Source: Sporocytophaga sp.
GTDB taxonomy: Bacteria; Bacteroidota; Bacteroidia; Cytophagales; Cytophagaceae
Length of the DNA: 57,869 nt
Assembly (NCBI RefSeq): GCF_017745095.1
Contig: NZ_JAGHZZ010000024.1
Location: 1 to 57,869, forward strand
Direction of reading: 5' to 3'
Numbering within the stretch: the stretch's first letter is position 1; every line of letters starts with the position of its first letter. The notes beneath the pieces are model-generated. The model worked only from the letters and a program-made list of their open reading frames with translations, did not search any database and was not told the origin of the DNA. This document shows positions 1-57,869 of the stretch, in pieces. The translations under genes were made by a program, and so were the position numbers.

Positions 1-2067
1 TGATACAAGACCAGAGGTAGAGAAAGAGTAGTTACCCATTTCATGAACAAATGCAAAATTGCTTTCGATAAAACCCTTCCAACGAAAGTCACTATTTTGG
101 TTTGAGCTAATTGCAGCATTAAGATAAGTTCCTTGGGTTCCGTATACACGGTCCATTTTATATCTTGCTTTGTTAATTGTAAACTTTTTCTCAATTGGAA
201 AGCCGCAATTATCACTTACCTTAACTTGATATTCTCCGTAAGCGAAGTCTTTATCCGGAGTGAAGTAAATAACTATTAAGCCTGATAAAACTCTTATGGA
301 ATCCGGAATAAACTCTGAATTGTTTTGAACATTTATAACTTTAAAAGTCTTGCCCCAATTATATTGGCAACTGGTAGGATCAAAGAAACTACTATTATTT
401 ATATGTAATGATACTTGTGCGGGGGATGATAAAGTTATAAAAACGGAATCTCTGTCTATCCTGGGGTTCGCTATATATATTGAGGAATTAGTAGATATCC
501 AACCATTACAGGTTTTCGCTGCCATATCTATATTTAGATTATAGCTTCCACTTTTAATATTTGACGGTACCTTATAAAATATATCATAAACAGAAGTACC
601 AGTAACGGATAGTTTTATAGAATCTATATTGATCTTATCTGTTCCATTGGAAAAATAAAAATTTTCCTTTTTTAAATTCAGACAGGTATCAGATATTGAA
701 TTTCCTACTAATCTGCCTGCTACTTTTTGATCGTTATAATATGAAGTTGTAGCAGGAGTTTTTCCCTCATAACCTAGATCATAAGAATTCATTTTTATTT
801 TTGCTGCGATTTCTGAGTCGTAACAACCTAAGCTGTCTTTAATCATAAGATAAACCGAATCAGCTGCATACCTAGTAGGGATAAAAAAATATGCCCGAAA
901 AACGTCCGAATCTATCTTTAATGAATCAGCTATAATTTTTCCTCCATTTTTCAATAACATTGAAAAATTTTCGCGTTTATTACTGATACAATTTTTTGAG
1001 ATTTTAGAATCTCTGCTATCCCCTATATAAATAGTATTCGTGCGTGCAGGAAGTAAAGTTGCGTTAGAAGAAATTTGCGATTTACTTAAGTTCATGCCTT
1101 TAATAGGAGACAGACATGAGTTCTTGAAAACTATTTCATACTCTCCATATTCAGCATTATAGGGAATATCTAATTTTACATTTACTGACTTTGATGACGG
1201 ATAATCGGTTGCTTGAGCAGGAATTTCTTTACCTGACTTTTTATGTTTCAAGACGCATTTATTTAAATCAATATTTTCACAAAACAAAGGAAATGATTGT
1301 GGACCGTAATAGTAAAAGTTAATCGATCTACCAGTACCTTTTATAAAATCATATTGATATGTATTTATCCAATTATCTCTGACAGTAAATTGTCTGACTT
1401 TTGCAACGCATGAAGTTCCAGACCAGAATATTAAATCATATTTTCCAATCGCTGCATCCTTTGGAATTTTATAATATAATACAACCTGCCCATTTGCAAA
1501 AGTCATTGAGTCTAAGCTGATAATTCGTCCACCTGTTGTTTGAGACAAGACTATATCGGATTTTGTAAGACTTTGGCAAAAACGTGAGTTAATCTTTTGA
1601 CTAAAATTTATAGTGGTTCTGTATGAATTATTTCTGTAAAAATTGTCGATATCACCAATTGAATTATTGTAGGCGTAGGTATCTATATATGAAAAAGTTA
1701 TAGGCTTCACCTGAAAAAAGTCCTCTACCAGAACTTTACAACCTGTTTCTTTCTGAAAACTTATTTCATATAAACCATCAACTCTTGGTACATCCCTGAT
1801 AATCAGGTTTAATCTTTTTGTTGAAGAATTATAATAAATACTATCCGGTGCAAAAGAAAAACTCGTAGTTGTACTTTCGAACCGGACATGCTCCTTCTTG
1901 ACAGGAGTATAACATTTGGTCGCATCAAAATTCAGGTTTATATCGACTATTGCCGAATCGCCCATAGAGGCTACTGTGCCAGAGTATATTCTGATCTGAG
2001 CATATAACCCGTTCACTGTGGATAGGATAAAAAATGCCAGCATTGGCAGGAATCTAAAATTTTTCAT
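1..2067 (-). CDS. Large secreted protein with six Cys-paired repeats (3' end outside window)
   Basis: An open frame of 689 codons starts at 2067 and runs off the left edge without a stop, so the C-terminus is missing. Residues 1-23 are a typical signal peptide (hydrophobic core, cleavage expected after LYA before Gln). The rest has six tandem modules of about 100 residues. Each has one Cys pair 54-58 residues apart: C52/C110, C164/C220, C263/C318, C360/C415, C462/C520, C567/C621. A short signature recurs before the second Cys (aromatic or hydrophobic strand, a Pro, then Tyr-Gly-x-Tyr or similar). This looks like Ig-like beta-sandwich domains with a disulphide, as in Bacteroidota surface adhesins; a T9SS signal would be expected beyond the edge. 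A TATTTTTG -7-like element lies at 2086-2093. I do not recognise a specific function. Confidence 0.85.
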   Translation of the reverse strand, partial: MKNFRFLPMLAFFILSTVNGLYAQIRIYSGTVASMGDSAIVDINLNFDATKCYTPVKKEHVRFESTTTSFSFAPDSIYYNSSTKRLNLIIRDVPRVDGLYEISFQKETGCKVLVEDFFQVKPITFSYIDTYAYNNSIGDIDNFYRNNSYRTTINFSQKINSRFCQSLTKSDIVLSQTTGGRIISLDSMTFANGQVVLYYKIPKDAAIGKYDLIFWSGTSCVAKVRQFTVRDNWINTYQYDFIKGTGRSINFYYYGPQSFPLFCENIDLNKCVLKHKKSGKEIPAQATDYPSSKSVNVKLDIPYNAEYGEYEIVFKNSCLSPIKGMNLSKSQISSNATLLPARTNTIYIGDSRDSKISKNCISNKRENFSMLLKNGGKIIADSLKIDSDVFRAYFFIPTRYAADSVYLMIKDSLGCYDSEIAAKIKMNSYDLGYEGKTPATTSYYNDQKVAGRLVGNSISDTCLNLKKENFYFSNGTDKINIDSIKLSVTGTSVYDIFYKVPSNIKSGSYNLNIDMAAKTCNGWISTNSSIYIANPRIDRDSVFITLSSPAQVSLHINNSSFFDPTSCQYNWGKTFKVINVQNNSEFIPDSIRVLSGLIVIYFTPDKDFAYGEYQVKVSDNCGFPIEKKFTINKARYKMDRVYGTQGTYLNAAISSNQNSDFRWKGFIESNFAFVHEMGNYSFSTSGLVS

Positions 2068-2363
2068 CAGTGGAAATTTATAGAACAAAAATACGCAAAT
2101 TATTATACAAAGTTAAAGGTAGGAACTTTCAGGAAGTTCTTTAAAAATATTGGTTCTAACCTAAGGAGAGATGCGCAGATAAAACTTTACAAATAAACAA
2201 TCTATATAACTAATAAAAATTCTCTCTCTCTCTAAAAATTTCTATTTGTGCGTGTGAGTTCTTTCATAAGGGCATCAAACGGGGAAAAGTAAAGGAAGTT
2301 TCTTTTTTAACGCATGCGCATATCAGATCCATAGGCGCTTGTTTTATTTATCTCGAATTTGCA

Positions 2364-2809
2364 TTGGAACTACTTGTGGAAACAGATAAACTTAAAGCAT
2401 TTCACAAATCACGCGAAAGGGTAAGAATTTATCTTGAACAAAACGCTATTCTCTCCGACTACGAAATATTCAGGTTTAACAGGACTTTATCCCAACCTGA
2501 CAATTTCTATAATATCAGACCTATATATGAATATAAAGAGGAAGAGCTGAGTGCATCAGGCTATGTGCTTCATACTTTGGAATCTGCTCTTTGGTGTTTT
2601 TGAATACAGATTGTTATAGAGATGTAGTATTGAAAGCCGTTAACTGAGGCTTAGACACAGACACTACTGGATCAGTTACTGGTGGTTTAGCAGGATTATA
2701 TTATGGGGACAATGCCATTCCTGATAAATGGATAAATGTTTTAGCGAGGAAAGAAGATATTGAAAAGTTAGCGATTAAGTTAGAAGTGAAGTATTTTTCC
2801 GGAGAGTAA
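2364..2809 (+). pseudogene. ADP-ribosylglycohydrolase (DraG family) remnant, frameshifted and interrupted
   Basis: The first 79 codons (2364-2603) end in a motif typical of the C-terminal half of DraG-family hydrolases (HTLESALWCF). After a frameshift around 2595-2602, the family sequence continues in another frame as LNTDCYRDVVLKAVN, then an in-frame TGA at 2645-2647 where the family normally has a Gly-rich codon. It continues with the metal-binding DTDTTG signature and a GGLAGLYYG segment to a stop at 2807-2809. The N-terminal half of the fold, with the other metal ligands, is not visible upstream. One frameshift, one nonsense codon and a missing N-terminus make it a decayed gene. Family proteins remove ADP-ribose from modified proteins or small molecules. 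Confidence 0.8.
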
Positions 2810-2930
2810 CATTTGCATAGTATACACTCCTTTATATTCTTGTTGCAATCGAATCAAACCCCGATCTTCAACAACTCTGCTGGTGCGTTTTTGTAAAGCA
2901 TGACCCTATACTTAATCTAACTCACAATTG

Positions 2931-3857
2931 TCAGAATCTTTTCTGATCCTTATTCCGTTCAACTAATACAGACCCCACAATACTTACTATTAATATTCCA
3001 ATCACCACAATCAGTGCGATCAATGTTGGTATTTTAAAGATATCTGTCAATATCATTTTTACACCTACAAAAACTAATATAGAAGCTAAGCCATAATGCA
3101 GATAACGGAACTTCTGCATAAGCCCCGCAAATGCAAAATAAAGGGATCTCAATCCCAGTATGGCAAACACATTGGAGGTATAAACAATAAACTTGTCTGT
3201 AGTAATGGCAAGAATAGCAGGAATAGAATCAACTGCGAAAATCAGATCAGTTGTTTCAATCATAATCAAACTAAAAAATAAAGGAGTCATGTGTCTTTTA
3301 TGATCTATTCTAATAAAAAATTTATCGCTGTCATATTTTGGAGTTGCAGGGATAAATCTTTTAACCAGATTAATCATGATATTTTTTTTAGGTTCGACCT
3401 TCTTTTCCTTACGCACTGCCATTCTGATTCCTATAATAATCAGGAATGCTCCGAATATATAAACAAGCCAATGAAAACGTTCCAATAATTCTATTCCAAG
3501 AAATATAAAAATTGCTCTCATTACCAGAGCCCCAAGAATTCCCCAAAAGAGTACCCTGTGCTGGTATTGATCAGGGACCTGTACATATTTAAAAATTAAC
3601 AGAATGACAAAAATATTATCAATGCTCAGCGATTTTTCAATAAGGTATCCCGTAAGAAAATCAAGTGCCTGATCAGGACCTTGCCATAGATAAATAATTA
3701 AATTAAAACTCAAGGCAAGAGATATCCAGAATACTGTCCATAGGATTGATTCTTTGAATGAAACTACATGGGCTTTTCTATGAAATACCCCTAAATCAAA
3801 TGCCAGAATGATTAAGACAAAAACATTGAAAAATATCCAATAAAAAACATTAGGCAT
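2931..3857 (-). CDS. TerC/Alx family integral membrane protein
   Basis: 308 residues with about seven to nine hydrophobic helices. The sequence follows the TerC/Alx family throughout: an acidic FDLGVFHRK segment after TM1, the strongly conserved LTGYLIEKSLSIDNIFV segment around residues 88-104, and a second acidic membrane motif TTDLIFAVDSIPAILAIT near residues 202-219. The membrane aspartates and glutamates of these motifs are expected metal-coordinating residues. Alx in E. coli is linked to manganese export and pH response, and TerC to tellurite resistance; which substrate applies here cannot be read from sequence. The size matches Alx (about 320 residues). It is monocistronic, with its start ATG well placed before the first helix. 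Confidence 0.9.
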   Translation of the reverse strand: MPNVFYWIFFNVFVLIILAFDLGVFHRKAHVVSFKESILWTVFWISLALSFNLIIYLWQGPDQALDFLTGYLIEKSLSIDNIFVILLIFKYVQVPDQYQHRVLFWGILGALVMRAIFIFLGIELLERFHWLVYIFGAFLIIIGIRMAVRKEKKVEPKKNIMINLVKRFIPATPKYDSDKFFIRIDHKRHMTPLFFSLIMIETTDLIFAVDSIPAILAITTDKFIVYTSNVFAILGLRSLYFAFAGLMQKFRYLHYGLASILVFVGVKMILTDIFKIPTLIALIVVIGILIVSIVGSVLVERNKDQKRF

Positions 3858-3974
3858 ATAGTTTAATAAGAAACATACCGATAAATCCTCTAGGCTCTGA
3901 GTGCATATGCTGGTACGTCCATTTCCAGAATTTAAGCATATTAAGGATAACTAACGCACTTAATGATCAGAGAA

Positions 3975-4145
3975 TTAGAACAACCTATTTCTTATTTTAA
4001 AGTTTATTCTAAGGCCAATTCTGCTATTGCTCCCTACTCTTGCTGCTCCGGCAATTGCAATAATACTGTAATTTATTGCATTATCGAATCTTTCTATCTG
4101 ATCCAGAGTAAAATATTGAACTAAAAGGCTAACTTCCGCTAAAGT
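3975..4145 (-). pseudogene. Possible C-terminal remnant of an outer-membrane beta-barrel gene
   Basis: The 327-bp gap between the TerC-like gene and the M43 protease holds a minus-strand frame of 56 codons with no start codon at its head (TAA at 4146-4148) that ends at 3975. The residues alternate polar and hydrophobic like beta-strands and end NFKIRNRLF, like the last strands of an outer-membrane barrel with a terminal Phe. With no start and no upstream homologous sequence it would be a gene fragment. A chance open frame cannot be excluded. Confidence 0.3.
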
Positions 4146-4184
4146 TTAAAATTTAACGCTACTAACAGAATACACACTAAGTAC

Positions 4185-6308
4185 ATGAAATACCTTCTAC
4201 TTTTACTAAGCTTATTTACATCTTCGCTAACATATGGTCAAGATCGTTGCGGCACTATGCAGGTCCGACAAAATAACGTGACCAAAAATCCGGCACTGCT
4301 TGAAAACGTTTCCAGACAAGAGCTACAGACACAAAAATTTACTCGCCAAAATCAGGGATTAAGGAGAACAGCTGCAGCACCAGTAATTCCAGTTGTAGTA
4401 CATGTGCTCTACAATACGGCTGCTCAAAATATCACAGATGCCATGATTCAGTCTCAAATTGACGTTCTCAATCATGACTATTCAGCCACCAATAGTGATA
4501 TATCCAATGTATCTGCAGAATTTCAACCTGTGATTGGAAATCCGAATATGCAATTCGCACTCGCCATAAGAGACCCAAATGGCAAAACCACAAATGGAAT
4601 TATTAGAAAACAAACAAATAAAACCTCTTTTTCTCAAACTCAGGAGGAAGCAAAATATAGTAGTAAAGGCGGAGATGACGCATGGCCATCAGGAAGTTAC
4701 TTAAACATTTGGGTGGTACCGGAAATTGGAGCATCAGCAGGTACTGTTCTTGGTTATGCAACTTTTCCTGGCACCGCGCCCGAAGCGGAAGATGGAGTTG
4801 TAATAGCATACAAATACTTCGGCCTTAATATAATTTCTGCTGAAAACAACCTTGGCAGGACGGCAACGCACGAAGTAGCTCATTGGTTTAATTTATACCA
4901 TACTTTTCAGGATGGTTGTGTCGGGACAAACAGCACAACCTGCGAGACCAGAGGTGATCTGGTTTGTGACACACCTCCATCAGTGGATGGTAGCTATGAT
5001 TGCGCAACAAGGAACTCTTGTACAGAAAGTCCAGATCATAATGATATGGCTATGAATTATATGAATTATGCCGATGATGCTTGTCTTGTTATGTTTTCCG
5101 CTGGCCAGGCAACAAGAATGCAGGCAGCATTAAATGGCCCAAGAGCATCTCTGCTTACATCAAAAGGATTAACCCCTCCGATAGTAGCAGCTTTAAATGC
5201 TTCATTAGAAAACATATCTGGTGTTAGCGGTAACTTTTGTACAAACGCTGTTTATCCATCTCTAACTATCCGTAATGGAGGTACCACCAACACAATTACC
5301 AGCATTAATTATACTTATAAAGTTGATAATGGAACAGCGCAATCGCTTTCGTGGACAGGTAGCTTAGCAACAGGTTCTGCTACAACGATTAACCTACCCA
5401 CTGTATCAGGCTTATCAAAAGGGAACCATACCTATGCAGTAAATATAACTCAGGTAAATGGAAAGACAGATGGAAATCCAGAAGATGACCTTTTGACGAA
5501 GAGCTTTACTGTTTTACCTGTTCAGGAGCTTCCATATTCTGAAAGCTTTGAAAATTCAGGTCAGCTTCCCAATGGCTGGAGCATTAATAATCCTGACAAT
5601 AGCAAGACATGGGAACTAACTAGTGCAGCTGCAATTAATGGTACTTACTCCATAGTAGCCAATAATTTCGAATATGAGAATGGCCGGATTGATGACCTCC
5701 TCTCGCCACTTATTGCTATTGGTTCCAACGCTGAATTAAAATTTGATATTGCATACAAACTTTTTACAGAAGAAACTCAGGATGAAAACTATTCAGATAC
5801 CTTAACAGTGCTGGCAAGTGCGGATTGCGGAATTACCTATGATGTTCTTTCTAAAGAATTCGGAACAAAACTGACTACTGGTGAGCCATATTTTACAAGT
5901 GATCAGTTTGTCCCAGCCGCAAATGAATGGAAAACCAAAACCATTGATTTAAGGAACTACGAAGGGAAAACTACCAGGATAATATTTAGAAATACTTCTG
6001 ACAACGAGAACATGCTCTACCTGGACAATGTCCGATTTGAAGGCACACCTCTAGGAATAGATGATCCAGCTGCAAGTGCGGACCAAATAAAGTTATATCC
6101 GAATCCGACACAAGGTTCTTTTGTTATAAATGCTATCAGCAATATAGACTTTATTGCCATCTATGATCTTCTTGGCGGAGAAATTCAAAGTATAAATCCG
6201 GATGGAACAAACCAAACTGTGGATTTGAGTGCAAAACCAGCAGGCGTTTATATAGTAAAAATAAGCGCCGGAGGACGAACTAAAGTCACAAAAGTTATCC
6301 TAGACTAA
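4185..6308 (+). CDS. Secreted M43 (pappalysin-like) zinc metalloprotease with T9SS type A signal
   Basis: 707 residues. The signal peptide is residues 1-18 (cleavage after TYG before Gln). The catalytic domain, about residues 65-330, has the extended zinc motif HEVAHWFNLYH (ligands H229, H233, H239; catalytic E230) and a downstream Met-turn region (MNYMNY). Next come a CARDB/Ig-like region (about 335-450) and a jelly-roll-like segment beginning LPYSESFEN (about 455-625). The C-terminal ~75 residues start with LYPNPTQGSF and end with the short basic strand seen in T9SS type A sorting domains. M43 enzymes are extracellular endopeptidases of the metzincin clan. The second M43 protease of the window (23941-25728) has the same layout. 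A strong hairpin terminator follows directly. Confidence 0.93.
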   Translation: MKYLLLLLSLFTSSLTYGQDRCGTMQVRQNNVTKNPALLENVSRQELQTQKFTRQNQGLRRTAAAPVIPVVVHVLYNTAAQNITDAMIQSQIDVLNHDYSATNSDISNVSAEFQPVIGNPNMQFALAIRDPNGKTTNGIIRKQTNKTSFSQTQEEAKYSSKGGDDAWPSGSYLNIWVVPEIGASAGTVLGYATFPGTAPEAEDGVVIAYKYFGLNIISAENNLGRTATHEVAHWFNLYHTFQDGCVGTNSTTCETRGDLVCDTPPSVDGSYDCATRNSCTESPDHNDMAMNYMNYADDACLVMFSAGQATRMQAALNGPRASLLTSKGLTPPIVAALNASLENISGVSGNFCTNAVYPSLTIRNGGTTNTITSINYTYKVDNGTAQSLSWTGSLATGSATTINLPTVSGLSKGNHTYAVNITQVNGKTDGNPEDDLLTKSFTVLPVQELPYSESFENSGQLPNGWSINNPDNSKTWELTSAAAINGTYSIVANNFEYENGRIDDLLSPLIAIGSNAELKFDIAYKLFTEETQDENYSDTLTVLASADCGITYDVLSKEFGTKLTTGEPYFTSDQFVPAANEWKTKTIDLRNYEGKTTRIIFRNTSDNENMLYLDNVRFEGTPLGIDDPAASADQIKLYPNPTQGSFVINAISNIDFIAIYDLLGGEIQSINPDGTNQTVDLSAKPAGVYIVKISAGGRTKVTKVILD

Positions 6309-6310
6309 AA

Positions 6311-6346
6311 AGCAAAAAGGCCGCTCCTATAAGCGGCCTTTTTGCT
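6311..6346 (+). terminator. Strong bidirectional intrinsic terminator
   Basis: Perfect 15-bp stem (6311-6325 with 6332-6346) and a 6-nt loop, with a GC-rich centre and A-tract/T-tract flanks. It follows the M43 protease stop by two bases. The A/T flanks make it symmetrical, so it could also end transcription coming from the minus-strand small ORF at 6348-6437. Confidence 0.9.
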
Positions 6347-6347
6347 T

Positions 6348-6437
6348 TTAAAGCGCTCTGACGATAGCTGTCTTGAGTGCAATTTTAGCTTTATTGATTG
6401 TTGTCAAAAATGATCCAATAAAGTTATCTTCTTTCAT
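6348..6437 (-). CDS. Possible 29-residue small peptide
   Basis: A short ATG frame of 29 codons starts at 6437, preceded by a purine-rich run (AAGGGAAAGT) at a distance suitable for a ribosome site, and ends next to the bidirectional terminator at 6311-6346. The peptide begins MKEDNFIGSFL and continues as a cationic stretch with hydrophobic residues at about 3-4-residue spacing, as in an amphipathic helix, ending RAL. Small peptides of this kind can be toxins, bacteriocin-like peptides or regulatory peptides, but no family is recognised. Translation is unproven and chance is a real alternative. Confidence 0.3.
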   Translation of the reverse strand: MKEDNFIGSFLTTINKAKIALKTAIVRAL

Positions 6438-6587
6438 CTTTTACTTTCCCTTATTTCACAGGTTGCTCTCCCTAACACATTTCATTTTATCAGGACAGTT
6501 TGTTCAATAAACGTATTTCCAACATTAGATTTTTTCTCTATTCAAACTATTCAAATTCCAGTCTGTTTATACCCCAAAGCACTTTAA

Positions 6588-8483
6588 ATGACCCAGGTAG
6601 CTAACAAAAACGAAGTCACCGAAAGGATTCTTATGCTCTTTGGTATTTGTTTTTGTTTTCTGGGTACGATTATTCCTTTGCTGGTGCTTAGTTTAAGATT
6701 CGTTGACTATCCGCTGCTGTATACTATTACACCGGGTCATTTCATTATGAATCCCCTAACTTCCATCTGTTTTATAATTATCGGTATTGCTACATGGTTT
6801 TCAAGAAAGGAGGAAATAAAACAACAGCATTATTACCTTGTAACTTCCCTAAGTCTGCTTGTATTGGCCTATTGCAGCAGCATGTTATTATTTCTATCCC
6901 TTGGCTTAAGTTATCAGCCTGACAAAGTTATACTTGGTTTACTGGTTGGCGACCAGAAACAGCTGTCGACGACTTTGAGCTATAAGGGTATGGCAATAAA
7001 TAATGCAATCGGTATAAGCTTGCTGGCGATATCCATACTCTTCATAGATAAAAAAAAGATATTGTTCTCTAATCCACAAAACATCAATTACTTTGTCATA
7101 TTCTTATCGTTCCTAACTATTTATGGTTATGTATATTCTGTTGAGGAGTTATACACGCTTGGAGGAATACCAATGTCTTTTTTCAGCTCATTATCCATGT
7201 TGTTTCTTTCATCATCAGCACTTTTACTCAGACCATATAAAGGATCAATGAAATATTTGGTAGGACAAAATCCGGCAGAGGTTTTTATGATGCGTTTTCT
7301 TGCGTTCTTTGTCCCCTTGGTACTGGGCTATCTGAAAATAAGCGGAGAAGAAGCTCATCTCTATAGCAAAAACGTAGGTACTGCATTTATGGCAATTGCC
7401 ACTTATTTCATTTCAATTATGCTGCTGGGATGGAAATCAACTATCCAATATAAACTTCAAGTGGCAAAACAGCAACAGTTAGAACTTATTAAAAAAGATA
7501 ATAAAAGGATAGAAAGGATTCTAAACAACTCACAGACTTTCGTTCAGATTATTGATATCCAGAGAGACTTAATAGTATTTTCCAACGAATCAGGACAAGG
7601 CAAATTGCGCACAGGTAAGGAGATAGAAGGTAAGACAATGTCAGAAATTATAAAAGAAAGGATACATCCCGATGACTTCCTTGTTATTGAAGAGCGTAAT
7701 ATGATACTACCCGGACTCAATGATGGTGAATTTAATGATATTTCCTTCAGACTCTTAAACGAGTGGGGAGACAATACATGGCTGTTCTCCAGGGCAATTG
7801 TCTTTTCCCGAGATAAGAACGGGGCTGTAAAAGAGATTCTTTTCAACACCATCGATATTACAAACGAAAAGAAAAAAGAAGCAAAACTAAAAGAGCAAAA
7901 ATTAAGTCTGGAACAGAAGCAACTGGAGTTGGAAAAAGCAAATCGCAAACTAGAAGAGGCTAACAATAACCTGGAAGAAGAAGCACGCAAAAGAGCCTCT
8001 GAGCTATATAAGAGTGAGAAAAGATACAAAGATTATATACATAACAGTTTTAGCGGAATCATAGAATTTATACATACATCCGATATAGACACCAAACTGA
8101 CTGTAGAGGAACAGGTAGAAAAAATCAGAGAGGTCACTAGAATTAAACAAGTAAACCAAGTAGCTGCTGAACTACATGGATATAAAAATCCGGATACTTT
8201 GAAAGGTATGAAGCTATTGGAATTCGTGAATTTGCCTGAAGAGATCACCATGGCTTATATAGATGAGTTTGTCCGGTCAAATTATCGACTTGTAGGGAAA
8301 GAGCCGACTCAAATCACGAAAGAAGGCAAGTCAATAAAAGTATATTCGAACATGGTTGGTATAATAAGAAATCACTTTCTTGTAAAAGTCTGGGAGATAC
8401 AAAGACCTATTAGAATGAAAGATAATTATAATAAAGAGGAAACAGAAGTAAATACGGAAGATAGTGAAATAAGAAGTATTTGA
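6588..8483 (+). CDS. Membrane sensor protein: multi-TM domain plus two PAS domains, no output domain
   Basis: 631 residues. The N-terminal ~290 residues form about eight hydrophobic helices ending in the conserved stretch MRFLAFFVPLVLGYLKI and a last helix before LLGWKS. A PAS domain follows (about 300-420; WLFSRAIVF strand and DITNEKKKE end), then a Glu/Lys-rich coiled coil (about 422-478), then a second PAS-like domain (about 485-605). No His-kinase H-box or ATPase, GGDEF, EAL, phosphatase or DNA-binding domain follows: the protein ends about 25 residues after the second PAS fold. The next gene, 28 bp downstream, is a paralogue of the same layout, so the two probably form one transcript and may form a hetero-oligomer. 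Ligand and partner are unknown. Confidence 0.85.
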   Translation: MTQVANKNEVTERILMLFGICFCFLGTIIPLLVLSLRFVDYPLLYTITPGHFIMNPLTSICFIIIGIATWFSRKEEIKQQHYYLVTSLSLLVLAYCSSMLLFLSLGLSYQPDKVILGLLVGDQKQLSTTLSYKGMAINNAIGISLLAISILFIDKKKILFSNPQNINYFVIFLSFLTIYGYVYSVEELYTLGGIPMSFFSSLSMLFLSSSALLLRPYKGSMKYLVGQNPAEVFMMRFLAFFVPLVLGYLKISGEEAHLYSKNVGTAFMAIATYFISIMLLGWKSTIQYKLQVAKQQQLELIKKDNKRIERILNNSQTFVQIIDIQRDLIVFSNESGQGKLRTGKEIEGKTMSEIIKERIHPDDFLVIEERNMILPGLNDGEFNDISFRLLNEWGDNTWLFSRAIVFSRDKNGAVKEILFNTIDITNEKKKEAKLKEQKLSLEQKQLELEKANRKLEEANNNLEEEARKRASELYKSEKRYKDYIHNSFSGIIEFIHTSDIDTKLTVEEQVEKIREVTRIKQVNQVAAELHGYKNPDTLKGMKLLEFVNLPEEITMAYIDEFVRSNYRLVGKEPTQITKEGKSIKVYSNMVGIIRNHFLVKVWEIQRPIRMKDNYNKEETEVNTEDSEIRSI

Positions 8484-8511
8484 TAGATTATACCTAACCA
8501 GAACAAAAACC

Positions 8512-10368
8512 ATGTCAGTATCTATTGAAAATAAACAGACCGTAAACACCCTTATTACAATAGGAAAAACCTTTATATTAATAGCTTTTCTTATACCGAT
8601 AATTGGATTGATATTACGTGCTATAAATTATGAGTGGTTTGAGTTATTTAGTTTTAAGCAGACAGTCTCTCAAAATCCACTTTCGGCCATTTGCTATGCC
8701 ATGATTGCTATTGCAATTTGGATAATACGCAATGAAAATGCGAGCTTCAGAAGTAAGTTAATTTGCAATATTATTTGCTTCTTTGTTATGATTATTGCTG
8801 CAGGGAAGCTAATAACCTACTTCATGAATCGCCCTTTTTTATTAGAGGTGCTTTTATTCAAAGATCAAATCTATCATGTCAAAAGCAAGATAGGCAAAGA
8901 ACTTAATGCTAATCTTCTATCTTTAATTTCATCGTTTTTTTTCATTACGCTTTGCTTATCCTTGTTACTTAATAATTATGGGAACAAGCAGATTTATAAA
9001 ATCTCTCAGATCCTTAACTATATTACTGCCCTCTGTGCCATATTAGCCATATATTGTTACGTATATAAAATTGACGAGCTGATCGCTACTTCTTTTATCA
9101 TACCTATCTCTCTTAATTCCGCCATTTGTGCACTTCTATTATCCTTAGGTATTTTGTTCTTAAGACCACATAAAGGATCTATGCAAACCCTTATTGGTCA
9201 AAACTCTACTCAAATAGTCTTATTGCGGTTTCTTGCCTTTTTCGTACCTCTACTTCTAGGCTGGCTGAAAATAAAAGGAGAAGATAATGGGGTATACAGT
9301 AAAAATATGGGCACTGCCCTTTATGCTTCTGCGACCTTTTGTATTTCCATGTTTTTGCTTGGCTGGAAATCAAAGATACAATCAAAGCTCAGAGAAGTAA
9401 GACAAAAAAATGAGGAGCAAATTGAAAAGGACAGAGATAAGCTAAAAAATATTCTGGAGTTATCACCCACTACAATAACCATTATCGATCTGAATACCCA
9501 AAAATACATATACACCAACAGGGCCTCCAGACAGCTTTTCCGATATAAAGGTAGTGACTTACGTAATAAAAAATATCAGGATGTCGTAAAAACGTTGGTA
9601 GCTGGAATAGATGAAGATAAAATTAGGAATAGATTAGATCTAATTAAAAAATTAAATGAAGATGAGTCAAATGAAATGACCTATGGTATTTATAATACAA
9701 AGGGGCTTGTAAGCTGGATAATTACCAAAGGTATTGGATTTGACTATAAAAATGGTAAAGCCCAGAAAGCGCTTATCAATGGCCTTGACATCTCTAAAGA
9801 AATGAAGCTTCAATTGGCTTTGGAAAGACAAACTGCAGAAATAGAACAAACCAACAAAAAGTTAAGGGAATCAAATGACAAACTCAGAGATATTCAACTT
9901 AATCTTGAGGAGAAGATAAAAGAACGTATATACGAAATAGAAGAAAGCAACCGCGCTTGTAAAGATTTCTTTGAAGAAAGTTTTGAAGGCATCTTGCGCT
10001 ATGGACTGAAAGATATTGAAGGTGTAGATATAAACCTTCCAATAAAGCAACAGATAACCTTAATTCAGAAGCACGCTTATATTGCCGAAGCAAACAAAAA
10101 ATTTATTCACGATCATGGCTACAAATCTAAAGATGAACTCGTTGGTACTCCGTTGATAGATTTTCTCGCAATGTCTGATAATGAAAAAATTAAACTAACC
10201 GTAGGCTTTATAAAGAATGGTTACAAAATGGAAAATGTCACCTCTGCACATCTCAACAAAGCTGGTGAAAAGGTAAAGTTTCTGGTCAATATGACAGGTG
10301 TAATAGACAATGGCCTTCTAATAAGTGCCTGGAGTACGGAAATGAAATTAGTAAATATAAATCAATGA
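8512..10368 (+). CDS. Paralogous membrane sensor: multi-TM domain plus two PAS domains, no output domain
   Basis: 618 residues, the same architecture as the preceding gene: about eight TM helices, the shared block RFLAFFVPLLLGWLKIKGE and LLGWKSKIQSKLR at the end of the membrane region, PAS 1 (about 300-425), a long coiled coil (about 425-480, Glu/Lys-rich) and PAS 2 (about 485-605). As in its neighbour, no transmitter or other effector domain is present. Sequence drift between the two is large in the TM region and smallest around the last two helices, which suggests an old tandem duplication. The pair precedes PEP synthase, but a 276-bp gap with a hairpin argues against one operon. It could act through protein-protein contacts with a separate kinase. 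Confidence 0.85.
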   Translation: MSVSIENKQTVNTLITIGKTFILIAFLIPIIGLILRAINYEWFELFSFKQTVSQNPLSAICYAMIAIAIWIIRNENASFRSKLICNIICFFVMIIAAGKLITYFMNRPFLLEVLLFKDQIYHVKSKIGKELNANLLSLISSFFFITLCLSLLLNNYGNKQIYKISQILNYITALCAILAIYCYVYKIDELIATSFIIPISLNSAICALLLSLGILFLRPHKGSMQTLIGQNSTQIVLLRFLAFFVPLLLGWLKIKGEDNGVYSKNMGTALYASATFCISMFLLGWKSKIQSKLREVRQKNEEQIEKDRDKLKNILELSPTTITIIDLNTQKYIYTNRASRQLFRYKGSDLRNKKYQDVVKTLVAGIDEDKIRNRLDLIKKLNEDESNEMTYGIYNTKGLVSWIITKGIGFDYKNGKAQKALINGLDISKEMKLQLALERQTAEIEQTNKKLRESNDKLRDIQLNLEEKIKERIYEIEESNRACKDFFEESFEGILRYGLKDIEGVDINLPIKQQITLIQKHAYIAEANKKFIHDHGYKSKDELVGTPLIDFLAMSDNEKIKLTVGFIKNGYKMENVTSAHLNKAGEKVKFLVNMTGVIDNGLLISAWSTEMKLVNINQ

Positions 10369-10378
10369 ATTTCCCAAG

Positions 10379-10412
10379 ACATCTATTAGGCTTGCAGTAA
10401 GCTTAAAGATGT
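10379..10412 (+). terminator. Candidate hairpin terminator after the PAS pair
   Basis: A two-part stem (ACATCT with AGATGT; AGGCTT with AAGCTT) around a 5-nt loop, starting about ten bases after the stop. The downstream T-run is weak (ttcaaaaa), so termination strength is uncertain. Confidence 0.4.
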
Positions 10413-10644
10413 TTCAAAAATCTGCCTTTCACTTATCCTTGGAATATCCTACTTATGCTTCCCCTCTCCCTTATCTGTCTCTCTAGCCTTCTTATCAATT
10501 AAAATGCACTTCAAGAACCCTGCTTTATTCTCAACAAGTTTTTCAACACAAATGCCTTTCATCAGTTTATAAAATTGTTAGGGATAATTTCTTTCAAGAC
10601 ATTAATACCAGTAAGATTCAATTCTAAAATTCAACCTATAAATC

Positions 10645-13053
10645 ATGCAAAAATATATACTAGCCTTTAATGAAATTCATTTAAATGATATTGCACAAGT
10701 AGGTGGAAAAAATTCTTCTCTGGGGGAAATGTTCAATATTCTATCCTCTAAAGGAATCAATATTCCTGACGGTTTTGCGACTACATCTTATGCCTATCAA
10801 GAATTTATTAAAAGCAATAAACTGAGCAATGACCTTAAGAATGCCTTAGATAAGTTAGATACTAAAACTTTTTCTAACCTTACAGAAGTTGGATCAATCT
10901 GCAGAAATCTGATATTAAAATCCACTATCCCCTTAGAGATAGAGACAGCTATTAAGAATGGCTACATAGAATTATGTAAAAAATACGGATTTCAAATACA
11001 CGTTGCGGTGAGAAGCAGCGCAACCGCAGAAGATCTGCCTGATGCTAGTTTTGCTGGACAGCATGAATCATATCTGAATATCTGTTGCGGAGAAGAAAAC
11101 CTGTTAAAAGCCTGCCTGAATTGTTTGGCATCATTGTTTACAGATAGAGCAATCAAGTACAGACATGATAATGGTTTCGATCATATGAAAGTTGCCCTGT
11201 CTATCGGAATTCAAAAAATGATTAGGTCTGACCTAGCATCTTCAGGAGTTTGTTTCACATTGGATCCTGATTCAGGATTTGAAGATATTATCCTGATTAC
11301 AGGAAGCTGGGGATTGGGTGAAAATGTTGTTCAGGGTGCTGTTAACCCGGATGAGTTTTATGTCTTTAAGAAATCTTTGCAAAAGAATAAACAAGCCATA
11401 TTAAATAAGAAAATCGGAAGCAAAGAGAAAACCATGATATATAATAATGATGCTTTCTCTGACAACACCATTAAAAATATTGAAACGCCTAAGGAAAAAA
11501 GAAATCTATTCATTCTAAATGATGAAGAAATACATTTACTGGCCAAATGGTCATTAATCATTGAAGAGCATTACCAAAAACCAATGGATATCGAATGGGC
11601 AAAAGATGGTGAAGAGAATAAAATTTACATAGTACAGGCAAGACCGGAAACTGTATACAGCAGAAAAAGAAAACAGGTTAAAATAACAGAGTATCGTCTT
11701 AAGGAAAAAGGTAATATTATTACCAGCGGCAAAGCTATTGGCAATCAAATTGCAACAGGAACCGTCCGCATCATTAACTCTCCAGAAGATTCCTACTTAT
11801 TAAAGGAAGGGGAAATATTAGTAACAGATATTACAAATCCCGATTGGGATCCCATTCTGAAAAAAGCATCAGCCATTATTACCAATAAAGGAGGAAGAAC
11901 CAGCCATGCGGCCATTATAGCCAGAGAGTTGGGAGCAGTGGCAATTGTAGGAACAGGCAATGCAACTTCAGTTATCAAAGACGGCGATACAGTGACGGTC
12001 TCTTGTGCAGAAGGAGAAACGGGAACAATATATGAGGGAAAGCTTTTATGGGAAGTCATAGAGACTAATTTGGAAGCTATTGAGAAGCCCAAGACAAAAG
12101 TCATGTTCATTCTTGGGAATCCCGAGAAAGCATTTCATTTGTCACGCATCCCTAACGATGGAGTAGGTTTGATGAGATTGGAATTTATTATTAACAATTC
12201 GATTAAAGTTCACCCAATGGCTTTGATAAAATTCGATTCTCTTAAAGACCAAGCTGCCAAATCTGAAATAGAAAATCTGACATCCAACTATTCCAATAAA
12301 GAATCTTACTTTATTGAAAATCTTTCGAGATCAGTAGCGACAATAGCTGCAGCATTTTATCCAAATGATGTAATTGTCAGAATGACTGATTTCAAAACCA
12401 ATGAATATGCAAATCTGGTGGGCGGAAAAGAATTTGAACCTCTAGAAGCAAACCCAATGCTGGGTTTCCGTGGTGCTTCAAGGTATTATAACGATGCGTA
12501 TAAAGAGGGCTTCGGACTTGAATGTAAAGCAATGAAAGTAGTTCGGGACGAAATGGGCCTAACAAATGTCAAATTAATGATTCCGTTTTGTAGAACTGTT
12601 GAAGAAGGAAAAAAAGTCATAGAAATTATGAATACATACGGACTGAGACAAGGAGAAAATGAACTGGAAATATATGTAATGGCTGAAATCCCTAGTAATG
12701 TAATCCTGGCTGATGAATTTGCCAGTATCTTTGATGGTTTCTCTATCGGGTCTAATGACCTTACCCAATTGACTTTGGGAATAGACAGGGACTCTTCTAC
12801 TGTAAGCGAACTGTTCGATGAAAATAATGAAGCTCCCAAAAAAATGATTCGTTTGATGATTAATTCTGCCAAACAAGCAGGTAGGAAAATAGGCCTTTGT
12901 GGTCAAGCGCCAAGCGACTTTCCTGAATTTGCGCAATTCCTTGTTGAAAATAAAATTGATAGTATTTCTTTCAATCCTGATGCCATGATCAAGGGGATAC
13001 AGAATATTAAAGAAGCAGAAGTCAAATTCCGGCATCAGAAAATAGAGCATTAA
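10645..13053 (+). CDS. ppsA: Phosphoenolpyruvate synthase
   Basis: 802 residues, close to E. coli PpsA (792). It converts pyruvate, ATP and water to PEP, AMP and phosphate in the cytoplasm, the entry step to gluconeogenesis. Order: N-terminal ATP-binding domain (about 1-340, with VGGKNSSLGEM and AVRSSATAEDLPDASFAGQ), swivelling phosphohistidine domain with GGRTSHAAIIARELG (phosphorylated His at residue 421), and a C-terminal PEP/pyruvate TIM barrel ending in the catalytic-Cys motif GLCGQAPSDFP. All signature residues are intact. It stands alone, 276 bp after the PAS pair. PpsA rather than pyruvate phosphate dikinase is chosen because of the CGQAPSDFP region and overall length. Confidence 0.95.
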   Translation: MQKYILAFNEIHLNDIAQVGGKNSSLGEMFNILSSKGINIPDGFATTSYAYQEFIKSNKLSNDLKNALDKLDTKTFSNLTEVGSICRNLILKSTIPLEIETAIKNGYIELCKKYGFQIHVAVRSSATAEDLPDASFAGQHESYLNICCGEENLLKACLNCLASLFTDRAIKYRHDNGFDHMKVALSIGIQKMIRSDLASSGVCFTLDPDSGFEDIILITGSWGLGENVVQGAVNPDEFYVFKKSLQKNKQAILNKKIGSKEKTMIYNNDAFSDNTIKNIETPKEKRNLFILNDEEIHLLAKWSLIIEEHYQKPMDIEWAKDGEENKIYIVQARPETVYSRKRKQVKITEYRLKEKGNIITSGKAIGNQIATGTVRIINSPEDSYLLKEGEILVTDITNPDWDPILKKASAIITNKGGRTSHAAIIARELGAVAIVGTGNATSVIKDGDTVTVSCAEGETGTIYEGKLLWEVIETNLEAIEKPKTKVMFILGNPEKAFHLSRIPNDGVGLMRLEFIINNSIKVHPMALIKFDSLKDQAAKSEIENLTSNYSNKESYFIENLSRSVATIAAAFYPNDVIVRMTDFKTNEYANLVGGKEFEPLEANPMLGFRGASRYYNDAYKEGFGLECKAMKVVRDEMGLTNVKLMIPFCRTVEEGKKVIEIMNTYGLRQGENELEIYVMAEIPSNVILADEFASIFDGFSIGSNDLTQLTLGIDRDSSTVSELFDENNEAPKKMIRLMINSAKQAGRKIGLCGQAPSDFPEFAQFLVENKIDSISFNPDAMIKGIQNIKEAEVKFRHQKIEH

Positions 13054-13140
13054 TTGGATGCTTTTAAATCTGAGATTTACCCTGAAGGTCTCTTCTTTTG
13101 AAAGTTTTAGATTACAGTTAAGTAAAAAATTACAAAATCT

Positions 13141-13171
13141 TTTGGATTTAAATTAAGTTTCCCTACTTTTG
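13141..13171 (+). promoter_or_regulatory. Bacteroidota-type promoter of tRNA-Leu
   Basis: TTTG at 13141-13144 and TACTTTTG at 13164-13171 match the -33 TTTG and -7 TAnnTTTG elements of the primary Bacteroidota sigma factor, with the preferred 19-bp spacer. The predicted start site falls just before the tRNA. Confidence 0.75.
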
Positions 13172-13181
13172 GGACCCGTTT

Positions 13182-13265
13182 GCCCAGGTGGCGGAATTGG
13201 TAGACGCGCTGGTCTCAAACACCTGTGTCTTCACTGACATGCCGGTTCGACTCCGGCCCTGGGTA
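13182..13265 (+). tRNA. tRNA-Leu, anticodon CAA
   Basis: 84 nt with a 7-bp acceptor stem (GCCCAGG with CCTGGGT, first pair G-U), D arm GCGGAATTGGTAGACGCGC, anticodon loop CTCAAAC (anticodon CAA, reads UUG), long class II variable arm with a TGTC/GACA stem, and T arm GCCGGTTCGACTCCGGC. The discriminator is A and no CCA tail is encoded (the genome reads CTA). The anticodon stem CTGGT/ACCTG contains a T-T mismatch at the second pair (27-43 is the first). A good promoter precedes it and a hairpin terminator follows. Confidence 0.95.
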
Positions 13266-13278
13266 CTAATAGAAAAAC

Positions 13279-13320
13279 AAAGCTCTGTAATTGAAATAAT
13301 TGCAGAGCTTTTGTATTTTT
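13279..13320 (+). terminator. Intrinsic terminator of tRNA-Leu
   Basis: 9-bp stem AAAGCTCTG/CAGAGCTTT (13279-13287 and 13303-13311), extended by AATT/AATT pairing inside, followed by TTGTATTTTT. Confidence 0.8.
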
Positions 13321-13461
13321 AGTCGAGTGATAAGTCGAGTTTTACTTACTTGAATACCACTCTTCGACTTAAAGACCTTTAAATTTTATAATAATTTGAA
13401 TGACAAGCTTTAGCCTATTTTTGGAAATAGACTAAAGAACTTTGTATAAATTTTTAATTCT

Positions 13462-14616
13462 CTAAGCGATTTCAGCCACTAGTTTGCTTTCCTCAACTTC
13501 TTCTATACTTTCCGGAGCTAGGTCTAGGTCTGGTTCAGGGATTAAATTATTACCCAGCTTTTTAAGTAATGATAGGTGAGATTTAAGCGCATCAAAGAAG
13601 GTAGGGTAATCATTGTAAGGCACTCTATATTCCAAGGCTGTTTCTTTCACAATTTCGGAAATAGCAGGGTAATGGACATGGCAAATCTTAGGAAACAAAT
13701 GGTGTTCAACCTGAAAGTTTAAGCCGCCTGTGAGAAAGCTGGTAATAAAACTTTTTCTTCCAAAATCAACAGTGGTACACAACTGATGTATAGCCCAATT
13801 ATTCTCCATAATACCCTGCTCATCAGGCATTGAAAAATCTGCCTTTTCAACTACATGGGCTAACATAAAAATAATAGCTATCGCAAATCCTTCAAATAAA
13901 TGCCCCAGAATAAATCCTCCGAACACAACATACCATGGCATGTCTATCATCATAATTGGCAAGGCAATGAAAAGAAAATAATAAAGAGCCTTAAAAAAGA
14001 ATAAATTAAAATACTCAATTGACGGATGGTTTTTATTTTCATAATTACCAATAGTCTTTTGAAAGAATTTCTTATAATCTTTCCTAAAAACCCAAGAAAG
14101 TGTACCTAATGGATATAAAAAGAAAATCCAGATATGTTGATACCTTTGAATTGGCCTCCATTTTTGTGTAGGCGCTATTCTGGCAAAAGGTACCGATTCA
14201 ATATCTTCATCTATACCATCAATATTAGTATAGGTATGGTGTACAATGTTGTGGGTAATACCCCATAAATATGAATTTGCACCTAATAGATTATAGGAAT
14301 TGCTCATAAGGGTATTTATCCATCTTTTAGAGGAATAAGCGCCGTGAATGGCATCATGTCCGCAATTTACAGCAAGAAAAACTGAAGACAAGCCTAACAC
14401 AACCCATAGCAAATTATTAATCCATAAACTGAAACCACCAAATAGTAGACTAAAATAAGAGGAAAGAATTAAGCTTAGAAAAAATAAAGTCTTGAAGTAC
14501 ATAAAAGCATTTGCTTTTTCACTAATTCCCTCTGACTTAAAATAATTTTCTACTCTCCTGACAAGTGTCTTATGAAATCCTTCACTATCCTTTTGAAATC
14601 TAATTTTTACGTTCAT
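13462..14616 (-). CDS. Membrane fatty acid desaturase (acyl-lipid/linoleoyl-CoA type)
   Basis: 384 residues. The three His boxes of integral-membrane diiron desaturases are present: HDAIHG (residues 87-92), HNIVHH (122-127) and a late QVEHH box (Gln in place of the first His), the last being characteristic of front-end (delta-5/delta-6-like) desaturases. Four hydrophobic helices (about 40-82 and 205-255) fit a membrane enzyme with active site in the cytoplasm. It introduces a double bond into a membrane-lipid acyl chain using O2 and an electron donor. In Bacteroidota this type is often annotated as acyl-CoA desaturase; the position of the double bond cannot be told from sequence. The Glu-rich tail (about 365-380) is variable in the family. 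No N-terminal cytochrome b5 domain is present. Confidence 0.9.
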   Translation of the reverse strand: MNVKIRFQKDSEGFHKTLVRRVENYFKSEGISEKANAFMYFKTLFFLSLILSSYFSLLFGGFSLWINNLLWVVLGLSSVFLAVNCGHDAIHGAYSSKRWINTLMSNSYNLLGANSYLWGITHNIVHHTYTNIDGIDEDIESVPFARIAPTQKWRPIQRYQHIWIFFLYPLGTLSWVFRKDYKKFFQKTIGNYENKNHPSIEYFNLFFFKALYYFLFIALPIMMIDMPWYVVFGGFILGHLFEGFAIAIIFMLAHVVEKADFSMPDEQGIMENNWAIHQLCTTVDFGRKSFITSFLTGGLNFQVEHHLFPKICHVHYPAISEIVKETALEYRVPYNDYPTFFDALKSHLSLLKKLGNNLIPEPDLDLAPESIEEVEESKLVAEIA

Positions 14617-15667
14617 ATTACAATAATTATCAATAAACTTGTTAATACCTAAAATTTATAATCCTTTTACTGTAGATCGTATCAATATACTTATTCTTTT
14701 GCTTTCAGAATGATAATCAACCAAATATATAAATCTTTTTTTGTCTCTACTAATTAATTCTAGGTACTAGTTTTAACAACTAATCATCAAGAATAAACTA
14801 ATAACAAAGACCTATTCTTTCATTGAGAGTTCATGAATTATCTACAAAATTAATAATGTGTTAAGGTTCTTTACAAATCTATATTTTACTTTTTTTCTAT
14901 CTTTTTAAATCCATTCATCCCGTTATAGATTGAAACACATCTCCTCTCCTTCTTGCTCATTCACATATACTAGTATATCTTTTTAAAGCCGTAGACAAAA
15001 AAATCAAAAGCCTATCAGATCAAAGTCATGCAAATGAAGAAAGGCTGCAAAACGCGAAGATTTTTTGTACTAGACTGAGTACATTTTTCATTGAATTTGG
15101 TCCTTATTTCACAAGATCCATTTTATAAATGGACAAAAATCTATTGATCCGCTTTTTTATTTCTCTATAATTATCATGTTGAATCATTAACCTAAATGAA
15201 ATTCCGAATGAATCTCTCCAGGATAGAGTAGTACAAAGCAAGAATTATAAATTGAACAACCCACAGAAGTACATTGATAAAATATTTTTTATATCCGAAG
15301 ATATTGATTTTTCGGGTCTCAAGCTGTTCCTGACTTTAGTTGCTATTAGCTTCAACTCAATTATTCTGCCCTAAGCTCCTTCACTAAACTATTTTTAAGA
15401 AAAACAGGACAAACACCCATAGAATACAGGCAAAGCTCATATTAATAAAACTATTGAAAATATCTTTCTGATATATAAAATTAGTTAGCAGACATCTCTA
15501 AATCCTTCATTGAAACTAATCCCTTAGGCAACAGAATTTCCTGTAACAATTTTAAACTGATGCGTCCTTTTTATGAACGATTACAGCAAAGGCCAACACA
15601 TTGGTTGTTTAAGCCTCTGTCATCATTAAAAACCTTTGTTTATTCTTTTAACCTTTAGCTCAGAACT
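14617..15667. other. Gene-free kilobase
   Basis: No frame longer than a few tens of codons has coding character on either strand, and no homologous gene fragment was recognised. Only short hairpins are visible, such as TCCATTT/AAATGGA at 15117-15133 and GTAC/GTAC at 15067-15082. It lies between the desaturase and the beta-helix gene, both of which point away from it, so it must hold their promoters. It may also hold an unannotated RNA or decayed sequence. Confidence 0.5.
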
Positions 15668-17269
15668 ATGTATACACGTTATTTTTTATTTGCGCTCTTT
15701 TTGCTCAGTTCGCTTTCTACCCATGCCAAGAAAGTCCTGGTAGGAGGAAGTGGTGGGTATTTAAATTATTCAAATGCAACTAATACGCTTAGTCTGGCCC
15801 CGGGCGACACCATAGCAATTCAACCGGGAAAATACTCTGGTTTTACCTTTGGCAATATACGAGGAACAGCCTCAAAGAAGATCGTAATTATAAATAACAA
15901 AGGCTTGGTGGAGATTACCGGGTCAAATACTTCTAATCTAAACACCTGTAGCAATGTCGTGTTCACGGGCATGGGCGCAAATGGAATCAAGTACGGTTTT
16001 TATTTCCATGATATCAACGCAAGGGCTATACAGTTGGACAATACCGCCGATAGCATTACGATCAGTTATGCCATGTTTGAAAGGATTAGCGATTATACCA
16101 TTCGCATAAATGCCGACAAGAAATATGATGGCTCGGAAACTACTCTGATCGAAAACATCCGCTTTCTGCATTTGTCATTTAAGAAAACAGGAACACCTAT
16201 AGATTGGGGAAATTTTGCATACGGCTCAGACTTGATCGGTTGCGGCAGAAATGTGGAAGTTGCATATTGTACCATAGACAGCCTGAATGGTGGTGATGGA
16301 GTACGACTCAACAAAGTGTTTGATGTAAACATTCACCACAACAGTTTTACCAATACAGGTTTATCCACATTTACACACCCGGGTACTTTCTACTTGCGTG
16401 GAGATGGAACGATTCATCATAATTTTTTTCAGAACGTCTGGGGAAATGGGGTGCGAAGCGAGGGCATTGGCCTCAACGAATTGGGTGAATTGTTGATTTC
16501 AAACAATATCTTTCTTGGCTCTCGTAAATACTCTGCTATAGAAGTACAAACGCATCCCAGTGATGTGACCACGAGTGGAAGTCCTTCTACTAAATCCTGT
16601 CATTATAAAATATTCAACAACACCATGGGGAACCAAAGTGCCAGGGATTATTCAGCAGCAATGGTGGATGTGTATAGTTTGATTGACGGAAAATGTGAGA
16701 TCCGCAACAATCTGGGATTCAATATTGAAAAGGATAAGGCACATGTACCCACCAGAAATTATATCTACAATAGACAATCGCCCATTGCAACGGATGTACC
16801 TGATACATCCAACAATATATATAGAAGATCTTTTGTACAACTTGGCCTTGTAGATACTTTAAATGTGTATCTTAAACCGAACTCTATCGCGATTGATAAG
16901 GGAATGACGTTGAACACGATTACGGATGATTTTGAAGGAATTGTAAGACCAAAGGGAATAAGATACGATATAGGAGCTAGAGAATTTGTACCACCGATGC
17001 AAGTCGTAACCTCATTGGAAGAAATCTACAATAGTTCAGAGCAAATTCTGATGTATCCAAATCCTTGTACGTCGCATGTTATTCTACGCTCTCCATCACC
17101 TTTACGCAGGGTCAGTCTCACCAATGTACATGGTCAGCTTATTTTTGAACAGCTTCTTTTGGGGGACCTTGAAACGCAATTGAATTTAGAAAGCGTTGAA
17201 AATGGAATTTACTTCATAAGGATGGAGACTGAGAATGGCAGCTTTACCAAATCACTTTTGAAACATTGA
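15668..17269 (+). CDS. Secreted right-handed beta-helix protein with T9SS type A signal
   Basis: 533 residues. Signal peptide 1-20 (cleavage after THA). Residues about 25-430 follow the parallel beta-helix (pectate lyase/polysaccharide lyase-like) pattern: short strands with regular Asn/Gly turns (NVEVAYCTIDS, NVFDVNIHHNSF, GTIHHNFFQNV, LISNNIFLGS, KIFNNTMG), and a KGIRYDIGAREF motif near 415-425 found at the end of many such helices. The tail, from about residue 460 (MYPNPCTSH...), is a T9SS type A sorting domain. It is probably a polysaccharide-binding or -cleaving enzyme, but no catalytic Lys/Arg/Asp set can be assigned with confidence. The coding sequence looks less AT-rich than its neighbours, and a gene-free kilobase precedes it, which would fit a transferred gene. 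Confidence 0.85.
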   Translation: MYTRYFLFALFLLSSLSTHAKKVLVGGSGGYLNYSNATNTLSLAPGDTIAIQPGKYSGFTFGNIRGTASKKIVIINNKGLVEITGSNTSNLNTCSNVVFTGMGANGIKYGFYFHDINARAIQLDNTADSITISYAMFERISDYTIRINADKKYDGSETTLIENIRFLHLSFKKTGTPIDWGNFAYGSDLIGCGRNVEVAYCTIDSLNGGDGVRLNKVFDVNIHHNSFTNTGLSTFTHPGTFYLRGDGTIHHNFFQNVWGNGVRSEGIGLNELGELLISNNIFLGSRKYSAIEVQTHPSDVTTSGSPSTKSCHYKIFNNTMGNQSARDYSAAMVDVYSLIDGKCEIRNNLGFNIEKDKAHVPTRNYIYNRQSPIATDVPDTSNNIYRRSFVQLGLVDTLNVYLKPNSIAIDKGMTLNTITDDFEGIVRPKGIRYDIGAREFVPPMQVVTSLEEIYNSSEQILMYPNPCTSHVILRSPSPLRRVSLTNVHGQLIFEQLLLGDLETQLNLESVENGIYFIRMETENGSFTKSLLKH

Positions 17270-17328
17270 AAAGTGTATATAAGGATTGACACAAATCCTC
17301 TTTACTACAGTTTTCTGATAGAAAAATT

Positions 17329-17362
17329 AAGCCCTCTAGTTTTAAAAAATCAGAGGGCTTTT
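17329..17362 (+). terminator. Intrinsic terminator after the beta-helix gene
   Basis: Perfect 9-bp stem AAGCCCTCT/AGAGGGCTT (17329-17337 and 17352-17360), followed by T-rich sequence. A weaker hairpin (AGGATT/AATCCT) precedes it at about 17282-17299. Confidence 0.8.
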
Positions 17363-17437
17363 ATATGAGATTGAGTTATATATTGCGCTAAATTTATCTT
17401 TTACTAAGATTTAATGATTTAAAATTAATTCTATTAA

Positions 17438-17752
17438 TCACCCCATTAACAAGCTCTTATCAGAAAGGGTATCATTTTCAAACTTCCTTTTCCACTCATT
17501 TAACTGCATTGATGTTTCTTCCTTACCTTCATCAAATACTATCCAACTATTGCAAAGCGTAGAATAATGCCTCAATTCATGTATATCCTCCTCCCTAATA
17601 AAATCATAACCGTATTTCCGGGGGCCTGACATAACCGCGTTCCATAGGACATACTCCAGATTATTCATCCAGCCCGCTGTATAACAACGTTCGGAAATTC
17701 CACTCATAATATTCATAAGTTGTTGCTGAATAGGAGTCAAATCAGATAACAT
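17438..17752 (-). CDS. Conserved small cytoplasmic protein of unknown function
   Basis: 104 residues from the ATG at 17752; an upstream TTG at 17767 is possible but unlikely. No signal peptide or TM segment. It has an N-terminal helical part with a CYTAGWMNNLEYVLWNAV segment and a PRKYGYDF motif, then HELRHYSTLCNSWIVFDE and a Glu/Trp-rich C-terminal part. This pattern (a helix, then G-W-M-x-x-L-E-x-x-L-W, then a CxxWIVF strand) occurs in scattered small hypothetical proteins, some near toxin loci. I cannot assign a function. It faces purL in the same direction, but purL's terminator lies between. Confidence 0.65.
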   Translation of the reverse strand: MLSDLTPIQQQLMNIMSGISERCYTAGWMNNLEYVLWNAVMSGPRKYGYDFIREEDIHELRHYSTLCNSWIVFDEGKEETSMQLNEWKRKFENDTLSDKSLLMG

Positions 17753-17822
17753 AATTAATTTATTCAAATAAGTTCCTTAGTCTTACATAGCTGATTTATA
17801 TATTTAAAAGATATAGTCGATA

Positions 17823-17858
17823 ATAAAAAAAACACTCCCTTCAAATCAGAGAGTGTTT
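17823..17858 (-). terminator. Intrinsic terminator of purL (minus strand)
   Basis: 8-bp stem AAACACTC/GAGTGTTT (17830-17837 and 17851-17858). On the minus strand it is followed by an uninterrupted T-run opposite 17824-17832. Confidence 0.8.
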
Positions 17859-17882
17859 CTATTTTAGAATTTAATCTTTTTA

Positions 17883-20800
17883 TTACTTTCCATTCTCCTC
17901 CAACCATTTCCTCGCATTCACAAACGCTTCCATCCATGGAGAAACTTCATCGTGACGGCCTTTTGGATAGTTCGCCCACTGCCATTGTAATAACGAACGC
18001 TCAATATGCGGCATCATTACAAGGTGGCGGCCTGTGTCATCACACAACATCGCTGTATTGAAGTCAGAACCATTAGGACAATGCGGGTAAGTTTCATAAG
18101 CATACTTCGCAACTATCTGATATTTATCTTCTGTATGCGGACAGCTAAAACGACCTTCACCATGTGATACCCAAACACCAAGTGTGCTGCCTGCAAGGGA
18201 AGAAAGCATCACCGACTTGTTTTTATTTATGGTTAGAGAGGTAAAGATACTCTCGTGTTTTCCGCTTACGTTATGAAGCATTTTCGGCTTTACATCATGA
18301 TCCAAATTAATAAGCCCTAACTCAACGAAAAGCTGACAACCATTGCAGATACCTACAGATAAAGTGTCTTCGCGCTTAAAGAAGTTTTCAAGAGCTGTCT
18401 TTGCTTTTTCATTGTACATAAATGCTCCAGCCCATCCTTTTGCAGAACCTAGTACGTCTGAATTAGAGAAACCTCCTACAGCACCTATGAAACGTATATC
18501 CTCCAGTGTTTCTCTTCCTGAGATTAAGTCAGTCATGTGAACGTCTTTCACATCAAAACCTGCAAGGTACATAGCATTGGCCATTTCACGCTCGGAATTA
18601 CTTCCTTTCTCACGAATGATTGCAGCTTTTATTCTCGGCTTAGAATTATCAATAACCGGCTTCTTGCCGTCAAATCCTTCAGGAAACTTGTATTTCAGTT
18701 CATGAAATTTGTAATTATTATAACGCTCTTTTGCACTCACCGCACCACTTTGTTTTATGTCCAGCAGATAGGATGTTTTGTACCAGGTATCTCTTAGTTT
18801 TGCAACGTCAAAATTATATGAATCCGAGCCATTCTTTAACTCAAGGGTTGCAGAAGAAGTACTGGTTCCGATTTTAAAGAACGAGACATTATTCGCTTTT
18901 AAAGTAGCTTCCACCTCTGCTGAAGCTTGGAACACAACTCCTATGTTTTCAGCAAACAGCACTTTAATACTATCAGCTTCACCAAGAGATGTTAAATCAA
19001 TGTTTGCACCAAGTCTGTTATCAGCAAAGCACATTTCAAGAAGAGTTGTTATAAGTCCGCCACTACCTATGTCGTGACCTGCTTCTATTTTACCTTCTTT
19101 AATTAATTGCTGCAAAGTATTAAATGCATTTCTAAACAAAGCAGCATCAGTAATATCAGGAGTTTCGTTTCCTATTTTATTTACAACCTGAGCAAAGGAA
19201 GATCCACCTAATTTAAATTGATCGTTTGAAAGATTAATGTAATAGATATTACCACCTTCTCTCTGTAGCACTGGTTCCACCACCTTTCTCACATCACTGC
19301 AGTTTCCTGCAGCAGATATGATCACGGTTCCCGGAGCTATTACTTCCTCATCTTTATACTTCTGTTTCATTGACAGGGAGTCTTTTCCTGTAGGTATATT
19401 AATACCAAGGGCAATAGCGAAATCAGAACAAGCTTCAACAGCTTTATATAAACGAGCATCTTCTCCTTCGTTCTTACAAGCCCACATCCAGTTTGCAGAA
19501 AGAGAAACGCTTTTTAAATTATCCTTTAAAGGAGCCCAGACTATGTTTGACAAAGCTTCAGCAATGGCATTACGACTACCTGCTGCAGGATCAATCAGAG
19601 CAGAAACCGGTGCATGACCAATCGAAATTGCAATACCTTCCTTACCCTGAAAATCCAGAGCCATTACCCCAACATTGTTCAGAGGTAATTGAAGAGGACC
19701 AGCACATTGCTGTTTCGCTACACGTCCACCAACGCAACGGTCAACTTTATTGGTAAGCCAGTCTTTGCAGGCAACAGCTTCCAGCTGTAACAGCTGCTCA
19801 AGGTAAGAATGAAGCTGTTTTTTATCATATGTTACAGGTTGATAAACTCTGTCCACCGCTTTATCTGTCATGACCATCTTCGGAGAGCTTCCGAACATGT
19901 CCTTCAACTCAAGGTCCATCGGTTTCTCTTTTGTTGATGCTGACTCAAATGTAAAACGATTATTACCGGTAACATCTCCGACAGTATACATTGGAGATCG
20001 TTCACGGTCAGCAATTTTCTGAAGGGTAGCTATGTCCTTCTCTCCTATCACCAGCCCCATTCTTTCCTGTGATTCGTTTCCTATGATTTCTTTTGCAGAA
20101 AGCGTTGGATCTCCTACCGGAAGTTTATCCAGATTTATTTTACCTCCTGTTTCTTCTACTAGTTCTGAAAGGCAGTTTAAGTGACCTCCTGCTCCATGGT
20201 CATGTATTGAAACGATCAGATTATTGTCGCTCTCTACCATCGCACGAATAGCATTGGCTGCTCTTTTTTGCATCTCAGGATTAGAACGCTGGATAGCATT
20301 TAATTCAATGCCAGAACCATGCTGTCCGGTATCTGCAGAAGACACTGCGGCACCACCCATTCCGATACGGTAATTTTCACCACCAAGAATTACAATTTTA
20401 TCTCCTGGTTTTGGATGTTTTTTCTGAGCCTGATTGGCTTTTCCATAACCAATACCGCCGGCAAGCATTATTACTTTATCAAAACCTAGTTTTCTTGGTG
20501 ACTTGAGACTATCTGATTTCTCGTCGTGCTCAAATGTTAGAACAGAACCAGTAATCAGTGGTTGACCAAATTTATTTCCAAAATCAGTAGCACCGTTTGA
20601 AGCTTTGATCAGAATATCCATTGGTGTCTGATACAACCATTTTCTCTCTTGGGTGGCCTTTTCCCAAGGACGATCTTTTTCAAGACGAGAAAAAGCAGTC
20701 ATGTAAACAGCAGTTCCTGCAAGAGGAAGTGCACCTTGTCCGCCCGCCAGCCTGTCTCTGATCTCTCCACCAGATCCGGTAGCAGCTCCGTTAAATGGCT

Positions 20801-21566
20801 CTACTGTTGTCGGAAAGTTGTGTGTTTCGGCTTTAAGAGAGATAACAGATTCAAATTCACTTACCTTATAAAAGTCTGGTTCATCTGCGCGCTTAGGAGC
20901 AAACTGCTGAACTACCGGACCTTTAATAAAAGCAACGTTATCTTTATAAGCAGAAACTATATCGTTCGGATTTGCTTCAGATGTCTTGCGGATTAATTTG
21001 AATAATGAGGTAGGTTTCTCTTCCCCATCTATCACAAACTTCCCGTTAAAAATTTTATGACGGCAGTGCTCTGAATTAACCTGTGAAAATCCAAATACTT
21101 CAGAATCTGTTAGTGGTCTGCCAATTCTTTCAGCCAGTTTATTTAAATAATCAACTTCCTCATCACTCAGAGAAAGACCTTCCTGTTTATTATAGGCGGC
21201 AATATCCGTAATTGGTTTAACAGGTTCCGGTTTTATTCTGATAGTATATATATCCTGATTAAGACCATTATACTTATGAGAAAGCATTGGGTCAAAATCA
21301 TTATAATCTTCTTTTACTTCTTTAAACTCTTCAATCCGGATAATTCCCTGAATGCCCATATTCAGAGTGATTTCTACGGCATTGGTACTCCATGGAGTAA
21401 TCATGGCAGCACGTGGACCAACAAAGTATCCACTTAAAGTACTTTCCTGGTTTAATTTGGCAGCTCCAAAAAGCCATTCAAGTTTGGAAATATCTGTTAT
21501 GCTCAGTTCGCGCTCAGTTTGTAAGGCGAAAACTTTGTCAGATTGACTGGAAAAGAAACGAATCAT
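17883..21566 (-). CDS. purL: Phosphoribosylformylglycinamidine synthase, single-chain (PurL-PurQ fused)
   Basis: 1227 residues from the ATG at 21566; an upstream start at 21587 would lie on the promoter element. Large-type FGAM synthase as in E. coli (1295): N-terminal PurS-like domain (1-150), linker, two PurM-like ATP-binding halves with SEHCRHKIF (about 170), the PTTVEPFNGAATGSGGEIRD signature (about 260-280) and SIHDHGAGG, and a C-terminal class I glutaminase (about 970-1227) with catalytic Cys in GICNGCQ and a distal His-Glu region (MPHIERS). It converts FGAR, ATP and glutamine to FGAM in step 4 of purine synthesis. The same chain makes and channels ammonia, so no separate purQ or purS is needed. 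Monocistronic. Confidence 0.97.
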   Translation of the reverse strand: MIRFFSSQSDKVFALQTERELSITDISKLEWLFGAAKLNQESTLSGYFVGPRAAMITPWSTNAVEITLNMGIQGIIRIEEFKEVKEDYNDFDPMLSHKYNGLNQDIYTIRIKPEPVKPITDIAAYNKQEGLSLSDEEVDYLNKLAERIGRPLTDSEVFGFSQVNSEHCRHKIFNGKFVIDGEEKPTSLFKLIRKTSEANPNDIVSAYKDNVAFIKGPVVQQFAPKRADEPDFYKVSEFESVISLKAETHNFPTTVEPFNGAATGSGGEIRDRLAGGQGALPLAGTAVYMTAFSRLEKDRPWEKATQERKWLYQTPMDILIKASNGATDFGNKFGQPLITGSVLTFEHDEKSDSLKSPRKLGFDKVIMLAGGIGYGKANQAQKKHPKPGDKIVILGGENYRIGMGGAAVSSADTGQHGSGIELNAIQRSNPEMQKRAANAIRAMVESDNNLIVSIHDHGAGGHLNCLSELVEETGGKINLDKLPVGDPTLSAKEIIGNESQERMGLVIGEKDIATLQKIADRERSPMYTVGDVTGNNRFTFESASTKEKPMDLELKDMFGSSPKMVMTDKAVDRVYQPVTYDKKQLHSYLEQLLQLEAVACKDWLTNKVDRCVGGRVAKQQCAGPLQLPLNNVGVMALDFQGKEGIAISIGHAPVSALIDPAAGSRNAIAEALSNIVWAPLKDNLKSVSLSANWMWACKNEGEDARLYKAVEACSDFAIALGINIPTGKDSLSMKQKYKDEEVIAPGTVIISAAGNCSDVRKVVEPVLQREGGNIYYINLSNDQFKLGGSSFAQVVNKIGNETPDITDAALFRNAFNTLQQLIKEGKIEAGHDIGSGGLITTLLEMCFADNRLGANIDLTSLGEADSIKVLFAENIGVVFQASAEVEATLKANNVSFFKIGTSTSSATLELKNGSDSYNFDVAKLRDTWYKTSYLLDIKQSGAVSAKERYNNYKFHELKYKFPEGFDGKKPVIDNSKPRIKAAIIREKGSNSEREMANAMYLAGFDVKDVHMTDLISGRETLEDIRFIGAVGGFSNSDVLGSAKGWAGAFMYNEKAKTALENFFKREDTLSVGICNGCQLFVELGLINLDHDVKPKMLHNVSGKHESIFTSLTINKNKSVMLSSLAGSTLGVWVSHGEGRFSCPHTEDKYQIVAKYAYETYPHCPNGSDFNTAMLCDDTGRHLVMMPHIERSLLQWQWANYPKGRHDEVSPWMEAFVNARKWLEENGK

Positions 21567-21584
21567 GATAATTTGAACAAGCTT

Positions 21585-21592
21585 CAAAGGTA
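21585..21592 (-). promoter_or_regulatory. -7 element of the purL promoter
   Basis: TACCTTTG on the minus strand matches TAnnTTTG. The implied start site (about 21578) leaves a leader of about 12 nt before ATG 21566 and excludes the upstream start at 21587. No clear -33 TTTG at 19 bp is seen. Confidence 0.45.
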
Positions 21593-22052
21593 CGGTAATA
21601 ATTTCAAAAACTGAAAAGATCTGGGGCTGGTTCCGGAGATTTAAGAAGTTATAGTGATGATAAATTTTCCATCTTTTTTTGACATGAAAACCATATCCCC
21701 TTTTTAAAACAATACCGTTTTCACAATCAACACATTATCTTAATAAAACATTCTTAGTGTATCGTTTCCGACCCTAATATTATTGAAGAAAATGGTGGAG
21801 GTTCGTCATTAATATTCTGAATACTTCTGTGAGGAGATTATTAATAACACAGAGTCTTGCCATTATTTAAGATTCCCCTCTAATATTCAAGCTTTTACCT
21901 GTATTTATGCCTATGAAGGGCTTCTTATTATCTTTATTACTTCAAAAAGTTAAAAAGATTCTAATTCAAAAGTTTAGAACACTACTAATCATAAATTTAC
22001 GATCTATTTTTTGTGAGAAACATACGGCGAGTGATTTCAAGATTCTCAAACT
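21593..22052. other. Gene-free stretch between purL and the SAM-hydroxide adenosyltransferase gene
   Basis: About 460 bp with no convincing frame, hairpin terminator or recognised repeat. It is AT-rich and holds the purL upstream region. A purine (PurR- or riboswitch-type) control element was looked for but not recognised. Confidence 0.4.
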
Positions 22053-22829
22053 CTAAACCTCTGAAAAATTGATCATTACAGGACTGTCAAATCCCATCCC
22101 CAACAATTCACTAGCGTTTCCCTGACTGATTGCTATTTCCATAAATCCATTGCTATTGAAAAGTACCAGACAATCGCCATGATCCATAGAATCATAAGAG
22201 TCTGCAACGAAATCAACGGTTTCACGAGCAAAATGCACTGTAAACGGACGATTGTTCTTTTGTCTGTAAAATAACTCCTCTGAAATATTGGTAACTAAAT
22301 TTCCATATTGATCCACATGCACCACATGACCACCGATCTGGGACTTGGAAATTCTGACCTGTCGATTAAGCATGCTTCTAAGGGAACTAATTTGGGTACC
22401 AATATTGTAAATATTAGTGCCGCTGGCCAGAGAAACTGCAGCAGCGGCCAGAGCTGTTTTCTCAGGGAAGATCCGGTTATAAGAGGAATCTTTGATTAAC
22501 TCTACAATGGCAGTCGGTGCTTTGTCACTTAGTAATGAGAACAAACCATTATCAATTCCGACAAAGTAGTGTTCCTCCAGTTTTACGGCAATAGCCCTTT
22601 CATCAGGGCCTGAAGGCGCGTTTACTGACACCAGGTGCACAGTCCCCTGCGGGAAATCCCTGAAGACAGATTTTAAAATGTAGGCACCGTGGGCGATATT
22701 GAAATTTTCAATGGAGTGGGTTATATCCACTACATTTATACTAGGATTGATAGAAAAAATCTTTGCTTTTACGGCAGCCACGTAATGGTCTCTATGTCCG
22801 AAATCTGACATAAATGTGATAATAGCCAT
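22053..22829 (-). CDS. SAM hydroxide adenosyltransferase-like (DUF62/fluorinase superfamily)
   Basis: 258 residues. The start MAIITFMSDFGHRDHYVAAVKAKI (residues 1-24) is the family's N-terminal SAM-binding motif with the conserved Asp (D9). Continuing family signatures are VVDITHSIENFNIAHGAY, HLVSVNAPSG and the Arg-Ala-Ile block (R78). Members split S-adenosylmethionine with hydroxide into adenosine and methionine. In the studied enzymes an Asp-Arg-His set activates water. Here the usual His-containing segment around residues 121-137 reads ALAAAAVSLASG, and the His position looks like Ser or Val (by eye). It sits divergently next to phoH, an arrangement I recall from other Bacteroidota. A cytoplasmic enzyme; physiological role still unclear in the family. 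Confidence 0.85.
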   Translation of the reverse strand: MAIITFMSDFGHRDHYVAAVKAKIFSINPSINVVDITHSIENFNIAHGAYILKSVFRDFPQGTVHLVSVNAPSGPDERAIAVKLEEHYFVGIDNGLFSLLSDKAPTAIVELIKDSSYNRIFPEKTALAAAAVSLASGTNIYNIGTQISSLRSMLNRQVRISKSQIGGHVVHVDQYGNLVTNISEELFYRQKNNRPFTVHFARETVDFVADSYDSMDHGDCLVLFNSNGFMEIAISQGNASELLGMGFDSPVMINFSEV

Positions 22830-22987
22830 AAATTGCGCAGAAAATGATTAATTTTGTTTGTCTCTACTCGTTCCGAAAATATCCGGTTTTCTAATGGAGA
22901 TTTTTTAGAACAAGTGGCGCAAAATTAAATATTTTTTCAGCCAAATAACTGAAAGTTTAAAGTAAATAATTAAAAATAATAAAGCTG

Positions 22988-23926
22988 TTGGTAGAAAAGT
23001 CAATACACCTTGAAAATGTATCTCTTATAGATTTCCTCGGCGTGGAAAACAAGATAATAAAAGAATTGGGTTCTGCGTTTCCTAAAAGCCGTATTGTGTC
23101 CAGAGGAAATGAAATAAAGATCATTGGTAACAATCTGGAAATAATCCAGATTGAGCAGGTTATCAAAAGTCTGCTTGTTCATTACAATAAATATGGAAAA
23201 GTAGGTGAAAACGAAGTACAGTCATTGCTCCGTAAAGAAGAGATGGACGGCTGTGAAGAAGACGATGTAATTCTTTTTGGTGATAAAGGGGTGGTTATAA
23301 AACCCAAGACTGTAAATCAAAAGAAGCTCGTAGCCACCGCAAGAAAGAATGATCTTGTTTTCGCAATTGGACCTGCGGGAACAGGTAAAACCTATATTTC
23401 CGTAGCTTTGGCTGTCAGAGCACTGAAAAATAAAGAGGTTAAAAAGATCGTAATTACAAGACCTGCCGTAGAAGCAGGAGAAAACCTCGGCTTTCTTCCC
23501 GGAGATCTGAAAGAAAAAATCGATCCGTATCTAAGACCAATTTATGATGCACTAGATGATATGATTCCCGCTGAAAAGCTGAAATATTATTACGAAAATC
23601 ATATTATAGAAGTGGCCCCTCTTGCATACATGAGAGGACGTACACTGAATAATGCATTCATACTTCTGGATGAAGCTCAGAATACCACCCCTATGCAGAC
23701 CAAGATGTTTCTGACTCGTATGGGGCCAACTTCTAAAATGATCATCACAGGAGACAAATCACAAATAGACTTGCCGGGCAATCAGAAATCAGGTCTTGTA
23801 GAGGCATTGGCAATACTCAAAGACGTACAGGGAATTGGCTTTGTGGAACTGGACGGCAAAGATGTAATGAGACATAAACTCGTAGGCAAAATAATTGATG
23901 CCTATGCTAAAAAGGATAAATCATAA
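22988..23926 (+). CDS. phoH: PhoH family ATPase
   Basis: 312 residues starting at a TTG (22988); no ATG is available in frame and MVEKSIHLENVSLIDFLGVEN is the usual beginning of Bacteroidota PhoH. An N-terminal RNA-binding-like region (about 1-95) is followed by the RecA-like PhoH ATPase with Walker A GPAGTGKT (about 125-132), a Walker B (LLDEAQN, about 229-235), and the arginine motif TGDKSQIDLP. PhoH proteins are cytoplasmic ATPases associated with RNA metabolism (PhoH/YbeZ binds the RNase YbeY) and named for phosphate starvation in E. coli. The gene is followed after 14 bp by the M43 protease, probably a separate transcript. Confidence 0.9.
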   Translation: MVEKSIHLENVSLIDFLGVENKIIKELGSAFPKSRIVSRGNEIKIIGNNLEIIQIEQVIKSLLVHYNKYGKVGENEVQSLLRKEEMDGCEEDDVILFGDKGVVIKPKTVNQKKLVATARKNDLVFAIGPAGTGKTYISVALAVRALKNKEVKKIVITRPAVEAGENLGFLPGDLKEKIDPYLRPIYDALDDMIPAEKLKYYYENHIIEVAPLAYMRGRTLNNAFILLDEAQNTTPMQTKMFLTRMGPTSKMIITGDKSQIDLPGNQKSGLVEALAILKDVQGIGFVELDGKDVMRHKLVGKIIDAYAKKDKS

Positions 23927-23940
23927 GATACTATACTAAT

Positions 23941-25728
23941 ATGAGATTTTTTTACGCATTGCTTTTTTTGGCATTTTGTATTTCAGAAACTATTGCACAA
24001 AGGCAATGTGCATCTACCTCATATCAGGAAAATAACAGGCCACTGCCTACTCAGGAGCAAATAGATCAGCAACTGAGAACCATCAAAAAAAGGAGAACAA
24101 CACTGGACAACGATACCGCGGTATATGTGATTCCAGTAGTTGTTCACGTCATTCACAATACCAAAGGAAACCTAGTAGGCGGAGCCAATAATAGGAATAT
24201 CACTGACGAGCAGATTCATTCACAGATTGCCGTTTTAAATGAAGACTACGGAAAGGTTCCTGGCACACGTGGCTATAACACCGATCCAGCTGGAGCTGAC
24301 ACCCGCATTCAGTTCTGTCTTGCCCAGTTTGATCCATATGGAAAATCTACTACCGGAATTATTAGAGTGTACAGCGATATAGCTTCTTTCGACTATAATG
24401 CTGATGATGATAAATTGAAAAAACTATCCTACTGGCCTAGTGATCAATACCTGAACATTTGGGTTACCAATATCACAGACCCTATCATAGGTTATGCACA
24501 ATTTCCCGGAGGTTTCGGCCTTCCGGGTGCATCTGCCAGTGACGGGCCTGCCGCTACAGATGGTGTAGTAATAGACTATAAGACTTTTGGTACGCTTGGA
24601 ACTGCTAGAAAGCCGTATCACCTAGGCAGAACAGCTACACATGAAATTGGCCACTGGCTGGGACTTATACACATTTGGGGTGATCAATACTGCGGAGATG
24701 ATTATGTGAGTGACACTCCTACTCAAGAAGACAAAGACGAAGACACTCTTTGTAACGAAAGGTTCTCTTATTGCAACAATCAGAAAACACCAAGGATGTT
24801 TCAAAATTACCTTGACTATACAGGAGACAAGTGTATGAACATCTTTACTCAGGGACAAAAAGAACGGATGCGTTCCTTCATCAACGCTAATGATAAGGCT
24901 CGCAGAAAAAGTCTTCTTCTTAGTGGAGGTTGCTGCAACCTGCCTAGCTATCCATTTGCCCAGACTTTAGATTTCGAATCAGGAACATTACTTCCTGATG
25001 GATGGTCTATCTCCAATCCTGACCATTCTAATACTTGGACATTGAATTCACCTGGTGCTTATGAACAAAGCAGCGGATCTATATCAATCCAGAATAAATA
25101 TGGGGCATCCGAGGTACAAACCTATGATGCCATCGTATCGCCCAGCCTTGACTTTACAGGGAATGACCATCCATATATTTTCTTCGATCTTGCGGGATCT
25201 GCAAATACATTGGATAAAACTGACAGCATTACTGTTGAAGTTTCTTTTGGTTGTCTGAATAAAAAATATCTGGTAAAAAAAATCTATGGAACAGAGTTGA
25301 ATACCGCCAGAAAAAGTACTGCTATATTTGTGCCTGAACCTGACGACTGGACTTCATTTGATATCCCATTGGATGCTGCCGCTGGTCAAAAGAGAGTCAC
25401 TGTGTATATTACAAGCTATGGAAAAGCAGGTACAACTATTTATCTTGACAATATAAAAATATACAAAGCTTCTCCTTCTCTTATTATCAATCCATATCCC
25501 AATCCTGCTACAGATGCATTTTCTGTTGATGTGATTATGGAAGGCGAAAGCAATGTAAAATTCGACCTATACAATACACTGGGACAAAAAATCTTCTCGG
25601 GAACAAAATATGAGAAGACCAGCTTTACCCATCAATTTGCTACTAGCTCACTGCAAAGCGGTATATACATCTTAACTGTGAGTACTGCCAATCAGATGGT
25701 ATCGAAAAAGATTATTATTACGAGATAG
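23941..25728 (+). CDS. Secreted M43 (pappalysin-like) zinc metalloprotease with T9SS type A signal
   Basis: 595 residues. The signal peptide is residues 1-19 (cleavage after TIA before Gln). The catalytic domain (about 60-330) carries HEIGHWLGLIH (H234, E235, H238, H244) preceded by LGRTAT. A CLGLP-like Met-turn region lies near CNLPSYPF. Next comes a jelly-roll-like domain (about 330-505, starting FAQTLDFESGTLLPDGWS, close to the matching domain of the protease at 4185). The C-terminal 80 residues form the T9SS type A domain (PYPNPATDAFSVD and IYILTVSTANQ). The two proteases share layout and much sequence, so they look like diverged paralogues. The start is only 14 bp after phoH. Confidence 0.93.
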   Translation: MRFFYALLFLAFCISETIAQRQCASTSYQENNRPLPTQEQIDQQLRTIKKRRTTLDNDTAVYVIPVVVHVIHNTKGNLVGGANNRNITDEQIHSQIAVLNEDYGKVPGTRGYNTDPAGADTRIQFCLAQFDPYGKSTTGIIRVYSDIASFDYNADDDKLKKLSYWPSDQYLNIWVTNITDPIIGYAQFPGGFGLPGASASDGPAATDGVVIDYKTFGTLGTARKPYHLGRTATHEIGHWLGLIHIWGDQYCGDDYVSDTPTQEDKDEDTLCNERFSYCNNQKTPRMFQNYLDYTGDKCMNIFTQGQKERMRSFINANDKARRKSLLLSGGCCNLPSYPFAQTLDFESGTLLPDGWSISNPDHSNTWTLNSPGAYEQSSGSISIQNKYGASEVQTYDAIVSPSLDFTGNDHPYIFFDLAGSANTLDKTDSITVEVSFGCLNKKYLVKKIYGTELNTARKSTAIFVPEPDDWTSFDIPLDAAAGQKRVTVYITSYGKAGTTIYLDNIKIYKASPSLIINPYPNPATDAFSVDVIMEGESNVKFDLYNTLGQKIFSGTKYEKTSFTHQFATSSLQSGIYILTVSTANQMVSKKIIITR

Positions 25729-25793
25729 TTTTAACGATAATAGTTGATCTTTAAAATCTTTATGCACACTTTTGGACTTTCAACCAAAAGCAT

Positions 25794-27863
25794 ATGGAAC
25801 ATTGGGTTAGCTATCCCTTTGTCCGGTTCCTGTTATTTTTCCTGAGTGGCATACTGGCTACCATTTTTATTGCAGGAGAATATCTGACTGGACTTTACAT
25901 TGGATTAATTTCATGCACAGCAATATATTTGCTGCTTCTGATTTTTTACAATCCACAACTATTCTATTCAAAAAACATTCTATATTCTATACTTTGTTCT
26001 TTGACGCTTTTCTTTGCAGGAGCTATCATTACTAAACAGAAGGATAAAGAACCCGAAGCACATAAGCTGGAAACAGAACTCGAATCATGTCGCTACTTTA
26101 AGGCTAAAATTATAGGAGAAACTGAAAGAAAGGGAAATTTCTATAAAATTACAGCACGGGTAGAAAAGATTAAAACAGCTCAGTCATGGAAGACGGTAGA
26201 CATTGATATTATATTATGGATTAAAAATGAGATTGTCAGCGATCCTTTTTATGGACAAACTTATTTGTTTAATGGAAACCTGACACGCATCTCAGGAGCC
26301 AATTATTACAAGTCTTTTGATCCACAAAAGTATTACAGATACAAAAACATATTTTATCAGTCTACTCCATTTAAGTTATTACCAATTGACACAAGCCCTG
26401 ATTCCTATACCATTTATCATGCTCTAGTTTTAAAAGATTATTTTGCAAGACGATTTTCCCAGTTTATAAAAGATAAAGAAGCATTAGGCATTACAGAAGG
26501 TATCATTCTTGGTAAAAGAGATGGCATCAGCAGTGATGTTCGAGATATCTATTCAGGCACGGGTGCCATGCATCTATTGTCTGTTTCGGGACTTCATATC
26601 GGCCTGCTCTACCAACTACTGTTATTTTTACTTAATCCACTTGTGTACCTCCCAAGAGGAAAGTTCATTCGTTTTATTTCCATCTCATTACTGCTAATAG
26701 GATACGCCCTGCTTACCGGACTTGTACCTCCTGTGCTGCGTTCTACAATCATGTTTCTTATTTTTCTGATTGCAAAAACTATTTCCAAAAAACAAAACCC
26801 ATACAATACACTTGCAATATCAGCATTGATCATATTAATATATGATCCTTTCACCATCGCCGACATAGGTTTTCAATTGACTTATCTTGCAATGGGTGGT
26901 TTGATTTTTCTCCAGCCTAAACTATCAGTATTTTATGAACCTAAACGCTGGTTGGACAAACAAGTATGGGGCATCACCACAGGAGGAATAGCTGCTACCA
27001 TTATCACCTTTCCCATTTCATTGTATTATTTCCATTCGTTCCCTGTTTATTTCTCCTTAAGCAATTTAATAGTAGCCCCCCTGTCATATGTTATATTGTG
27101 GCTTGGTATTTTCGGACTTATTTTTTCCTGGACAGATGTTGTTTTAAAGCCGCTATGTTACTGCCTTGAAAAGAGCATCTGGTTTATGAATGAAGGTCTA
27201 AGATACATTCTTAAAATACCCAAATCTGTTATCAGAGATATTTATATAGATGCTCATCATATGCTGTTTCTGTACATTCTAATGATACTACTTATCCTTA
27301 TTTTCTTCGGAAAGAAAATAAAACTGGTTATACCCTTGCTTATTCTCAGCCTCGTATTTTCAGGAATAGTTATTTATGAAAAGGTCAATATCCGCCAGCA
27401 GAGGGATGTCATTGCATTTTTTGTAAAAGGGAAAAAGGTATTTGCAGGAATAAATGGAAGAGTAGCGGAAATATATGCAGACAGCGCATTTAATGAGAAT
27501 AAATTGAAATTTGAAATATATCCCGCTCTTTTAAACAGAGGAGTCAAAGCAATTAATTTTATCAAAACTACAAATTTTAGGGAGTTAAAATCCTTCAATA
27601 TCATTCATTGCGGGAATAAAAATATTTTAACCGTTAAGGATAAAACAATCTTAGATTCAATTTCTTATTTATCCGGAATTGACTTGCTGATTTACGAACC
27701 TTCTTCTAGAGGAAATTTCGAAGAATCCGACCTTAAAGCAGAAAGTGTCGTAATAAACAAAAAATATAAAAAGGTGACTGTAGATAAGAATTTATCAAAA
27801 AATATAAATTTACACGTCACTGAACCTAATGAATATTTTTCTTTATCAATTGAAGGAGATTAA
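25794..27863 (+). CDS. ComEC/Rec2-family competence/DNA-uptake membrane protein
   Basis: 689 residues. The N-terminal ~55 residues are hydrophobic; a soluble OB-fold-like (DUF4131) segment lies at about 75-190. The family core of multiple TM helices begins with the hallmark GTGAMHLLSVSGLHIGLLY (about 258-276) and runs to about 520. The C-terminal part (about 525-689) is a degenerate metallo-beta-lactamase-like fold: the HxHxDH motif of the nuclease domain of true ComEC is not visible. It forms the inner-membrane channel for single-stranded DNA in natural transformation; whether this organism is competent cannot be judged here. The enoyl-CoA hydratase gene follows after 3 bp, so the two are probably cotranscribed. 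Confidence 0.85.
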   Translation: MEHWVSYPFVRFLLFFLSGILATIFIAGEYLTGLYIGLISCTAIYLLLLIFYNPQLFYSKNILYSILCSLTLFFAGAIITKQKDKEPEAHKLETELESCRYFKAKIIGETERKGNFYKITARVEKIKTAQSWKTVDIDIILWIKNEIVSDPFYGQTYLFNGNLTRISGANYYKSFDPQKYYRYKNIFYQSTPFKLLPIDTSPDSYTIYHALVLKDYFARRFSQFIKDKEALGITEGIILGKRDGISSDVRDIYSGTGAMHLLSVSGLHIGLLYQLLLFLLNPLVYLPRGKFIRFISISLLLIGYALLTGLVPPVLRSTIMFLIFLIAKTISKKQNPYNTLAISALIILIYDPFTIADIGFQLTYLAMGGLIFLQPKLSVFYEPKRWLDKQVWGITTGGIAATIITFPISLYYFHSFPVYFSLSNLIVAPLSYVILWLGIFGLIFSWTDVVLKPLCYCLEKSIWFMNEGLRYILKIPKSVIRDIYIDAHHMLFLYILMILLILIFFGKKIKLVIPLLILSLVFSGIVIYEKVNIRQQRDVIAFFVKGKKVFAGINGRVAEIYADSAFNENKLKFEIYPALLNRGVKAINFIKTTNFRELKSFNIIHCGNKNILTVKDKTILDSISYLSGIDLLIYEPSSRGNFEESDLKAESVVINKKYKKVTVDKNLSKNINLHVTEPNEYFSLSIEGD

Positions 27864-27866
27864 TAA

Positions 27867-28640
27867 ATGGAATTTGTAAGATACACTATTGAAAATAAAA
27901 TCTGTTACATCACTATTAGCCGTCCGGAAAAAAGAAATGCATTGAACAGCCAGGTTGTAACTGAGCTGAAATCTGCCTTCAAAAATGCTGAAGCAGACGA
28001 TCAGGTCAAAATAGTCATACTAACCGGAGAAGGTGATGTATTTTGTGCTGGCGCTGATCTGGAATACCTACAAACACTACAGAAAAATACCTATGAGGAA
28101 AATCTTGCTGACAGCAAAAACCTGATGGAACTATACTATCAGATTTATACACTTAAAAAAGTGGTAGTGGCACAGGTAAACGGACATGCTGTAGCAGGAG
28201 GCTGCGGACTGGTCTCCGTCTGTGATTTTGCCTATTCTGTGCGAGAAGCAAACTATGGATATACAGAAGTAAGAATAGGTTTTATTCCTGCCATTGTAAG
28301 TGTCTTTCTGGTAAAAAAAATAGGAGAAGCAAGATCAAGAGAGATGCTGCTTTCTGGAGAAATATATTCAAGCAAAACTGCACATCATTTTGGGCTTATC
28401 AATCATGTTGTGGAAGATGAAGATCTTTCTACAATAGTAAAAGAATTCTGCGAAAAGCTTATCGCAAACAACTCTACAAGTTCAATGGAACTTACTAAGA
28501 AAATTCTCGCTGATATTTTTGCAATGGATGTAAAAGAGGCATTGAACTATGCTGCCGAATCCAATGCCAAAGCCAGAAACACCGAAGACTGTAAAAAAGG
28601 TATAGCAGCCTTCCTGAAAAAAGAAAAGCCGATCTGGTAA
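27867..28640 (+). CDS. Enoyl-CoA hydratase/isomerase family (crotonase fold)
   Basis: 257 residues, the usual crotonase length. The N-terminal IENKICYITISRPEKRNALNSQ region, the acyl-CoA oxyanion-hole motif FCAGADLEYLQ and the second oxyanion segment GHAVAGGCGLVSVCDFAYS are intact. The catalytic position after EVRIGFIPAIVSVFL fits the methylglutaconyl-CoA hydratase/enoyl hydratase branch, where one of the two Glu residues may be replaced. It acts in beta-oxidation or branched-chain catabolism; substrate unresolved. A purine-rich GGAG lies 7 bp before the start. It follows comEC by 3 bp and ends in a strong hairpin. Confidence 0.85.
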   Translation: MEFVRYTIENKICYITISRPEKRNALNSQVVTELKSAFKNAEADDQVKIVILTGEGDVFCAGADLEYLQTLQKNTYEENLADSKNLMELYYQIYTLKKVVVAQVNGHAVAGGCGLVSVCDFAYSVREANYGYTEVRIGFIPAIVSVFLVKKIGEARSREMLLSGEIYSSKTAHHFGLINHVVEDEDLSTIVKEFCEKLIANNSTSSMELTKKILADIFAMDVKEALNYAAESNAKARNTEDCKKGIAAFLKKEKPIW

Positions 28641-28658
28641 CAAATACCAGTCGGCTTT
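28625..28658 (+). terminator. Intrinsic terminator overlapping the hydratase stop codon
   Basis: Stem AAAGCCGA-(T bulge)-CTGGT against ACCAG-TCGGCTTT with a 7-nt loop. The hairpin includes the stop codon and is followed by CAATTTC, a moderate U-tract. Confidence 0.75.
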
Positions 28659-28670
28659 CAATTTCATTAT

Positions 28671-28699
28671 TTTAAACTTTTAGCTTTTAACTTTCAGCT
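28671..28699. repeat. Copy of a dispersed intergenic AT-rich repeat
   Basis: TTTAAACTTTTAGCTTTTAA followed by CTTTCAGCT. The same words occur at 37352-37388 (reverse orientation), 37455-37497 (palindromic) and in part at 22949-22962. All copies are intergenic or at gene ends. Confidence 0.55.
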
Positions 28700-30263
28700 A
28701 TATTTTATACATCACAATACTGCTTTTCTTTCCTAGCAAACCTTTCCTTCCTGCAATTGCGACCTTATCTTCAAACCACATCGTAAAATTTCTTAACATC
28801 GTTAGGCCTTCATCATTTGGCAATGCTAGCTCCTTTATTTTACTTCCTGTCAGTTCATCCCACTCTATGTAATTGATGCTGTTCAGAATTCCACTTGAAT
28901 TAGAAGAAAATGCATAAGCCATTCTTATCTTTCCTTCATCTGAAATATGCATTGAATAAGATGAAGATAATAATCCTGCAGCCACATCTCCTACCTGCGA
29001 TTTGATGTGCACATTTTCCCATAAGAGTTCATCCTCTTTATTAAAGCTAAAAATCATAAACCCTTCCGCATTGACTTTAGCGGGTTTAGTAGCTTTCCAT
29101 TTTTCAATATCATTAATTTCGGACTGATTAAAATCATATGACATAGAAGTAATTTCTCTTTTTTCAAGAACTAGCACAACTTTTTCATATTCATTCAGGA
29201 AAAAATCAGTGATGTGATAACCTCTCCAGGTTTCTTCTCCCACAAGGCTTTTATTACTCTGACGCAGCAGTTTCATTGTCTGCTTCATATTATCAGAGAT
29301 CTCATGATAGTTAATTTTTTCTACTAGTCTTGTAGAAAAATCAAATTTTGAATACATAACTCCCGTTACCCTTCCCCCATCTTTTGTGCAGGTATTGGCA
29401 ACATAAATAACGTCGTCATTTAAAAATTCAAGTTTTAACCCTTCTCTTCTGGTAGATGTATATTGAATATCAAGCAGATCACTATTTTTGTTCTCCAGGT
29501 TATATTTCACCACAACCATTCTGCCCAGCCTATCAACATTCAGGATAAAGACATCCCCTTTATTATTCGGATAAATTCCATAATTAATAAAATTATTATC
29601 TACTGGAATTTTTGACTCCTGCAATTGATTTAGATTGTTATCCCAAAGTTTTGCAGAAGCAACAAGGGTTTGCTGACTATAATCAAAAATATAGGTAAGG
29701 ATTTTTTTTCTGTCCTTTGAAAATCTTATATCATACTGATACTGAAGAGGAGTAACAAAATTTTTGGTGATGCTGGAACCAATGCAATTTTCAAAAGACT
29801 CTCGAACAGCTCCTTTGAACTTTAATGGTACCCAGTTATTTATTTTAAATTCCTGTAATGTTTTGTCCCACTTCTTACCTCCTGTCTTTGCATCAAACCC
29901 ATAAGCTAGCAGCTTACTGGTTTGCTTCATATTTTCGTGGAGAATGGAGAATAGAATAATATCTGTTCCGTTGAAAAACAATTCTTTATAGTCTTCCTCT
30001 TCACCGGCTGTCAAGACTACTTTAAAAAGCGAATTCAGATCCTTGTCATATTTTTCAAGTGTAAATTCTGAGGCGCCAGCCTCCCCTCCTTTACTTTTTG
30101 ACAATGTAACGAATTCACTTTCTGACAACTTCAAAGCTTCCCTGCGTCCATCAGGCTCAGGATAGGAGGAAGAAAATGAAAACGGTAAAGTTTTCACAAC
30201 CACCTGAGCTACCAAACTACTGTGAATCAGGAAAATTAGAAAAAAGAAATTAAGATATTTCAC
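28698..30263 (-). CDS. Secreted protein of unknown function, cotranscribed with bioA
   Basis: 521 residues if translation starts at the GTG at 30263, which gives a proper signal peptide (KYLNFFFLIFLIHSSLVAQ). A longer frame from a TTG at 30356, overlapping the bioA stop by 4 bp, would put that hydrophobic segment about 35 residues inside the protein. The mature part is rich in short beta strands with repeated Asp/Asn/Ser turns, as in beta-propeller or WD-like extracellular proteins; no Pfam-level domain is recognised. No T9SS C-terminal domain is obvious. It is the last gene of the bioF-bioD-bioA run, but nothing connects its product to biotin. I cannot assign a function. Confidence 0.7.
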   Translation of the reverse strand: MKYLNFFFLIFLIHSSLVAQVVVKTLPFSFSSSYPEPDGRREALKLSESEFVTLSKSKGGEAGASEFTLEKYDKDLNSLFKVVLTAGEEEDYKELFFNGTDIILFSILHENMKQTSKLLAYGFDAKTGGKKWDKTLQEFKINNWVPLKFKGAVRESFENCIGSSITKNFVTPLQYQYDIRFSKDRKKILTYIFDYSQQTLVASAKLWDNNLNQLQESKIPVDNNFINYGIYPNNKGDVFILNVDRLGRMVVVKYNLENKNSDLLDIQYTSTRREGLKLEFLNDDVIYVANTCTKDGGRVTGVMYSKFDFSTRLVEKINYHEISDNMKQTMKLLRQSNKSLVGEETWRGYHITDFFLNEYEKVVLVLEKREITSMSYDFNQSEINDIEKWKATKPAKVNAEGFMIFSFNKEDELLWENVHIKSQVGDVAAGLLSSSYSMHISDEGKIRMAYAFSSNSSGILNSINYIEWDELTGSKIKELALPNDEGLTMLRNFTMWFEDKVAIAGRKGLLGKKSSIVMYKI

Positions 30264-30352
30264 TCTGATAACTGGTTTAAAATTTTCTTTAAAACGGGAT
30301 TCAAAATACGTTTTTAGGAAATGATTGTAATCATATGGTACGCTATTTTTTT

Positions 30353-31627
30353 TCAAATGTTCCTCTCTGTTGATAAATACTCTAACAAGTCTTTAATAGC
30401 TCTGTACACCTCACCAAGCTGCTCATTTGTAATAACATAAGGTGGAATTATATATAATACATTCCCGAGAGGTCTTAGTAATATATTTTTCTCTAGAAAG
30501 AAATCATACAACTGGTTTCTTTTTGGATGCAAATATCCTTCTTCTTCTCCAAAATCAATGGCAAAGGATATTACAGTACCAACATGTGATATCCTAGATA
30601 TAAAGGGAAAAGATCTCAATAGTGGTATAAACTCTTCATGTGCTTGTGTTATTCGAGCTATGCTACTTTGACATTCATCTGACAAGAATATATCAAGGCT
30701 TGCATTGGCTGCCGCACAGGCTAATGGATTGGCTGTAAAACTATGTCCATGATAGAATACATTATCTTTTATAGTATCAGCAATTTTAAGACTGCAAGTG
30801 GTTGCGCCCAGCGCCATAGTTCCTCCCGTTATTCCCTTGGAGAGACACATGATATCCGGGTAGGTTTTAAGATTTAAAGAAGCAAAATATCTCCCTGTCC
30901 TTCCAAAGCCTGTCATCACTTCATCAGCAATACAAATGACTTCATAATCACCGGCAATCTTAAGAAGCTGGTCCAGAACATATGGTGAATACGTCCGCAT
31001 TCCTGCTGCCCCCTGCAAAAGCGGCTCATAGATAAAACAAGCCACATCTCCCTGTTTCACAATAGACTCAAATTGTTCAAGACAATCCATTTCCTTTTCT
31101 TCAGAAGGAAAATCTATGTACACCGTTTCAAACATCCATTCAGAGAACTCCTGATTAAAAATCCCGCGACCACTGACAGACATAGCACCAAAAGTATCAC
31201 CATGAAAAGCACCTTTTATTGCTACTGCCTTTTTTTTTGCCTCACCCTTGCAGTGCCAGTATTGAAGAGACATTTTAATAGCAACTTCAACGGCAGTACT
31301 TCCATTGTCTGAGTAAAACATCTTCTTCTGATTGGAAGGAAGAATATCCAGAAGCCTTAGTGCCAGGCGAATAGCAGGATCATGAGTGAACCCGGAAAAG
31401 ATCACATGTTCAAGCTTCAATGCTTGTTCATAAATCTTTTGAGCTATGTATTCATTGCTGTGCCCATGTAGATTGACCCACCAGGAAGATACAGCATCTA
31501 GAATTTTCCTACCTTCTGGAGCATGTAAATATACCCCCTTTGCTGAATCAACTTTGATATAATTACTTCCTGATGTAACCGCACTATATGGATACCAGAT
31601 TGGTCCTGCATTGTCAACGTTTTTCAT
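30353..31627 (-). CDS. bioA: Adenosylmethionine-8-amino-7-oxononanoate aminotransferase
   Basis: 424 residues, family-normal length, class III PLP aminotransferase. Landmarks: GPIWYPYSAVT start, SWWVNLHGHSNEYI, FYSDNGSTAVEVAIKMSLQYW, GAFHGDTFGAMSVSG, ADEVMTGFGRTGRYF, and the PLP-lysine motif CLSKGITGGTMALGAT. The SAM-dependent reaction turns KAPA into DAPA, the third step of biotin assembly. The gene starts 2 bp after bioD ends, and its TGA is overlapped by the possible TTG of the next gene. Gene identity is firm because BioA-specific residues (rather than BioK or BioU) match. Confidence 0.95.
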   Translation of the reverse strand: MKNVDNAGPIWYPYSAVTSGSNYIKVDSAKGVYLHAPEGRKILDAVSSWWVNLHGHSNEYIAQKIYEQALKLEHVIFSGFTHDPAIRLALRLLDILPSNQKKMFYSDNGSTAVEVAIKMSLQYWHCKGEAKKKAVAIKGAFHGDTFGAMSVSGRGIFNQEFSEWMFETVYIDFPSEEKEMDCLEQFESIVKQGDVACFIYEPLLQGAAGMRTYSPYVLDQLLKIAGDYEVICIADEVMTGFGRTGRYFASLNLKTYPDIMCLSKGITGGTMALGATTCSLKIADTIKDNVFYHGHSFTANPLACAAANASLDIFLSDECQSSIARITQAHEEFIPLLRSFPFISRISHVGTVISFAIDFGEEEGYLHPKRNQLYDFFLEKNILLRPLGNVLYIIPPYVITNEQLGEVYRAIKDLLEYLSTERNI

Positions 31628-31629
31628 TA

Positions 31630-32244
31630 CTATACTTCCCAGTTGTTAAACAATTCAATCGCATACTTATTTACAACAAACTGATCAACTTCTTTTTCCT
31701 GATCAATCTTTAGTAAGCACTTTAATCCGCTATGTTTTAAAATAAAATCTTCTGTAGACTCATTCCTGGGACCATTGAAGATAATGCCTTTTACATTTAG
31801 TCCCCTCCTCTTTATTTCATTAATGGTAAGCAAAGTGTGATTTATGCTTCCAAGATAATTATTGGAAACGAGAATGATCTCTGCATTGAATTTAGCAGCA
31901 AGATCAATTACAAAATGGTTATCATTCAATGGAACCAATACTCCTCCTGCTCCTTCTATCACAAGATTATTGTCTTTATTCCCTGGAATCAGAATCTTAT
32001 CAATATCAATTGTTACATTTTCTACTTCCGCTGCAAAGTGTGGAGACGCAGGTGTTTGAAACCAGTAACTCTCGTTAAATATTAAAGAGTGATTATTATT
32101 GATCAAATCTTTGACTTTGTCTGCATCCCGTTCCAACCCACTTTGTATGGGTTTCCAGTAATCTGCCTGTAAGGCTTGCGTGAGTATTGCACTTACCAGA
32201 GTTTTTCCGCTATCTGTACTGATAGCTGTTACAAAGTAATTCAT
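31630..32244 (-). CDS. bioD: Dethiobiotin synthetase
   Basis: 204 residues, cytoplasmic ATPase that closes the ureido ring of dethiobiotin from DAPA, CO2 and ATP. The start MNYFVTAISTDSGKTLVSAIL contains the modified P-loop (TDSGKT) of the Bacteroidota variant. KPIQSG, the GAGGVLVPLND segment and LLTINEIKRRGLNVKGIIFNG are family blocks. It is coupled to bioF by a 4-bp overlap and followed by bioA after 2 bp, so translation is probably coupled. Confidence 0.93.
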   Translation of the reverse strand: MNYFVTAISTDSGKTLVSAILTQALQADYWKPIQSGLERDADKVKDLINNNHSLIFNESYWFQTPASPHFAAEVENVTIDIDKILIPGNKDNNLVIEGAGGVLVPLNDNHFVIDLAAKFNAEIILVSNNYLGSINHTLLTINEIKRRGLNVKGIIFNGPRNESTEDFILKHSGLKCLLKIDQEKEVDQFVVNKYAIELFNNWEV

Positions 32245-33365
32245 AAACTTTCAACCAATGTTTTTACCAGTCTTTCTATTTCTTCATCTGAATTAAAAAT
32301 ATGTAAGCATATTCTTAATCTTTCTTCTCCTTCTTTTACCGTCGGAGACAATATTGCTCTTACATCAAATCCTTTGCTTTGAAGTGTAAGGGCCGTTGAT
32401 TTTGCTGTTTCATTACCAGATATTCTTAGCACCTGAATAGGGCTTGAACTCTTTTGTATCATCCCAGACAAACTTTCAGTTCCTTCAACCAATGTCCTGA
32501 ATAGATGTATCTTCGATCTTATCTTTGATTGGAGCGATATTTCTCTTTCTAAATATTCAAAGGCTACTTTTAATGTAACCAGGCAATGCAATGGCAATGA
32601 AGTTGTATAAATAAAAGGCCTCGCAAAGTTTATAAGGAAATCAATAAGAAGCTCAGAGCCTGCAATGCATGCACCATGTGCTCCCATGCCTTTCCCAAAA
32701 GTATATATTCTTGCAAATATTTTTTCCTCTATTCCAAGATGACAACACATTCCATTACCTTTTTCACCCCAGACTCCTGTGCTATGTGCTTCATCCACTA
32801 TTAAATGAGCATTATACCTAATGGTTAGTTCGAGGATTTCCATTAAAGGCGCAAAATCTCCATCCATAGAATAGACAGATTCCACAACAACATAAACTTC
32901 TCCTTTTGCTCTTTGAATTTTCGCTTCAAGATCTTTAAGGTCATTATGTTTAAAGGAAAATCTTTGAGCAAAACTTAGCCGTGCTCCATCTTTCAGGCTT
33001 GCGTGAATCAGTTCATCATATATGATAGTGTCCTCCTTTTGAGGTATTGCAGATAAGATGGAGAGATTGGCACTATAACCAGAATTAAAGAGCAAGGCTT
33101 TAGGACTTCTAAATAGCTTTGCAAAAAAAAGTTCCAAATCTTCTACGTAAGCCGAATTTCCTGATAACAGTCTTGATCCTGTTGCACCATTAATATTTCC
33201 AGGCTGAGTGCTTAACTCGCTTTCTATTAAGCTATAAAGTTCTCTGTTTCTTGCTAGTCCTAAATAATCGTTAGAGAAAAAATCCACCAGGTCTGGTCTA
33301 AGGATAAGTTTTCTCAAACTTCCCTCTTCCCGCCTATGTGCTAATTTGTCCGCGAGCTTTTTCAT
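32241..33365 (-). CDS. bioF: 8-Amino-7-oxononanoate synthase
   Basis: 374 residues, PLP-dependent alpha-oxoamine synthase that condenses pimeloyl-ACP (or -CoA) with alanine to KAPA. Landmarks: DFFSNDYLGLARN near the N-terminus, GSRLLSGN, FNSGYSANLS, DEAHSTGVWG, and the PLP lysine in TFGKGMGAHGACIAG. Length is slightly short of E. coli BioF (384) but complete. First gene of bioF-bioD-bioA. A TAAATTTG -7-like element sits only six bases before the ATG (33371-33378), implying a very short or leaderless transcript if real. Confidence 0.95.
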   Translation of the reverse strand: MKKLADKLAHRREEGSLRKLILRPDLVDFFSNDYLGLARNRELYSLIESELSTQPGNINGATGSRLLSGNSAYVEDLELFFAKLFRSPKALLFNSGYSANLSILSAIPQKEDTIIYDELIHASLKDGARLSFAQRFSFKHNDLKDLEAKIQRAKGEVYVVVESVYSMDGDFAPLMEILELTIRYNAHLIVDEAHSTGVWGEKGNGMCCHLGIEEKIFARIYTFGKGMGAHGACIAGSELLIDFLINFARPFIYTTSLPLHCLVTLKVAFEYLEREISLQSKIRSKIHLFRTLVEGTESLSGMIQKSSSPIQVLRISGNETAKSTALTLQSKGFDVRAILSPTVKEGEERLRICLHIFNSDEEIERLVKTLVESL

Positions 33366-33445
33366 CGGAACAAATTTAAACCGTATTTTTCAATAGCCAT
33401 AGCAATTGAATAATTTACACTCTAAGGAAAATAATAGTAATTGAC

Positions 33446-33874
33446 CTAAAGGCAAAGCCCTGAAGGGATACGGAAATTATCATGGTCATATATTTCTGCA
33501 ATTTCCTTATCGATCCCGAATACTCTGGCGAGTTCCATTTCAAATCCTGGCTGTATAGGCTCTCCCTTATAAATAGGACATTTGGAGATCCATTCAGGAT
33601 CAATCCTTTTAACCTCCACTATCTCTTCTTCCTTTCTAAGTGTAACCAATCCTACTGGAAGAATAAAATGAGGCTGACGTTGTGAAACCGTGAGATCAGT
33701 GTTCGTTTTGCCGAGTATATAGCGGATTTTACCTGTTTTTAAATCCACTATTAAATCTTCTATCTTGCCTATCGTTTTTCCATTGGCATCCGTGACATCC
33801 CAATCCTTTATACTTTTATAATCAATAGAACTTAATTTATTCTTTGCAACCTCATATCGTTCAAGCACCTGCAT
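33446..33874 (-). CDS. PRC-barrel domain protein
   Basis: 142 residues. Residues about 20-80 form a PRC barrel: a DWDVTDANGKTIGKIEDLIVDLKTGKIRYILGK segment with the typical V-x-D-x-x-G-x-x-I-G-x-I-x-D pattern. The C-terminal part is variable and soluble. PRC-barrel proteins occur in photosynthetic reaction centres, RimM and small bacterial stress-related proteins of unclear function. It lies between bioB and bioF, oriented with them but separated by 80 bp or more on each side. Whether it has any role in biotin metabolism is unknown. Confidence 0.8.
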   Translation of the reverse strand: MQVLERYEVAKNKLSSIDYKSIKDWDVTDANGKTIGKIEDLIVDLKTGKIRYILGKTNTDLTVSQRQPHFILPVGLVTLRKEEEIVEVKRIDPEWISKCPIYKGEPIQPGFEMELARVFGIDKEIAEIYDHDNFRIPSGLCL

Positions 33875-33959
33875 AACTTCCCCCTCTCCGAATAAATCAT
33901 TCTGCCATTGAATTTTCCCAATAACAGCAATTCCTTAATATTAAATATCTCTCTTTAAA

Positions 33960-33992
33960 AACAAAAAAATCCGGAAGTTACCTCCCGGATTT
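33960..33992 (-). terminator. Intrinsic terminator of bioB (minus strand)
   Basis: 8-bp stem AAATCCGG/CCGGATTT (33967-33974 and 33985-33992), followed on the minus strand by a T-run (opposite 33960-33966). It ends the bioB transcript before the PRC-barrel gene, so bioB and bioFDA are likely separate units. Confidence 0.8.
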
Positions 33993-34014
33993 GTAATTCT
34001 TTTTAGAAGATTAA

Positions 34015-35022
34015 TTATCCTCTCATTGGTATTTGCTCAAAATGCACATGAGGCTCCTGTCCGTCTTTATAAGCTTTTCTTGGCTTAAGGTTAAGTACCT
34101 GGAACAATTCTTTATCAGCATCTACTTCCGGATTCGGAGTTGTCAGTAACTTGTCTCCGGCGAATATTGAATTTGCCCCTGCCATAAAACAAAGGGCCTG
34201 CTCTTCCTGATTCATTCTCACTCTTCCCGCAGATAACCTTACCATTGCCTTTGGCATGATGATTCTTGCTGTTGCAATCATTCTGATCATTTCCCAAACA
34301 GAAACTCTCGGCTGATCTTCAAGAGGTGTACCTTCAACAGGTACAAGTGCATTAACAGGAACTGATTCTGGATGCTCTGGTAAAGTTGACAAAGTCAATA
34401 GCATTCCAATCCTGTCATTATGGGACTCTCCCATTCCAATGATACCACCGGAACAAACTGATATTTTGGACTTTCTCACATTTTCAAGAGTATCCAATCT
34501 GTCGTCATATGTTCTGGTAGAAATGATTTTATCATAATGCTCTTCACTGGTGTCAAGATTGTGATTATAAGCATAAAGACCAGCATCTTTGAGTTTCATA
34601 GCCTGCTCTTCAGTAAGCATTCCAAGCGTGCAGCAAACTTCAAGGCCCATTTGACTTACGCCTTTTACCATGTCCAGAACGCGATCAAAATCTTTATTAT
34701 CTCTCACTTCTCTCCATGCAGCACCCATGCAAAATCTTGTACTTCCGGACTCTTTCGCATTTTTTGCGGCAAGAATAACTTCCTGTGTTTCCATTAATTT
34801 CTGCACCTTAACATCTGTATGATACCTTGCAGCCTGAGGACAGTAAGCACAATCTTCCGGGCATCCACCGGTTTTAACTGAAAGGAGGGTACAAACCTGA
34901 ACTTCCTGTGCATCGTGGTTCGCTCTGTGGACTGTAGCTGCACGGTAAATTAGGTCAAGAATCGGACTGTTATAAATTTCAGTGATTTCTTCTCTCGTCC
35001 AGTTGTTTCTGATCTCGGTCAT
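34015..35022 (-). CDS. bioB: Biotin synthase (radical SAM)
   Basis: 335 residues. Converts dethiobiotin to biotin by sulphur insertion. The radical-SAM Cys triad CPEDCAYC follows LLSVKTGG, and the [29 protein letters not shown] and [16 protein letters not shown] blocks are family-typical, with RLSAGR and a late [2Fe-2S] Cys/Arg set. 21 bp before it lies sppA in the same direction, so bioB may be read from a promoter upstream of sppA. BioC/BioH, which make the pimeloyl moiety, are not in this window. Confidence 0.96.
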
Positions 35023-35043
35023 TTTAATGAATTGGATAGTAAA

Positions 35044-36795
35044 TTATTTTATCTGAATCTCATAAGGCAATCTTGCCTGAATGCCTTCATAAGATTTTAC
35101 TTCTTTTAACTTTTTCAAATAAGGATAAAGTGAACCAAATTCACTTTTCAATAAAGCAGATTCATCTTCATCTCCTCCCATTTGCAAAAGTACTTCTTTT
35201 AATAATGCTGTTTTAATTTCAGGTAAATAAACTACTTTATAATCTTTTCCCAACTTCGCTTTTTCAGATGCAATATTAACAGCATCGTCTAAGCCCCCGA
35301 ACATATCAACCAATTTTATTTCTTTAGCCTGAGTACCAGACCATACCCTTCCTTTCGCTACTTCTTTTAGCTTATCTACAGAAATGTTTCTTCCTTTTGC
35401 AGCCTTCTGAGTAAATGACTCATAAATTCTATCTACCTCAGATTGAATAATTTGTCTTTCGGAACTGCTTACAGGTCTGGTGAAAGAGCCGATATCTGAA
35501 TATTCTCCTGTTTTTACTCTGTCAGAAGTAATACCGATCTTTTCATTCAAGAATTTCTGCCCCTGAAAAAATAATCCGAATACGCCAATTGAACCGGTTA
35601 TTGTGCTTGGCTCTGCAAGAATGGTATCACATGCCATAGAAATATAATATCCTCCCGAAGCTGCCATATCACCCATAGAAGCTATGATTGGCTTTTTACA
35701 TAATTGAACTTCATTCCAGATAATATCAGAAGCAAGAGCACTTCCTCCCGGAGAATTTACTCTTAAAACTATTGCTTTAACATCATCATCTTCTCTGGCT
35801 TTACGAATCTCTTTCGCAAGACTTTCACCGCCTATTGTATTGTCAGTTCCCTGTCCATCTTCAATAGAACCATTTGCATAAATCACTGCTATCTTATTAG
35901 CACTGGTATTCTCACCTTCTTCCTCACTAAAGACAGACAGATAGTGGTTGTAACCTACATAGTTAATTTTTTCCTTAGATTGAATCAGTAGTTTCTTTCT
36001 GATAAAATCTTCTGCATCAGAAAAATAACCTATGTCTGTGATAAGCTTATATTGCAAGGCATCCTGAGCTTTTCTAACCTTCATCGAATCTGAAATCTCT
36101 TTAAGCTTAGCCTCTTCTATTTTTCTTGACTTAGCTACATTACTGATATATACTTTATAAAATGAATCAAGAAGTTCAGTAAGCTGTTTTCTATTTTCAT
36201 CGCTCATATTCTCTCTTATAAAAGGCTCACTAGCGCTTTTATACTCTCCTACTTTAAATAACTCAGGCTGGATTTCAAGCTTGTCAAGGAGTTTCTTAAA
36301 GAACATGATTTCAACATCAAGACCATTTAGCTCTAAACCACCTTCTTCCGGAAGATAAATTTTGTCGGCAACAGAAGCAAGGAAATAGGCTCCTTCACTA
36401 TATGAATCACCATAAGCAATGACAAACTTACCAGTTGATTTAAAATCTAAAAGGGCTTTACGAATTTCCTCAAGACTGGCATATCCAGCTTCAACACTAC
36501 TCGTTTTTATAACAATGCCCTTTATGTTTGAATCGGATTTTGCATTTTTGATCGCCTTTTTAAGTTCCAGAAGTCCTATAGAACCTTCAGCATCACCGAA
36601 AGGCAGATTAAGCTGAGAAAAAAAATTATCTGTCTCTCGTTCAACAATTCTCTTGTTTAACTCCAGTTTTAAAACTGAATTTTCTTTAAGTTCTTCCTTT
36701 TTACCGGAAGCCAACAAAATAAGTCCAAAGCAAATAATAAGAAATAAAAAAATTCCTATTACTGTGCCAAAAACAATCTTAAAAAACTGCTTCAT
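35044..36795 (-). CDS. sppA: Signal peptide peptidase SppA, 67K type
   Basis: 583 residues, the double-length (tandem S49) form as in E. coli SppA (618). One N-terminal TM helix (about 8-30) anchors it, with the bulk periplasmic. The catalytic Ser lies in GDMAASGGYYISMACD (about residue 385), and the general-base Lys in VGEYKSASEPF (about 205). It degrades released signal peptides in the membrane. It is encoded divergently from folK with about 76 bp between, and bioB follows after 21 bp, so the two may be cotranscribed. A TAAATTTG -7-like element lies at 36824-36831 (minus). Confidence 0.93.
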   Translation of the reverse strand: MKQFFKIVFGTVIGIFLFLIICFGLILLASGKKEELKENSVLKLELNKRIVERETDNFFSQLNLPFGDAEGSIGLLELKKAIKNAKSDSNIKGIVIKTSSVEAGYASLEEIRKALLDFKSTGKFVIAYGDSYSEGAYFLASVADKIYLPEEGGLELNGLDVEIMFFKKLLDKLEIQPELFKVGEYKSASEPFIRENMSDENRKQLTELLDSFYKVYISNVAKSRKIEEAKLKEISDSMKVRKAQDALQYKLITDIGYFSDAEDFIRKKLLIQSKEKINYVGYNHYLSVFSEEEGENTSANKIAVIYANGSIEDGQGTDNTIGGESLAKEIRKAREDDDVKAIVLRVNSPGGSALASDIIWNEVQLCKKPIIASMGDMAASGGYYISMACDTILAEPSTITGSIGVFGLFFQGQKFLNEKIGITSDRVKTGEYSDIGSFTRPVSSSERQIIQSEVDRIYESFTQKAAKGRNISVDKLKEVAKGRVWSGTQAKEIKLVDMFGGLDDAVNIASEKAKLGKDYKVVYLPEIKTALLKEVLLQMGGDEDESALLKSEFGSLYPYLKKLKEVKSYEGIQARLPYEIQIK

Positions 36796-36855
36796 ACCTG
36801 CTTATGATTTTTAAACAATTATACAAATTTAACTTAAAATGTAACAGCTTAATGA

Positions 36856-36863
36856 TAATTTTG
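36856..36863 (+). promoter_or_regulatory. -7 element of the folK promoter
   Basis: TAATTTTG matches TAnnTTTG. The start site would be near 36870, so translation from the TTG at 36881 would have a leader of about 10 nt, while the TTG at 36872 would be nearly leaderless. It lies within about 30 bp of a minus-strand TAAATTTG (36824-36831) for sppA. Confidence 0.4.
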
Positions 36864-36871
36864 CCATTATT

Positions 36872-37366
36872 TTGAATAGCTTGGAATCCATCATTTTATT
36901 ATTCGGAAGCAATATAGGAGACAAAACAGCCAATCTAACCAGAGCTGTAGAGTTATGTTCAGTACATATAGGCTCCATAAATAAAGCTTCGTCTCTGTAC
37001 TCAACAGAACCATGGGGAAAGACAGATCAGGATATCTTTATTAATCAGGTCGTAAGCTTCAACACAAATTTGTCAGTTGAAGCCGCATTGACTGAAACTC
37101 AGAAAATAGAAATGCAATTAGGCAGGGTAAGAAAAGAAAAATGGGGAAGCAGGACTATAGATATTGATATCCTTTACTTCGGGAATCTGATCAAAAGAAG
37201 TAAAACGCTTTTTATTCCTCACCCTGAAATCGGAAACAGAAGGTTTACACTCGTTCCATTGGTTGAAATAGCTCCAGACTTTAAGCATCCTGTTTTGAAT
37301 ATTACAAATGAGGAAATGCTGAATCGATGCGAAGACAAGCTTGGAGTTGTAAAGCTGAAAGTTTAA
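36872..37366 (+). CDS. folK: Hydroxymethyldihydropterin pyrophosphokinase
   Basis: 164 residues from the TTG at 36872, or 161 from the TTG at 36881 (MESIILLFGSNIGD), which better fits the promoter and the family start. The FolK motifs are present: LFGSNIGDKTANL, STEPWGKTDQDIFINQV, and the catalytic RTIDIDILYFG. It transfers pyrophosphate from ATP to 6-hydroxymethyl-7,8-dihydropterin in folate synthesis. It is alone on the plus strand between sppA and fabD. Its final codons fall in the dispersed AT-rich repeat (37352-37388), so the extreme C-terminus (KLKV) is repeat-derived. Confidence 0.93.
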   Translation: MNSLESIILLFGSNIGDKTANLTRAVELCSVHIGSINKASSLYSTEPWGKTDQDIFINQVVSFNTNLSVEAALTETQKIEMQLGRVRKEKWGSRTIDIDILYFGNLIKRSKTLFIPHPEIGNRRFTLVPLVEIAPDFKHPVLNITNEEMLNRCEDKLGVVKLKV

Positions 37367-37388
37367 AGTGAAAAGCTTAAAGTTTTGG
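37352..37388. repeat. Copy of the dispersed repeat at the end of folK
   Basis: Contains AAGCTGAAAGTTTAAA (37352-37367) including the folK stop codon, followed by a related GTGAAAAGCTTAAAG word. The first word is identical to the left arm of the palindrome at 37455-37497. Confidence 0.55.
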
Positions 37389-37454
37389 GAATACCATAGA
37401 TTATAGAGCCTCATTATAAGGCAATTTTAAAGAACTTCTTATATTCTAAAAATT

Positions 37455-37497
37455 AAGCTGAAAGTTTAAAATTATTTCAACTTTAAACTTTCAGCTT
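37455..37497. repeat. Perfect palindromic copy of the dispersed repeat, possible terminator
   Basis: AAGCTGAAAGTTTAAA (37455-37470) and its exact reverse complement (37482-37497) flank an 11-nt loop. The element lies 15 bp after the fabD stop and, being AT-rich and long, may also end fabD transcription on the minus strand. Confidence 0.7.
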
Positions 37498-37512
37498 TTA
37501 GCTTACAACTTT

Positions 37513-38388
37513 TTAAATGCTCATTACTTCTGAAGCACTGTTAATCTTCTTTACAAGTCCCTGAAGTACTTTACCAGGACCACATTCTACAAATTCTGTT
37601 GCTCCATCGCTTACCATATTCTGTACGGACTGAGTCCATCTTACTGGCGCTGTTAACTGAGCAATTAGATTTTCTTTTATGATATTGATATCAGTTGCCG
37701 GCAGTGCATTTACATTCTGATATACAGGGCAAAGTGGGTTATTAAAATTAGTTGACTTTATTGCTTCTGCAAGTTCTTCTCTAGCAGGCTCCATCAAGGG
37801 AGAATGGAATGCTCCACCAACAGGAAGGGGTAAAGCTCTCTTTGCTCCTGCTTCTTTCATTTTCTGGCAGGCAATTTCAATACCTTTCATACTGCCGGAA
37901 ATTACAAGTTGTCCAGGACAGTTATAATTAGCAGCAACCACAATTTCGTCTGAAATACTCTTGCAGATTTCTTCTACTTTGGCATCATCAAGACCAAGGA
38001 TTGCCGCCATTGTGCTTGGGTTAATTTCACAAGCTCTTTGCATTGCCAAAGCTCTTTTAGAAACGAGCTTCAATCCATCTTCGAAAGAAAGTGTACCGTT
38101 AGCAACAAGTGCAGAAAACTCACCGAGTGAATGCCCTGCAACCATATCAGGATTAAAGTTTTCAGTGATTTTTGCTAATACTACTGAATGTATAAAAATT
38201 GCAGGCTGAGTTACCTTTGTTTGCTTAAGCTCTTCATCAGTACCTGTGAACATAACATTCGTGATGTCGAAACCAAGAATTTCGTTTGCTTTTTCAAATA
38301 ATGACTTTGCCTTGTCTGAACGATCGTACAAATCTTTTCCCATTCCTGAGAATTGAGAACCCTGACCCGGAAATACGTAAGCTTTCAT
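37513..38388 (-). CDS. fabD: Malonyl-CoA:ACP transacylase
   Basis: 291 residues. The start YVFPGQGSQFSGMG, the nucleophile motif GHSLGEFSALVA (about residues 84-95) and the catalytic His in GGAFHSPLM (about 192-200) identify FabD. It loads malonyl groups onto acyl carrier protein for fatty-acid elongation. Family-normal length. It is monocistronic on the minus strand, downstream of the T9SS type B protein, with no other fab gene nearby, as often seen in Bacteroidota. Confidence 0.96.
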   Translation of the reverse strand: MKAYVFPGQGSQFSGMGKDLYDRSDKAKSLFEKANEILGFDITNVMFTGTDEELKQTKVTQPAIFIHSVVLAKITENFNPDMVAGHSLGEFSALVANGTLSFEDGLKLVSKRALAMQRACEINPSTMAAILGLDDAKVEEICKSISDEIVVAANYNCPGQLVISGSMKGIEIACQKMKEAGAKRALPLPVGGAFHSPLMEPAREELAEAIKSTNFNNPLCPVYQNVNALPATDINIIKENLIAQLTAPVRWTQSVQNMVSDGATEFVECGPGKVLQGLVKKINSASEVMSI

Positions 38389-38513
38389 CTTTTTTTAGTT
38401 TTTTCGGCTCGCAATTTAAAGCTTAACAGAAACTTAACAAAAGTTTAAACCAACTCTCTTCCTTTACCTAAGGTAATTACCTGTGTTTCAACATTGACCA
38501 AAATAATTCTTGT

Positions 38514-41090
38514 TTACCTTAATATCTGTAGCCAGCTTTTAAAATTTTGTAATTCATCCTTCTTTCTCAATCGTCTAACATACTTTACTTCAGCCACATA
38601 ATAGTATATTCCATCCTTATTTGTTCCTCCATTCCAATGGATAAAAATATCATCGTCCTGAGTATGAACTAGTGCTCCCCATCGATTGTAAACTGAAAAC
38701 TTTACTTTTTCAACATACCTAGGTGTCCGTAACGGCACAACTTCTTCATTCCATTCGTCATTATTTGGAGTGATAAGATTTGGCAATTCATATTCAACGC
38801 AATTATCTACACAAACTCTGTTACTTTGCAGACCTTCAACGCCGAAAATATTGACAGCTGAAACTGTATAGCAACCTGATAATGAAATAGTATTGAAATC
38901 AATATAGGTTGTATCTGGTACTGATTTAAAGAATTCTAATTCATCATCCTCATACTGTGCAAAATAGATATTATAGTGATCAATATTATTGCAGAATGGA
39001 TCCCCCACCCTTGTCCAGTTTAGAAGATTTCTGTTTAACAATACGGAATCTTGACAATTCTGGGTGGTAATTGTTAAAAATGGCGGTGGAGGAACCTGAT
39101 CATCCATAGGAATCTCACATTTAGTTTCTGATGTACTAATCAGGGGTTTTGAATATAAGGCATTGCAATAGCTTCCATAAGATTCCAAGTAATAACAGAA
39201 TGTATCACAATTAACAAGGTTTTCATCTGTGAAAGTCCCTGATATGCTTCCAGGCAATGTTTTATAAAAAGAAAACATTGCTTCATCATTCACTTTTCTA
39301 TAAAGCTTCAGTGAATCAATATTCCAAGGAACATTCATTGTCCAGGTTACAGTAACTTTTCTGTCACCAGGAATAGTCTGCAAAAATAAGGTACTTGCAG
39401 GATCACTAGGTATTGTGTCCGAAAACAGCAGATCTACTCTATAATTATAAGAAGTGTCTGCAGTGTTAAGTGGCTGATCAACAAATACCGTATCAGAATC
39501 AAATGTTTGGCCTATCTCTATATAATCTGTTCCATTAATACCTGTTGCTCTGAAGATTTTAAATGAATATGGACCTACAGGAGCTTTCAAAGGCTTAAAC
39601 CACTTAATGGTATTTACTCCAAGCAATGTATCAGTAACATCTACATTAACAGATGCTATGACTGCGGCATTGTCATCAAGGCTTCCACAGACTTCGTCCG
39701 AACCTTTACTTAAACCACCCTGAGGTAATTGAAAAGTTGCTACAATAACATAGCAATAAAAATTACCTCTTACTATTTTATCATTATCTAAATAAGTAGT
39801 CTGAGCTGCAGGCACCTCTGCCAAAAAAGTATATCCGGGAAAACCTTCTGCTCCAACCTGACAAGGATCCTGCTTATAATCAGTAAGATCACAACTTTTC
39901 CTATAAATACGAATTTTGCTAGCTGTAGAGCAATCATATTTATCCCATGTTAATCGCAATCCTTTTCCTTCCGGCACAACAGATTGTAATTTAGGAGGTT
40001 TGGCAATTACCTTTATTCGCAAAGTTTGATAATCTGCCAGTTGCAAAGTTGTATCAGAGGGATAATCAACCGCCTTAAATTCCACTTGATGAGGCTGATT
40101 TCTTGCATCCTCACAGCGAGTCAACCATCTGAAGGTACCTTTAGGATTTTTGCCATATGGAGGAGGATTAGTAAAAGTTGCACCCAATTGGTACACACCT
40201 GTAGGAGGATTATTTGTAGTAGTAATCTTTACATCATTATTATTTGGATCTGTAGCTTCAATTTCAAAAATCAAAGAATCTCCTGCTACTATACAAGTAT
40301 CAAGGCCTCTGGAAAGTTCAGGAGGATCATTTTTAGAAGGTAGAACCTCAATTTGCATATCCCTTGTTATATACCCAATTCTAACTCCATTCCTCCATTC
40401 TTCTACATAAAATGCTACATTAAACAATCCTTCTTCCTGAGGCACATTCCAAACCAAATCTCCGGTAATACTGTTTAAAGTCATATTGTCAGGTGTAAAA
40501 TATCCTGAGACATCTACCCCGGCAGCCTGTTTGGGAGTTACAAGTCTATATGAAATACTGTCACCTTCTATATCATAGGCGCCAGGGTTGTATACATAAA
40601 GCTTTCCCTTTTGTGCCTTATCCAAAGGGGGGATGGCCATTGTAGGAGAATAGTTTACAACCGACACACCGGAAACTACTGATACTAAAGATTCTATGTA
40701 AAATGGAGTATTTATAGAATTCCCAATATTCTTAATACTTCCATTTCTATTAGATTCTGTGTATCCAACCCTATAAGATCCCGTACCAGGATATGTATGT
40801 TCAAAATAATATATGTTTTCGTATGTGTCGTTCCGAATAAGTCTTTTAGAATCTCTTGGCTGCTCCAATGAAGTTCCGTCTCCAAAGTTTAATGTAGCAG
40901 TAGGATCATCCACCCCAGCATCAACTGCTGCTCGGTTGGTATAGACAATAAGTATAAATCTGTATCGAAGATCAGACAATCTTTGAGTAAGAATATTGCC
41001 CGCCCTGATGTGGGTAGCATGAGCTCGTTGTGCCAGGCAGAGCATAACGAATATTAAAAAATTTATATAACATGTTTTCAAAACCTTCAT
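38514..41090 (-). CDS. Secreted multi-domain protein with T9SS type B (gliding-motility-associated) C-terminal domain
   Basis: 858 residues. Signal peptide 1-25 (cleavage after AHA). The start THIRAGNI resembles a family of Bacteroidota surface proteins beginning with this motif. Then Ig-like, PKD and fibronectin III-like beta domains follow (for example RIYRKSC and KLYRKVNDEAMFSFYKTLPG) with many paired Cys. The last 85 residues (LITPNNDEWNEEV, VYNRWGALVH, GIYYYVAEVKY) form the gliding-motility-associated (CHU_C) T9SS type B sorting domain. Such proteins are exported by the T9SS and attached to or released from the cell surface as adhesins. Exact ligand unknown. Confidence 0.9.
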   Translation of the reverse strand: MKVLKTCYINFLIFVMLCLAQRAHATHIRAGNILTQRLSDLRYRFILIVYTNRAAVDAGVDDPTATLNFGDGTSLEQPRDSKRLIRNDTYENIYYFEHTYPGTGSYRVGYTESNRNGSIKNIGNSINTPFYIESLVSVVSGVSVVNYSPTMAIPPLDKAQKGKLYVYNPGAYDIEGDSISYRLVTPKQAAGVDVSGYFTPDNMTLNSITGDLVWNVPQEEGLFNVAFYVEEWRNGVRIGYITRDMQIEVLPSKNDPPELSRGLDTCIVAGDSLIFEIEATDPNNNDVKITTTNNPPTGVYQLGATFTNPPPYGKNPKGTFRWLTRCEDARNQPHQVEFKAVDYPSDTTLQLADYQTLRIKVIAKPPKLQSVVPEGKGLRLTWDKYDCSTASKIRIYRKSCDLTDYKQDPCQVGAEGFPGYTFLAEVPAAQTTYLDNDKIVRGNFYCYVIVATFQLPQGGLSKGSDEVCGSLDDNAAVIASVNVDVTDTLLGVNTIKWFKPLKAPVGPYSFKIFRATGINGTDYIEIGQTFDSDTVFVDQPLNTADTSYNYRVDLLFSDTIPSDPASTLFLQTIPGDRKVTVTWTMNVPWNIDSLKLYRKVNDEAMFSFYKTLPGSISGTFTDENLVNCDTFCYYLESYGSYCNALYSKPLISTSETKCEIPMDDQVPPPPFLTITTQNCQDSVLLNRNLLNWTRVGDPFCNNIDHYNIYFAQYEDDELEFFKSVPDTTYIDFNTISLSGCYTVSAVNIFGVEGLQSNRVCVDNCVEYELPNLITPNNDEWNEEVVPLRTPRYVEKVKFSVYNRWGALVHTQDDDIFIHWNGGTNKDGIYYYVAEVKYVRRLRKKDELQNFKSWLQILR

Positions 41091-41185
41091 TGCAATCTCG
41101 CTGGGATTATGTTATACACGCGAATAATTATTACAACGGAAATCGAATAATGTTTGAAATATGACAAAAAATGCAAAAAATTGCA

Positions 41186-41216
41186 TTGCATACTAAAATT
41201 CCCGAATGTAACTTTG
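41186..41216 (+). promoter_or_regulatory. Promoter of the sdhCAB operon
   Basis: TTGC (41186-41189) and TAACTTTG (41209-41216) with a 19-bp spacer match the Bacteroidota -33/-7 elements. The start would be near 41223, about 38 nt before sdhC. Confidence 0.7.
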
Positions 41217-41260
41217 GGCAAGTTAATATTAATTTAAAACTAAAAAAACACTATTAAATT

Positions 41261-41914
41261 ATGGGCTGGTTAAGTAAGGCTTTGTCCGGAAACCTTGGTC
41301 AAAAACTGATAATGTCTTTAACAGGTCTTTTTCTGATCTCGTTCCTGTTAGAACATCTTCTCAGTAATCTGCTGCTCCTGAAAAGTGATGGAGCTGATTT
41401 TAACGCCTACGCGGAATTCATGAAAACTAATCCCGTGATACAGGCAGCAGAGTATGTCCTTTTCGGAGGCTTCATTGTACACATTATCTATGCAGCAATC
41501 ATTACTGCAAAGAACAAAAAAGCCCGTCCTCACGGATATGCTTACAACAATCCTTCTGCAAACAGTAGCTGGTTTTCAAGAAATATGGGATTGTCAGGAT
41601 CAATGGTTCTGATCTTTCTTATCGTACACCTGAAGTCATTTTTTGTGCCTCACAAAATTACCCATTCTGCAACTATGACCATCTATGATGATGCAATCAT
41701 TACATTTGGTAATGTTCCATACACATTATTTTACGTGGCAGCAATGTGTCTTCTTGCATTCCACCTTAACCATGGTTTTCAAAGTGCATTCCAGACTTTG
41801 GGATTGAGACATCCTAAATATACTCCGTTCATCAAAAAATTGGGAACAGCATTCTCAATACTTGTTCCTGCGGGATTTGCAGCTATACCACTTTATATTT
41901 GTTTCATCAGATAG
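41261..41914 (+). CDS. sdhC: Succinate dehydrogenase/fumarate reductase cytochrome b subunit
   Basis: 217 residues with about five TM helices. The start [35 protein letters not shown] is typical of the Bacteroidota b558-type SdhC, in which one subunit carries two hemes and no SdhD exists. Heme-ligand candidate histidines are H47 (in LLEHLLSN), H78 and others in the TM segments, and later [12 protein letters not shown]. It anchors the flavoprotein and Fe-S subunits and passes electrons to or from menaquinone. sdhA starts 14 bp after sdhC ends. Confidence 0.92.
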
Positions 41915-41928
41915 TCCACATAATTGAT

Positions 41929-43845
41929 ATGACGAAATTAGATTCTAAAATTCCTGAAGGACCTGTAGCAGAGAAATGGACCAAGCATAAATTCAATCTG
42001 AAGCTTGTAAACCCTGCTAATAAAAGAAAATATGATATTATAGTGGTCGGAACCGGTTTGGCCGGAGCTTCTGCCGCAGCTACTCTTGCGGAACTTGGTT
42101 ATAATGTAAAAGCATTCTGTTTTCAGGATAGCCCTAGAAGAGCACACAGTATTGCAGCTCAGGGCGGTATCAATGCCGCAAAAAATTATCAAAATGATGG
42201 CGATAGTATTTTCAGATTATTCTATGATACTGTAAAAGGTGGAGACTATAGAGCTAGAGAAGGAAACGTTTACAGACTTGCAGAGGTCAGTGTAAATATA
42301 ATTGATCAGTGCGTTGCTCAGGGAGTGCCTTTTGCAAGAGAATATGGAGGACTTCTGGATAACAGATCATTTGGAGGAGCTCAGGTTTCAAGAACCTTTT
42401 ATGCAAGAGGACAAACTGGTCAGCAATTGCTTCTTGGAGCATACAGCGCATTATCAAGACAAATCGGTCTGGGTAAAGTTAAAATGTACTCCAGAACAGA
42501 AATGCTGGATCTGGTAATGATCGACGGAGCTGCAAAAGGTATAGTTACTAGAGACCTCGTAACGGGTGAGATCGCTTCACATGCAGGCCACGCAGTTCTT
42601 TTATGTACCGGTGGATATGGAAACGTATTCTACCTTTCAACAAATGCACAGGGCTCTAACGTTACTGCGGCATGGAGAGCTCACAAAAAAGGTGCATTCT
42701 TTGCCAACCCATGCTTTACTCAGATTCACCCTACATGTATTCCTGTTTCTGGAGATCATCAGTCAAAACTGACCTTGATGAGTGAAAGCTTAAGAAATGA
42801 CGGAAGGGTTTGGGTTCCTAAAAAAGTAGGAGACAAAAGAAATCCTTCGGAAATACCTGAAGATGAAAGAGATTATTTCCTTGAAAGAAAATACCCATCT
42901 TTCGGAAACCTTGTTCCAAGAGACGTTGCTTCAAGAAATGCAAAAGAGCAGTGTGATGCCAACAAAGGCGTAGGTTCAAGCGGACTAGCTGTTTATCTTG
43001 ATTTTGCCGACGCCATTAAGAGACTTGGTGAAAATTCAGTACGAGCAAAATATGGTAACTTGTTTGACATGTACGCTCAGATTACCGGTGAAAATCCTTA
43101 CAAATCTCCAATGCGTATTTATCCTGCAGTTCACTATACAATGGGTGGGCTTTGGGTTGATTACAATCTAATGACAACAATCCCTGGACTTTATGCACTT
43201 GGAGAAGCTAACTTCTCTGACCACGGAGCTAACAGACTTGGAGCCAGCGCCCTGATGCAAGGACTTGCTGATGGATACTTTGTAATCCCTTATACTGTAG
43301 GAGATTATCTTGCAGGACTTGGTACTAAACCTGTTGATAAAAACCATCCGGCCTTTAAAGAAGCAGAAGACAAAGTTAAAGCACTAACGAAAAAATTCCT
43401 TTCTATAAAAGGAACTAAAAGCGTAACGCACTACCATAGAGAACTTGGTAGAATCATGTGGGACTATTGCGGAATGGCTAGAAATGCTGAAGGTCTTACA
43501 AAGGCAAAAGGATTAATAAAAGATTTAAAAGAAGATTTCTGGAAAAACGTTAAAGTTCTAGGGGAAGGCGAAGAACTCAATCAAAGTCTTGAAAAAGCTG
43601 GTAGAGTTGCTGACTTTATAGAACTAGGAGCTCTAATGGTGGAAGACGCCCTGAACAGAAACGAATCATGCGGAGGACACTTCAGAGAAGAATATCAGAC
43701 TGAAGAAAACGAAGCAAAAAGAGATGATGAAAACTATGCCTATGTAGCAGCCTGGGAGTTTAAAGGAGAGGATAAGGCAGAAGAGCTTCACAAAGAAAAC
43801 CTAAAGTTTGAAACTGTTAAATTAACCCAGAGAAGTTACAAATAA
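41929..43845 (+). CDS. sdhA: Succinate dehydrogenase/fumarate reductase flavoprotein subunit
   Basis: 638 residues from the ATG at 41929; the frame also opens at a TTG 30 bp upstream (inside sdhC), which is unlikely. FAD-binding Rossmann motif [19 protein letters not shown] (about 38-56), the covalent-FAD His in [14 protein letters not shown], and the active-site Arg/His region ([29 protein letters not shown]) are intact. It oxidises succinate to fumarate in the TCA cycle, or the reverse in fumarate respiration. It overlaps sdhB by one base (TAATG). A large B. subtilis-type flavoprotein, complete. Confidence 0.97.
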
Positions 43846-44609
43846 TGAGCGGAACAATGAACTTAACTGTAAAAGTCTGGCGTCAGAAAAATTCCAAATC
43901 TGAAGGCAAGATGGTCTCTTACAATGTAAAAGATGTATCTCCAGACATGTCTTTCCTTGAAATGTTCGACGTTCTGAACGAGGACCTTATAAGCAAAGGA
44001 GATGAGCCTATCGCTTTTGACCATGACTGCCGCGAAGGTATCTGTGGTATGTGCAGTATGTATATTAATGGAAGAGCGCACGGACCCAAAACGGGTATCA
44101 CTACCTGTCAGCTCCATATGCGCAGCTTCAAAGATGGGGACACAATCGTTGTTGAACCATGGAGAGCTTCTGCATTCCCGGTTGTAAAAGATCTTGTAGT
44201 TGACAGAGGTGCGTTTGACAGGATTATCAATGCTGGTGGATTTGTTTCTGTTAACACAGGAGGAGTTCCTGATGCCAATGCAATTCCAATTTCGAAAATA
44301 GATGCAGATGCTGCTTTTGATGCTGCTACTTGTATAGGTTGCGGAGCATGTGTAGCTTCCTGTAAAAATGCATCAGCTTCACTTTTCGTTGCCGCAAAAA
44401 TTACTCAACTAGCTCTATTACCACAAGGACAGGTTGAAAGAGCTGCAAGGGTTGAGAAAATGGTAGCACAAATGGAAGCAGAAGGATTTGGTGCTTGCAC
44501 TAATACCGGAGCTTGTTCTGTAGAGTGTCCAAAAGAAATCTCTCAAGACACAATTGCAACAATGAATAGAGAGTATTATGCCGCTAAAGCAAGCTCTAAA
44601 AACGTTTAA
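43845..44609 (+). CDS. sdhB: Succinate dehydrogenase/fumarate reductase iron-sulfur subunit
   Basis: 254 residues. Cys clusters in order: [2Fe-2S] [13 protein letters not shown], [4Fe-4S] [13 protein letters not shown], and [3Fe-4S]/last cluster [15 protein letters not shown]. It bridges electrons between FAD (SdhA) and the heme/quinone subunit. The start overlaps the sdhA stop by one base, so translation is coupled. A clear intrinsic terminator follows, so sdhCAB is a three-gene operon. Confidence 0.97.
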
Positions 44610-44630
44610 TATCATTACATTTAAAATAAT

Positions 44631-44665
44631 AAAAAGGCGACTCCTAAATAAGAGCCGCCTTTTTT
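44631..44665 (+). terminator. Intrinsic terminator of sdhCAB
   Basis: Stem AAAAAGGCG-A-CTC against GAG-C-CGCCTTTTT (one A-C mismatch) with a 7-8-nt loop and a run of T at 44660-44665. Confidence 0.85.
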
Positions 44666-44694
44666 ATAATTTGTAATAAATACAAGCTTAGCTT

Positions 44695-45003
44695 CTAAAG
44701 GCGAATTTTTCTTTTCTCCACAACAACATTGCTATTGCTCCCACCATCATCCCTTTTAGAATTTGAGTTAGGAATTGGAGTTTCTTTAGGAATAATTTCC
44801 TCTTCCACTTCAACCCCGTCTTGATTTAAGGAATCTGTCGCCCCCCCTTCTCCCTCAGGTACTGCAAAGCAAACAATATTTTCATTATCTACCCAAGCAC
44901 AGCTTATAGAGACATCTTCTTCCGACTCTTTCGCTGCTTCTCCCTGACCATATGAAAATACTGAAATACCCAAGAAAGCAATTAATCCAAACAACCATTT
45001 CAT
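44695..45003 (-). CDS. Small secreted Asp/Glu-rich protein of unknown function
   Basis: 102 residues from ATG 45003. Signal peptide KWLFGLIAFLGISVFSYGQ, then an acidic, Ser/Asn-rich mature part with two Cys and a basic end (KRKIRL). The frame also opens at a TTG 18 bp upstream. No family is recognised. It is oriented with the XRE regulator gene just upstream (64 bp apart), so it may be that regulator's target. Confidence 0.55.
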   Translation of the reverse strand: MKWLFGLIAFLGISVFSYGQGEAAKESEEDVSISCAWVDNENIVCFAVPEGEGGATDSLNQDGVEVEEEIIPKETPIPNSNSKRDDGGSNSNVVVEKRKIRL

Positions 45004-45066
45004 AATATCTTCCCTTTCCAAATTATCTAAAAGTTTAACCTGATTAAGGAAGGGAAGGTTTAAATC

Positions 45067-45513
45067 TTACTCAGCTCCACCCTTTATTATTTGATTTTCA
45101 ATGGAATTAATTTTACTCTCCAAAAAATTATTATATTCCTTTACTGAATTCAGATAATTCTTCAGAATCTTGATTTCTTCCTCCTTTTGAGCTACTATTT
45201 CGGAAAGACGGAGTTGTTCTTCCATAAGCGCAGTATTATCTGCCATCAGTTCACGGATTGTTTCCTGGGAATAGATTTCTCCTTCCTCCCCTTTTTCAGC
45301 TCCAAATCTCTTTCCAAGAATAAGGTGATCTAAAGAAACATTGAAAAATTCTGCAATTTTTATTAGGGATTCTATCGAAGGAAGGCGCTTTCCTCTTTCG
45401 TAATTGGCGATATTACTTCTATCTATATGGAGTAGATTGGAAATATCTTCCTGAGTAAGGTTTTCTTCCAACCTCAACTCTTTTAGCACTTTATAAAAAT
45501 TTACGCCATCCAT
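45067..45513 (-). CDS. XRE-family HTH transcriptional regulator
   Basis: 148 residues from the ATG at 45513; a GTG 6 bp upstream is the alternative. Helix-turn-helix domain about residues 6-62: NFYKVLKELRLEENLTQEDI, then NYERGKRLPSIESLIKIAEFFNVSLDHLI, the classic Cro/C1-type fold. The C-terminal ~60 residues are a Glu-rich coiled coil, likely for dimerisation. It is divergent to the ECF sigma factor with a 205-bp spacer containing a perfect inverted repeat (45646-45668), a candidate operator for this or another regulator. Confidence 0.88.
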   Translation of the reverse strand: MDGVNFYKVLKELRLEENLTQEDISNLLHIDRSNIANYERGKRLPSIESLIKIAEFFNVSLDHLILGKRFGAEKGEEGEIYSQETIRELMADNTALMEEQLRLSEIVAQKEEEIKILKNYLNSVKEYNNFLESKINSIENQIIKGGAE

Positions 45514-45645
45514 ACTCACTATTTAAACAATTTGTACCACAAAAACAACCAATTTGTTTCTTAAAGCAACATATTAAAAAAAAATTAATACCAATAAATC
45601 CTTTTGGCAAACAACGCGTACAATATTTAATAAATTCCCACTATT

Positions 45646-45668
45646 ACTTGTTTCAAAAAGAAACAAGT
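45646..45668. promoter_or_regulatory. Perfect inverted repeat, candidate operator
   Basis: ACTTGTTTC and GAAACAAGT (9-bp arms, 45646-45654 and 45660-45668) with a 5-bp A-spacer, ending 50 bp before the sigma-factor start. A related TTTGTTTC half-site lies in the same spacer near 45550-45560. A bound dimer here could block or help transcription of the sigma gene. The XRE protein encoded just across is the obvious candidate. Confidence 0.55.
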
Positions 45669-45718
45669 GTTAGTTTAATGTTTGAATTCAAAAACCAAAG
45701 CAATACCTAATTTCAAGT

Positions 45719-46276
45719 ATGCACCTGTCTATAGAGGAAATTATAAGAGGATGTAAGAAAAACGACTCTATTGCACAGGAAGCACTTTTTAAGCTATATT
45801 CAAAAAAACTTATGACTGTTTGCCTCAGGTATTCTTCCTGCAGAGAAGATGCGGAAGACCTGTTCCAGGAGTCTATGATTAAAATTTTTCAGAGTCTTCA
45901 TTCATTTGAAGAGAAAGGTTCTGTAGAAGGTTGGATGCGTCGCATCATTACCAATAATGCCATCAAAGAATTCCGCAAAAGAAAATACTTATCTTCTTTA
46001 TCAGAACCTGAATCATTTAATTTACCAGTGTTCACTGACGACGATGTTATTGAAAAAATGTCGGGGGAAGAATTAATGAGTGTAATACACAAATTGCCAG
46101 AGGGTTCCAGAATGGTATTCAACCTTTTTGTTATAGAAGGATATTCTCACAAAGAAATCAGTGAATTAATGCAAATTTCGGAAGGGACCTCCAAATCTCA
46201 GTTTTTTAATGCGAAAAAAATCCTTAAAACTCTATTAGGGAAAGGTGAAAAAGTAGATCAATTACAACAAATCTAA
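45719..46276 (+). CDS. RNA polymerase sigma-70 factor, ECF type
   Basis: 185 residues. Region 2 (about 18-90) with DAEDLFQESMIKIFQSLHSF and WMRRIITNNAIKEFRK; region 4 (about 125-175) with LPEGSRMVFNLFVIEGYSHKEISELMQISEGTSKSQFFNAKK. Typical ECF length and lacking region 3. No anti-sigma gene follows: proline dehydrogenase is convergent with 5 bp between stops. Its regulator may be the divergent XRE gene. Targets unknown. Confidence 0.92.
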   Translation: MHLSIEEIIRGCKKNDSIAQEALFKLYSKKLMTVCLRYSSCREDAEDLFQESMIKIFQSLHSFEEKGSVEGWMRRIITNNAIKEFRKRKYLSSLSEPESFNLPVFTDDDVIEKMSGEELMSVIHKLPEGSRMVFNLFVIEGYSHKEISELMQISEGTSKSQFFNAKKILKTLLGKGEKVDQLQQI

Positions 46277-46281
46277 TCTAA

Positions 46282-47466
46282 TTAAAGCTTGAGTTTTCTT
46301 CTTTCTAATTCTTTCCTAATGAGCGAAAGCTCGCGCCCTGTCTGACCTTTAATAGATTTATTTTCTTCCGCTCTCCGAAGCAGATAAGGCATCACAGCCT
46401 CCAATGGTCCAAAGGGTAAGTACTTCCCTACATTGAACCTTTTCCTTGCCAAATTAAAGGAGATATGATCTCCCATGCCATAAAGCTGGGCAAAATAGAC
46501 TCTGTTATCATTATTATTCAGTTTCATCGATGCCATAATTTTAGTCTGAAACAAGTTACTCTCCTCATTGTGACTTCCTGAAACAATTGCTAAATGACTA
46601 AGGTTATTAAGGCAAAACTCGAGAGCCTCATTAAAAGCCTGATCGGTTTCCTCCTTAGTGGGAAAAATGGGAGAAGGGTATCCCAAATCCAAAGCCCTTT
46701 TACGCTCCTTTTCCATATAAGCCCCTCGCACAAGTTTTATCCCTAGTTTATAACCGCTTTCCTTTGCTGATTTTAACGCATAGCTTAAAAGAAAAGGCAT
46801 ATCCACTCTATACATTTGAAAAGTCCTAAAAATCAGCACATTATTTTTATTATATTGACTCATTAATTTCAAAGTAACAGCGTCGATGGTATCCTGAATC
46901 CAGCTTTCCTCTGCATCAACCATCAGTCTGACTCCAGCACTAGAGGCATAAGCTGCAATTTTTTCTACCATTTGATTGAAATGAGAGAATTCTTCTTTTT
47001 CAGTAAAATTTAATTCAATACCACTTTGAGTTTTTTCTAAAATGGAAAAACGACATAATGCTGTCATTTTAAATACAACAAATGGAATATTCTGGTCTGA
47101 AGCCGCTAAATCTATGGATTTTCGAAGCACTTCCATAGTATGGTCATAAGCTGCCATGGAGCTTTCAGCTTCTACGGCATAGTCTAAAATTGTTTTAATT
47201 CCCGAAGAACTAAGCTTATCGATTGCATTTTTGCATTCATCCAAATTTTCTCCTCCACAGAAATGATTAAAAAGTGTATTTTTTATTACTTTTTTAACAG
47301 GAAGTTTCCATTTTAGTGCACTTTTTACAAAATAACTGCCTATCTTTGTTAACTTACCCATCCCCATAATTGTGAATAAGAAATTCATTTTTTTTAGCTC
47401 ACGATCAGGACGGGAAGAAAAAGCTGCCGAAGTGTCGTCAAAAGATACAAGGTTGTGATTGTCCAT
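46282..47466 (-). CDS. Proline dehydrogenase
   Basis: 394 residues, FAD-dependent TIM-barrel enzyme oxidising proline to pyrroline-5-carboxylate with electrons to the quinone pool. The family core (about 60-380) includes the Lys/Arg pocket of GIKLVRGAYMEKERKRALDLGYPSPIFPTKEETDQAFNEAL, SGSHNEESN and a final FGPLEAVMPYLLRRAEENKS with the substrate-binding RR. This is the stand-alone (PRODH) form, not the PutA fusion. It is encoded divergently upstream of the DAHP synthase gene, with 63 bp between the two start codons. Confidence 0.93.
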   Translation of the reverse strand: MDNHNLVSFDDTSAAFSSRPDRELKKMNFLFTIMGMGKLTKIGSYFVKSALKWKLPVKKVIKNTLFNHFCGGENLDECKNAIDKLSSSGIKTILDYAVEAESSMAAYDHTMEVLRKSIDLAASDQNIPFVVFKMTALCRFSILEKTQSGIELNFTEKEEFSHFNQMVEKIAAYASSAGVRLMVDAEESWIQDTIDAVTLKLMSQYNKNNVLIFRTFQMYRVDMPFLLSYALKSAKESGYKLGIKLVRGAYMEKERKRALDLGYPSPIFPTKEETDQAFNEALEFCLNNLSHLAIVSGSHNEESNLFQTKIMASMKLNNNDNRVYFAQLYGMGDHISFNLARKRFNVGKYLPFGPLEAVMPYLLRRAEENKSIKGQTGRELSLIRKELERRKLKL

Positions 47467-47529
47467 ACGTTAGATAAGAACGACAATGGACAATGAATTG
47501 TTGGTCTAATTTATTCTTTGAAAAAAATT

Positions 47530-48636
47530 ATGGAAGTTAACTTACAAGTAAATCCCTTAGAGAAGTGGGCAAAAGTAAAGGGCAAACCACTTGTCATTGC
47601 AGGGCCTTGCAGTGCTGAAACGCCGGAACAGTTAATGGCAACTGCGAAACTGTTAAAAGACCTAGGAAAAGTAGATGTCCTTAGAGCAGGTATCTGGAAA
47701 CCCAGAACTAGACCTAACAGCTTTGAAGGTGCAGGTGCAGAAGGTTTGAAATGGCTAGCCGATGTAAAAAAAGAACTTGGCATACCAGTAGGAACTGAAG
47801 TTGCAAATACACAACATGTTGAAGAAGCTCTGAAATATGGAATCGATGTACTTTGGATCGGTGCTAGAACAACTGTTAGCCCATTCTCTGTGCAGGAGAT
47901 GGCAGATGCGCTTCAAGGTGTAAAGAACGTTGCGGTTTTGGTTAAAAACCCAACCCACCCAGAACTTCCATTGTGGATCGGAGCATTCGAAAGACTATAT
48001 AGAGCTGGTATAAGAGACCTTGCAGCTATCCATAGAGGATTTGCAACATCTGATAAATCAAAATTCAGAAATATTCCAATGTGGCAAATTCCTATTGAGC
48101 TAAGAAGAATAGCTCCACAGATTCCTATCATCTGTGACCCTAGCCATATCGGAGGAAAAAGAGATCTTATATTTGAAATTTCTCAAAAAGCACTTGATCT
48201 TAACTTTGATGGTTTGATGATTGAAACACACATCACACCTGAGAAAGCATGGAGCGATGCAGATCAGCAAGTAACTCCAGCTAGACTTGAGGAAATTCTT
48301 TCTGAGCTAAAAGTTAGAAAAGACTCTTCTTCTGACAAAGACTTTAACGATCACCTTGACGATTTAAGAAAGAAAATAGACAATCTTGACAGAGAGCTTA
48401 TCGAAGTTCTTGCAGCAAGAATGGCTATCGTTGAGAAGATCGGAGAATATAAGAGAGAAAATAATGTGACAACCTATCAGGTTAAGAGATGGGATGACAT
48501 CATGAAGAACAGAGCTGATCTTGCAACAAAGATGAGTCTGAACCCTGAATACATTATAGAAATCTATAAAATCATTCACGAAGAAAGCATAAGAAAGCAG
48601 ACAGAGATCATGAAAGCTGTCGCTTCTAAAGCTTAA
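47530..48636 (+). CDS. Bifunctional DAHP synthase / chorismate mutase
   Basis: 368 residues from the ATG at 47530 (a TTG 12 bp upstream also opens the frame). Residues about 1-265 are type I-beta (KDO8P-synthase-like) DAHP synthase: VIAGPCSAETPEQLMATA, KPRTRPNSFEGAG, CDPSHIGGKRDL, METHITPEKAWSDA. Residues about 275-365 are an AroQ-type chorismate mutase (DLRKKIDNLDRELIEVLAARMAIVEKIGEYKREN; IIHEESIRKQTE). It makes DAHP, the first shikimate step, and converts chorismate to prephenate; in such fusions the mutase part often mediates feedback inhibition. Two terminator hairpins follow; aroB then starts after about 260 bp. Confidence 0.93.
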   Translation: MEVNLQVNPLEKWAKVKGKPLVIAGPCSAETPEQLMATAKLLKDLGKVDVLRAGIWKPRTRPNSFEGAGAEGLKWLADVKKELGIPVGTEVANTQHVEEALKYGIDVLWIGARTTVSPFSVQEMADALQGVKNVAVLVKNPTHPELPLWIGAFERLYRAGIRDLAAIHRGFATSDKSKFRNIPMWQIPIELRRIAPQIPIICDPSHIGGKRDLIFEISQKALDLNFDGLMIETHITPEKAWSDADQQVTPARLEEILSELKVRKDSSSDKDFNDHLDDLRKKIDNLDRELIEVLAARMAIVEKIGEYKRENNVTTYQVKRWDDIMKNRADLATKMSLNPEYIIEIYKIIHEESIRKQTEIMKAVASKA

Positions 48637-48656
48637 TTCTTGTCTTTTTACTTTGG

Positions 48657-48680
48657 GGCATTGATTTCAACTTCAATGCC
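48657..48680 (+). terminator. First hairpin after the DAHP synthase gene
   Basis: Perfect 8-bp stem GGCATTGA/TCAATGCC with an 8-nt loop, followed by TTTGTG. A moderate terminator before the stronger one at 48702. Confidence 0.6.
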
Positions 48681-48701
48681 TTTGTGAAAAAAAAAATCTT
48701 T

Positions 48702-48738
48702 AAACCCGCAAGGTTATTAACTTTGCGGGTTTATTTTT
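48702..48738 (+). terminator. Intrinsic terminator between the DAHP synthase gene and aroB
   Basis: 10-bp stem AAACCCGCAA/TTGCGGGTTT (48702-48711 and 48723-48732) with GTT/AAC pairing inside, then ATTTTT. It is the stronger of two successive hairpins after the bifunctional gene. Confidence 0.85.
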
Positions 48739-48894
48739 GTACTTGTGTTAAGGTACACTGGAATAAAAATCTGAATTTTTCTTTAGAACACATTTCTGCC
48801 TCCCCTTTAAAATCAAGCTAAGCAGAAGTTTTCTAAAGACTTTGGACCTAATCTTTTATTCAGAAAAACCTTAACAGCATAAGTTTAAAAATTC

Positions 48895-49932
48895 ATGAGC
48901 AACCAATTAGTAGTCATCACAACAGGCATCAGAGAAGAACTGAACAAGTTTTTGAAGGAAAGAAAATTTTCTAAAATTGTATTGCTTGCAGATGAAAATA
49001 CATACAAATATTGTTTTCCCGTTCTAGGCATGAACCTACCGGAAGAACAAATAATTGTAATAAAAAGTGGTGAAGAGCAAAAGAATTTGCGCACTTGTGA
49101 GTACATTTGGGACAAGCTCACAGACCTTAGACTTGACAGAAAGGCATTGCTTATCAATCTGGGCGGAGGCGTTATTGGGGATATGGGCGGTTTTTGTGCT
49201 GCTACATACAAAAGGGGAATATCATTTGTGCAAGTGCCTACCACCCTACTGGCACAAGTGGATGCAAGTGTGGGAGGCAAATTAGGTATTGATTTTCATC
49301 TGTTCAAAAACCATATAGGAGTCTTTCGTATTCCTGATGCAGTGCTTATCGATACTATTTTTCTAAAGACTTTACCAAACAATGAACTACGTTCCGGGTT
49401 TGCTGAAATAATAAAACATACACTCATAGCTGATAAGAGCAAGTGGGAAGAGATCAGACAAAAGAGTCTGGCTCAGCAAGAGTGGCAAAATCTGGTAGAA
49501 CATTCAGTGCTGATCAAGAAAAAAGTTACAGAAGAAGATCCTGAGGAAAAAGGACTGAGAAAAATTCTGAACTTTGGCCATACGATTGGCCATGCGATAG
49601 AAAGCTACTTCCTGAATATACCTCATAAAAAATTGCTACATGGCGAGGCAATTGCAATAGGAATGATTTGCGAGGCATATATATCAATGAAAAAAGGCTT
49701 TATATCACAACAGGAACTGAATGAAATAAAAAATTATATCATTGCAATTTTTGGAAAAACAGAAATTTTTGAATACGATTCGGAAAAAATTCTACCTTTA
49801 ACTTTGCAGGACAAAAAAAATGAGCAAGATGAAATACTAGGTTCCTTATTAAACCCGATAGGGCATTCAACCTATAACCATCCTCTTACATTTAAAGACA
49901 TAATGGATTCAATTCGTTTTTATTCTTTATAA
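48895..49932 (+). CDS. aroB: 3-Dehydroquinate synthase
   Basis: 345 residues, cytoplasmic. It cyclises DAHP to 3-dehydroquinate with NAD and a divalent metal. Hallmarks: NAD-binding NLGGGVIGDMGGFCAA (about 89-104), the PTTLLAQVDASVGGK segment, the metal-ligand Glu/His set (FAEIIKH, LNFGHTIGHAIES, HGEAIAIGM). aroA follows only 2 bp after its stop, so both must be one transcript, which supports the shikimate identity of the unusual fused aroA. Confidence 0.96.
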   Translation: MSNQLVVITTGIREELNKFLKERKFSKIVLLADENTYKYCFPVLGMNLPEEQIIVIKSGEEQKNLRTCEYIWDKLTDLRLDRKALLINLGGGVIGDMGGFCAATYKRGISFVQVPTTLLAQVDASVGGKLGIDFHLFKNHIGVFRIPDAVLIDTIFLKTLPNNELRSGFAEIIKHTLIADKSKWEEIRQKSLAQQEWQNLVEHSVLIKKKVTEEDPEEKGLRKILNFGHTIGHAIESYFLNIPHKKLLHGEAIAIGMICEAYISMKKGFISQQELNEIKNYIIAIFGKTEIFEYDSEKILPLTLQDKKNEQDEILGSLLNPIGHSTYNHPLTFKDIMDSIRFYSL

Positions 49933-49934
49933 AA

Positions 49935-51809
49935 ATGGCAAAAAAGAAACTGAAAGCTAAAACAACGGCCAAGAAAGCAGCCGTAAAAAAAGCAGCGGGC
50001 AAGAAAGCTACCGCGAAGAAAGCAGCTGCGAAAAAGGCTACAGCTAAGAAAGCTGCAAGCAAAAAAACAGCCGCTAAAAAAACAGTTGCTAAAAAAGCTA
50101 CTGGCAAAAAAGCTGCTACCAAAAAGGTCGCATCCAAAAAGACTACTGCTAAAAAAGCAGTTGCTAAGAAAGCTGCTGGTAAAAAAGCTGCTGTTAAAAA
50201 GGCAGTAGCTAAAAAAGCTACAGCTAAAAAAGCAGTTAGCAAAAAGGTAGCCGGCAAAAAAGCTGTTGCTAAGAAAGCAGTTTCAAAAAAAGCCGTTAGC
50301 AAAAAAGCAGTAGCTAAAAAAACTACCGCTAAAAAAGCTGTAATAGCTAAAAAGGCTGTTGCTAAGAAAACTGTTGCTAAGAAAGCAGTAGTAGCTAAAA
50401 AGACTGTTGCCAAGAAGACTGTTGCTAAAAAAGCAGTAGTAGCTAAAAAGGCTGTTGCTAAGAAGACAGTCGCTAAAAAGACAGTCGCTAAAAAGCCTGC
50501 AACTAAAAAAGTAACTTCAGAACAAGTAATAACTCCGGTTCAACCCGAGATTACACTGGCAGAGCAAACAACTCCTTCTGTTCAGGAAAACGTTCTAAGC
50601 ATCAACAAACTATCTCAAACTATTGAGGTTGCAATCAACCCTCCTGCTTCTAAGAGCGAAAGTAACCGTGTATTGGTTATAAATGCGCTCGCAGGTGGTT
50701 CTGCGAAACTTGAAAACCTTTCAAATGCCAGAGATACCCAGACACTTATCCGTCTTCTTAAATCTGATGAACAAGAACTGGATGTGCTTGATGCCGGCAC
50801 TACAATGAGATTCCTTACTGCATATTGCGCAGTAACTGGAAAAGAAGTAGTTCTTACTGGTACAAAAAGAATGAAGGAAAGACCTATAGGACTTCTTGTA
50901 GATGCATTAAGACAACTTGGTGCTGAAATCGAATATGAAGGAAAAGAAGGCTTCCCTCCTATTAAACTTTCAGGTTTTGATAAAGAAAAAGCTGAGAATA
51001 ACAGAATTCAAATTAGAGGCGATGTGAGCAGCCAGTACATTTCTGCTCTTCTGATGATCGCTCCTCTGCTTCCAAACGGTTTGGTTCTTGAACTTACAGG
51101 AAAAGTAAGCTCTAAACCATATATCGAAATGACTCTTGATCTTCTTTTCCATTTTGGAATTGAAAGCGAATGGGAAGGTAATTATATAACAATCAAAAAT
51201 CAGGAATTTATACCTGCTGATTATACAGTGGAATCCGATTGGTCTGCTGCGAGCTACTGGTATGCTATAGCTGCTTTGTCACCTGATGCTAAAATTGAGC
51301 TAAGCGGTTACAAATATGGTTCAATCCAGGGCGACAGCAAAATCGCTGACTTCATGGATCTTTTAGGAGTAAAAACAACGTACCTTGAAGAAGGAATCGC
51401 TCTTGAAAACCAAGAAGTAAAAGGCGTGGAATCACTTGATTTCTCAGACAATCCTGATCTTGCTCAAACTATTGCTGTAGTTGCTGCAGCTAAAGGTATT
51501 GAACTTACTCTTACAGGTCTTGACAGTCTTAGAATAAAAGAGACCGACAGAATCACTGCTCTTCAAAACGAACTTAAGAAATTCGGAAGCGAGCTGGTTG
51601 AAGTTGAAGAAAACTCTGTATACAAAATAGTAAAAGGAGACTTCGAAGTAAACGGTCAGGAAGTTGATACTTATGAAGATCACCGTATGGCTATGGCCTT
51701 CGCTCCTCTGGCTGTATTAGGTCCAATTAAAATTGAAAACCCTGAAGTAGTAGAGAAATCTTATCCTCATTTCTGGGAAGATCTAGAAAAAGCAGGATTT
51801 AATTTCTAA
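49935..51809 (+). CDS. aroA: EPSP synthase (AroA) with N-terminal histone-H1-like Lys/Ala repeat domain
   Basis: 624 residues. Residues 1-195 are almost only Lys, Ala, Val and Thr in about 36 copies of a five-residue xKKxx unit, like the C-terminal tails of histone H1, AlgP or Hc1-type proteins. Residues 196-220 are an acidic/Gln/Thr linker. Residues from about 215 are a complete EPSP synthase (usual length about 410-430): PPASKSESNRVLVINAL, DAGTTMRFLTAYCAV, GDVSSQYISALLMIAP, SDWSAASYWYAI, KETDRITALQNEL and YEDHRMAMAFAPL. It joins shikimate-3-phosphate and PEP to give EPSP. No ATG, GTG or TTG lies between the repeat and the catalytic start, so the enzyme must be made as the fusion. Frame and start (2 bp after aroB) are unbroken. 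The tail's role (nucleic-acid binding or retention) is inference. Confidence 0.92.
   Translation: MAKKKLKAKTTAKKAAVKKAAGKKATAKKAAAKKATAKKAASKKTAAKKTVAKKATGKKAATKKVASKKTTAKKAVAKKAAGKKAAVKKAVAKKATAKKAVSKKVAGKKAVAKKAVSKKAVSKKAVAKKTTAKKAVIAKKAVAKKTVAKKAVVAKKTVAKKTVAKKAVVAKKAVAKKTVAKKTVAKKPATKKVTSEQVITPVQPEITLAEQTTPSVQENVLSINKLSQTIEVAINPPASKSESNRVLVINALAGGSAKLENLSNARDTQTLIRLLKSDEQELDVLDAGTTMRFLTAYCAVTGKEVVLTGTKRMKERPIGLLVDALRQLGAEIEYEGKEGFPPIKLSGFDKEKAENNRIQIRGDVSSQYISALLMIAPLLPNGLVLELTGKVSSKPYIEMTLDLLFHFGIESEWEGNYITIKNQEFIPADYTVESDWSAASYWYAIAALSPDAKIELSGYKYGSIQGDSKIADFMDLLGVKTTYLEEGIALENQEVKGVESLDFSDNPDLAQTIAVVAAAKGIELTLTGLDSLRIKETDRITALQNELKKFGSELVEVEENSVYKIVKGDFEVNGQEVDTYEDHRMAMAFAPLAVLGPIKIENPEVVEKSYPHFWEDLEKAGFNF
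49968..50517 (+). repeat. Low-complexity tandem coding repeat (about 36 x 15 bp)
   Basis: Repeats of GCTAAAAAAGCAGTT-like units (codon pattern x-AAA/AAG-AAA-x-x), each of 15 bp with three 18-bp variants. The DNA units differ at many silent positions, so the protein repeat is kept by selection or old expansion rather than by very recent copying. Confidence 0.9.
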
Positions 51810-51825
51810 TCCAATAAATATCTGA

Positions 51826-53052
51826 TCAATTGCAATTTGCTTTGATCAATTCTGAAGCCTGTGAAGATCCTAACTCAATTGCCTTCGTTAGATCTTTACA
51901 GGCTTCTTCTTTTTCATTCAGGTTAAGCTTAGCCACTCCTCTTAAATAATGTGCCTGTGCACTGGAAGATCTTATTTCTATCAAAGTATTAAGATCGTTT
52001 ACTGCTTCTCTGAATTTGCTTCTTCCGATATTTGCCTCGGCACGTTTTTGATAAAGTGAGAAGTTTCCCGGATTGAGTTCTAGATATTTAGTGTAATCAG
52101 CTTCTGCCTTATCAAAATTATTCAGCTTCATATAAAGATTTCCTCTGTTTAAATAAACATCCATTTTATCTGGAATTAACTTAGAACTTTGGTCATAATC
52201 TTCTATCGCCGACTGCAAACTTCCAAGGTTCGTCCTTATTGAAGCTCTGAAAAAGTAAAAATCAAACTCATCCTTCTTGATCGTAATAGCTTTATCCAAG
52301 GCTGCAAGCGCATTTGTAAAATCTCTCAGATACTGATATGTCATTCCGAGAATAAAATATACCTCTCCATCTTCAGGGGCAAGCTTCATTGCAATCTTTA
52401 CATCGGCCATAGCCTGATTATAATTTCCAAGCCTGTTATTTCCTTTTGCACGATAGATGAAATAGTTCTTATTTTGACTATCGAAAGTTATCGATTTGGT
52501 AAAATAATTAACAGCCTCCGAATCTCTTCCCAATCTATAACTCAATACTCCTAGTGTATATAAAATTTCGGCTGTAGGTTTTATTTCGCTACACTTTTTG
52601 AAATCCGTAAAAGACTCTTCATACATTCCGATAAGGTTATACAAAATTCCTCTTTCATATAATGCTTGAAAGTGCTTGGGGTCAACCATAATGAGCTGGG
52701 AATAATCCAACAGCGCTTCATCATCCAGACCAATCTTAGATTTTAGTTTTGCTTTCCGAAAAAAATAATCTGTGTTTTTGGGATTCAGCTTTGTAAGCTT
52801 GTCGAGATCTTCCATTGACTGGAAGTTGTTGCCCAATTTGTCATTGGCTTCTGTTCTTCCAAGTAAAGCTTCCTGATAATCCGGTTGAATAGCTATTGCC
52901 GCAGTAAAATCATTAACCGATTCCTGAAATTTCCCTTCTTTTAGTTTCTGGATTCCGCTTTCATACAAGGTCTTAGCCTTTTGATCTGTTACCTGACTAA
53001 AACTGAGTCTGGAGAGCATTAACAGTAAAAAAATAAATGTAATTCTTTTCAT
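51826..53052 (-). CDS. Secreted tetratricopeptide-repeat protein
   Basis: 408 residues. Signal peptide RITFIFLLLMLSRLSFSQ. Residues about 25-400 contain about ten TPR units (for example KLKEGKFQESVNDFTAAIAIQPDYQEALLGRTEANDKLG, YLELNPGNFSLYQKRAEANIG), each of about 34 residues with the usual small residue and hydrophobic pattern. No catalytic domain. In the periplasm it would serve as a protein-interaction scaffold. It is 8 bp downstream of the metal-binding protein gene and in the same direction, hence probably cotranscribed. It is convergent with aroA (stops 16 bp apart). Confidence 0.88.
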   Translation of the reverse strand: MKRITFIFLLLMLSRLSFSQVTDQKAKTLYESGIQKLKEGKFQESVNDFTAAIAIQPDYQEALLGRTEANDKLGNNFQSMEDLDKLTKLNPKNTDYFFRKAKLKSKIGLDDEALLDYSQLIMVDPKHFQALYERGILYNLIGMYEESFTDFKKCSEIKPTAEILYTLGVLSYRLGRDSEAVNYFTKSITFDSQNKNYFIYRAKGNNRLGNYNQAMADVKIAMKLAPEDGEVYFILGMTYQYLRDFTNALAALDKAITIKKDEFDFYFFRASIRTNLGSLQSAIEDYDQSSKLIPDKMDVYLNRGNLYMKLNNFDKAEADYTKYLELNPGNFSLYQKRAEANIGRSKFREAVNDLNTLIEIRSSSAQAHYLRGVAKLNLNEKEEACKDLTKAIELGSSQASELIKANCN

Positions 53053-53060
53053 TGTTTGGA

Positions 53061-53831
53061 CTAAAACAAAGATTTAAAATAATCTGATGCTAATCTCATT
53101 CTGCTTCCATACCAGGAAAAAATTTCCCCGTTAACGAGTTTAACGGTCTGTCCGGAACAGAGTTGTTCTATCTCCGCCTTGTCTTTTTCCTTAAAGAAAT
53201 AAGGCTCTGAAGATAACAGAATTATATCCGGTGCAAGCGCAGAAATTTCATCTAAATCTGTTATTGGATATCTATTTCTATCTTTAAATACATTTTCAAA
53301 ACCGGCCTTTTCCATCATTGCATTAATAAATGTATCTCCTCCCACTGTCATAAATGGTTTTTTCCAGATGAGATAACAAGCCCGAAGATTTGTTGAGGAT
53401 TTGAAGCCGGAAATAGAGCCTTTAATTTCCTTTACCAAATTTGCAACTTCCTCATGCTTTCCTGTCATTAAGCCTAAACAATTCATCATTGTAAATGCGT
53501 CATCGATGGTCTTTACTTCGCCAACCCAAACCGGATATTTTTTCTGCAATTCATCTATTGTTGATTTTTCGTTTTCTTCTTTATGAGCAATAATCAGATC
53601 CGGGCTAAGTGAATCTATCTTATCTATGTCAACATTTTTTGTTCCACCGACTTTCATTTTATCCGAAACTGTATCAGGGTATTTACAGAATTTAGTCACT
53701 CCTACCACTTCCTTTTCAAGCCCTATATCGAACAAAAATTCTGTAACTGAAGGGACAAGACTCACGATCTTCTTTACCGGTTTATTTAGAACCAGCTTTC
53801 TTCCAAGCATGTCTGTGTGAATAGAATCCAT
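53061..53831 (-). CDS. Cobalamin/iron-type substrate-binding protein (BtuF/FhuD fold) without signal peptide
   Basis: 256 residues. The family start DSIHTDMLGRKLVLNKPVKKIVSLVPSVTEFLFDIGLEKEVVGVTKFCKYP matches class III (COG0614) binding proteins, with the central helix and the second lobe AGFENVFKDRNRYPITDLDEISALAPDIILLSS. The protein starts right at the first strand and has no signal peptide or lipobox Cys. No permease or ATPase gene is adjacent. Such stand-alone cytoplasmic forms occur in Bacteroidota; a role in binding a corrinoid or metal inside the cell is inference. Its start region abuts the divergent AraC regulator gene. Confidence 0.8.
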   Translation of the reverse strand: MDSIHTDMLGRKLVLNKPVKKIVSLVPSVTEFLFDIGLEKEVVGVTKFCKYPDTVSDKMKVGGTKNVDIDKIDSLSPDLIIAHKEENEKSTIDELQKKYPVWVGEVKTIDDAFTMMNCLGLMTGKHEEVANLVKEIKGSISGFKSSTNLRACYLIWKKPFMTVGGDTFINAMMEKAGFENVFKDRNRYPITDLDEISALAPDIILLSSEPYFFKEKDKAEIEQLCSGQTVKLVNGEIFSWYGSRMRLASDYFKSLF

Positions 53832-53887
53832 AAATCCATCTTAGTTAATTTGAATATATTCTTCAGTTTTATCACTTCAAAATTATG

Positions 53888-53895
53888 TAAATTTG
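53888..53895 (+). promoter_or_regulatory. -7 element of the AraC-regulator promoter
   Basis: TAAATTTG matches TAnnTTTG. The start site would be near 53902, 11 nt before the ATG at 53913, and excludes the GTG at 53817 as start. Confidence 0.5.
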
Positions 53896-53912
53896 TTACT
53901 TTATTCCTGACA

Positions 53913-55016
53913 ATGAAAAAGATAAATATTCCTTTTAAGGGAAAGCTTGCTAAGGTGCTATTCTTTCTGCCTCTTATCACTGCAATAATATTTATGTATA
54001 TTTCATACAAGTCAGACCGGATGATTTATCCGGGAATGAAAACTGCCTCTTATAGTGACAAACCAAATGATCACGGAAACTCGCAACTTCACCTTCTCGA
54101 TACTACTAATCATAAACTTCTTTTTGAATACACTTTAAATAATGGGGCTCCCTACCCCTACCTTGGAGTTTCTATCTTTCCTGAATCAGGATTTGTAGAT
54201 TTGTCTGGTTTTGACTACCTGGAAATCGATCTGGAAGCGGATAAATCCAAAAGGATTCCTATTCATATTCTTGTAAATGTGCCAGGATTTTCCTCTCCAG
54301 AAGATGCCATAAGCTATCGCCAAATGGAACAGGAGATTGATTATTTGCCAAAACAAAAAGTTTATAGACTTTATATAAACAAATTTAAAACACCAAGCTG
54401 GTGGTTTACCAAGTGGCAGGTTAATGAAGGCAAAGTCGGTGCACCGGATTATTCTCAAGTACCTTCTTTTTCCATACAAAATTGCCAATTACTAAAAACC
54501 GGAGTGAAGGAAAGAATTAAAGTATCTTATATAAAAGCAGGAAAGAACAATTGGATTCCTATAACAATTATAGGATCCTTTACTTTTCTATTTTATGGAA
54601 TACTATTCCTTTATGGAAAATTGAAGCGAAAATCCTCTGAAGTCAATCAGTTTCCTTATCAGAAACTCAATGTCAATAATATCGCTGATGAGGAGGCTCA
54701 AAAATTAATTCAATACATGGCAGAGAACTACCATCGGGAAGAACTTAATTCTGAAGTGATTCAAAAAGAACTGGGAATGACGGAAAATAAAATAGCTTCA
54801 ATTTTTAAAACATCTCTAAATACGACTTCTAAAAAATACCTTAATGCAATAAGACTTCAGGAAGCTCGCAGGTTACTCGAAGAAACTGACAGACAAATAA
54901 GCGACATTGCATATATAGTTGGATACACCAACATTCCCCATTTCAACAGAGTGTTTAAAGAAAATCTCGGATGCTCTCCGAATGAATATCGGAAAAACCT
55001 GTTAAAAACCTCCTGA
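53913..55016 (+). CDS. Membrane-anchored AraC-family regulator with extracytoplasmic beta-rich sensor
   Basis: 367 residues from the ATG at 53913. TM helix 1 (about 11-31), then an extracytoplasmic domain of about 170 residues, beta-rich with VDLSGFDYLEIDLEADKSKRIPIHI and many Trp/Tyr (jelly-roll or carbohydrate-binding-module-like), TM helix 2 (about 215-235, IPITIIGSFTFLFYGILFLYG), a basic linker, and a C-terminal AraC double helix-turn-helix (about 265-365; HREELNSEVIQKELGMTENKIASIFKTSL, and YIVGYTNIPHFNRVFKENLGCSPNEYRKN). The layout resembles a one-component transmembrane sensor. The GH9 cellulase starts 99 bp downstream on the same strand. Sensing of a sugar and control of the cellulase is inference. 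Confidence 0.85.
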   Translation: MKKINIPFKGKLAKVLFFLPLITAIIFMYISYKSDRMIYPGMKTASYSDKPNDHGNSQLHLLDTTNHKLLFEYTLNNGAPYPYLGVSIFPESGFVDLSGFDYLEIDLEADKSKRIPIHILVNVPGFSSPEDAISYRQMEQEIDYLPKQKVYRLYINKFKTPSWWFTKWQVNEGKVGAPDYSQVPSFSIQNCQLLKTGVKERIKVSYIKAGKNNWIPITIIGSFTFLFYGILFLYGKLKRKSSEVNQFPYQKLNVNNIADEEAQKLIQYMAENYHREELNSEVIQKELGMTENKIASIFKTSLNTTSKKYLNAIRLQEARRLLEETDRQISDIAYIVGYTNIPHFNRVFKENLGCSPNEYRKNLLKTS

Positions 55017-55115
55017 TTCATTCATAAATACCTTTTTGCGAAGTATTCTGTGGCAAAATGCAAAACCATTTCAGGTCTCTTTTCAGAATTTGGTGTAAAA
55101 AAAGAAATACCAAAA

Positions 55116-57617
55116 ATGATACGAAGAAACCTGCTTACCTTAATTCTGTTCATCTGTTTCCTTTACAATAAATCAGCCGCACAATCTAAGGGATACAGAT
55201 TAGATTTTAACAGCAATGATTGGGCACCTTCCTATAGTCATCCGGACTTTACTGTCAAAAATAAGGATGGTATACTAAACATCAATGCTCAATCTGTTGG
55301 ATCTGACTATGAGAATTTTGTGGGTTATTTTCCTCAAACAGATTTAAGTTCTAGTCCTTTTGTGTATGTGAAAATCAAAACTCAATATCCTGTAAACTTT
55401 GAACTGAGGTTACTTGATAAGGCGAATAAAGAAACGAACGACAATAATCCCAAAATTTCCGTCTCCCCTGAAGCCGAATATAAATGGATCACTTTGGATT
55501 ATACCAATAAATTTAAACAAAGCTGGCCGGCAAATGATACCGTTGACAGTAAGGAGATTGTCAAGTTAGCCATTATCTTTAATGGAGGTGGCCCTGATTA
55601 TACAGGATGGGTTAATATAGATGAAATCATTTTCGGAGATTCTAATTCAGTGAAGCTTCCCTATGATCCTATTATTTATCAGCCCAAAGTAAATCAACTA
55701 GGCTATCTTATCAAATCAGCGAAAATTGCTATCATTCCTTCCAATAAAACACTTAATTTTCAAATCATAGAAAAGGCAACAGGAACTCCTATTTTCAAGA
55801 GCATTACATCTGCACCTTTAAAATGGCAATATTCAGAAGAATCAGTTGTAAAAGCTGACTTTTCCGACCTGAAGCAGGAAGGGCATTTTTATCTTTTAGC
55901 CGAAGGATTAAAAGCTTCCTATGACTTTACGATAAGTGATACTGTTTTGAATGGTCTGCAAACTGCTGCTATAAAAGCTTTTTATTTTAACAGAGCTTCT
56001 ATTGACATAACTGAACCATATGGAGGAAAATGGAGCCGGGCAAAAGGCCATCCTGATGAGAATGTTCTCATTCATTCCTCTGCTGCATCTTCTGAAAGAC
56101 CGGAAGGCACGGTTATCTCTTCCCCTAAAGGATGGTATGATGCCGGAGACTATAATAAGTATGTTGTGCCTGCGGGAATATCAGTATGGCAGCTGCTTTC
56201 ATCATGGGAATACTTCAAGACTGAAACCAATACTTTAAATTTAGCGATTCCGGAAAGTAATAATAATCTTCCAGACATTCTTGATGAAGCTCTCTGGGAA
56301 ATAGAATGGATTCAGTCTATGCAGGACCCCACTGATGGTGGCGTGTACCATAAGCTTACCAATGCAGAATTTGACCCAATGGTAATGCCTGCGGAAGCAA
56401 CTACTCCAAGATATGTAGTCAAAAAAACCACTGCTGCTGCATTGATCTTTGCCTCTATGTTGACAAAAGCCAGCAGGATATACGGTCAATTTCCAGAATA
56501 TAAAGCAGACAAAGCAAAATCCTGGCTTACCCAAGCTGAAAGTGCATGGGATTGGGCTGTTGCTCATCCTAATGAGCAATATGATCAGGATTTAATCAAC
56601 CAGACCTATGATCCTGATGTACATACAGGTGACTATGGCTTACAAAGTTATAATATAGATTGGGCGGATGAATGGTTCTGGGCTGCGGTGGAATTATACA
56701 TTGCGACCGGGAAGCAGAAATATTTAAATAAAATAAATATTTCTGACAGGCCTGTTGAAGTGCCTAAATGGTCGAACACAGAGTTTATGGGAATTATTTC
56801 ATTATTAAAAAACAAAGACAAGTTTTCAACTTATGAAGTCGAGCATGCAGAAAACCGCTTGATATCATTTGCAAATGTGCTAAAAGATCATGCCCAAAAA
56901 TCTTCATATGCCATTTCAATGGGAGCTATGGCCTGGGACTTTGGTTGGAACAGTAATGCCAATGCTGCCAACCATTCTATGATTTTGCTTCATGCATATG
57001 AGCTTACGGAGAATAAGGAGTATTTTAACGCAGCATTATCTAATATCGATTATCTCCTTGGAAGAAATCCATTGAGTTATTGCTTTGTCACAGGCTTTGG
57101 AACTCAATCACCTAAACATCCTCATCATCGCATTTCCTTTGCGGATGCAGTGAGTGAGCCCGTACCAGGTTTAATTGTTAATGGTCCTCATAATGACGAT
57201 CTCAGCTTTTGTAATTATCCCACTACGATACCAGCATTCACCTACCTCGATGATGAATGCAGCGCCCCTACCAATGAGGTCGCGATTAATATCAACTCTG
57301 CATTGGTGTACTCATTGAATGCCTTAAAAAGTATATATACTGAGAAAGTGCTTAGTCCTGTAAAAAAAAAGATTTCAGAAGAAAAAATAGACTTGTATCC
57401 CAATCCAAATGACGGGACTTTTGAAATTGCCGTTCCTCAGGTATTTAAAAATGGTCAATGGAAACTGATGAATACAAATGGAAATCAGATTGCGGAAGGA
57501 GTCCTTTCTTCAGAGGTAAAGCAGGAGTTTGCATTTCAGGAAATACCAGGAGGATTATACCTTTTAATATTTGATAAGGAAGAAAACCAGATAAGGATGA
57601 AGGTGAATATTTATTAA
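55116..57617 (+). CDS. Secreted GH9 endoglucanase (cellulase) with T9SS type A signal
   Basis: 833 residues from ATG 55116 (a GTG 66 bp upstream also opens the frame). Signal peptide RNLLTLILFICFLYNKSAAQ. Residues about 25-180 are a beta-sandwich resembling a carbohydrate-binding domain (DFNSNDWAPSYSHPDF; GWVNIDEIIFGDS). Residues about 185-275 are the Ig-like domain typical of GH9 (VNQLGYLIKSAKIAIIP). The GH9 barrel (about 280-735) has the catalytic-base motif GWYDAGDYNKYVVP (D342, D345), the HPHHRIS motif, and the catalytic Glu in NEVAININS (about E721). The tail (DLYPNPNDGTFEIAV) is the T9SS type A domain. It hydrolyses beta-1,4-glucan outside the cell. A weak hairpin follows at 57631. The preceding gene is a membrane AraC regulator. 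Confidence 0.94.
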   Translation: MIRRNLLTLILFICFLYNKSAAQSKGYRLDFNSNDWAPSYSHPDFTVKNKDGILNINAQSVGSDYENFVGYFPQTDLSSSPFVYVKIKTQYPVNFELRLLDKANKETNDNNPKISVSPEAEYKWITLDYTNKFKQSWPANDTVDSKEIVKLAIIFNGGGPDYTGWVNIDEIIFGDSNSVKLPYDPIIYQPKVNQLGYLIKSAKIAIIPSNKTLNFQIIEKATGTPIFKSITSAPLKWQYSEESVVKADFSDLKQEGHFYLLAEGLKASYDFTISDTVLNGLQTAAIKAFYFNRASIDITEPYGGKWSRAKGHPDENVLIHSSAASSERPEGTVISSPKGWYDAGDYNKYVVPAGISVWQLLSSWEYFKTETNTLNLAIPESNNNLPDILDEALWEIEWIQSMQDPTDGGVYHKLTNAEFDPMVMPAEATTPRYVVKKTTAAALIFASMLTKASRIYGQFPEYKADKAKSWLTQAESAWDWAVAHPNEQYDQDLINQTYDPDVHTGDYGLQSYNIDWADEWFWAAVELYIATGKQKYLNKINISDRPVEVPKWSNTEFMGIISLLKNKDKFSTYEVEHAENRLISFANVLKDHAQKSSYAISMGAMAWDFGWNSNANAANHSMILLHAYELTENKEYFNAALSNIDYLLGRNPLSYCFVTGFGTQSPKHPHHRISFADAVSEPVPGLIVNGPHNDDLSFCNYPTTIPAFTYLDDECSAPTNEVAININSALVYSLNALKSIYTEKVLSPVKKKISEEKIDLYPNPNDGTFEIAVPQVFKNGQWKLMNTNGNQIAEGVLSSEVKQEFAFQEIPGGLYLLIFDKEENQIRMKVNIY

Positions 57618-57630
57618 TGATTTTAAAAAA

Positions 57631-57655
57631 AAGGAAGGAGGCAAAAAGCTTCCTT
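57631..57655 (+). terminator. Weak hairpin after the GH9 gene
   Basis: 7-bp stem AAGGAAG/CTTCCTT with an 11-nt loop, followed by CTGATTTTC. It is weaker than the other terminators in the window. Confidence 0.4.
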
Positions 57656-57742
57656 CTGATTTTCTAATCCCCACGAATGCCATCTTTCCCTTCAAACTGG
57701 TTCATCAAAATTAAAGCTCAGTCTTGACCTTTTCGTTTGAAT

Positions 57743-57869
57743 ATTGAGGCTTTTCGCTTAAAAATTGGAGCTTCCACCCGAAAACTGGAGCTTTTTACCC
57801 AAAAATTGGAGCTTTCTACCCGAAAATTGGAGCTTTCTACCCGAAAATTGGAGCTTTCTACCCGAAAAA
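57743..57869. repeat. 21-bp tandem repeat running to the window edge
   Basis: Six units of 20-21 bp on the pattern ATTGGAGCTTTCTACCCGAA, the last three (57805-57825, 57826-57846, 57847-57867) identical and the earlier ones diverged. The unit equals seven codons. On the minus strand one frame reads FRVESSN repeatedly and stops with TGA at 57718-57720, then stays open as a second short stretch (MNQFEGKDGIRGD) to a stop at 57665-57667. It may be the 3' end of a repetitive gene outside the window. Confidence 0.9.

Follow-up and report, generated by a model that had tools for sequence, protein, structure and literature searches.

Chlamydial Hc2 and the Burkholderia-type H1-like proteins, which share Lys/Ala arrays with the locus described here, are free nucleoproteins. 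Long, H1-like Lys/Ala-rich arrays joined to another domain occur in AlgP and PhaF of Pseudomonas, where they are C-terminal, contain proline, and are carried by non-biosynthetic proteins. PMC9239181, from which this description is taken, also reports that AlgP associates with polyphosphate granules, that a fragment of its Lys-rich, KPAA-repeat C-terminal domain binds DNA, and that PhaF, whose C-terminal domain is homologous to that of AlgP, probably links PHA granules with the chromosome. Lys-rich tails on a folded domain that itself acts on DNA are described for HupB, in which the tail is reported to be indispensable for nucleoid association in vivo (PMC5676037), and for actinobacterial topoisomerase I (PMC7398561). 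According to two further sources, prokaryotic Lys-rich low-complexity regions are enriched in DNA-binding proteins (PMC6821194), and in Pseudomonas there is an interaction between polyphosphate and lysine-rich sequences (PMC12077175). EPSP synthase, for its part, is found within a larger chain in AROM, AroA-cytidylate kinase, and prephenate dehydrogenase-AroA proteins (PDB and NCBIfam entries), the partners of which are enzymes.

The locus analyzed here lies in a 57,869-nucleotide stretch of DNA from a Sporocytophaga sp. (hereafter, the window) and encodes an EPSP synthase preceded by a Lys/Ala array. The array is joined to an enzyme, and its likeness to Hc2 and the Burkholderia-type H1-like proteins is one of pattern only. 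It differs from the arrays of AlgP and PhaF in being N-terminal, in containing a single proline, and in being carried by a biosynthetic enzyme, and it contrasts with the tails of HupB and topoisomerase I in that EPSP synthase is not, to our knowledge, known to work on DNA. Unlike the known EPSP synthase fusions, the partner is a low-complexity polycation.

In the open-access literature we found no published description of an AroA (EPSPS) with an H1-like or lysine-rich N-terminal extension, and what we found there on H1-like or lysine-rich tails of metabolic enzymes likewise included no description of an AroA fusion. The words aroA, carboxyvinyltransferase, and histone are absent from the main text of PMC6247017, and aroA is not mentioned in the available text of PMC3784963. 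An EPSPS census of 1175 multi-domain proteins names "histones" among the structural EPSPS-associated domains, without naming the species in its available part (PMC9394408), and the architecture may for this reason already have been catalogued. The statement in the initial annotation that no such fusion had been described therefore stands for the papers that we found and is weakened by the mention of histones in the census.

The fusion of the array and AroA in one frame, as proposed in the initial annotation, is confirmed (Table 1). The open reading frame begins with an ATG at 49935, two bases past the aroB stop, also as annotated; the annotated figures of 195 residues and about 36 repeats were nearly right, our own counts being 192 residues and 37 KK pairs. 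Residues 1-193 comprise 77 lysines, 59 alanines, 25 valines, 19 threonines, and few others. The net charge of the whole extension (residues 1-220) is +73, and that of the catalytic domain is -24. Codons 2 to 246 of the window frame contain no in-frame ATG, GTG, or TTG, in agreement with the annotated lack of an internal start before the catalytic domain; the first such codon is a TTG at codon 247, beyond the SKSESNR loop (residues 239-245), and the rarer start codons ATA, ATT, and CTG are present in the linker. In a sister species, the array includes an ATG (codon 11) and three GTGs (codons 51, 95, and 120), and in a second it includes one GTG (codon 188); in none of the three species of the genus with an intact frame does the linker, or the point where the domain begins, contain an ATG, GTG, or TTG. 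A strong terminator-like hairpin (48701-48733, + strand) lies between the DAHP synthase-chorismate mutase gene and aroB, and because it precedes aroB, aroB and aroA may form a transcription unit of their own.

Table 1 Coordinates of the aroA fusion gene, its parts, and its neighbors in the window.
Feature	Position	Strand	Description
DAHP synthase-chorismate mutase gene	47530..48636	+	Pfam DAHP_synth_1 and CM_2; upstream, in the same aromatic cluster
aroB, 3-dehydroquinate synthase	48895..49932	+	TIGR01357, 341 bits (cut-off 305)
Low-divergence stretch	49727..50060 (ends approximate)	+	End of aroB into start of array; 90-100% identity in 40-base blocks to the other three genomes of the genus
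aroA fusion gene	49935..51809	+	Protein of 624 residues (67 kDa by calculation) consisting of an N-terminal Lys/Ala array, a linker, and EPSP synthase
Lys-rich H1/Hc2-like array	49935..50510	+	Residues 1-192; 37 KK pairs, mostly pentameric xKKxx units; net charge +77
Linker	50511..50594	+	Residues 193-220 (28 residues), without lysine; net charge -4
EPSP synthase domain	50595..51806	+	Residues 221-624; columns invariant among 37 relatives kept

The catalytic part passes the NCBIfam aroA model TIGR01356 with 319.3 bits (cut-off 287.25). When the fusion protein was aligned with 37 of the 80 AroA loci, the columns invariant among the 38 sequences were found to include SKS 239-241, R245, R312, Q367, D508, K535, E536, R539, H583, R584, and K608, residues that were also compared in an alignment with solved enzymes; this bears out the annotated intactness of the EPSP synthase motifs; for these residues we assume the catalytic roles of EPSP synthase. 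In an AlphaFold2 model, the mean pLDDT per 10-residue block is at least 85 from residue 221 onward, except for one block at 76, and the predicted structure has the two-domain EPSPS fold; the best Foldseek match in the PDB is E. coli EPSPS (3fjx; E 2.7e-38, TMt 0.83), with Klebsiella EPSPS also among the best. Residues 1-220 have pLDDT values of 36-74, with long helices drawn at low confidence. The genome encodes a second protein of the EPSPS family that passes the MurA cut-off and fails the AroA cut-off, and as that protein is MurA, no AroA other than the fusion was found in the genome. The fusion is presumably expressed and active.

The extension is present at the same aroB-aroA junction in all four genomes examined from the genus, and the frame is intact in three (G000, G001, and G002), with 220, 228, and 233 residues, respectively, ahead of the domain. 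In the fourth (G003; locus L007, G003:C5:630671-632664), the frame is interrupted inside the array and at one point in the catalytic part. These breaks coincide, by eye, with an extra A in A-runs, and the aroB of that genome also changes frame; we therefore suspect sequencing errors, real decay being the alternative. Within the family, the search matched 18 of 19 genomes (four in the genus and 14 outside it; the unmatched genome is 69% complete), and the AroA of each of the 14 outside the genus has an ordinary start and no N-terminal Lys/Ala extension. Relatives that are 61-65% identical thus lack the tail. In 13 of the 14, aroB directly precedes aroA, the first in-frame aroA ATG falling between -44 and +47 nt relative to the stop codon of aroB; in the remaining one (L011), the 1.5 kb upstream of aroA yielded no aroB. 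Because these outgroups have aroB directly before an ordinary aroA, the array probably originated at the aroB-aroA junction, by insertion or by growth, and a start codon of aroA close to the domain has disappeared. On the arrangement in the 13 outgroups we rejected the possibility that the array is a separate upstream gene, a situation that the initial annotation had named as evidence against a fusion, and the presence of the same junction in the other three genomes of the genus makes a one-off misassembly, also named there, very unlikely.

Beyond the family, the order search matched 360 of 390 genomes and the phylum search 358 of 395. Among the matches listed, we found no open frame longer than 495 codons outside the genus in the order and no Lys-extended AroA outside the genus in the phylum. 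The distribution of Lys/Ala extensions among Cytophagales AroA homologues, which the initial annotation proposed to examine, is accordingly four of four genomes in the genus, none of 14 in other members of the family, and none among the order matches listed. Three long frames from the phylum were considered as candidates for a wider occurrence (G397, 679 codons; G392, 585; G742, 525) and rejected, as they have ordinary starts and encode 434, 434, and 422 residues, respectively, from the first ATG. At 92 further AroA loci (80 + 12, one cut at a contig end), no Lys-rich extension was seen; upstream of the match, the open frame at these loci continues for at most 108 codons, with 7 lysines.

When scored against Pfam HC2 (cut-off 40 bits), the array reached 89.6 bits for residues 1-193 and 93.9 bits for residues 1-220, and it fell short of the NCBIfam cut-offs for Hc2 (NF038052, 76.0 of 135 bits) and for the Burkholderia-type proteins (NF038053, 62.6 of 80 bits). 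All four shuffled arrays that kept the lysine positions also matched HC2 (72.4-102 bits), and none of five composition shuffles did. As shuffles that keep the lysine positions pass as well, the HC2 match is no evidence of descent, and homology to chlamydial Hc2 finds no support beyond the spacing of the KK pairs. The array may, by analogy, work like an H1-type polycation. The annotated H1-like tail on AroA can therefore be retained as a likeness of pattern, homology not being demonstrable, and with the extension placed N-terminally and separated from the enzyme by the lysine-free linker. When 194 genomes of the order were searched for HC2-like arrays, 15 had matches at E 1e-6 or better, and the best matches were the AroA arrays of the four genomes of the genus.

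Arrays of the same KK kind are found at the ends of other proteins in the family, and Pfam was run on 8 of the 17 loci with Lys-rich arrays. The carriers include topoisomerase I (L027, C-terminal), DksA/TraR-type zinc-finger proteins (L036 and L055, N-terminal), a DUF6496 protein (L048), a protein with an N-terminal tail in which Pfam found only HC2 (L029), and proteins without another domain. The genome that contains the window also encodes a protein with a Lys-rich tail (L025) in which no other domain was found and HC2 scored below the cut-off, and which we take to be Hc1-like. Where the function of the folded part is known, these proteins belong to DNA or transcription machinery; the array type is at home on nucleic-acid proteins of the family, and AroA is the odd carrier. 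Two observations were made alongside this survey. The L029 locus, which lies in the same genome on contig C55 (L029:670-1806), is a 379-codon frame that begins with a Lys-rich array of the same type and continues into a region without a Pfam match, which presumably resembles GreA/GreB-type proteins. In other genera of the family, L035, L036, L038, and L055 combine long N-terminal Lys-rich arrays with a DksA/TraR-type end, assigned by sequence likeness in L035 and L038.

In a protein-guided alignment of the three intact species, which favors placing lysine against lysine, none of the 73 aligned lysine columns varies, and of the 108 non-lysine array columns 87 are invariant and 21 variable. Since every lysine column is unchanged while 21 of the 108 others vary, the lysine pattern looks to be under selection. 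Pairwise codon alignments scored on nucleotides, which avoid the mispairing of repeats and the inflated synonymous counts that a protein-guided alignment can produce, gave 75, 73, and 79 pairs of lysine codons, with 7, 10, and 6 synonymous and no non-synonymous differences. From the same nucleotide-scored alignments, dN/dS in the three species pairs was 0.08, 0.13, and 0.16 for the whole array and 0.08, 0.07, and 0.05 for the catalytic part. Over the opening 60 columns of the array alignment, the ratio was 0.59, 0.91, and 0.90, calculated from 1-2 synonymous and 3-6 non-synonymous differences, the high values arising because synonymous change is nearly absent there. The linker has the highest dN of the three parts in every species pair (0.145, 0.125, and 0.050), although in the third pair it barely exceeds that of the array (0.048). 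The number of repeats varies, and with it the length of the extension among the species, which indicates that the exact array sequence is not needed.

The scarcity of synonymous change at the beginning of the array extends from the end of aroB (low-divergence stretch, Table 1). The dS values were 0.06-0.12 for the last 60 aroB codons, 0.03-0.06 for the start of the array, 0.44-0.48 for the rest of the array, and 0.36-0.66 for the catalytic part. As a control, we examined 422 overlapping sixty-codon windows from 12 ORFs (17.9 kb), and similarly quiet starts were found in sdhC, sdhB, proline dehydrogenase, and the gene at 41929; one other aroB window was also low in one pair (dS 0.097). Because other gene starts of the region show the same pattern, the quiet stretch is read as the mark of a genuine gene start and not as a special element, and a special RNA or promoter element at the junction was rejected on the same control. 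The junction block contains no Rfam match at the gathering threshold and no match to TTTG-N15-23-TAnnTTTG. As an observation on the region at large, third positions change little over approximately 60 codons at the starts of sdhC (41041-41470), sdhB (43721-44054), proline dehydrogenase (47257-47464), and the aroA fusion (49707-50114), and in places the quiet gene starts extend into the stretch just upstream.

Codon choice within the array was also uneven. An A-ending codon before an AAR-AAR pair yields an A-run of seven or more. Such codons precede 3 of 37 AAR-AAR pairs in the array vs 12 of 31 in the 33 other ORFs of the window (Fisher p = 0.003, an optimistic value because repeat units related by amplification are not independent), and A-ending codons follow KK at 17 of 37 positions in the array. 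In other Lys-rich genes of the genome, A-ending codons before AAR-AAR number 1 of 17 (L025), 3 of 15 (L029), and 3 of 8 (topoisomerase I tail); the bias is not general for Lys-rich tails. The avoidance in the array is as would be expected if slippage in a translated array were costly, a reading that is suggestive only.

The most likely reading, to which we assign a probability of roughly 0.48, is by analogy that the array acts as an electrostatic tether between the enzyme and a polyanion. The sole EPSP synthase would have gained the N-terminal polycationic array at the aroB-aroA junction in the ancestor of the genus and lost its old start codon, so that a single chain would be translated, beginning at the ATG at 49935. 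Its lysines would then park the enzyme, without sequence specificity, on nucleoid DNA, RNA, or polyphosphate granules, and they might also draw the acidic catalytic domains together; catalysis itself would be ordinary. The tethering itself, the choice of polyanion, and any advantage are inferred. Consistent with a tether are the presence of the fusion in all four genomes of the genus (three intact) vs none of the 14 other AroA proteins of the family, the retention of the lysines, the opposite charges of the extension and the catalytic part, and the occurrence of arrays in the family on topoisomerase I and DksA/TraR-type proteins. With respect to polyphosphate, an E. coli study reports that PASK motifs, the usual binders of polyphosphate, occur rarely in bacteria (PMC12345225), and the window array, unlike those motifs, is not acidic/serine-rich, which counts against polyphosphate as the anchor. 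Polyphosphate kinase is encoded in all four genomes of the genus and in the one tail-less relative tested; since that relative has it too, the kinase is permissive, not diagnostic, and does not explain the fusion. Against a tether of any kind stand the dN/dS values of the first 60 array columns, where protein-level constraint is not demonstrated, and the lack of an obvious reason for tethering EPSP synthase. It is unlikely, in our estimate, that the sole EPSP synthase goes further and doubles as an H1-like architectural protein, or that it is stored on and released from polyphosphate.

A Lys/Ala repeat could instead have arisen, or been captured, at the junction and become fused in frame, with the start codon now ahead of it, and have been kept simply because EPSP synthase tolerates an N-terminal extension, the lysines being maintained by avoidance of aggregation or toxicity. 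Such tolerated growth, which we regard as possible although doubtful, would accommodate the differing repeat numbers, the few events behind the ratios of 0.59-0.91 at the start of the array, HC2-like scores that stem from a spacing pattern, and relatives at 61-65% identity that manage without a tail. It sits less well with 73 invariant lysine columns and the lack of any non-synonymous lysine-codon change in all three pairs, and an extension of charge +73 would be a large cost for a passenger carried in all four genomes of the genus. The chain might also be a precursor whose cleavage in the linker would release the H1/Hc2-like basic part as a protein of its own and leave an ordinary EPSP synthase, the two being made in fixed ratio. 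A linker without lysine whose dN is the highest of the three parts in each pair, and an array scoring above the HC2 cut-off, would suit this distinctly unlikely arrangement, but with the separate Lys-rich gene L025 in the genome a free H1-like protein needs no second source.

Whereas the tether and both of these accounts concern the protein, the A-rich array could act as mRNA or on ribosome traffic, through translation coupling to aroB or through pausing. This might be suggested by the low dS from the last 60 aroB codons into the array (0.03-0.12 vs 0.36-0.66 in the catalytic part) and by the predicted folding of 49740-50110 (z = -2.2). We nevertheless consider such an expression device very improbable: third positions are about equally conserved where sdhC, sdhB, proline dehydrogenase, and the gene at 41929 begin, another aroB window is low in one pair, and synonymous sites in the remainder of the array diverge freely while its lysines are kept. 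Hardly any credence is left for a misassembly, or for a separate catalytic product made from an internal start. The broken frame of G003 and the rare start codons in the linker could be cited for these, but the frame is intact and the junction the same in three genomes, the G003 breaks at A-runs and the frame change in its aroB would fit sequencing errors, and ATG, GTG, and TTG are lacking from codons 2-246 of the window frame and, in all three intact species, from the linker and the domain start.

The genus offers a natural experiment in which a well-understood soluble enzyme with a simple assay carries a conserved polycationic tail that close relatives lack. It allows a clean test of the effects of such a tail on an enzyme (location, condensation, and kinetics), apart from the usual DNA-binding domains, and it would show whether the tethering of biosynthetic enzymes to nucleoid or polyphosphate occurs in bacteria. 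If the unlikely reading of an architectural or polyphosphate-stored EPSP synthase were true, a central metabolic enzyme would have been turned into a chromosome- or polyphosphate-bound one, and the flux to aromatic amino acids would be tied to nucleoid state or phosphate starvation.

Two further features of the window were noted. An antisense open frame of 173 codons (49892-50413, - strand) runs over the array and encodes a hydrophobic, F/L/A-rich product; it is probably a by-product of the codons of the repeat. A tandem repeat with a 21/42-base unit and 90-92% matches occupies 57760-57868, at the very end of the window.
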